A DNA stretch of 25,559 bases from a virus: IMG/VR virus record IMGVR_UViG_3300017751_000197, positions 1 through 25,559 of that record. One strand, written 5' to 3'. This document shows positions 1 to 25,559 of this stretch, in pieces (within the stretch, counting starts at the first letter, position 1; each line of letters opens with the position of its first letter). Both the position numbers and the translations under genes were made by a program. Below the pieces are notes generated by a model. The model was not told the DNA's origin and ran no database searches. It saw nothing but the letters and a program-made list of their open reading frames with translations.

Positions 1-12
1 CCCCTTTAGTCT

Positions 13-186
13 TTATACTTCTTCAGCTTCTTCAGCTTCCGCCTCTGGCGTTACCTGAGGCCCCGCTTGCTGTTGAATCTTTTGAATAACTCCCATACTT
101 GCTTTTGCTGGAAGCTCTCCTAATCCTCCAAGAACCATATTGATTTCTTCGAGAGATAAGTCGAGATTAATGTTTTCATTTGCCAT
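13..186 (-). CDS. Small acidic-tailed phage protein, 57 aa
   Basis: This short reading frame lies directly after nrdB. I translated it by hand. It begins MANENINLDLSLEEINMVL, continues with a Gln-rich helix (IQKIQQQ) and ends in a Glu/Ala-rich tail. An AGGA ribosome site lies about 9 bases before the ATG. The pattern (a hydrophobic helix followed by a Gln helix and a charged tail) resembles small proteins often found beside phage ribonucleotide reductase or replication genes, but I cannot assign a function. It is probably co-transcribed with nrdA, grx and nrdB, which lie immediately upstream. Nothing is visible in the last 12 bases of the window beyond it. Confidence 0.75.
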   Translation of the reverse strand: MANENINLDLSLEEINMVLGGLGELPAKASMGVIQKIQQQAGPQVTPEAEAEEAEEV

Positions 187-197
187 AATAGAAATTC

Positions 198-1157
198 CTA
201 TTTAAATATATCTTGCCAGTTTCCGGTAGTACTCGCGCGTGCATACTCGGTGGCTCTGTTTTCAAAAAAGTTAGTGTGCTCTACCCCATTTAACATATAG
301 TCAAGCCAGGGTAGAGGGTTTGTCTCACTTCCAAAAATTTTCTTCATTCCCAACCCTAGAAGTCTTCGATCTGCAATATAGCGAATATACTCTTTTACTT
401 CTTCAGCTTTCAAATCAGGCACTTCAGCACCTGCAAAACAAAGGTCAATAAAAGCATCTTCTAGTTCTACTGTTCGCTCTGCTGCACAATAGATTTCATA
501 CTTTAGATCATCATTCCATAATTGGGGGTTTTCATGAATAAAGGTGCGGAATAACTGTGACATGCCTTCTACGTGAAGTGTCTCATCACGAATCGACCAT
601 GTAACAATCTGCCCCATACCTTTCATCAAGTTATGTCTTGGGTAGTTTAACAAGATTGCAAAGCTACTAAACAATTGAACTCCTTCTGTAAATCCAGAGT
701 AAATCGCCATAGTTTTTGCAATATTCATTGGAGTATCCATTCCAAAATTGGAAAGATGCTCATGCTTATCCATCATTGCTTTATGCTCAAAAAACTTTTG
801 GTACTCATCGTCCCCAAAGCCAAGAGTTTCTAACAGTAGTGAATAAGCTTCTTGATGCACTGCTTCCATTGCTGCAAAAGCAACTAGCATCATTCTTACT
901 TCAGGCTGCTTAAATGTTGGTAGATAGTGTTTTGCATACCCACAGCAAACATCTACATCAGCCTGTGTAAAGAATCTAAAAATTTGGTTAATAAGTCGAC
1001 GGTTCTCTGGAGTCAACCTATCTCGGTAATCCCTCAGATCATCTGCAAGATTAACTTCATCAGGAAGCCAGTGCATATGCTGTTGAGTTTTATAGTGCTC
1101 AAAAGCCCAAGGATAATTAAAAGGCTTGTAATACTCTCGTTCTGTCAATAAATTCAT
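198..1157 (-). CDS. nrdB: Ribonucleotide reductase class I, beta (small) subunit
   Basis: The 319-residue protein is the radical-generating subunit of aerobic ribonucleotide reductase. It houses a dinuclear metal centre and a tyrosyl radical that it passes to NrdA, so that ribonucleotides become deoxyribonucleotides for phage DNA. The sequence shows the ferritin-like helices with the metal and radical motif MEAVHQEAYS (Glu, His and the radical Tyr in the spacing of E. coli Glu115/His118/Tyr122). It also shows the second ligand motif RDETLHVEG. The length is slightly short for the family (about 320-375). The start ATG overlaps the glutaredoxin stop (ATGA). With nrdA and the glutaredoxin it forms a complete reductase cassette. 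The assignment is firm; the metal used (Fe or Mn) cannot be told. Confidence 0.96.
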   Translation of the reverse strand: MNLLTEREYYKPFNYPWAFEHYKTQQHMHWLPDEVNLADDLRDYRDRLTPENRRLINQIFRFFTQADVDVCCGYAKHYLPTFKQPEVRMMLVAFAAMEAVHQEAYSLLLETLGFGDDEYQKFFEHKAMMDKHEHLSNFGMDTPMNIAKTMAIYSGFTEGVQLFSSFAILLNYPRHNLMKGMGQIVTWSIRDETLHVEGMSQLFRTFIHENPQLWNDDLKYEIYCAAERTVELEDAFIDLCFAGAEVPDLKAEEVKEYIRYIADRRLLGLGMKKIFGSETNPLPWLDYMLNGVEHTNFFENRATEYARASTTGNWQDIFK

Positions 1158-1390
1158 TCAACACTCTCTAAGACTTCTTTCAAGTCGCTGTATCCCCCAA
1201 TCCAAGTATCTCCCAATAAAATTTGGGGTACTGTACGTGCACTTGGGAATAATTTACTAAAAGCTACCATATCTTCTGCTGCGTCTATATACTCTGTTTC
1301 CATTCCTTTAGACTCTGATAGCTGTTTTGCTAAGTGACAAAATTTACATTCGTCGGTTCCGTATATTGTTATTTTATCCTTCACAAGCAA
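1154..1390 (-). CDS. Glutaredoxin, likely electron donor to the ribonucleotide reductase
   Basis: This 78-residue thioredoxin-fold protein has the beta strand ITIYGT, an active site CKFC near residues 16-19, the cis-proline motif TVPQ near 55-58 and the GGYSDL segment that binds glutathione in glutaredoxins. It would reduce the C-terminal cysteines of NrdA after each turnover. It lies between nrdA and nrdB and overlaps both. The long frame opens with TTG at 1390 (AAGGA four bases before it). A GTG two codons later is an equally possible start. NrdH-type redoxins usually carry C-[MV]-Q-C, so CKFC fits glutaredoxin better. Confidence 0.9.
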   Translation of the reverse strand: MLVKDKITIYGTDECKFCHLAKQLSESKGMETEYIDAAEDMVAFSKLFPSARTVPQILLGDTWIGGYSDLKEVLESVE

Positions 1391-3155
1391 GGCATCCTTC
1401 TTCGTCTATACTTTCAAATATGTACTGTCTTAACGCTTCGTCTGATACATTCTCAGCTCTTTTATACGCTTCACTTCGTAGATAGTATAGAGTTTTTACT
1501 TTCTTTTTCCATGCCATCATATGTACTGCATGAAGTTCTTGCTTAGATACATTTGAAGGAAAAAATACGTTTAAAGACTGACTTTGACAGATATGTTCTT
1601 GTCTATCGGCTGCAAAATCAATAACCCATCGCTGGTCAATCTCAACTGCGGTTTTGAAGACGTCTTTTGTATAGTCGTCCAAAAACTCAATATGCTGTAC
1701 TGAACCGCCGTTTGTAACAATACTCTTCCATACTTCATCTGTATCCTCTCCTAATTCTTGCAGAACATGCTCTAGATATTCATTCTTTTGAAGGCTTGAG
1801 CCACTCTTGGTTTTCTGAGTATATGCATTAGCCCTGTAAGGCTCAATACTAGGACTAGTATTACCGCAAATAATACTGCTACTAGCATTAGGAGCGACAG
1901 CAAGTAGATGAACATTACGAACTCCGTAACCCTTTGCATCAGGAGCTTCGCCCCGCTCTTCAGCCAATTTACGAGTTGCATTTACTGCCTCCGATTTTAT
2001 GTGCTTAAACATCCTCATATTTGCACTTTTTGCCATTGCACCTTCAAAAGGCAAATGATGCCTCTGTAGATACGCATGAAATCCCATAGCTCCCAGGCCA
2101 ATACTGCGCTCTTGCATAGCACTGTAGGCAGCTCTCCATAGCTCACGAGGAGCACTTTCGACAAAGTAGCTTATTACATTGTCTAGCATTGCTACTAAGT
2201 CAGGAATAAAGTTCTCATCGTGCTGCCACTCATCAAATTCTTCCAAATTTACACTTGAAAGACAGCATACAGCAGTTCTGTCCTCAGATGTAACTAACGT
2301 AATTTCGCTACAAAGATTTGAATGATGCACTTGCAGCCCTAGATCTTTTTGGCACTGAGGAAGACCTTCTTGTACAGTATCTCCAAACATAAGATAAGGC
2401 TCTCCAGTTTCTACTCGATTCTGAATAAGCTTTACCCAAAGTGTTTTTGCGGATATAGTTTTTACAACTCTGCCCGAATGTGGGTCAATTAAGTCCCAAG
2501 AATCATCAAATGCTTCTTCTCTCGTTGCAGCTTCTATTAGCTCCATAAATGCATCTGGAATAACTACTCCATGATGTAGATTTACAGACTTACGATTAAT
2601 ATCTCCACCTGTAGGCTTACGAACATCTAAAAACTCTTCAATCTCTGGGTGGGACATATCAAGATAAGCAGCATAGCTTCCTCGACGTGTTACACCTTGA
2701 GAGAATGCCAGCATTTCTGCATCCACTACTTTCATAAAAGGAATAACGCCAGTACTTTCGGAGCCATTGCTCGTTGACGAGCCTACACTCCTGATTGCGT
2801 TCCAACAACCACCTACGCCCCCACCAACACTACTAAGAAAAGCATTCTCTGTATAGTGGTTTGTAATTCCTTCTCGGCTATCATCTACATAGTTTAGAAA
2901 GCAGCTAATAGGAAGACCACGAGTAGTGCCTCCATTAGATAAGATAGGTGTAGAGAACATAAACCATAACTTACTAGCGTACTCATATAGCCTTTGTGCG
3001 TGTTCTTCATCATTTGCGAATGCCTTTGCTGCACGAGCAAAAGCATCTTGAGGTGAGATTTCTCCGTCGATTAAATACCGATCTTGCAGAGTTTTCTTAC
3101 TAAACTCTGACAAATACTTATCTCGTCGGTAATCTACTGTTACATTAAACGCCAC
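1374..3155 (-). CDS. nrdA: Ribonucleotide reductase class I, alpha (large) subunit
   Basis: The 593-residue catalytic subunit reduces ribonucleoside diphosphates. Visible motifs are PISCF (active-site Cys), NLCSEI (the Asn-x-Cys-x-Glu catalytic loop), a second Cys in VCCLSSVNL, the radical-transfer tyrosine pair in TLYYLRSE, and the C-terminal redox pair CLAC that is recharged by glutaredoxin. The protein starts at the catalytic ten-strand barrel: the ATP-cone of about 90 residues that lets dATP switch off cellular NrdA is absent, which explains the short length (E. coli about 760). The start is GTG at 3155, with GGGAG eight bases upstream, overlapping the end of the exonuclease gene. The reductase genes nrdA-grx-nrdB run as one overlapping block. 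Confidence 0.96.
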   Translation of the reverse strand: MAFNVTVDYRRDKYLSEFSKKTLQDRYLIDGEISPQDAFARAAKAFANDEEHAQRLYEYASKLWFMFSTPILSNGGTTRGLPISCFLNYVDDSREGITNHYTENAFLSSVGGGVGGCWNAIRSVGSSTSNGSESTGVIPFMKVVDAEMLAFSQGVTRRGSYAAYLDMSHPEIEEFLDVRKPTGGDINRKSVNLHHGVVIPDAFMELIEAATREEAFDDSWDLIDPHSGRVVKTISAKTLWVKLIQNRVETGEPYLMFGDTVQEGLPQCQKDLGLQVHHSNLCSEITLVTSEDRTAVCCLSSVNLEEFDEWQHDENFIPDLVAMLDNVISYFVESAPRELWRAAYSAMQERSIGLGAMGFHAYLQRHHLPFEGAMAKSANMRMFKHIKSEAVNATRKLAEERGEAPDAKGYGVRNVHLLAVAPNASSSIICGNTSPSIEPYRANAYTQKTKSGSSLQKNEYLEHVLQELGEDTDEVWKSIVTNGGSVQHIEFLDDYTKDVFKTAVEIDQRWVIDFAADRQEHICQSQSLNVFFPSNVSKQELHAVHMMAWKKKVKTLYYLRSEAYKRAENVSDEALRQYIFESIDEEGCLACEG

Positions 3156-3990
3156 TTAGTATTCTCCCTTCTATATCTGATATATTATCAGCCCCGATTG
3201 CTTCATCGCAATAAGTTACTAGATCCATTAATTCATAGTTCTGTAGTATCTGTTCTGCATTTACATTCAATGCTTGAATAAATTTATAACTACTTGGTAT
3301 AGGAGTTGCATCGTAAATATCCATTGCATCTCCATACTGTCGTATTAATTGTACTGCTCTTTTAGGGCCAATGCCAGGAATGCCTGGAACGTTGTCTCCT
3401 TTATCGCCTGTGAGACACTTTAAAGAGATATATTGTTCAGGTGTGCACTCATAGTGCTCTTTCCAAGTTTCTAGCGTAACTTCCTTCCTCGTTACATAAG
3501 AAAACCGCCCTACATTTTCTTGAATAAGCAAGTCCCAGTCTCTATCGCTTGAAATTAGCCAAATATATTCTAGGTCGTACTTATCTTTATTATTTACCAA
3601 GTGTGCAGCAATATCGTCTGCCTCTACTCCTTTATAGCGAAGAACGGGATGCCCTGCGGCTTCTAAAACTTTAAGGGACTCTTCATACTCTTCAAAAAAT
3701 TCTTCGAAGGCGATTCGTTCCTCTTCTGTTTGTTCTGCGAACTTCTCTTTTCGATTCTGCTTATACTCTGAGTTTATACCCTTTCTATAAGTAGAAGAGC
3801 CCCAGTCTGCTGTAAGTATCAATTTCTTACAATCATACGATGTTGCTAAAGATTCTACTGTTCTTTGAAAATCGTACCTAAAGTCAGAGCGCCCTTGATG
3901 CTTCCATCTAAATGCTAAGTTAAGAGTATCTACTATAAGAGCAGCGTTTTCACATGGGTTTACAAGTTTATCATTGAAATTGAACGCCAT
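3145..3990 (-). CDS. 5'-3' exonuclease / flap endonuclease (FEN family, T5 D15-like)
   Basis: The 281-residue protein belongs to the 5' nuclease family that removes RNA primers and flaps during lagging-strand synthesis. It has the N-terminal metal Asp in LIVDTLNLA, the acidic cluster GVEADDI, the SSDRDWD motif, and the helix-hairpin-helix GDKGDNVPGIPGIGPKRA that grips duplex DNA. The length matches stand-alone phage enzymes such as T5 D15. The polymerase in this window has no 5' nuclease domain of its own, so this gene supplies it. It overlaps the PD-(D/E)XK nuclease gene upstream and nrdA downstream. Its start is ATG. Confidence 0.93.
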   Translation of the reverse strand: MAFNFNDKLVNPCENAALIVDTLNLAFRWKHQGRSDFRYDFQRTVESLATSYDCKKLILTADWGSSTYRKGINSEYKQNRKEKFAEQTEEERIAFEEFFEEYEESLKVLEAAGHPVLRYKGVEADDIAAHLVNNKDKYDLEYIWLISSDRDWDLLIQENVGRFSYVTRKEVTLETWKEHYECTPEQYISLKCLTGDKGDNVPGIPGIGPKRAVQLIRQYGDAMDIYDATPIPSSYKFIQALNVNAEQILQNYELMDLVTYCDEAIGADNISDIEGRILSGV

Positions 3991-4429
3991 TTCTTAAAAA
4001 CTCCACTGTTTCATTTTCTAGCCATATAGTTGCAGGAAGAACAAAACAGTTTAAAAACTGTATAAACATCCATTCTTCAGTGTTTCTTGGCTGTAGATTT
4101 GTTACTACGAATACAGGTGAACGATTATACTTAAAGAAAAGTAAAGGTTCTTGATCGCCACCTGCGGCTTGTTTTTCTACTTTTTTCCACCAGCGAACCA
4201 GATTATTAGTCTTTCTCGCAGTGAATATTTTGTCGGAGAGAGGAGAACTCTCATAGTTCTTTACTTCTATACAGAAGCGATTTTTTTCGTTTGGCACATA
4301 TAAGTCTCCTTTTAAATACTCAAGCGCGCCCGAATTCGGGACACGCTCAAATTGAAGGTCTGTTGCCCCACGAAGCATATCTCGAACTAGATATTCTCCT
4401 CGCGCACCTTTTGCTCTGCTATCAACCAT
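3971..4429 (-). CDS. PD-(D/E)XK nuclease, Holliday-junction-resolvase-like
   Basis: The 152-residue protein shows the pattern of archaeal Hjc-type resolvases and related nucleases: an N-terminal helix GARGEYLVRDML with the metal-binding Glu, then GDLYV (Asp), then CIEVKNY, which is the E-x-K core. Such enzymes cut branched DNA, so it could resolve recombination or replication intermediates together with SbcCD and the UvsW-like helicase upstream. The family assignment rests on the ordered E...D...E-x-K motif. The exact substrate is inference, and a VRR-NUC-like or other junction nuclease is possible. Its ATG overlaps the preceding stop (TAATG), a sign of translational coupling. Confidence 0.75.
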   Translation of the reverse strand: MVDSRAKGARGEYLVRDMLRGATDLQFERVPNSGALEYLKGDLYVPNEKNRFCIEVKNYESSPLSDKIFTARKTNNLVRWWKKVEKQAAGGDQEPLLFFKYNRSPVFVVTNLQPRNTEEWMFIQFLNCFVLPATIWLENETVEFLRNGVQFQ

Positions 4430-4629
4430 TATAAGAATTCTTTTAAGGCTTGATTCTTTTCATATGCTTCAGCATATTTAGAAATCTGACTATCAATTGC
4501 TTCTAAGATTTCGGGATGCTCTCCAATACCCGTAGGACTAGTTAAATATATTTCTATATTTACTAGCGCTTCCTGCATCTGTCCGACATACTTCGCTCTT
4601 AGGGCGCCTACTATTTTCTCTCTCATCAT
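4429..4629 (-). CDS. Small conserved-looking phage protein, 66 aa
   Basis: The frame begins with two Met codons and encodes a mostly helical protein (MREKIVGALRAKYVGQMQEA... ISKYAEAYEKNQAL). The repeated charged helix pattern and lack of Cys suggest a small two- or three-helix protein. It overlaps the following nuclease gene by one base pair step (TAATG) and has an AGAGAG stretch before the start. I recognise no family. Being sandwiched between SbcC and a resolvase-like nuclease suggests a role near recombination, but this is only context. Confidence 0.65.
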   Translation of the reverse strand: MMREKIVGALRAKYVGQMQEALVNIEIYLTSPTGIGEHPEILEAIDSQISKYAEAYEKNQALKEFL

Positions 4630-4717
4630 ACTCTCTTTCTAATGCCTCTTTCAGTTCCTGCTCTTTAGCTTTCTGTAACATCCATACTCGTCTTTGGGAA
4701 GATAGTCTGTTATTCAT
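4538..4717 (-). CDS. Possible overlapping small protein, 59 aa
   Basis: A reading frame starts with an ATG that overlaps the SbcC stop codon (ATGA, the same junction used elsewhere here). It fills the otherwise empty bases 4630-4713 and then runs about 90 bases into the next gene in another frame. The first half is highly charged and helical (QKAKEQELKEALERE), typical of a coiled coil. The second half is Arg/Ser-rich and less protein-like. There is no strong ribosome site, so translation would depend on coupling to sbcC. It could also be an 85-base spacer that is not translated. Confidence 0.4.
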   Translation of the reverse strand: MNNRLSSQRRVWMLQKAKEQELKEALEREYDERENSRRPKSEVCRTDAGSASKYRNIFN

Positions 4718-6510
4718 TCTAATGCACTCACATTTTCTCTCTTTACGACTTCAATCTTCTCTAACAAAGGATGAGTCCAACCGTGACTAACTACATAGGT
4801 ATTGAGGTTTTCCTCGCCTAGTAATACTTCTACTAGCTTTTCTCTACCTGTTTCGTCTAGTACGTTTATCACTTCATCTAAGAAAAGAATATTGATTCGT
4901 GACTTAGAAATACTACTCATTAACTTACGAATTGCTATGAGAGTAGCGGTATTTACTCTTGCCAATTCTCCAGAAGAGAGAGCAAGAATATCGACAATGT
5001 TTCCATTGTCTGTTATTTGCACGTTTAGCTTATCATTGCTTACAACAAACTCAAGAGTAAAACGCCCGTCTGAAAGTTCTCCCAGATATGTGTTTACTAA
5101 CTCTTCGAGTTCTTTTACTAGATTTTCGATCTTGTAAGCAATTAAGCCGTTTGTGCTAAATGCCTTCTTCAAAACTTCAAGGTCTGAGTATGTATCTTCG
5201 ATACCTACTAAACTGGCTTGAGCTTCCTCTAATTGCTCCAGAAACTCATCCGTCTGCTCTTGAATTACTTGGATTCGTGTGTTTTGCTTTGTGCGTTTTT
5301 CGTTTTCTGTTGCTGCTGCTTCCACCGATTTCTTAATTGAAAGAAGTTCTTTTCGTACTTCTTCCGTGCGGCTTTCAAGCTCTTCTTTGTCCATAAGGGG
5401 TACTGGGAGACTTCGGTCAACGCTTCTGTAAAGATCCTCCCACTCTCGTTGCATTTTGTTTTTATGGTCAAAAAGAGCATTGTTTTCCTTAATTTTCTCA
5501 ATTCTTCTTCTGGTGTCACTTACTTTTTCCTCCGCAGAACGAATCTTATCTTCTTCTTCCTCAATAAGAGAGGTTTTAAACTCAGGATCGACAGCTTGCT
5601 CACAAGTAGGGCATTTATCATTTAATTCGTGCAACTTTTTCACAAGCCTTTTTGACCCCGCTACGACCCCGTTGAGATTGCCAACTTCGGATTGTAGGTC
5701 ATCATAAGACTGTTTTGCAGATACTTGTATATTCTGAATATCTTGAATATTTATCTGCTTGAGCAGCTTTATGTACTGATTATTTGTAGAGATTTTTTTA
5801 TTTTTTTCCGAAATATTTTCAATTTCTATCGTCAGTGATCGGAATTGAGTCTCAAGTTCTTCCGTGTCGTTTTCAATTTTTAGCATTGGCAGTATATTGG
5901 TATCTCTTAATCTGTTATCATTTAACCATTTTTCTACTATTGCTACTTTTGATTTAACTGCTGATATTTCAAGAGAAAGATCCTTAGAACATTCCTTAAA
6001 TAAATCAAACAACTCTACATATTCTTCTAGGTGCAGTAAATCTATCAGAAACTTCTTGCGGTTTGTATCAGTTGCAGTAAGAAACTGTAGACTCGCATTT
6101 GTGTTCTGATATACAAGCTGTGAAAAAGTTTTGAAGTCGATACCAACTATGTCTTGGATAGACTTAAAAGTATTCGTAGCTGTATGGCTAGAAATATCTT
6201 CACCATTCTTTGAAAGAATAACTTTTATACTAGACTTTCTATCAATGTTTACTATGTACTCGTCTTCTTCTTTTGTAAATTCTAAGTTTATAGAATAACC
6301 ACTATTTACGTAACGATTAGGAATATCTGCTTTTTTGATTCCTTTTGAGTTCTTGTTAAATAGTGCTTCTTCAATAATTAACGGTATGGATGACTTACCC
6401 ATACCGTTAGTGCCAATTATTTGAGTTACTGTGTTTTCTTCTAGGTCTAGTACATTACCAGCTCCATAGCTGAAACAGTTATCCCATTGTAGCTTTTTGA
6501 GCGTAATCAT
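4714..6510 (-). CDS. sbcC: SbcC/Rad50-type recombination ATPase (T4 gp46, T5 D13-like)
   Basis: The 598-residue SMC-like ATPase works with SbcD to process DNA ends and hairpins for recombination-dependent replication. An N-terminal Walker A (GTNGMGKSS, about residues 33-41) is followed by long coiled coils. These are broken near residue 298 by the zinc hook CPTC that joins two molecules. The C-terminal lobe has the ABC signature ALSSGELAR and the Walker B ILFLDEVINVLDETG, with a switch His in VSHGW. The length is close to T4 gp46 and much shorter than bacterial SbcC (about 1,000), which is normal for phages. It overlaps sbcD by 32 bases. Confidence 0.95.
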   Translation of the reverse strand: MITLKKLQWDNCFSYGAGNVLDLEENTVTQIIGTNGMGKSSIPLIIEEALFNKNSKGIKKADIPNRYVNSGYSINLEFTKEEDEYIVNIDRKSSIKVILSKNGEDISSHTATNTFKSIQDIVGIDFKTFSQLVYQNTNASLQFLTATDTNRKKFLIDLLHLEEYVELFDLFKECSKDLSLEISAVKSKVAIVEKWLNDNRLRDTNILPMLKIENDTEELETQFRSLTIEIENISEKNKKISTNNQYIKLLKQINIQDIQNIQVSAKQSYDDLQSEVGNLNGVVAGSKRLVKKLHELNDKCPTCEQAVDPEFKTSLIEEEEDKIRSAEEKVSDTRRRIEKIKENNALFDHKNKMQREWEDLYRSVDRSLPVPLMDKEELESRTEEVRKELLSIKKSVEAAATENEKRTKQNTRIQVIQEQTDEFLEQLEEAQASLVGIEDTYSDLEVLKKAFSTNGLIAYKIENLVKELEELVNTYLGELSDGRFTLEFVVSNDKLNVQITDNGNIVDILALSSGELARVNTATLIAIRKLMSSISKSRINILFLDEVINVLDETGREKLVEVLLGEENLNTYVVSHGWTHPLLEKIEVVKRENVSALE

Positions 6511-7438
6511 TAAAAGTACCTATAATATTTTGTATTTTACCAGAGTCTAATTCCAAGATATAGGCTAGATACTCTACTAGCTCCTCTTGGATAGTCATTT
6601 CTTTATCAATTACTAAAGCTGCTTCACTGTTTCGTTTTACTACTTTCTTATCCAGTAAGTCGCTATTCTTAACAGCGGCTAAGTCTTGCATATCGCCTTC
6701 CAATTCATAAATTGTATGGTGATAGTCTGTAGATACCATGTCATCTGGAGAAGTAACAGTTTTTCGAAGCAGTTGGGGAAGATCAAAAGCATCCCACATC
6801 CAGCTCCAGTCTTGTTCATTGATAAGCAGGTATCCTGTACTAACCTCATTTCTGTGAAAAGAAGTTGTCATAGGGCTGCCAGGGTATACAACATTTCTTT
6901 GGCTATTACTATGAGCGTGGAGGTCTCCCGAGAAAACAACTGGGAACTCCTCAAACCTGTCTAAGTCCACCTCTGGCTTGACATGTGGAGGAATTTCGCC
7001 ACGAACATGAGTAAATAAAGGATGCTGTGTATTAAACTTTTCGATACTCTCTTTTCTATGAAGATCGGCATAGGGTAAGATACCAAATCCCATATCTGAA
7101 TCAATATAGGATATATCTACTATCTGTACTAAAGGGTTAATATCTCGTGAGACTTGCTTTAGCTGAGTGAAGAAAGTCTTATTCTTCTTTGTAGCTTCGT
7201 GGTTGCCGTCATAGATAATAGTTGGAATCTTTACTTCCCGAATAAACGAGAAGTAAAGCTCCAACTCTTCCATATTAGGCAGACGGTCAAAGAGGTCACC
7301 CCCAATGATATGCATATTACACTGCTGTTCGAGAGAATGAATCTGCTCGAAAAACATGCTATAGCGGTTTAATGCCCACTCTCGCGGAACATTTTTCTGT
7401 CCTAGCTTTAAGTGCCAATCTGCCGTAAATAGAATCAT
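6479..7438 (-). CDS. sbcD: SbcD/Mre11-type nuclease (T4 gp47, T5 D12-like)
   Basis: The 319-residue calcineurin-like phosphoesterase is the nuclease partner of SbcC. The metal-binding motifs occur in order: FTADWHL (Asp, His), GGDLFDR, YDGNHE, and FSGDLHAHS. The first motif reads D-W-H as in T4 gp47 and many SbcD proteins. The C-terminal third (after about residue 220) is the capping and SbcC-binding part and is poorly conserved. The start ATG overlaps the preceding gene's stop. The gene order sbcD-sbcC with overlap implies stoichiometric production. Confidence 0.94.
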   Translation of the reverse strand: MILFTADWHLKLGQKNVPREWALNRYSMFFEQIHSLEQQCNMHIIGGDLFDRLPNMEELELYFSFIREVKIPTIIYDGNHEATKKNKTFFTQLKQVSRDINPLVQIVDISYIDSDMGFGILPYADLHRKESIEKFNTQHPLFTHVRGEIPPHVKPEVDLDRFEEFPVVFSGDLHAHSNSQRNVVYPGSPMTTSFHRNEVSTGYLLINEQDWSWMWDAFDLPQLLRKTVTSPDDMVSTDYHHTIYELEGDMQDLAAVKNSDLLDKKVVKRNSEAALVIDKEMTIQEELVEYLAYILELDSGKIQNIIGTFNDYAQKATMG

Positions 7439-8064
7439 GAAACATCAAACTCCGCATCAAGTGCTTCGTCATCAATTTCATTTGTTTCTGCTTGTCGTAC
7501 ACGATCAAGCAGCTCTTTTTGAGCATCAGGAGTAGGGCGAGGCATAACATCGTCCATAGACTTCAGATTTGCTGCAAGCTCCGCTTCAGTTTCCGTTAGA
7601 GGACGCGGCTTGCACTTCAATACTTGAAGTTGATACTCGACATTGTAAGCTAGAGGGCCAGTCTTGACTTTCTTGAACTTAACGTCCCAGCCAGTCTCAG
7701 GGTCTGTAGGATCGCCCAAGTCTTCAGCAGCCGTAAGGATTTGCTCCCACAGCTTCTTCTTGAGGTTTACTAGCTTAACTTCGCCATTGTGGATGCACTG
7801 CATAGCATAGCTCCATCCACACTTTAGATCGGGGTAGTATTCACGAACCCAATCTTTCTCTTTGTTATTAAATCGCTCTTGGTTTCGATCAAAAGACAGA
7901 CACTCTAAAGGAATGTTCTTATCGTTTTCACCTGTAATCCAGTATACATACCTAGCTAGAATATCACCTACCAAACGAATGGAGTTATCTCCCTCTTGGT
8001 AAGCGTAGTTAGTCATGTTACCTTTTTGTGCTGAACCTTTTGATTTGTTAAAACTTAGTGCCAT
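7435..8064 (-). CDS. Probable single-stranded DNA-binding protein
   Basis: The 209-residue protein has a short Lys-rich start, a beta-rich central region with many aromatic residues (ARYVYWITGEN, WVREYYPDLKCGWSYAMQC), which suit stacking on ssDNA, and a strongly acidic C-terminal tail (NEIDDEALDAEFDVS). An OB-like core plus an acidic tail that recruits partners is the hallmark of phage SSBs such as T7 gp2.5 and T4 gp32. No other SSB is visible in this replisome region. A good ribosome site (AGGAG, eight bases before ATG) suggests high expression. The call is by architecture and context rather than by a diagnostic motif. Confidence 0.55.
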   Translation of the reverse strand: MALSFNKSKGSAQKGNMTNYAYQEGDNSIRLVGDILARYVYWITGENDKNIPLECLSFDRNQERFNNKEKDWVREYYPDLKCGWSYAMQCIHNGEVKLVNLKKKLWEQILTAAEDLGDPTDPETGWDVKFKKVKTGPLAYNVEYQLQVLKCKPRPLTETEAELAANLKSMDDVMPRPTPDAQKELLDRVRQAETNEIDDEALDAEFDVS

Positions 8065-8468
8065 TCTGTTTTCTCCTGTGGGACTTCTTCATATAAAAAA
8101 TGTAATCTATCATCTTCTACATAAAGTAGCCTATCGTTGTTTGTTAAATGTTCAAGTGGGTCTAATGGGAGTTCCAATAGACTGATTGTTGTCTCACCAG
8201 AGGCGAGGTACTCGGCAAACGAGCGTAAACTAGCCATAGCTAAGTATATCGCAACATCTGCGCGAGCATGTCTAAACGAGTTAAACAAAAGAACATCTGC
8301 ATGCGCTAGGAAAGACTCTCCTCGAAAATCCATGTCATAATATTTATAGACAGGATCGTATTTATTACGAGGTATAGAATTCCGTACCATCATCTCAAAT
8401 ATCGTATAGATAGTCGAAGGCTGGCCATTTGCGATGTAGAATATTTTTTTCCAGTCGTAAAGAAGCAT
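8055..8468 (-). CDS. Conserved-looking phage protein of unknown function, 137 aa
   Basis: The protein has an N-terminal helix MLLYDWKKIF, a central segment rich in aromatic and charged residues (YKYYDMDFRGESF) and a largely helical second half (YLAMASLRSFAEYL). I do not recognise a named family. The start is odd: the only ATG covering the well-formed N-terminus abuts the -10 box of the promoter at 8471-8499, so transcripts from that promoter would begin inside or after this codon, and no ribosome site precedes it. Translation from the ATG would need read-through messages from the helicase gene upstream. An internal ATG pair at 8388-8393 (GAG close upstream) could serve promoter-derived transcripts. 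It overlaps the probable SSB gene by 10 bases. Confidence 0.75.
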   Translation of the reverse strand: MLLYDWKKIFYIANGQPSTIYTIFEMMVRNSIPRNKYDPVYKYYDMDFRGESFLAHADVLLFNSFRHARADVAIYLAMASLRSFAEYLASGETTISLLELPLDPLEHLTNNDRLLYVEDDRLHFLYEEVPQEKTEWH

Positions 8469-8470
8469 AT

Positions 8471-8510
8471 ATTATACTAAAAAATAAGTTCGCTGTCAAG
8501 AACTTTTTTT
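8471..8510 (-). promoter_or_regulatory. Leftward sigma-70-type promoter P1
   Basis: On the minus strand a TTGACA -35 (8494-8499) and a TATAAT -10 (8471-8476) are 17 bases apart, with an A-tract and GTTC directly upstream of the -35. The expected start of transcription is near 8464. It is one of six nearly identical promoters in this window and would drive the SSB, sbcDC, nuclease and nrd block. The -10 ends two bases before the ATG at 8468. Confidence 0.85.
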
Positions 8511-8515
8511 CTATC

Positions 8516-9799
8516 CTATATTTGTGAAATTTTCCAACCCTGCTTTATGTAGAAGCCCATTCTATTAGAAGCCTGCCGTTTGGCGGTGTTTCCTTTTAAA
8601 TGTATATCTACTACTACAGGTGTTTGCTTTCCTTCTTGCTCTCGGATGACTCTTCCGATGAGCTGGGTGAGGAGTGGTTCATTGTTAATGGGCGTACCGA
8701 GTATAATGACAGACAAGGAGTTGACCGATATGCCTTCACTAAATATCGCCTGAGTTCCAAACAAAATTTCTTTATTGCCATAGTTTATTTCGTCCAGTAA
8801 TGTTTCTCTTTGCTCGTGCGGTACCTCACCCGTAACACAAATCGCATTATCTCCGACCAGTTCGGCGCAGCTCTGTAAGAAATGCACTCGATCGGACACC
8901 ACAAGCACCTTGTGGCCTTTTGCCGCATAATATGCTGCAAGCATGGATACTGTATGTCGGTATTCTTCGTTATTCGCTAGAGCGGTTACACGATTTGCCC
9001 AAGGTACTCGTGCTCCATCCATAAATCTAACCTCAGATTTTATAATGTCAACCTTAGGCGTCATAAAGTTTTCTTTTGGGGGTTTAAATATCTTACTGCC
9101 AAAGTAGTCTCTAAAAACAACATGCTTGCCGTCTTTTCTTTCTACCGTGCCAGAAAGTCCAATCTTATAGCGTGCATAGTTTGTGTCGATGACTTTGGAA
9201 AAAGTTGGACTACTTACATGATGCATCTCATCTAGTATTATTGTGCCAAACTCTTTCTGAATCTTCGGAATATTTCTATACAAACTTTGGGTATTTCCTA
9301 TAACAATTGGCCCAGACAGATCAAACTGCCCACTACCAATGATGCCAGGCTTTATTCCATAGACTTTTTCCACTTCCTTTGCCCACTGATTCCGTAACGG
9401 AACTGTATGCACAATAACAAGTGTCTTTTGTCCGAGTTTTCCTGCTATCGCCAACCCCGTGAAGGTTTTACCCCAACTTACCCACGCATTGATGATACAG
9501 TTGTCATCGAGTTCGTCATAGACGGCTTGTTGTGAGTCTCGTAGATCAAACCTAAAATCAGGAAAATCAACAGGCACATCAATCCTTTTGTCAATAACTT
9601 CATAGTCCTCCGGTATTAAATCAGTTCTTCCAATAGGAATAGTAACCAAATTTTCCCGTACTCGTGCCATATTCTTTATGACAAAAGGCGGATCTTTAGG
9701 ATTCTGAGAAGGAATCTTATAAGTGAGCTCCTTAGAAAGAAGCTCCTTATAGTCCTTTGTCACCTCCAAATAAATACGATTACTAATAACTGCTTTCAT
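8516..9799 (-). CDS. SF2 DNA/RNA helicase, UvsW-like
   Basis: The 427-residue helicase has an N-terminal domain of about 85 residues, then a Q-motif-like RDSQQAVYDEL, a Walker A WVSWGKT (Lys111), a DEMH box (190-193), motif III LSGT, motif V FSEGIS and motif VI QLIGRVIREQEG. This matches T4 UvsW and XPB/RadD-like enzymes, which remodel branched DNA and unwind R-loops, moving replication from origin-dependent to recombination-dependent mode. The Walker A lacks the usual small residue before the final Gly (SWGKT where GxGKT is typical). It overlaps the PhoH gene by four bases. The stop lies just before promoter P1. Confidence 0.92.
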   Translation of the reverse strand: MKAVISNRIYLEVTKDYKELLSKELTYKIPSQNPKDPPFVIKNMARVRENLVTIPIGRTDLIPEDYEVIDKRIDVPVDFPDFRFDLRDSQQAVYDELDDNCIINAWVSWGKTFTGLAIAGKLGQKTLVIVHTVPLRNQWAKEVEKVYGIKPGIIGSGQFDLSGPIVIGNTQSLYRNIPKIQKEFGTIILDEMHHVSSPTFSKVIDTNYARYKIGLSGTVERKDGKHVVFRDYFGSKIFKPPKENFMTPKVDIIKSEVRFMDGARVPWANRVTALANNEEYRHTVSMLAAYYAAKGHKVLVVSDRVHFLQSCAELVGDNAICVTGEVPHEQRETLLDEINYGNKEILFGTQAIFSEGISVNSLSVIILGTPINNEPLLTQLIGRVIREQEGKQTPVVVDIHLKGNTAKRQASNRMGFYIKQGWKISQI

Positions 9800-10455
9800 A
9801 GACCCAAATCTGTTTTTGCGGTGATATATTGCTTAACGAAGTCACTTCGTACAATATCTTTTATCTCAAAGTCAATAAAATCAAATGCATTCATTGCTTT
9901 GAGGACTCTTACAAAGTCTTTTAGACCGTTCTTCTGTAGATCCGCTTGGCGGAAGTCCCCACAAAAGATTACTCTACAACCTTGTCCCATTCTAGTTATT
10001 ATAGAATCTAGCTCATGGAAACTCATGTTTTGACATTCATCAATGAGAATTACTGCATTACGCAGTGTAACTCCTCGAATAAAGGAAGTAGTCATAAAAT
10101 GCACTAGTCCTTTTGTCTTGAGTATTTCATAAGCATCTCCGCGCTGGAATAACTCTATACAAATATCTTTGTAAGGTTCTTCATACACAGAGGCTTTTTC
10201 TTTCTCGCTTCCAGGAAGAAATCCTATGTCACGAGTTGGTACAGCACTTCTTATAATTACTAGCTTTTCGTACTCTCCTTTCGCCATATCATCAAATGCT
10301 AAGTAAGACGATATAAAAGTTTTTCCAGTTCCTGCTACTCCATGCAGCATTAGGTTTTTAGTACTTTCGAACGCAGTAATTTGATTTGCAGTTAAGGGTT
10401 CGATTTCTTGTAGTTCTAGATTTGCTCCCGCAAGAGTCTTTCGTCTTTTCGCCAT
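9796..10455 (-). CDS. phoH: PhoH-like ATPase
   Basis: The 219-residue P-loop protein contains LTANQITAF, the Walker A GVAGTGKT (39-46), VIIRSAVPTRDIGFLPG (a segment typical of PhoH), the Walker B ILIDECQN and the late motif VIFCGDFRQADL. PhoH-like proteins are NTPases with an RNA-helicase-like fold. They are very common in phages of marine bacteria, where their role is unsettled and not necessarily tied to phosphate. The start ATG is firm. The neighbours are the UvsW-like helicase, with a four-base overlap, and an unknown gene upstream. Confidence 0.92.
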   Translation of the reverse strand: MAKRRKTLAGANLELQEIEPLTANQITAFESTKNLMLHGVAGTGKTFISSYLAFDDMAKGEYEKLVIIRSAVPTRDIGFLPGSEKEKASVYEEPYKDICIELFQRGDAYEILKTKGLVHFMTTSFIRGVTLRNAVILIDECQNMSFHELDSIITRMGQGCRVIFCGDFRQADLQKNGLKDFVRVLKAMNAFDFIDFEIKDIVRSDFVKQYITAKTDLGL

Positions 10456-10462
10456 AAAATAA

Positions 10463-10960
10463 TTATACTTTTCTGCGAGTGTCCTTTAGTTGTTCTTCGG
10501 AGTACTCATATAATAACCAAGGCCAAGGGCCTAAGTGTAGAACTCCTGCCCACGGAGTTTCCGCAGAAGGAGGTCGAGGAATGGTAAAGGGCTGTTTAAC
10601 GCCCTTTAACCATAGTATAGAGACTGACTCTTTTCTATCTACCTTCCGTATTTTGTAATACTTTAAAGACGCTAGCTTAGTTTTTTGATATATAAAGGGA
10701 GTACCATTAGTATCAATAAAAGCCTTATTGTTTGTCTGTTTAAGTATGCCAATCAACGAGCTGATAGACCTGTCTAAGCGTACAATCTCTGTAAAAGGAG
10801 TTTGTAGACGACGAATGCCAAGAGAAGCTCCCGGCATATTTCTATCGTCTAATACTATGTTATCTAACAGTAGTAATCCATCTACTTTAGCCCAGTTACT
10901 ACTCGGAAGAGTATACACTGGAAACTTAATTTTCTTTATGTCTTTATAGGTAATTATCAC
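10463..10960 (-). CDS. Conserved-looking phage protein between PolA and PhoH, 165 aa
   Basis: I do not recognise this family. The sequence has a central stretch MPGASLGIRRLQTPF, a beta-like middle (AFIDTNGTPFIYQKT) and a Pro/Trp-rich C-terminal part (IPRPPSAETPWAGV, PWPWLLYEY). There is no signal peptide or membrane helix. It begins with GTG, overlapping the polymerase stop (GTGA), with no clear ribosome site, so it is probably translated by coupling to the polymerase. Its position in the replisome block suggests an accessory replication role, but the sequence shows no catalytic motif. Confidence 0.8.
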   Translation of the reverse strand: MIITYKDIKKIKFPVYTLPSSNWAKVDGLLLLDNIVLDDRNMPGASLGIRRLQTPFTEIVRLDRSISSLIGILKQTNNKAFIDTNGTPFIYQKTKLASLKYYKIRKVDRKESVSILWLKGVKQPFTIPRPPSAETPWAGVLHLGPWPWLLYEYSEEQLKDTRRKV

Positions 10961-13230
10961 TGTTCATACATTTTCTCAAACTTACCCATAGAGTAGTCCT
11001 CTCCAACTTCAAAGTCGCAACCTACTGGAGCACCTGATATAGAGATTCCTCTGTCTAACTGTATAAATTTTTGTAGTGTTTCACAGTAAAAGTCTACTTC
11101 GTCTTCAGGTACTTCTGCAAGAACAGAGTCATGCACAAGTGCAAAGATTCTGGCCTTCATACCTTTAGACTTTATAAACTCTCCCATGTCAATTGCGCCT
11201 AATAAGTTAATATCAGAAGCAGCAGACTGCACCAGAAAATTAAGACCAGACCTAATGCTATGACTTTTGATGCCAGCGTCTGTCGATGAGACATTCGGCA
11301 ATCTCCTTTTACGGCCAAAGAAGCTATAAATAAATCCATTATGTTCAATGAACTTTTGATTATCGTCAATCCAGCTTCTCAACTTGTGAAAAGACCGGAA
11401 ATAATCATCAATAACTTCCTTTGCCTCTTGCGGGCTGAAGAAGGTGCCAGAGTCTTTAGTAACCTGTTCACTGATCTTCTTGGGGCCCGCTCCATACATA
11501 ATACCAAACGTTACTGCTTTGGCTGCCTGACGTTGTGTAGGATACATCTCTGCAACCAGTTCAACCTCGCAAGGCAGCTTAAATACTGTCTTTGCAATTG
11601 TACTGTGGAAGTTACCCCCACTACGAAAGACATTCATTAGTGCTTCGTCTTTCGCCAACTTTGCTGCGACATATACTTCTGCAGTCGTTAAGTCCATAGC
11701 CACAATCTTATGGCCTGGAGCTGCTCTAATACATCCTTTAACGATAGGATTATCTCGGGGCAACTGCTGCATATTCAACTTACCACTACTTGATAGCCGA
11801 CCAGAAGTCGTACCGTGTAGATTAAAGTTTGTTCTCAACCTGCTATCCATATCTAGCTGAGGAATAATCTTGTCAAGATAAGTATTCTTGATTTTAGATT
11901 TTTGACGTATATCTAAAATAAGACCAGGTACCTCGGACTGATAAGAAAGCTCTTTCAGAACTTCTGCATCTGTAGAGTCTGCGCCTGTTCCAGTCTTTTT
12001 ACCCGTAGGTCGCAAGCCTAGCATATCAAACATCAATTTACGAAGCTGTAGAGTGCTGTTCGGATTAAACTCTTTCCCTTGAATTTCCTCAAACTTACGA
12101 ATCTTAGGATTTTCATAAAGAGTTTCAATAGCCTTATCAATATCCTCTTGCATTAAAGACTGCGACTTTAGAAGTCTCATCTTATGAAAAGGAACACCAT
12201 TGTCTTGAGTGTCTGTAAGGAATCTACAGCCCGGAATAAGAATATTCTCGTATACCCAAGCCAGCTTTTTATTTTGCTTAATTTTTACAAATTTTTCGTA
12301 AATAAGAAAAGTACATACAGCATCCATTGCTGCATATGTTTTCATTACATCAAAAGGAATAGATCCCCACTGAAAATCTCCCTTCAATACACCGTTTTCC
12401 TTTCGGTACTGGTCAATCCAGTCATACATAGGCTTTTCGTAGTCTCCGTAGGGAGTATACTTTAGCGATAACTGTTTGAGACCATGTCCTCCGGGATTCT
12501 CGTCTATGAGGTAATGGAGCAACATTGTATCTTCAAAGTTAGGAAACTTGAAGTTAAAATGATACTCAAAGAATGCCATATCAAACTTGGCATTGTGAAA
12601 TACTACAATCTTCCTGTCAAAAAGTTGTTGGAGCAGTGCTTCAGTGGTGTCGTCAAAGCAATCGGTATTGATGTAAGCACCGCACTCGCCGTTATAACTA
12701 AGGCTGATCCCCAACATGTGACCGTCCCGAGGATAAAGACCAGTCGTCTCAGAGTCGAGGGCGATATATCCGAGGGGGTGTTCGAGGGCATTCCTAATGA
12801 ATTCATTTGCTGTCTCCGTATCTTGTATCCCAAAAGCGATACTTTCATCAATAACAACATCTTCTATCTCACCACGAATATGGGAGATAATATTATCCTT
12901 AGAAGATTCCCATGTATTTTTAGCCTCTGGTTTAAAGGCTAACATCGCGGGATTAATAACAGGCAAAAACTTACTCTCTACCTTCTTACCAGAATATTCT
13001 GTTACTGAAGTGATTTTAGTAAAGTATTTAAGAGCGTCCGAACCTACTAGAATAACCCAGTCGTACTCGTCGATATTAACTTCAATATCGCAGTCTCTTT
13101 TTAATACTTTTTTTATGCTCGGATCTGAACAGAGTTGAAACTGGTCAAATTCAAACGCGTTGTCGAACTCTTCTTTAAAGTTTGTTCTGCTTGGTTTGGT
13201 TTCTATTAGAGCAACCCTTGGGCTCGTCAT
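10957..13230 (-). CDS. polA: DNA polymerase, family A, with 3'-5' exonuclease and UDG-like N-terminus
   Basis: This 757-residue protein is the replicative polymerase. The exonuclease domain has ALDSETTGL (catalytic D159 and E161), FHNAKFD and YAAMD. The polymerase domain has motif A MDLTTAE (D513, E518), the O-helix motif B RQAAKAVTFG (K571; F575 at the position of E. coli 762) and motif C LVHDS (H700, D701). There is no 5' nuclease domain; a separate gene supplies it. The first 120 residues resemble a family-4 uracil-DNA glycosylase (WVILVGSDALKYF, then LPVINPAMLAFKPE) without the catalytic loop. The ATG at 13236 has AGGAG only one base before it, whereas the ATG at 13230 has the same AGGAG at seven bases, so I place the start at 13230. 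Confidence 0.95.
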   Translation of the reverse strand: MTSPRVALIETKPSRTNFKEEFDNAFEFDQFQLCSDPSIKKVLKRDCDIEVNIDEYDWVILVGSDALKYFTKITSVTEYSGKKVESKFLPVINPAMLAFKPEAKNTWESSKDNIISHIRGEIEDVVIDESIAFGIQDTETANEFIRNALEHPLGYIALDSETTGLYPRDGHMLGISLSYNGECGAYINTDCFDDTTEALLQQLFDRKIVVFHNAKFDMAFFEYHFNFKFPNFEDTMLLHYLIDENPGGHGLKQLSLKYTPYGDYEKPMYDWIDQYRKENGVLKGDFQWGSIPFDVMKTYAAMDAVCTFLIYEKFVKIKQNKKLAWVYENILIPGCRFLTDTQDNGVPFHKMRLLKSQSLMQEDIDKAIETLYENPKIRKFEEIQGKEFNPNSTLQLRKLMFDMLGLRPTGKKTGTGADSTDAEVLKELSYQSEVPGLILDIRQKSKIKNTYLDKIIPQLDMDSRLRTNFNLHGTTSGRLSSSGKLNMQQLPRDNPIVKGCIRAAPGHKIVAMDLTTAEVYVAAKLAKDEALMNVFRSGGNFHSTIAKTVFKLPCEVELVAEMYPTQRQAAKAVTFGIMYGAGPKKISEQVTKDSGTFFSPQEAKEVIDDYFRSFHKLRSWIDDNQKFIEHNGFIYSFFGRKRRLPNVSSTDAGIKSHSIRSGLNFLVQSAASDINLLGAIDMGEFIKSKGMKARIFALVHDSVLAEVPEDEVDFYCETLQKFIQLDRGISISGAPVGCDFEVGEDYSMGKFEKMYEQ

Positions 13231-13240
13231 TTGCATACTC

Positions 13241-14068
13241 CTATGCGTATAATTTGGCTTTTAATTTAGTAACCTGGGCTTCACTTAGTCCTCCAGGGTC
13301 TGTACTTTCTAGATTAACATTTCTTGTAAGTAGATCGGTGGCTTCGCACATTTCTTTTACTTTTGCTGCGGCATTCTGCCCCGCATCGTCCCCGTCAAAG
13401 AAAACAATTGCTTCCTCTACACCTTGCAGTCGTAGAATAGATAGCTTATCTTCGTTAATGTTTCGAGTGCCGAAGCAGCATACTGCATTAGTTAATCCTT
13501 TGTCATGTAAGTTAATCATATCGTATATACCTTCTACGAGTATGACACTTCCTTGTATTGCCTCTACTTTGGAAGGGAAGAGAGGCATCCGTGCCCCAGG
13601 GGGGTTTATTAGGTACTTTGGTGTGCCTCCAGTCATATGACGGGCATTAAAAGCAACTATTTTACCAGAAATATCTCGAATCGGAAACACTATTCTGCCT
13701 ATAAATGTTTCATGTTCTTGAAATGCTTCGAATTTGCGATAAGTTTCTGGTCGGATACCTCTCCAATTTCCAACATAGGGTAATGCACTTGGAGGAAAAG
13801 TCAAGCCTACACTTTCAGCTCTCTTTTCACGAATTTTTTTCTTTACAAGTTCCCTGCGTAAGTGTAAAAAACTTGACTTTTCCCCAAAATGCACAAAAAG
13901 ACTTCCCTTGAATCCACAAGAGAAGCATTGATAAATACCAGTAATCTGATCAATTCTCATACTGGGATTGCGGTCAGCATGCTCAGGATTTAAGCACGAG
14001 ACTACATAGTCCTTACCTTTAGGTACGTAAGGTACATCTTTACTTTGTAAAAGTTCTTCTACGTTCAT
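13241..14068 (-). CDS. DnaG-type DNA primase
   Basis: The 275-residue primase has an N-terminal CHC2-type zinc finger (C25, H30, C48, C51 in CLNPEH and CFSC), a basic linker and a TOPRIM domain with the catalytic ILVEGIYD (E179) and FFDGDDAG (D225, D227, D228). It would lay down primers for the polymerase. It lacks a helicase domain, which is supplied by the separate DnaB-type gene at 15008-16363. The frame is open to a GTG at 14095, but the ATG at 14068 overlaps the upstream stop (TAATG) and gives a conventional primase N-terminus, so I prefer it. A weak ribosome site suggests coupling. Confidence 0.92.
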   Translation of the reverse strand: MNVEELLQSKDVPYVPKGKDYVVSCLNPEHADRNPSMRIDQITGIYQCFSCGFKGSLFVHFGEKSSFLHLRRELVKKKIREKRAESVGLTFPPSALPYVGNWRGIRPETYRKFEAFQEHETFIGRIVFPIRDISGKIVAFNARHMTGGTPKYLINPPGARMPLFPSKVEAIQGSVILVEGIYDMINLHDKGLTNAVCCFGTRNINEDKLSILRLQGVEEAIVFFDGDDAGQNAAAKVKEMCEATDLLTRNVNLESTDPGGLSEAQVTKLKAKLYA

Positions 14069-14310
14069 TAGCAGTCCGGATCGAAGGAGTGCCACTCATC
14101 AAGTTCTGAGGGCTCGGGATAGTCGTCAATATAACAGTCGTCTACAATAGATTGACAATGATTGTAGTAGTCTGTCTGGAAGTCTGTCAACTTTTGATAG
14201 TAAATTGAAATCTTTGCTAACATAAGCTCTGCGCGCTCCCAGTCTTCTTCTGAGATTGCGACTTCGAGTATATCAAACAAAGACTCTACTTTAACTACTT
14301 CGTATGCCAT
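14068..14310 (-). CDS. Small acidic phage protein, 80 aa
   Basis: Starting at the ATG at 14310 (overlapping the upstream stop as TGATG), the protein begins MAYEVVKVESLFDILEVAI and is helical and acidic, ending in an Asp/Glu-rich tail (DEWHSFDPDC). An upstream ATG at 14334 would add eight residues but lies inside the preceding gene and gives a less natural N-terminus. No family is recognised. It sits between a membrane protein and the primase, and the acidic composition would suit a small partner protein or DNA mimic, which is a guess. Confidence 0.7.
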   Translation of the reverse strand: MAYEVVKVESLFDILEVAISEEDWERAELMLAKISIYYQKLTDFQTDYYNHCQSIVDDCYIDDYPEPSELDEWHSFDPDC

Positions 14311-14645
14311 CACCCTTCTTTCTCCAAGTCCCATACTGATTTTCTATCCTCTACTTTAGGTAAGTTAGCTCTCTTAACCCACAAATGACCGTTCTTCTCT
14401 GCATCTGCAAATACGAGAGCGGTTATAAAAAAGCCGCCGATTACAAGTAAGTGCCCTGCTACACTGCCAATACCAAAATAAATGCTTTGTCCTGCCCAAA
14501 GAGTAAAAATTGCAGTCCACATTACTGATAAGTAAAACATCAATATAAACTGAGTATAGGGGCTAGGAATATGACGTAAGGGATTAATCCTTAGGTCAAA
14601 GAAAAACTTGTATAAATCATAAACCCAAAAACCTACTTTCTTCAT
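14310..14645 (-). CDS. Small inner-membrane protein with two predicted helices, 111 aa
   Basis: A basic and aromatic N-terminus (about 1-30) is followed by two hydrophobic segments, about residues 33-51 (FILMFYLSVMWTAIFTLW) and 62-80 (VAGHLLVIGGFFITALVF). A charged C-terminus (KNGHLWVKRANL...) then follows. This predicts two membrane-spanning helices with both ends on the same side, probably cytoplasmic by the positive-inside rule. It has no enzyme motif. Its place in the replication operon, not the lysis cluster, argues against a holin, though two helices would allow one. The start ATG is at 14645, overlapping the preceding stop. Confidence 0.75.
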   Translation of the reverse strand: MKKVGFWVYDLYKFFFDLRINPLRHIPSPYTQFILMFYLSVMWTAIFTLWAGQSIYFGIGSVAGHLLVIGGFFITALVFADAEKNGHLWVKRANLPKVEDRKSVWDLEKEG

Positions 14646-14935
14646 CTTCTCATCCTCGCAATATCTATCATTTCCTGTTCATTTATGATCGGGACTGCAT
14701 TGGATTTGTGCATGGTTCCGATACCTTTGACAAGGGTTCCTGTGTAACGTGGTGCGTCCACTCTAGCGGCAACTCCAGCTGTACCGGCGACGCTTGCATA
14801 GACGGGTGTTTCTCGTCTAAAAGGCTCCGGAGAGTTACTGGAACTCCCTGACGTATAGACTTTGTTTTTTCTTCGAGTAACTTTTTTCTTTCTGCCTGAG
14901 ACAGTGTGTGCCATTGATCCATAAAACATCCCCAT
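14642..14935 (-). CDS. Basic phage protein with conserved-looking C-terminus, 97 aa
   Basis: The open frame extends up to 14998, but promoter P2 lies within that extension and its transcripts should start near 14963, so the first 21 codons are not translated from it. The ATG at 14935 has TAGGAG 11 bases upstream and gives MGMFYGSMAHTVSG, then a Lys/Arg-rich stretch (GRKKKVTRRKNK), a Ser/Pro/Ala linker and a compact C-terminus YTGTLVKGIGTMHKSNAVP. The C-terminal pattern is of a kind I associate with a small phage protein of unknown role. A second frame, 14683-14922, overlaps it, but its C-terminal half lacks protein-like character. It is the first gene of the P2 unit. Confidence 0.7.
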   Translation of the reverse strand: MGMFYGSMAHTVSGRKKKVTRRKNKVYTSGSSSNSPEPFRRETPVYASVAGTAGVAARVDAPRYTGTLVKGIGTMHKSNAVPIINEQEMIDIARMRR

Positions 14936-14969
14936 AAGTAAAAAAACTCCTACCGAAATTTGAAAATAT

Positions 14970-15009
14970 ATTATATCAAAAATCGAGAGGAGTGTCAAGA
15001 ATTATTTTT
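14970..15009 (-). promoter_or_regulatory. Leftward sigma-70-type promoter P2
   Basis: TTGACA (14993-14998) and TATAAT (14970-14975) are separated by 17 bases on the minus strand, with the A/T-rich box ending in ATTC directly upstream. The expected start is near 14963. It sits at the 3' end of the DnaB-type helicase gene and would drive the small genes, primase, polymerase, PhoH and UvsW-like helicase. Confidence 0.87.
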
Positions 15010-16363
15010 ATATGTCGTTAATATCTTCACCAGTCTTGTGGGCTTCGGCCTCTTGTTGGTCTGGTGTAAGTGCTGTTTCTGGCCCGATCTTTAAAGTTTC
15101 CCAATCCATTTTAGAAGTAAATGTACCCATCTTACCACTTCTCATCTTAGTACAGTTGAATGTCATAATAGCATCCTCTGTATCCCAAGTGTCAATAGTA
15201 AACGCAGCATCGGCTGCATCTAGTATACCTTTTGCAAAACGGGCTTCGCCGGTATTGTCAATTTGGTAGGGACTATAGATGGGTACTTCATACTCCTGGG
15301 CCATAGACTTTAGCGCTTTACTTACTTCAATCTGCTCTGTCCAGTCATATTGGCCTCCGCGAGACGGCATATTAGAACGCTTTACTTGGTTGATATAGTC
15401 AACAATAATGACTCCAACATCCATAGCGCCTTTTACTTTCTTGTCGAGTTCTGCACGAATCTTAGACAAGGTAAGAGAGGCATCATAAACTACATCTAGC
15501 TGTTGAGTCGGGAGAAGCTCGCAGCTAGTTTTCAATTGATGATGCAACTTATCAAAGTCACGATGATCTTCTTTATACTCTAATAATCTCTCTTGCCCGT
15601 CCACAAATCGAGCAGCCCACCAGCCTGCTACTTTCTCCCATTCAAGGACACTGAGTTGCCGTTTTCGGATTTTCTCGTGGGATACGCCAGTAGCAATAGC
15701 ACAACATCGCTGTAAAATCTCACGGCTATCCATTTCAATAGTGAAGTAGATTGCCGACTTTCCATTCTCATATACAGTGTTTGCAATATTAGCACAGGTA
15801 ATAGATTTCCCTGCCCCTCGTTTACCGCCAACGAGAATCAAGTCTCGGGGAGAAAACTTGAACTCATCGTCAAACGCGGTATTGAGTCCGAGGGGCAGGT
15901 ACTTATCCAGTTCATCTTCATCAGGAAACAAAGAAATACGTTGCATACTTTCCTGCGGCTGTTCTAGTTCCACTTTATCTTCTATGTCTAGAACAATTTG
16001 ATGAAGGTGTGCTACAGATTCTTCCGCATCTTCAAAAGATATGGAATTATCAATGTAGCCCTCAAGAGACAAGAGTATCTCTTTTTGAGTATACTCGTTC
16101 TTGAGGTATTGAAGAAGCATTGCTGGCTCTGCTTCAACATCTAGTGACTCGATAGCAAGAAGCTTTTCCTGCGTGGCACTGTCTCGAACTTCATACTTTA
16201 AATCCTCAAATGTAGGAATCTTATGAAACTTCTGAGAGTGTCCGTCGATAACACCAAAAATAGTGTGGTATTCGGTGGGTAAATAGTGCCTACGCAAATA
16301 ACTCCAGGTATCTGAATCCTGGAGCAATATAACCTGCTTGATTAAGGCACTTGCAATATTCAA
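15008..16363 (-). CDS. Replicative DNA helicase, DnaB/RecA-fold (T4 gp41-like)
   Basis: This 451-residue hexameric-helicase-type protein has an N-terminal primase-interaction region of about 130 residues. The RecA-fold motor then follows: Walker A GGKRGAGKS (about 179-187), a catalytic Glu in YFTIEMDSREI, Walker B VIIVDYINQ and a C-terminal Gln/His-region QIDNTGEARFAKG. It would unwind DNA at the fork with the primase. The start is TTG at 16363, with GGGGA six bases before it. It lies just downstream of an intrinsic terminator and has no recognisable promoter of its own, so its messages must come from read-through or from an unseen promoter. Confidence 0.93.
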   Translation of the reverse strand: MNIASALIKQVILLQDSDTWSYLRRHYLPTEYHTIFGVIDGHSQKFHKIPTFEDLKYEVRDSATQEKLLAIESLDVEAEPAMLLQYLKNEYTQKEILLSLEGYIDNSISFEDAEESVAHLHQIVLDIEDKVELEQPQESMQRISLFPDEDELDKYLPLGLNTAFDDEFKFSPRDLILVGGKRGAGKSITCANIANTVYENGKSAIYFTIEMDSREILQRCCAIATGVSHEKIRKRQLSVLEWEKVAGWWAARFVDGQERLLEYKEDHRDFDKLHHQLKTSCELLPTQQLDVVYDASLTLSKIRAELDKKVKGAMDVGVIIVDYINQVKRSNMPSRGGQYDWTEQIEVSKALKSMAQEYEVPIYSPYQIDNTGEARFAKGILDAADAAFTIDTWDTEDAIMTFNCTKMRSGKMGTFTSKMDWETLKIGPETALTPDQQEAEAHKTGEDINDI

Positions 16364-16385
16364 TTTTTATCCCCGAAAACCACAT

Positions 16386-16420
16386 AAAAAAAGCAATCGC
16401 AACGATCCCGCTACGATTGC
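16386..16420 (-). terminator. Intrinsic terminator after the HTH-repeat gene
   Basis: On the minus strand a hairpin with the 7-bp stem GCAATCG/CGATTGC and a 14-base G-rich loop is followed at once by seven T's (positions 16392-16386). It lies 18 bases after the stop of the gene at 16438 and 23 bases before the DnaB start. On the other strand the right flank is also A-rich, but no plus-strand gene exists to use it. Confidence 0.85.
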
Positions 16421-16437
16421 ACAAAAAAGAAAGGCTA

Positions 16438-17163
16438 TTAGCTAGCTGCTTTTTCTTTTTTAGAAGCGCCGTCATAGTCAGAAGCAACAAGGCCTCGACG
16501 AGTTAGCATAGTTTTTACACCACGAGGTGTCTTGTTGATAGCTTCTGCAATCTCTTCAACAGTCATACCTGATACATCACCGAGGTCTGCTAAAGGATCT
16601 TCTTTAGCGCCACCCTTGGTGTGCTCCTGACGAGGGATAGCATCAATCTCGTTAGAACGAAGAAGGCTGAGAGCCTTACCACGAACAGAGTTTACAGAAC
16701 GGTTAAGAGCATCTGCGATTGCTTCAACAAAAGCGCCGTCATTTACCATGCTGATGAAAGTTGCTTCTTCATCAGGAGAGTAAGTACGAACAGTCTCTAC
16801 TTTAGGAGCGGGAGCAACGTGGTCAGTTAGTTCCATAGACAAGATTTTGCCTTGGATTGACTTGGCAGAGAACTCTCCGCCAGCGAAGTTTTCCGCGATT
16901 TGAGCATAGGTGTATTCACCGCTGTTGTCAGAAACAAAAGCAGCAAGAGTGGCTTCTTGGTCAGCCGAGAAAGTACGGCTAGCACGCTCGGAAGCCTTTT
17001 CTACGTCGTGACCCATCTTTCGCAATTTGCTAGAGACAGAACGAGTAGTGGTTCCCAAAACTTCTGATGCTTCAGCAACAGTGTTTTGTGAGATAGGGGT
17101 TTCGTCACCGACGAAGGAAATTAATTGAGCTGTACGCTCTTCAGTCCACTTAGGAAGTGCCAT
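16438..17163 (-). CDS. Multi-repeat helix-turn-helix (Myb/SANT-like) DNA-binding protein, 241 aa
   Basis: The protein appears to contain four successive units of about 50-60 residues. Each of the first three opens with an aromatic-Ser/Thr/Pro-acidic helix (WTEERTAQL, FSADQEATL, YSPDEEATF), and units end with a turn and recognition helix (TTRSVSSKLRKMG, SAKSIQGKILSME, SVNSVRGKALSLL, TPRGVKTMLTRRG). It ends in a basic tail. This is the layout of Myb/SANT-type or tandem HTH domains, so DNA binding is likely; the target and role (regulator, nucleoid organiser or replication factor) are unknown. Unit 4 resembles the N-terminal region of the 147-residue protein at 19667. A good ribosome site (GGAGA) and a terminator right after the stop suggest a strongly made, independently ended message from promoter P3. 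Confidence 0.75.
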   Translation of the reverse strand: MALPKWTEERTAQLISFVGDETPISQNTVAEASEVLGTTTRSVSSKLRKMGHDVEKASERASRTFSADQEATLAAFVSDNSGEYTYAQIAENFAGGEFSAKSIQGKILSMELTDHVAPAPKVETVRTYSPDEEATFISMVNDGAFVEAIADALNRSVNSVRGKALSLLRSNEIDAIPRQEHTKGGAKEDPLADLGDVSGMTVEEIAEAINKTPRGVKTMLTRRGLVASDYDGASKKEKAAS

Positions 17164-17166
17164 ATT

Positions 17167-17913
17167 TTAGTTCTCCAAAAAAGAATTTAGGTTGTTTACT
17201 ATAGTAATACCAGATTCTCTGGCTTGTTTAGTTTTAGATGATTCTACTCCACTTTCGTTTACTAGAATCGTTACTTGCTTTGTAAGGCTGCTTTTTACTT
17301 CATATCCTTTGCTATTCAAAGCAGCGGTAGCTTCAACTTTAGTCTTGAAACTCTTCAACTTACCGCTGATGCATACTACACCGCCTGTATTGGATACAGG
17401 AGCAGTCTTACTAAACTTAAAGGAGAAAGGATAATCTTGCTCCGAGAAGTCCCAGTGATACCACTGGAGAAGGTTCTCCGTAGCTTTTGGCCCTAGTCCG
17501 GCACGCCTACAAGTGTCCTCATTTAATTCACTAATGTGCTCTATTTCTGTAGACAACTTTTTTGACGCCGTATTACCAATTAACGGAATACCAAACGCTG
17601 GCAGAACAAGCTCTAAGGGAGCAGAACGAGAGTTCTCAATCTCCGCATAGAGCTTGTCGGCCAACTTTTCAGAGGAAAGGGATTCTGCAATCTCACGGAT
17701 AGTGAGACTGTATATGCTTGCCATATCCGAAATAGGTAATTTGGATATAGCAGCAGGGCCCAGGCCCTTAATTTTTAGGGTTTTTGCGAAATGCTCTATA
17801 CGCTTAGATGCTTTGTCTCCGCAAGCGGAGTTTTTACAATAAAGCAGATGGTTAGACCACACAAGCGCAGAGTCACAAGAAGGACACTGGGTGGGGGCTT
17901 GAATTGCGAGCAT
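17167..17913 (-). CDS. ligB: NAD+-dependent DNA ligase, C-terminal half (LigB of a split ligase)
   Basis: The 248-residue protein carries the downstream domains of bacterial LigA. These are a four-cysteine zinc finger (C10, C13, C26, C31), helix-hairpin-helix repeats (about 45-150, with KIKGLGPAAISKL and RAGLGPKATENLL) and a BRCT domain (from about 175, GGVVCISGKLKS). It lacks the adenylation domain, which is on the gene upstream. An AGAGGA ribosome site and its own promoter P3 precede it. The two halves should assemble to seal nicks. T5-like phages also encode a two-gene NAD+ ligase, which supports this as functional rather than a frameshift. Confidence 0.9.
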   Translation of the reverse strand: MLAIQAPTQCPSCDSALVWSNHLLYCKNSACGDKASKRIEHFAKTLKIKGLGPAAISKLPISDMASIYSLTIREIAESLSSEKLADKLYAEIENSRSAPLELVLPAFGIPLIGNTASKKLSTEIEHISELNEDTCRRAGLGPKATENLLQWYHWDFSEQDYPFSFKFSKTAPVSNTGGVVCISGKLKSFKTKVEATAALNSKGYEVKSSLTKQVTILVNESGVESSKTKQARESGITIVNNLNSFLEN

Positions 17914-17940
17914 TAGCTATTCCTCTGAAATTGAAAGTAT

Positions 17941-17980
17941 ATTATACGAAAAAATAACATGATTGTCAAGAATTATTTTT
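17941..17980 (-). promoter_or_regulatory. Leftward sigma-70-type promoter P3
   Basis: TTGACA (17964-17969) and TATAAT (17941-17946) are 17 bases apart on the minus strand, with the A/T-rich box ending in ATTC upstream. The expected start near 17934 gives a leader of about 20 bases with AGAGGA before the ligB ATG. It separates the two ligase genes. Confidence 0.88.
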
Positions 17981-17994
17981 CGATAGGTTCACTT

Positions 17995-18915
17995 TTAGTC
18001 TACTCTCCGCAAAATACGAGGAATAATTTCGCCACTGCGAATAATCTCGACTTTACATCCGATTTCGAGGTCAAGGGAGCGAATGTACTCAATGTTGTGT
18101 AAGGTAGCTCTGCTCACTAGAGCGTCCCCCACTTCGACTGGTTCAAGAATGGCGACTGGACTGACTACTCCAGATTTGCCAACTTGCCACACAACATCGA
18201 GCAATTCTGTATGTACACCCGCCTTCTGCTCTTTGAGAGCAAAAGCGCCTCGCGGGTGATGAGCTGTATATCCCAATTTGGTGAAAGTTTGAGTACTGTT
18301 TATACGATATACCAAACCATCCGTAGGATAGTTAGAGGCATCGAAGGTATTAACAACTGCAAAGCCTTCTTGGGCCAAAGAAGAAAGCGCAGTAGTATAC
18401 AAGTCATGCGAAATGCCCTGTATACTGTAGGCCACGAAAGTCAGTGGACGAGTACGAAACTCTTCCAGATCCTTTAGATTTAGTGACCCCGCTGCGACGT
18501 TTCTTGCATTTGTAACGGTAGAGGGGCAAACTATCTCTCCAGTAATAAACACTTCTCCTTTGAAAGAGACCTGAGTAGGTACTAGTGTAGATAGCTTGTC
18601 GGTAATCTCTCGGCCAAGATTACCGTCCCCTCTCGTTAGTCCGAGTGCGAGGTGTCCATTTACATAAAGTAAAGAGACTGCTGCACCATCGAGCTTAGGA
18701 GTAACAATGTACTGGTCTAGGCCAAGTGGTGCTTCGGAAATATCAAAAAACTTTTGTAGGGAGTACATCTTATAAAGATGCGGTACACCATCAGTTACCT
18801 GATGACCTACAGACTCAAAATTATACTTCTTAGCAAGTGCGTCAAACTCTGCATCTGAAATCATCGGATAGCCAGAGTAGTAAGCGACACTCACCTTTTC
18901 AAGAAAATCTTGCAT
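17995..18915 (-). CDS. ligA: NAD+-dependent DNA ligase, N-terminal half (LigA of a split ligase)
   Basis: The 306-residue protein has the Ia domain that recognises nicotinamide (VAYYSGYPMISDAEFDAL), the nucleotidyltransferase domain with the adenylated lysine in TPKLDGAAV (K74), then TRGDGNLGREIT, ITGEIV and LKEQKAG. An OB-fold (WQVGKSGVVSPVA, RATLHN, RSGEIIP) ends the protein, followed by a stop. It can therefore activate AMP from NAD+, but needs LigB for the zinc, HhH and BRCT domains. A TTG at 18927 extends the frame, but the ATG at 18915 has GGGAG at about five bases and fits the expected transcript start, so I chose it. Confidence 0.92.
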   Translation of the reverse strand: MQDFLEKVSVAYYSGYPMISDAEFDALAKKYNFESVGHQVTDGVPHLYKMYSLQKFFDISEAPLGLDQYIVTPKLDGAAVSLLYVNGHLALGLTRGDGNLGREITDKLSTLVPTQVSFKGEVFITGEIVCPSTVTNARNVAAGSLNLKDLEEFRTRPLTFVAYSIQGISHDLYTTALSSLAQEGFAVVNTFDASNYPTDGLVYRINSTQTFTKLGYTAHHPRGAFALKEQKAGVHTELLDVVWQVGKSGVVSPVAILEPVEVGDALVSRATLHNIEYIRSLDLEIGCKVEIIRSGEIIPRILRRVD

Positions 18916-18939
18916 AATATCTCCCAAATTTGAAAAGAT

Positions 18940-18979
18940 ATTATACTAAAAGTTTAGGGAAAAGTCAAGAACTATTTTA
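18940..18979 (-). promoter_or_regulatory. Leftward sigma-70-type promoter P4
   Basis: TTGACT (18963-18968) and TATAAT (18940-18945) are 17 bases apart on the minus strand, with AAAATAGTTC upstream. It is the only one of the six with T in place of A at the last -35 base. Its upstream box overlaps the last codons of the PC4-like gene. The expected start near 18933 leads into ligA. Confidence 0.84.
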
Positions 18980-19274
18980 AGTATAGGTTATTGATCAAGT
19001 CCTGGAAGTGCTCTTCTATAATTTCTTTACTTTCTGCTAGAGAAAGTATTTCCGTTAACCCTACGAAGAGTTCCTTGGAGTTTGAGAGGTCAAGTGGCAT
19101 AGCTATACCTTCCGGTGTAGGCTTCCACTCTTCATTAAAATCAAGGTAGTATTTACGAAGGTGCAAATACTCCACGCCTCTAAAAGCACTTACGGTAAGC
19201 CGTACCTGTACTTCCTTGGCTTCATCATAATGAACAACTTTCTCATACATTTCTGGAGCTTCATGTAATAGCAT
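18972..19274 (-). CDS. PC4/p15 transcriptional-coactivator-like ssDNA-binding protein
   Basis: The 100-residue protein contains the PC4-type core: strands VRLTVSAFRGVEYLHLRKYY, then EWKPTPEGIAMPL, and a C-terminal helix LFVGLTEILSLAES. The [RK]-[KE]-Y-Y and KP-x5-G-I spacing is what I use for the family. PC4-like proteins dimerise and hold single-stranded DNA. In bacteria and phages they are proposed to help replication, repair or transcription. Its start ATG has GAGGA six bases upstream. It follows the 88-residue gene, beyond the terminator at 19612-19648, with no clear promoter. Confidence 0.72.
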   Translation of the reverse strand: MLLHEAPEMYEKVVHYDEAKEVQVRLTVSAFRGVEYLHLRKYYLDFNEEWKPTPEGIAMPLDLSNSKELFVGLTEILSLAESKEIIEEHFQDLINNLYLK

Positions 19275-19276
19275 AA

Positions 19277-19543
19277 TTAATCCTCGTTCCGTAGGACGGA
19301 AGAGAGAGGAACAACACTAGTTACATTGCCAGGTTTCAATAGTCGATAAGAGTCTGTATCCCAGCAGAACATCAGAAGAGTGTCCGATGATTCTTTTGCT
19401 CTATTTTTCTTGCCAACTATATAGGGGGTACTGAAGTCTAGAGTGCATACATTATACTTTAGCTTATTAGAGTTCTCACTCCGATAAGTAATGATTGCAT
19501 CTCCATACTGATTTACAATATCTGCTAATTCTTCTTTTTTCAC
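19277..19543 (-). CDS. Small conserved-looking phage protein, 88 aa
   Basis: The start is GTG at 19543, with AAGGAG seven bases before it. The protein is beta-rich, with a basic middle (YIVGKKNRAKESSD) and a C-terminal part LLMFCWDTDSYRLLKPGNVT that looks like a small barrel. The aromatic-rich strand followed by R-x-L-K-P is faintly reminiscent of WYL-type ligand-binding modules, but this is too weak to name. It is paired with the PC4-like gene two bases downstream of its stop, so the two are likely coexpressed. Confidence 0.7.
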   Translation of the reverse strand: MKKEELADIVNQYGDAIITYRSENSNKLKYNVCTLDFSTPYIVGKKNRAKESSDTLLMFCWDTDSYRLLKPGNVTSVVPLSSVLRNED

Positions 19544-19611
19544 ACATCTACTCCTTAGGTAGCAGGTCAGTAAAATTTTTTACATTGCCGAACTCTAAGG
19601 TTATTTATTCA

Positions 19612-19648
19612 GACAGCAGAAAACCACTCCCCGTTAAGAGAGTGGTTT
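19612..19648 (-). terminator. Intrinsic terminator after the 147-aa HTH gene
   Basis: A 9-bp perfect stem (AAACCACTC/GAGTGGTTT) with a 10-base loop lies 19 bases after the stop of the gene at 19667. On the minus strand the 3' arm ends in TTT and continues TCTGC, a short U-run, so termination may be incomplete. The stem is the strongest intergenic inverted repeat I found in this part of the window. Confidence 0.75.
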
Positions 19649-19666
19649 CAGTAAAAAACTAATAAG

Positions 19667-20110
19667 TTATGAACCGATTGCGGCAATAACTCCAGTAAAG
19701 TATTGAGCTGCTTTACCAGTCAGCTTTGAAATAACATCTTCATCTACGCTTTGTCCAGCGTCAGAAAGTGCTGCGATGAGGGCTTCTTGAGCGTCTGCTT
19801 TAGATACTCGTGTACCTCCGGTACTGCCAGCCGCTTTAGTTGTGCCTCCGGCTGCAGGGGTCTTCTTGACATATACGCCAGCTTTGGTAAGAATCATACG
19901 AACACCATTAGGAGATTCATCTAGTTCTTCTGCGATTGCTTTTACAATCTCCATGCTGGTTTCGGGGGTTGGGCTTTGCTCTTCATACATTGCAACTGCT
20001 TGAGCTTTGGATTCATCTGTCCATGCCATTCTTCGTTTCCTCTTTTTATTGATTGAACCTGGGCAAACACCCAGACGATTAAGTTGTTGTTGGTAAAATC
20101 GGTCAGACAT
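19667..20110 (-). CDS. HTH-domain DNA-binding protein related to the repeat protein, 147 aa
   Basis: The N-terminal 30 residues are basic. A unit then follows that resembles one repeat of the gene at 16438: MAWTDESKAQAVAMYEEQ, then IVKAIAEELDESPNGVRMI and LTKAGVYVKK. A Gly/Ala/Thr linker (AAGGTTKAAGSTGGT) joins it to a helical C-terminal domain (DAQEALIAALSDAGQSVDEDV). A single DNA-binding unit plus a possible oligomerisation domain is a fair reading. The TTG at 20122 opens the frame, but the ATG at 20110 has GAGGAAA just upstream and lies about 18 bases from the predicted P5 start, so I prefer it. An internal ATG at the AWTDES segment is also possible. Confidence 0.72.
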   Translation of the reverse strand: MSDRFYQQQLNRLGVCPGSINKKRKRRMAWTDESKAQAVAMYEEQSPTPETSMEIVKAIAEELDESPNGVRMILTKAGVYVKKTPAAGGTTKAAGSTGGTRVSKADAQEALIAALSDAGQSVDEDVISKLTGKAAQYFTGVIAAIGS

Positions 20111-20134
20111 TTCTTTCCTCAATTTTGAAAATAT

Positions 20135-20175
20135 ATTATACTACCAATCAAAGGAAAATGTCAAGAACTATTTTT
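20135..20175 (-). promoter_or_regulatory. Leftward sigma-70-type promoter P5
   Basis: TTGACA (20159-20164) and TATAAT (20135-20140) are separated by 18 bases, one longer than in the other five, with AAAAATAGTTC directly upstream. The expected start near 20128 gives a short leader carrying GAGGAAA before the ATG at 20110. It lies at the 3' end of the HTH gene upstream. Confidence 0.86.
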
Positions 20176-20905
20176 ATAAACGTGAGAAATCAACTCCGTA
20201 TTTTTCTAAATGTCTTAGAGACCCGAGGTCGTATGCCAGAGAAAAGGCACTGTACCCACCTGTCTCGATTCCTGCAATCCAGAAGTCTTTATCTGTGTCG
20301 ATCTCTTCTCTCACCCATATAGAATAGCACTTGGCTCCGTACTTATCTTCATAGTTGCAATTACCCAGACCTACATGGCTGTTCTGGTATTCGACAGAAA
20401 TTTCCGTTTGTATCTCTGCAGGGGCATGATGCCTCGCCGACCATACTATCTCTCCAGGACTAAACTCTAGAGATACGCACTCTTCTGGGAGGTATCCTAT
20501 GGAAAGCCTTTCTTCTTTAGATACTCCTCGACTAGGGATTCCGACTTTTTCCACAACTGCTTTGACGAAGCCGGGGGAGCGGTAGAGAGATTTGGCGATA
20601 GTTGCAATTGGATCCCCTGATAAGTAATCTCGAATGACTTCTGAGATTTCCATTTCGCTGGCTGCCTTACCTCGGTTCTGAGATTTTCGTAATTGTACAT
20701 AAGATACTCTCTCCTCATAGTCGTCTATAATACTAGACAGTCTCGCCGTATTGTACGAAATATTCAGAATCCCGCACGCTTCCTTTTTCGTTATCGGCTT
20801 TACCCCATTCTCTGCTGGGGGATTCAGTAGGGTTATCACTTTCTGTATATTCGATGCTGACAGATTCTCGTAGTCTTTTTTCTTCACTCTGGCCAAGTAA
20901 TTCAT
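20174..20905 (-). CDS. Helix-turn-helix phage protein, about 243 aa
   Basis: The N-terminal part contains a clear HTH segment (ITKKEACGILNISYNTARLSSII). A second, possibly HTH, unit follows (IATIAKSLYRSPGFVKAVVEKVG). The C-terminal half is beta-rich (SLEFSPGEIVWSA, CYSIWVREEID) and of unknown fold. It is therefore likely a DNA-binding protein with an effector or structural domain. The start is uncertain: the ATG at 20905 has GGAGG touching it, the TTG at 20896 has the same GGAGG at nine bases, and an ATG at 20938 lacks any ribosome site. Its 5' part overlaps the DUF5664 gene in another frame by at least 160 bases. Confidence 0.75.
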   Translation of the reverse strand: MNYLARVKKKDYENLSASNIQKVITLLNPPAENGVKPITKKEACGILNISYNTARLSSIIDDYEERVSYVQLRKSQNRGKAASEMEISEVIRDYLSGDPIATIAKSLYRSPGFVKAVVEKVGIPSRGVSKEERLSIGYLPEECVSLEFSPGEIVWSARHHAPAEIQTEISVEYQNSHVGLGNCNYEDKYGAKCYSIWVREEIDTDKDFWIAGIETGGYSAFSLAYDLGSLRHLEKYGVDFSRL

Positions 20906-21170
20906 CCTCCAATTTAAATAGTAAACAACAGATTGCATGTGCTAAATGCGACATGTCTGTTTCCTCATCGTTTGCTTCTCCGCTCATGTGTGCGAGAAGA
21001 TGCCTCATTGCCGCACTAGAGTAGCGTTCTTGTAGTCCTTCGAGCTTTCTCCAATTATCAGGAGAATACTTATTAGCTCCGTAAGTTAATACTTTGCCCA
21101 CTTCTAGCGTGGCTAGGGGTGGCAAGAGGTACATATCCGGCTTTTGGCCGTCGTACTTTACACCTTTCAT
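20733..21170 (-). CDS. DUF5664 (dATP/dGTP diphosphohydrolase, MazZ-like) protein
   Basis: The first 92 residues match the all-alpha DUF5664 family: KYDGQKPDMYLLPPLA, GANKYSPDNWRK, then MRHLLAHMSGE and DEETDMSHLAHAICCLLF, whose Glu and Asp residues would bind metal as in MazG-type NTP pyrophosphohydrolases. Family members include MazZ of cyanophage S-2L, which turns dGTP into dGMP. The remaining 50 residues are polar and low in complexity and overlap the HTH gene in another frame, so the useful protein may be the first two thirds. No purZ or datZ is seen in this window, so a modified-base genome is not implied. The start is ATG at 21170. Confidence 0.82.
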   Translation of the reverse strand: MKGVKYDGQKPDMYLLPPLATLEVGKVLTYGANKYSPDNWRKLEGLQERYSSAAMRHLLAHMSGEANDEETDMSHLAHAICCLLFKLEDELLGQSEEKRLRESVSIEYTESDNPTESPSREWGKADNEKGSVRDSEYFVQYGETV

Positions 21171-21409
21171 TAGTCTATTCCTTTATTTACCCAATCTTTA
21201 AACTCACTTGTAAACATATCTGCGATTTCTTTTCGTTCAAAACAATAAGTGAATGCGTATATATGTGTCCAAGTCTTTATAGCATACTGGTGCTTTTCTA
21301 GTCTGGTCTTACACCAGTCTTTTGCATGATCTCTCAGGTCAGAGTGCACAACTACTTCATAGCCTGGCATCCAACCTCTTTTATAGTCAAAAATTTCTAA
21401 GGGTTTCAT
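21170..21409 (-). CDS. Small phage protein, 79 aa
   Basis: The protein is rich in aromatic and charged residues (YKRGWMPGYEVVVHSDL, DWCKTRLEKHQYAIKTW, ADMFTSEFKDWVNKG) with no membrane segment. The start ATG overlaps the preceding stop (ATGA), and its stop meets the start of the DUF5664 gene. No family is recognised. An alpha/beta fold is probable from the strand-helix pattern. Confidence 0.7.
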   Translation of the reverse strand: MKPLEIFDYKRGWMPGYEVVVHSDLRDHAKDWCKTRLEKHQYAIKTWTHIYAFTYCFERKEIADMFTSEFKDWVNKGID

Positions 21410-21606
21410 AAGTTAAATAAATTCCATCCATGATTTGCTATGGCGTTGAGTATAATAAAGATGCAGGTGGCCATGTGAGTAAGCCACCAGATGGTACGAA
21501 TAATAGCTATACTGTCTGCTTGCTTGTCTGTTTCACCTACTTTCTCACCTAAGCTTTTTGCCCAGATTCTCCACCCTTTCTTCAAGCGTCCTCTGAGTAA
21601 ACCCAA
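21406..21606 (-). CDS. Small single-helix membrane protein, 66 aa
   Basis: A basic N-terminus (about 1-20, RGRLKKGWRIWAKSLG) and a charged linker (GETDKQADSIAII) precede one hydrophobic helix of about 20 residues (IWWLTHMATCIFIILNAIA), ending NHGWNLFNL. The predicted topology is N-in. It starts with TTG at 21606, with GGAG seven bases before it, and its 5' end overlaps the 28-residue frame at 21582-21668. Function unknown; the lysis genes are elsewhere. Confidence 0.7.
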   Translation of the reverse strand: MGLLRGRLKKGWRIWAKSLGEKVGETDKQADSIAIIRTIWWLTHMATCIFIILNAIANHGWNLFNL

Positions 21607-21668
21607 GTCAGCACTCCTATAAACACTAGAACTACGATTGTAGTAACAGCTATCTCAAGATTATTCAT
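21582..21668 (-). CDS. Membrane microprotein, 28 aa
   Basis: I translated this frame by hand: MNNLEIAVTTIVVLVFIG, then a short tail LTWVYSEDA. A single hydrophobic helix of about 17 residues fills the centre, with charged ends, so it should insert in the inner membrane. Its ATG lies within the end of the zinc-ribbon-like gene (GATGAATAA junction), and its 3' end overlaps the start of the 66-residue membrane protein. No strong ribosome site is visible, so it depends on coupling. Without it, 21607-21660 would be a gap in an otherwise gapless cluster, which supports its reality. Confidence 0.55.
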   Translation of the reverse strand: MNNLEIAVTTIVVLVFIGVLTWVYSEDA

Positions 21669-21819
21669 CTTCATCGTCCTCATAGTTACAATACCAAGGC
21701 CCGCTGTCTGGTTCGCTGTACCACCAGTCTACTTCCCATGCATTAGGGCAGTGAAGTGGTATAGTGTACCCATCTCCGGACATATATTCTCCGCATTTAA
21801 CACATACTTCAACGCTCAT
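21661..21819 (-). CDS. Zinc-ribbon-like microprotein, 52 aa
   Basis: The sequence starts MSVEVCVKCGEYMSGDG and continues with LHCPNAW and PWYCNYEDDEDE. It thus has two Cys-x2-Cys-type positions (CVKC) and two further Cys (LHC, WYC) spaced over 44 residues, plus many Trp residues and an acidic end. Metal binding by four cysteines is plausible, although the second pair is widely spaced. Its ATG overlaps the stop of the gene at 21816 (ATGA). Function unknown. Confidence 0.65.
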   Translation of the reverse strand: MSVEVCVKCGEYMSGDGYTIPLHCPNAWEVDWWYSEPDSGPWYCNYEDDEDE

Positions 21820-22415
21820 TTCGCTGTGATCCTCTGTTCGTAGTCAGCGAGAGACTCATCCCACCAATCGGGGGTGGGTCTATGGCTCCAACTGGCGAAG
21901 GTTGCCTTATCAAGATGATAATAGTCACGGTAAGACTGTATAGGATTGTCATAGTCTTTGAGTATTTCAGGCATCGCAAGTCCAAACGTGGTAAAACCAA
22001 CTCGTTTAATGTTGACTGGTTCTGGTAATTTGTTGATGACTTGCCAAAAGGATTTGTGTTCCTTTCCATACCTATATCTAAACTCCTCTGCTAGAGCGTG
22101 TGCATAGCACCAAGTCCACTCATAGTTGTCTAACGATGATCGTGTCCATATCGTGCAAGGATGATTATACATCATGCCGAGATAGGGTGTAAGTTGTCGT
22201 TCCTCAGGCGTGAGAGGTTTCTCTACCTTTTTGTACTCGTTCAGCACTGCAGCCTCGTCTTTCTCAAGAGCGCGAGGTACAAAGCCGAGAAGTGTGTCTA
22301 CCCAGATAGCAGTGCACAATAGCTGCGCTGCTTCGAGTATCATCTTGTTTACGTGTTTGTCTACGTGCGCTTCTGCACACTTGTCTAAATCTTCGTCTAA
22401 GTAAAATAAATTCAT
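21816..22415 (-). CDS. Conserved phage protein, sometimes annotated as pyrimidine-dimer glycosylase-like
   Basis: The 199-residue protein begins MNLFYLDEDLDKCAEAHVDKHVNKMILEAAQLL shortened here to its key features: an N-terminal His-x3-His pair (HVDKHVNKMIL), a central NHPCTIWTRSSLDNYEW and a helical region ALAEEFRYRYGKEHKSF. This pattern occurs in a family of phage proteins often labelled pyrimidine-dimer DNA glycosylase; I recognise the pattern, but the label is not well supported. The conserved His, Asn, Trp and Arg residues suggest an enzyme. It is the first gene after promoter P6, with a 15-base leader containing GGAG. Confidence 0.65.
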   Translation of the reverse strand: MNLFYLDEDLDKCAEAHVDKHVNKMILEAAQLLCTAIWVDTLLGFVPRALEKDEAAVLNEYKKVEKPLTPEERQLTPYLGMMYNHPCTIWTRSSLDNYEWTWCYAHALAEEFRYRYGKEHKSFWQVINKLPEPVNIKRVGFTTFGLAMPEILKDYDNPIQSYRDYYHLDKATFASWSHRPTPDWWDESLADYEQRITAK

Positions 22416-22436
22416 GGTTACTCCGAAATTTTATAT

Positions 22437-22476
22437 ATTATACTAAATACGAAGCTCACTGTCAAGATCTATTTCA
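22437..22476 (-). promoter_or_regulatory. Leftward sigma-70-type promoter P6
   Basis: TTGACA (22460-22465) and TATAAT (22437-22442) are 17 bases apart on the minus strand, with AAATAGATC upstream (one base different from the usual TTC ending). Expected start near 22430. The -35 lies inside the last codons of the 67-residue gene. It would drive the 22.4-20.2 kb cluster. Confidence 0.86.
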
Positions 22477-22646
22477 GGATTTGCAGTAAAAATAAGCTCA
22501 TCTGTCTTATAGTTTCGTACTTCTACCTGAGTATCATACTTCGTGGTAGCGTGCTGGGCAAAGGACACTGCTTTTGCATACTCTTTGAACTTTGTATAAG
22601 TATTGTGTCCTCGCCTTTTATATGTAACCATATATTCTAGGGGCAT
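22443..22646 (-). CDS. Small phage protein, 67 aa
   Basis: The protein is a compact alpha/beta candidate: strand EYMVTYKRRG, helix KFKEYAKAVSFAQHATTKY, strand TQVEVRNYKTDELIF and an acidic end. It has no signal or membrane segment. The ATG at 22646 overlaps the ThyX stop region and lacks a strong ribosome site, suggesting coupling; a second ATG lies five codons in. Its last codons contain the -35 of P6, so coding and promoter share sequence. Confidence 0.68.
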   Translation of the reverse strand: MPLEYMVTYKRRGHNTYTKFKEYAKAVSFAQHATTKYDTQVEVRNYKTDELIFTANPEIDLDSELRI

Positions 22647-23299
22647 AATGTATCCAGTGGGAAAATTCGTGCTATCACTTCAGCGCAAGCAACAGCTATA
22701 TCCATGTGTTCTTGTTGAGTACCATTCTCTCTGCGCAGTTCAATATAATGAACCCAACTACGTAGAGTACCATTTACATACATACGGCTTCTAGTCAGCC
22801 CTTCTGGTAGCACTGCTCGTGCCTGCTCTTTAGCAATACCGTTGTAGAGTGCCCACTTATAAGCTGTATCTGCTTGTTTTATTACTTTTAACTGTTCTTC
22901 TTCCCACCTTTCCTTGATATAGTCATTCTCACAAGGTATACTATTCTGTCGATTAGTAGTATCCTGCATTCGTGCTTCTCGCAGAATCCAATCATCTCCC
23001 TGCTCACGAATGTCTGCATAGCGCTGACTAAATTCCTGGAAGGAGAAAGAACGGTGTCGAAGTATTTGTCGAGCAATGTCTCTAGTAGTTTCAATTTCTA
23101 GACATACTGAAACCATTTCGAGAGGAGACCAATGCTTGTGCTTAATTAGGTACTTTACAAGCTTTTCATTGGTTTCTGTATTATTTTGATTGGAGGGGTT
23201 AGACACTCGCGCACAGTATGCTACGAGGTCTAACGGTGATGCTTTATGTAAACTATCATCATAGGGTGCTTGGCTGTGGCTAATTAAAGCTACTTTCAT
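22637..23299 (-). CDS. thyX: FAD-dependent thymidylate synthase
   Basis: The 220-residue enzyme makes dTMP from dUMP using FAD, NADPH and methylene-tetrahydrofolate. It has the ThyX signature RHRSFSFQEFSQR at residues 81-93 (R-H-R-x7-S), preceded by HWSPLEM and followed by a C-terminal helical region with REARAVLPEGLTRS-like features (QARAVLPEGLTRS). A good AAGGA site precedes the ATG. With ribonucleotide reductase it gives the phage its own dTTP supply. ThyX, and not ThyA, is frequent in phages of aquatic bacteria. Confidence 0.96.
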   Translation of the reverse strand: MKVALISHSQAPYDDSLHKASPLDLVAYCARVSNPSNQNNTETNEKLVKYLIKHKHWSPLEMVSVCLEIETTRDIARQILRHRSFSFQEFSQRYADIREQGDDWILREARMQDTTNRQNSIPCENDYIKERWEEEQLKVIKQADTAYKWALYNGIAKEQARAVLPEGLTRSRMYVNGTLRSWVHYIELRRENGTQQEHMDIAVACAEVIARIFPLDTLCP

Positions 23300-23312
23300 T
23301 ATTATTCCTTAG

Positions 23313-23753
23313 TTATACATTCTCTAGTCTGGACATAAGCCTTTCAGCTCGATTTGTAACTTGCTTGTACCAAAGAGAGTCTCGACCCTCTACGGCTGCT
23401 TCCTTCCAATCTCCTATGGAGAGCTGGGTCTGCATATTCTTGAACTTTGCCATACGTGTGGGCCCCATATTAAACATCATGTTGACCACAATTAGCTGCA
23501 CTTCTTCAGGCCAGGAATGCCATTGATTAAACTGTGCTTCGCAGTAGTAGATTGAAGTAGCAATATCATTCTTAAATACTTCACGAACTCGGTCAGAACT
23601 TACAGGGGTTCCTACTGGCTTACCATGTTCTGGGTCTGTTTTAGTTACTAGATGGCCGATTCCGAAAGTCTCGTAGCCCAGGTGGTCTTTGTAGATTTCT
23701 AAGACTTCACCTTCGTCTGCTTTAATTTCTTCGTACAACTTTTCTTGATTCAT
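23313..23753 (-). CDS. Endolysin, T4-type lysozyme (glycoside hydrolase family 24)
   Basis: The 146-residue muramidase breaks the peptidoglycan at the end of infection. The catalytic triad is visible in the T4 lysozyme spacing: Glu14 (ADEGE), Asp23 (YKDHLGY) and Thr29 (ETFGIGH). The C-terminal part carries NMMFNMGPTRMAKFKNM and a Trp/Arg-rich end (DSLWYKQVTNRAERL) typical of GH24. There is no signal peptide, so a holin is needed for export. It overlaps the 54-residue gene upstream. Confidence 0.95.
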   Translation of the reverse strand: MNQEKLYEEIKADEGEVLEIYKDHLGYETFGIGHLVTKTDPEHGKPVGTPVSSDRVREVFKNDIATSIYYCEAQFNQWHSWPEEVQLIVVNMMFNMGPTRMAKFKNMQTQLSIGDWKEAAVEGRDSLWYKQVTNRAERLMSRLENV

Positions 23754-23886
23754 TCTGTTTCTCCAGATACTTGCGCTTTTCTTCTTCTGGCAATACTACT
23801 AGTCTTACTCTTTCGTAGCCAAAGCGCCATTGATAAGTAGAGTCTCTATAGGGAGACATCCACCAAAATAGTGGTTCGAGTGGCAT
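23722..23886 (-). CDS. Small basic phage protein in the lysis cluster, 54 aa
   Basis: I read this frame by hand. It starts MPLEPLFWWMSPYRDSTYQW, continues RFGYERVRLVVLP and ends with a highly charged helix (EEEKRKYLEKQNESRKVV). An RBS (GAGG five bases before ATG) supports it. The 3' end overlaps the endolysin start by 32 bases. No membrane helix is long enough for a holin. Function unknown. Bases 23887-23941 upstream hold only a 14-codon frame without a ribosome site. Confidence 0.7.
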   Translation of the reverse strand: MPLEPLFWWMSPYRDSTYQWRFGYERVRLVVLPEEEKRKYLEKQNESRKVVRRN

Positions 23887-23941
23887 AGCTACCTCACGCT
23901 AAAGTACATTGTGACTTCGAATCCGAATCTCATATCTATTG

Positions 23942-24403
23942 CTACGGGTTTTTTCCAAAGTTCCATAGTTTATCCAACCTCCCAGGTTCTGGCGTTACTG
24001 TCTCCTCGGTATTCTCAGGAGTCTGCTCGATCATTTGAGTGATACTATCTTCATAGTAGATTACAAGAGCTTTTTGCTGGTTTATATACCTACGTAGCTC
24101 TGCGACATTCAATGACATATTTTCATAGTCAGGAATACTAAGTGCAAAGAATACTGGAACCCCGCCCGATTCTTCTTCAAACTTTTGCAGGAACTCTTCC
24201 ATATTCTCGGGAGTTACTGCATAGAATTTTACACGGTGCAGGTTTAAAGGTTTGGGCTGAGCCTGTAGTTGGATCTTTTTTACTACATAATTTGTTTTAG
24301 TAACTACAATAGGCTCGGGTGTTGCACAACCAATAAAACTACTGAGTATCAGGCTTGTTACCGCTATCTTCTTCCAATTGTGTGAAAATTTTTGCTGTAG
24401 CAT
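23942..24403 (-). CDS. Outer-membrane spanin candidate (lipoprotein, Rz1-like)
   Basis: The 153-residue protein begins with a basic segment (HNWKK), a hydrophobic stretch and a lipobox ending SFIGC (Cys26), so it should be an outer-membrane lipoprotein. The mature part includes VKFYAVTPENMEEFLQKFEEESG and a helix ELRRYINQQKALVIYYEDSI. Its start lies inside the 3' end of the i-spanin gene in a different frame, the classic Rz/Rz1 overlap, here 65 bases. It would pair with the i-spanin to fuse inner and outer membranes at lysis. It is larger than lambda Rz1 (60 residues) and closer to separate-type o-spanins. The -3 lipobox residue is Phe, which is not the usual Leu. Confidence 0.75.
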   Translation of the reverse strand: MLQQKFSHNWKKIAVTSLILSSFIGCATPEPIVVTKTNYVVKKIQLQAQPKPLNLHRVKFYAVTPENMEEFLQKFEEESGGVPVFFALSIPDYENMSLNVAELRRYINQQKALVIYYEDSITQMIEQTPENTEETVTPEPGRLDKLWNFGKNP

Positions 24404-24746
24404 TGTTTACTCTCTTCTCTATGAGACCTGGCTTCTGCATAGTTAGTACTGTTAGGTCATGCCGTCGAAGCTTTGCGGATAGCTCATCTTGGTATGCTTC
24501 TGCTTCTTTTGCACGTTCTTGAAGAGCAAGCATGTTTTCTTGGGCTAATTGAAAGTCTCGTTCTAGAGACTCGATAGTATCTTGGTTTGTTTCTGCTGCT
24601 ATAACGAGCTTACTATTGTTATCTCGCAGTGTTGCTATTGTGCTTTGTGTATCTTTATAATACCATAGTGCTCCGCTTCCCATGGAACCTACAAGTATTA
24701 AAATAATTAAATAGGGCATTGTATTCTCAAAAGCTGCCTGAGACAT
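24339..24746 (-). CDS. Inner-membrane spanin candidate (Rz-like)
   Basis: The 135-residue protein has an N-terminal transmembrane helix (about residues 11-29, PYLIILILVGSMGSGALWYY), then a long coiled coil (about 33-92, LRDNNSKLVIAAETNQDTI, LERDFQLAQENMLALQERAK) and a C-terminal tail with KPGLIEKRVNNATAKIFTQL. This is the form of an i-spanin. It overlaps the o-spanin gene. The ATG at 24746 has no ribosome site and lies in the loop of a 7-bp hairpin. A second ATG at residue 10 (24719) is preceded by GAG six bases away and would give a protein starting at the membrane helix, so the true start is open. Confidence 0.78.
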   Translation of the reverse strand: MSQAAFENTMPYLIILILVGSMGSGALWYYKDTQSTIATLRDNNSKLVIAAETNQDTIESLERDFQLAQENMLALQERAKEAEAYQDELSAKLRRHDLTVLTMQKPGLIEKRVNNATAKIFTQLEEDSGNKPDTQ

Positions 24747-24757
24747 AGCCCAGGCAG
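24734..24757 (-). promoter_or_regulatory. Hairpin holding the i-spanin start codon
   Basis: A perfect 7-bp stem (CTGCCTG/CAGGCAG) with a 10-base loop places the ATG at 24746 in the loop. On the minus strand it is followed by CTTTT, so it might also act as a weak terminator. Either role is inference; the inverted repeat itself is plain. Confidence 0.5.
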
Positions 24758-24764
24758 GAATTAG

Positions 24765-24872
24765 TCAAGATAAGGACGACACACACAAAAGCATTGTGCT
24801 AATTGTCCATAGACTCAGTACATATATACCATAAGTGTTTAAGCGTCGAAATAGTCGAGGTTTAGGCGTCAT
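24765..24872 (-). CDS. Membrane microprotein, 35 aa; holin candidate
   Basis: A short frame starts with an ATG overlapping the end of hsp20 by 11 bases. It has a strongly basic N-terminus (MTPKPRLFRRLN) and a hydrophobic helix of about 20 residues (YVLSLWTISTMLLCVSSLS). This predicts one membrane helix with the N-terminus inside. It is the only membrane protein next to the spanin and endolysin genes, so it might be a small holin or pinholin, but one-helix holins normally have a charged C-terminus, which this lacks. A leader-peptide role is an alternative. Bases 24747-24764 between it and the i-spanin are non-coding. Confidence 0.5.
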   Translation of the reverse strand: MTPKPRLFRRLNTYGIYVLSLWTISTMLLCVSSLS

Positions 24873-25281
24873 TAATTGTTACCACCTGTGCTTTCTGCTC
24901 TTCTGGAATTTCTTGATAAAGCGACACACATAGAAGACCGTTCTTCATATATGCTTCCTGTAACTTTATGTTCGTTCCTACTTTGAACACCCGAGTAAAT
25001 GTCTTACCACTCAAACCTTTATAGACGAATTCTTCATCTTCATCTGCTTCTTGCTTTGCAGTGCCTTCAATACGAAGTTCATTCTTATCAAACGTAATCT
25101 CAATATCTTCTTTGTCCCAGCCTGGAACAGCGACTTCTACACGATAGCCGTCGGATCCACACTTGAGTACATTGTATCGAGGATACCCTGTCATAGGGGC
25201 GTTTGAAAAGAAGTCTGGGGTCATAGTATCGAAGCCCAGAAAGAACTTGTGAAAGTCACTAATATTCATTTGCTTTGTCAT
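24862..25281 (-). CDS. Small heat-shock protein, Hsp20/alpha-crystallin family (IbpA-like)
   Basis: The 139-residue chaperone has an N-terminal arm with Phe-rich MNISDFHKFFLGFD, the alpha-crystallin domain from about residue 36 (YNVLKCGSDGYRVEVAVPG, ELRIEGTAKQE, FTRVFKV) with the characteristic A-x-MKNGLL-x-V motif, and a C-terminal IPEEQ containing the I-x-[IV]-like anchor region. It probably protects proteins during infection; Hsp20 is frequent in marine T4-like phages. An AAAGGAG site lies six bases before the ATG, directly after a pair of hairpins (see 25293-25338), so leader structure may control translation. Confidence 0.95.
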   Translation of the reverse strand: MTKQMNISDFHKFFLGFDTMTPDFFSNAPMTGYPRYNVLKCGSDGYRVEVAVPGWDKEDIEITFDKNELRIEGTAKQEADEDEEFVYKGLSGKTFTRVFKVGTNIKLQEAYMKNGLLCVSLYQEIPEEQKAQVVTINDA

Positions 25282-25292
25282 TTTTTTCTCCT

Positions 25293-25338
25293 TTGCGCCC
25301 GTTCGGTACGCAACTATGAGAGCCCTTTCGGTACTCTC
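25293..25338 (-). promoter_or_regulatory. Tandem matched hairpins in the hsp20 leader
   Basis: Two 21-base hairpins lie 25 bases apart, start to start. In the minus (mRNA) sense the upstream one is GAGAG-TA-CCGAAAGG-G-CTCTC (25338-25318) and the downstream one TTGCG-TA-CCGAACGG-G-CGCAA (25313-25293). The core G-TA-CCGAA-N-GGG-C is shared while the outer five pairs differ but stay complementary. The second hairpin ends beside the AAAGGAG ribosome site. Further upstream, arms GATTC/GAATC and CCGA/TCGG (25338-25383) can form a third element. This looks like a structured 5' leader. Confidence 0.6.
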
Positions 25339-25440
25339 GATTCTTAATTACCGAGTTATAGAGATCGGACTCTAGTGAATCTTTTTAACTATGTAGCCGA
25401 CTGGTTCTGTTGTGACTATCTCTTGTCTCTGCCCAATACA

Positions 25441-25559
25441 TCATGCATCCCTCAGTGGCTTAAACTTAGCAAGTACTTTCACCTTGCCATTCTTCTTAAT
25501 CCAAACGATACGATGGTATAGCTTGACGCTATTACGCGCCTCTGGGAAAGCGTAGATCA
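25441..25559 (-). CDS. C-terminal end of a gene running off the window
   Basis: The frame is open from the right edge and ends with TGA at 25441. The 38 visible residues include IYAFPEARNSVKLYHRI and IKKNGKVKVLAKFKPL, a basic, beta-rich segment. No family can be named from so little. The same frame continues after the TGA for 22 sense codons to a TAG at 25372. Bases 25339-25440 between it and the hsp20 leader hold no frame with a convincing start. Confidence 0.6.
   Translation of the reverse strand, partial: IYAFPEARNSVKLYHRIVWIKKNGKVKVLAKFKPLRDA

What the first reader, a model, noticed from the sequence alone, without database searches (positions are those of the whole stretch)
25293..25383. 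Structured leader with two covarying hairpins directly before the hsp20 ribosome site
Two hairpins share a core (TA-CCGAA[A/C]GG-G) but have different, still complementary five-bp stems. Complementary change within a tandem repeat is the classic mark of a conserved RNA structure. The second abuts AAAGGAG, and a further pair of arms lies upstream. Heat-shock genes of this family are often controlled by RNA thermometers, but the core matches no ROSE or fourU element I know; protein binding or message stabilisation are alternatives.
Basis: partly seen in the sequence, partly recalled or inferred. Interest (0 to 1): 0.7.

Follow-up and report, generated by a model that had tools for sequence, protein, structure and literature searches.

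The report
Twin-hairpin switch before phage chaperone gene
Two small RNA hairpins, each with one bulged A, sit just before the ribosome site of a phage heat-shock (Hsp20) gene and are kept before that one gene in unrelated phages; they look like a bacterial RNA thermometer that lost its temperature-sensing half and probably let the chaperone control its own production.

Summary
In detail: on the minus strand, H1 (25318-25338) and H2 (25293-25313) are two hairpins, each stem / bulged A / CC-GAAA(C)-GG, and H2 abuts the hsp20 Shine-Dalgarno (SD). In IMG/VR loci, twin cores whose flanks can pair precede hsp20 in 58 of 58 cases; twin cores without pairing flanks do so in 0 of 33. Stems covary strongly. 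Twin leaders occur in T5-like, HTVC115P-like and T4-like phages with different gene neighbours.

It is not a ROSE or fourU thermometer: no Rfam match, and the SD is predicted open at 5-45 C. It is probably ROSE-derived. Other phage hsp20 leaders (and E. coli ibpA and ibpB) have a bulged-G/C[CU] hairpin I plus an SD-sequestering hairpin II. The window's lineage has two hairpin-I-type elements and lacks hairpin II.

Best mechanism (inferred, ~0.5): both hairpins form a translational operator for the phage's own IbpA-type Hsp20, as E. coli IbpA represses its own mRNA. The bulge switches G to A together with the IbpA-R93 position switching R to K, but on only two independent branches. Binding is untested.

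The parts
24862..25281 (-). hsp20 gene (139 aa, IbpA-type small heat-shock protein) controlled by the leader
   Evidence: Pfam HSP20 2.2e-15; PHROG 432 'Hsp20 heat shock protein' 3.7e-33
25288..25292 (-). Shine-Dalgarno AGGAG, predicted single-stranded in the isolated leader
   Evidence: sequence; fold
25293..25313 (-). H2: UUGCGU-A-CC-GAAC-GG-GCGCAA, bulged A at 25307, ends directly at the SD
   Evidence: covariation in 32 distinct elements
25318..25338 (-). H1: GAGAGU-A-CC-GAAA-GG-GCUCUC, bulged A at 25332, GAAA loop
   Evidence: covariation
25359..25374 (-). H0: UAGAG-UCCGAU-CUCUA arms overlapping the upstream stop codon; kept only in close relatives (L001-L006), not part of the general element
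25372..25440 (-). end of the upstream reading frame; its TAG stop at 25372-25374 sets the 5' border of the leader region
   Evidence: translation; conserved frame end in L003-L005

Best explanation
The element is a cis-acting translational operator of the phage hsp20 mRNA, derived from the ROSE family of small-heat-shock leaders. Shown by sequence: two hairpins, each stem / bulged purine (A) / CC:GG / GNRA-like loop, placed directly before the SD, conserved with compensatory changes and kept before hsp20 in unrelated phages. Shown by comparison: each has the architecture of hairpin I of ROSE-like hsp20/ibpA leaders (stem / bulged G / C[CU] / loop / [AG]G), while the SD-sequestering hairpin II is absent. 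Inferred: free Hsp20 (a dimer or oligomer) binds the two bulged-purine hairpins and blocks 30S access to the adjacent SD. When misfolded protein occupies Hsp20 during infection or stress, the operator is freed and more chaperone is made. It would then be a chaperone-titration sensor rather than a thermometer.
For: Strict link to hsp20: 58/58 structured twin cores, 0/33 unstructured; 55 of the 58 come from pattern-only scans, 29 unique; 12 exact-core hits in the bacterial and archaeal genome collection, none structured or near hsp20. Covariation. Twin leaders occur in T5-like (window), HTVC115P-like podoviral (L158 portal 60.9% identical to HTVC115P, which itself has a ROSE-like leader) and T4-like (L098) contigs with different neighbours, so the leader follows the hsp20 allele rather than the phage's regulatory system. 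Same hairpin architecture in 73/76 ROSE-like leaders (shuffles 3.9) and in E. coli ibpA and ibpB. Rfam ROSE_3 consensus contains it, and ROSE_3's best match in six named phage genomes is the hsp20 leader. Precedent: E. coli IbpA represses its own translation by binding its 5' UTR, needing R93 and an aromatic residue at 34 (PMC10474464). The aligned residue is K in 48/48 twin-class unique proteins and R in 138/148 ROSE-like; bulge A in 92/95 twin hairpins against G in 141/141 ROSE-like hairpin I; position 34 stays aromatic in most.
Against: No binding or expression data exist for any of these phages. E. coli R93K loses RNA binding, so K93 does not simply transfer the E. coli mechanism; a changed specificity must be assumed. 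The leader and residue switches occur on only two independent branches (sign test p = 0.5), and K93 also occurs with ROSE-like leaders (9 unique proteins). In L007-L010 the twin hairpins precede a small ORF placed before hsp20. Whether IbpA contacts hairpin I in ROSE leaders is not known. Rfam ROSE models do not match the window leader.
Confidence: 0.52

Rival explanations
1. An operator for another RNA-binding protein (a host protein or another phage factor) that tunes hsp20 translation; Hsp20 itself is not the ligand.
For: A sequence-conserved core (ACCGAAAGG) and position next to the SD fit any protein operator.
Against: The element is confined to hsp20 while the phages are unrelated (T5-like, podoviral, T4-like), so hsp20 is the only shared gene seen. 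A close relative of L158 (HTVC115P) uses the other leader type.
Confidence: 0.18
2. A message-stabilising or RNA-processing structure (5' hairpins that block RNases, or an endonuclease landing site), with no regulation of initiation.
For: Stable short hairpins in an intergenic region; in L007-L010 they precede a small ORF and hsp20 lies one gene further. Hairpin I of Pseudomonas ibpA was suggested to stabilise mRNA (PMC3669281).
Against: Stabilisation does not need a conserved bulged A, CC/GG and a constant twin arrangement, nor restriction to hsp20.
Confidence: 0.14
3. An unconventional RNA thermometer: weak H2 stems or alternative pairings (in the window the H1 3' arm CUCU can pair with GGAG) gate the SD with temperature.
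For: Longer-context MFE pairs CUCU with GGAG; H2 inner pair forms less surely than H1 (0.80 against 0.95); the ancestors are probably ROSE thermometers.
Against: SD openness barely changes over 5-45 C and is already high (median 0.54 to 0.69), unlike ROSE-like phage leaders (0.08 to 0.36) or E. coli ibpA (0 to 0.05). The H1 3' arm differs in relatives and cannot pair with the SD there.
Confidence: 0.11
4. A small-molecule or ion sensor in which the two hairpins dock on each other, as in the guanidine-II (mini-ykkC) riboswitch.
For: Twin hairpins with conserved loops just before the SD.
Against: Loops vary (GAAA, GAAC, GAAU, GCAA, GUAA, GAUUA), loop-loop complementarity is absent, and no Rfam riboswitch matches.
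Confidence: 0.03

Closest known systems
ROSE_3 (Rfam RF02523) and ROSE-like thermometers of ibpA/hsp20
   Same: Same gene class downstream. Hairpin I consensus (ugCGgGAU-G-CCGAAg..CGG-GUCcCGca) has the stem / bulged purine / CC:GG architecture of H1 and H2. Close relatives L003-L005 even have a bulged G in H1.
   Different: No U[UC]GCU anti-SD hairpin, SD not sequestered; the hairpin-I-type element is present twice; the bulge is A instead of G; no Rfam match.
E. coli ibpA/ibpB leaders with IbpA autoregulation (PMC10474464)
   Same: IbpA-type Hsp20; bulged-G/CC hairpins are present in both E. coli leaders; aromatic residue at position 34 in the window protein.
   Different: The position that is R93 in IbpA is K here; the thermometer hairpin is missing here; binding has been shown for E. 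coli, not for the phages.
Pseudomonas short two-hairpin ROSE-like elements (PMC3669281)
   Same: Two hairpins before ibpA; hairpin I is stable and conserved, and that paper calls the function of 5' hairpins not fully understood.
   Different: There hairpin II contains the SD and melts; here neither hairpin contains the SD.
T4 gene 43 / RNA-phage coat-protein operators (own knowledge, analogy only)
   Same: A protein-binding hairpin beside the SD; the MS2 operator also has a bulged A two base pairs below a tetraloop.
   Different: Unrelated proteins and sequences; no homology claimed.

Membership tests
ROSE thermometers (Rfam RF00435/RF01832/RF02523) | Covariance-model score over gathering cut-off | tested here: not met
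   No ROSE match to the window leader at E<=5; the only ROSE_3 match in the record, 4294-4347, E 0.07, is elsewhere
ROSE thermometers (Rfam RF00435/RF01832/RF02523) | U[UC]GCU anti-SD pairing with the SD around a bulged G | tested here: not met
   A bulged-G SD hairpin is found by the scan in 74/76 ROSE-like leaders but 3/24 twin leaders, where shuffles give about 3%; SD unpaired in the window fold
ROSE thermometers (Rfam RF00435/RF01832/RF02523) | 5' hairpin I with bulged G before C[CU] | tested here: inconclusive
   Same architecture, twice, but with a bulged A in the window (G in H1 of L003-L005)
ROSE thermometers (Rfam RF00435/RF01832/RF02523) | Located directly before a small heat-shock gene | tested here: met
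   Window, and 58/58 structured twin cores
ROSE thermometers (Rfam RF00435/RF01832/RF02523) | Heat-dependent release of the SD | tested here: inconclusive
   Predicted absent by folding; not measured
fourU thermometer | UUUU paired with the SD | tested here: not met
   No U-run pairing with AGGAG in the leader
IbpA-type translational autoregulation | IbpA-type Hsp20 encoded downstream | tested here: met
IbpA-type translational autoregulation | Arg at position 93 | tested here: not met
   Lys in the window and in 48/48 twin-class unique proteins
IbpA-type translational autoregulation | Aromatic residue at position 34 | tested here: met
   Tyr in the window protein; Tyr or Phe in most relatives, His in one
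IbpA-type translational autoregulation | Protein binds own 5' UTR and represses translation | not testable with these tools
   Needs filter binding / PURE translation
Guanidine-II (mini-ykkC) riboswitch | Two hairpins with ACGR loops | tested here: not met
   Loops GAAA/GAAC; no Rfam match

The most novel reading that the evidence does not exclude
Hairpin I of ROSE leaders (bulged purine 5' of C[CU]:[AG]G), whose role has been unclear, is a binding module for small heat-shock proteins across bacteria and phages. One phage lineage turned the thermometer-plus-operator into a thermometer-free double operator, switching the bulge from G to A together with the protein's position 93 from Arg to Lys.
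Probability: 0.38. Interest if true: 0.85.

Novelty: new variant of a known kind. Interest (0 to 1): 0.74.

Why it matters
If right, it gives the ill-understood 5' hairpin of the commonest RNA-thermometer family a function (small heat-shock protein binding), separates temperature sensing from chaperone titration, and offers a natural protein/RNA specificity pair (Arg with bulged G, Lys with bulged A) for testing how IbpA recognises RNA. It also adds a conserved structured RNA, absent from Rfam 15, found in environmental phages of several unrelated types.

Tried and rejected
DNA homology of the leader in named phages: only a chance hit. Rfam: no match for the window. A covariance model on the spaced alignment A3 was not built; the gap-free A2 gave R1. 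R1 finds the leader in all six twin-class records searched, not in G011 (a contig whose twin core was unstructured), and gives only weak, probably chance matches in named phages. Scan of the bacterial and archaeal genome collection: 12 exact-core hits, none structured or near hsp20. Thermometer reading tested by partition-function folding at five temperatures with ROSE-like leaders and E. coli as comparison, and not supported. R93/K93 association tested on a tree: the direction always agrees, but there are only two independent leader switches, so it is not counted as independent proof. Papers: the held library gave none on a phage hsp20 leader; most subscription journals are not held.

Full report
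WHAT IS THERE. The leader is on the minus strand, before an IbpA-type hsp20 (24862-25281; Pfam HSP20 2.2e-15; PHROG 432). From 5' to 3' it holds the stop codon of the upstream frame (25372-25374), an arm pair H0 (25359-25374), H1 (25318-25338), H2 (25293-25313), SD (25288-25292) and ATG (25279-25281). H1 and H2 each fold as six pairs, a bulged A on the 5' side, two C-G pairs and a tetraloop; the 63-nt stretch folds into exactly that with SD and AUG free, z = -3.3, 0 of 200 shuffles as good. A longer context allows a competing pairing of the H1 3' arm with the SD, which most relatives cannot form because that arm differs.

IS IT REAL. Relatives of this Hsp20 in IMG/VR carry the same two hairpins with changed but complementary stems, before hsp20 (L001-L006, L011-L013) or before a small secreted-looking ORF that lies directly before hsp20 (L007-L010). 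In all loci held at that point, 58 twin cores had flanks that can pair and all 58 precede an Hsp20 reading frame; 33 had not, and none does. 55 of the 58 come from the pattern scans alone, 29 of them unique. In 32 distinct elements 88.8% of cells pair, with a covariation score of 0.745 against 0.170 +/- 0.021 in shuffles and at most 0.186 when slid; inclusion required three inner pairs, but no hsp20-linked core lacked them, so this choice removed nothing. Loops vary among GAAA, GAAC, GAAU, GCAA, GUAA and longer ones; the bulged A and CC/GG hardly do. The exact-core scan of the bacterial and archaeal genome collection gave 12 hits, none structured or near hsp20.

WHERE IT OCCURS. The window is a distant T5-like phage (DNA polymerase 44% identical to Vibrio T5-like phages; D5-like regulator and SbcC). 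Twin leaders are also in L158, whose portal is 60.9% identical to that of pelagiphage HTVC115P, and in L098, which has a T4-type DNA polymerase (phrog_262; T4 assignment from own knowledge). Gene neighbours of twin-leader hsp20 differ in several ways. HTVC115P itself has the other leader type. So the leader goes with the hsp20 allele, not with the phage type or its regulatory system.

RELATION TO ROSE. Named phage hsp20 leaders (cyanophages, Melnitz, HTVC115P, Atu_ph07 and others) show two hairpins: an upstream one of the form stem / bulged G / C[CU] / loop / [AG]G / stem (often UUCG; GAAA in MED4-213), then an SD-sequestering one with a bulged G (CUC-G-CUU..AAG-GAG). GCCTTCGGG occurs once each in P-SSM2 (252 kb), Syn33 and AG-345-O18, always in the hsp20 leader. 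Rfam ROSE_3 has the same two hairpins in its consensus, and its best match in six named phage genomes is the hsp20 leader, though below the gathering score. In 76 representative ROSE-like leaders, 73 have the bulged-G hairpin I (shuffles 3.9, maximum 10) and 74 the bulged-G SD hairpin (shuffles 6%); twin leaders have the former module in 24/24 and the SD hairpin in 3/24. E. coli ibpA (AGGACGC-G-CC-UGAU-GG-GUGUUCU) and ibpB (AUGCUC-G-CC-GUCA-GG-GAGCAU) have it. So do 7 of 14 ibpA loci from genomes of the GTDB class of a Zoogloea genome under a strict definition, two of the 14 having a doubtful start. The twin element is therefore best read as a ROSE relative with two hairpin-I-type elements and without the thermosensing hairpin II. 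Common descent is inferred from architecture, position and gene, not shown by a model score.

NOT A THERMOMETER. Predicted SD openness at 5 to 45 C is 0.54 to 0.69 (median) for twin leaders, 0.08 to 0.36 for ROSE-like ones and 0 to 0.05 for E. coli ibpA. In Pseudomonas ibpA, hairpin II alone gives thermosensing, hairpin I does not melt, and the function of 5' hairpins is stated to be not fully understood (PMC3669281).

MECHANISM. E. coli IbpA represses its own translation by binding its 5' UTR; R93 is essential (R93K is dead) and an aromatic residue at 34 is needed (PMC10474464). At the R93 position the ROSE-like class has R in 138 of 148 unique proteins, the twin class K in 48 of 48, while the bulge is G in 141 of 141 and A in 92 of 95 hairpins respectively. 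On a tree of 102 proteins the twin class is one clade of 25 plus L098 elsewhere; both leader switches go with K, but two events cannot reach significance, and K also occurs in some ROSE-like leaders. I infer that Hsp20 binds both hairpins and blocks the adjacent SD until unfolded clients titrate it away. Shown: structure by covariation, conservation, hsp20 specificity, absence of predicted SD sequestration, architecture shared with ROSE hairpin I. Inferred: descent from ROSE, Hsp20 binding, repression, titration.

NOVELTY. No Rfam 15 family matches, and the held papers gave none on a phage hsp20 leader. As a kind it is a variant of small-heat-shock leaders, so 'new variant of a known kind'.

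Noticed in passing
L007 about 505-740, and the same place in L008, L009, L010: A small ORF with a signal-peptide-like start (about 80 aa) lies between the twin hairpins and hsp20; hsp20 there has its own weaker SD, so the leader may control a two-gene unit.
   Followed up: partly
L007 about 260-345: A second, degenerate copy of the hairpin motif (TCCCGAAAGGGA ... ATACCGAAGG) precedes a tiny ORF (MLYIYRGAKYRVVDGKRVQVK) upstream of the true twin element.
   Followed up: no
L007-L013, just 5' of H1: A terminator-like hairpin (GGGGC-UACG-GCCCC or GGGGGC-CUUG-CGCCCCC, then a T/A-rich tail) sits between the upstream stop codon and H1, leaving almost no room for a promoter.
   Followed up: no
window 25349-25354 (-): UCGGUA upstream of H1 is the exact complement of the core UACCGA and could compete with H1/H2; shared by L001-L005, not L006.
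   Followed up: no
L180:785-982 (P-SSM2): A strong manA RNA (Rfam RF01745, 181.6 bits) lies just after regA, upstream of hsp20, in cyanophage P-SSM2.
   Followed up: no
L323-L349 (Melnitz-like group) and L176 (C48C1): ROSE-like hsp20 leaders whose Hsp20 nevertheless has Lys at the IbpA R93 position: exceptions to the leader/residue pattern.
   Followed up: partly
Phage hsp20 leaders L174-L195: Cyanophage, methylophage, pelagiphage and Agrobacterium-phage hsp20 genes appear to carry ROSE-like thermometers (U[UC]GCU..AAGGAG) below the Rfam cut-off.
   Followed up: yes
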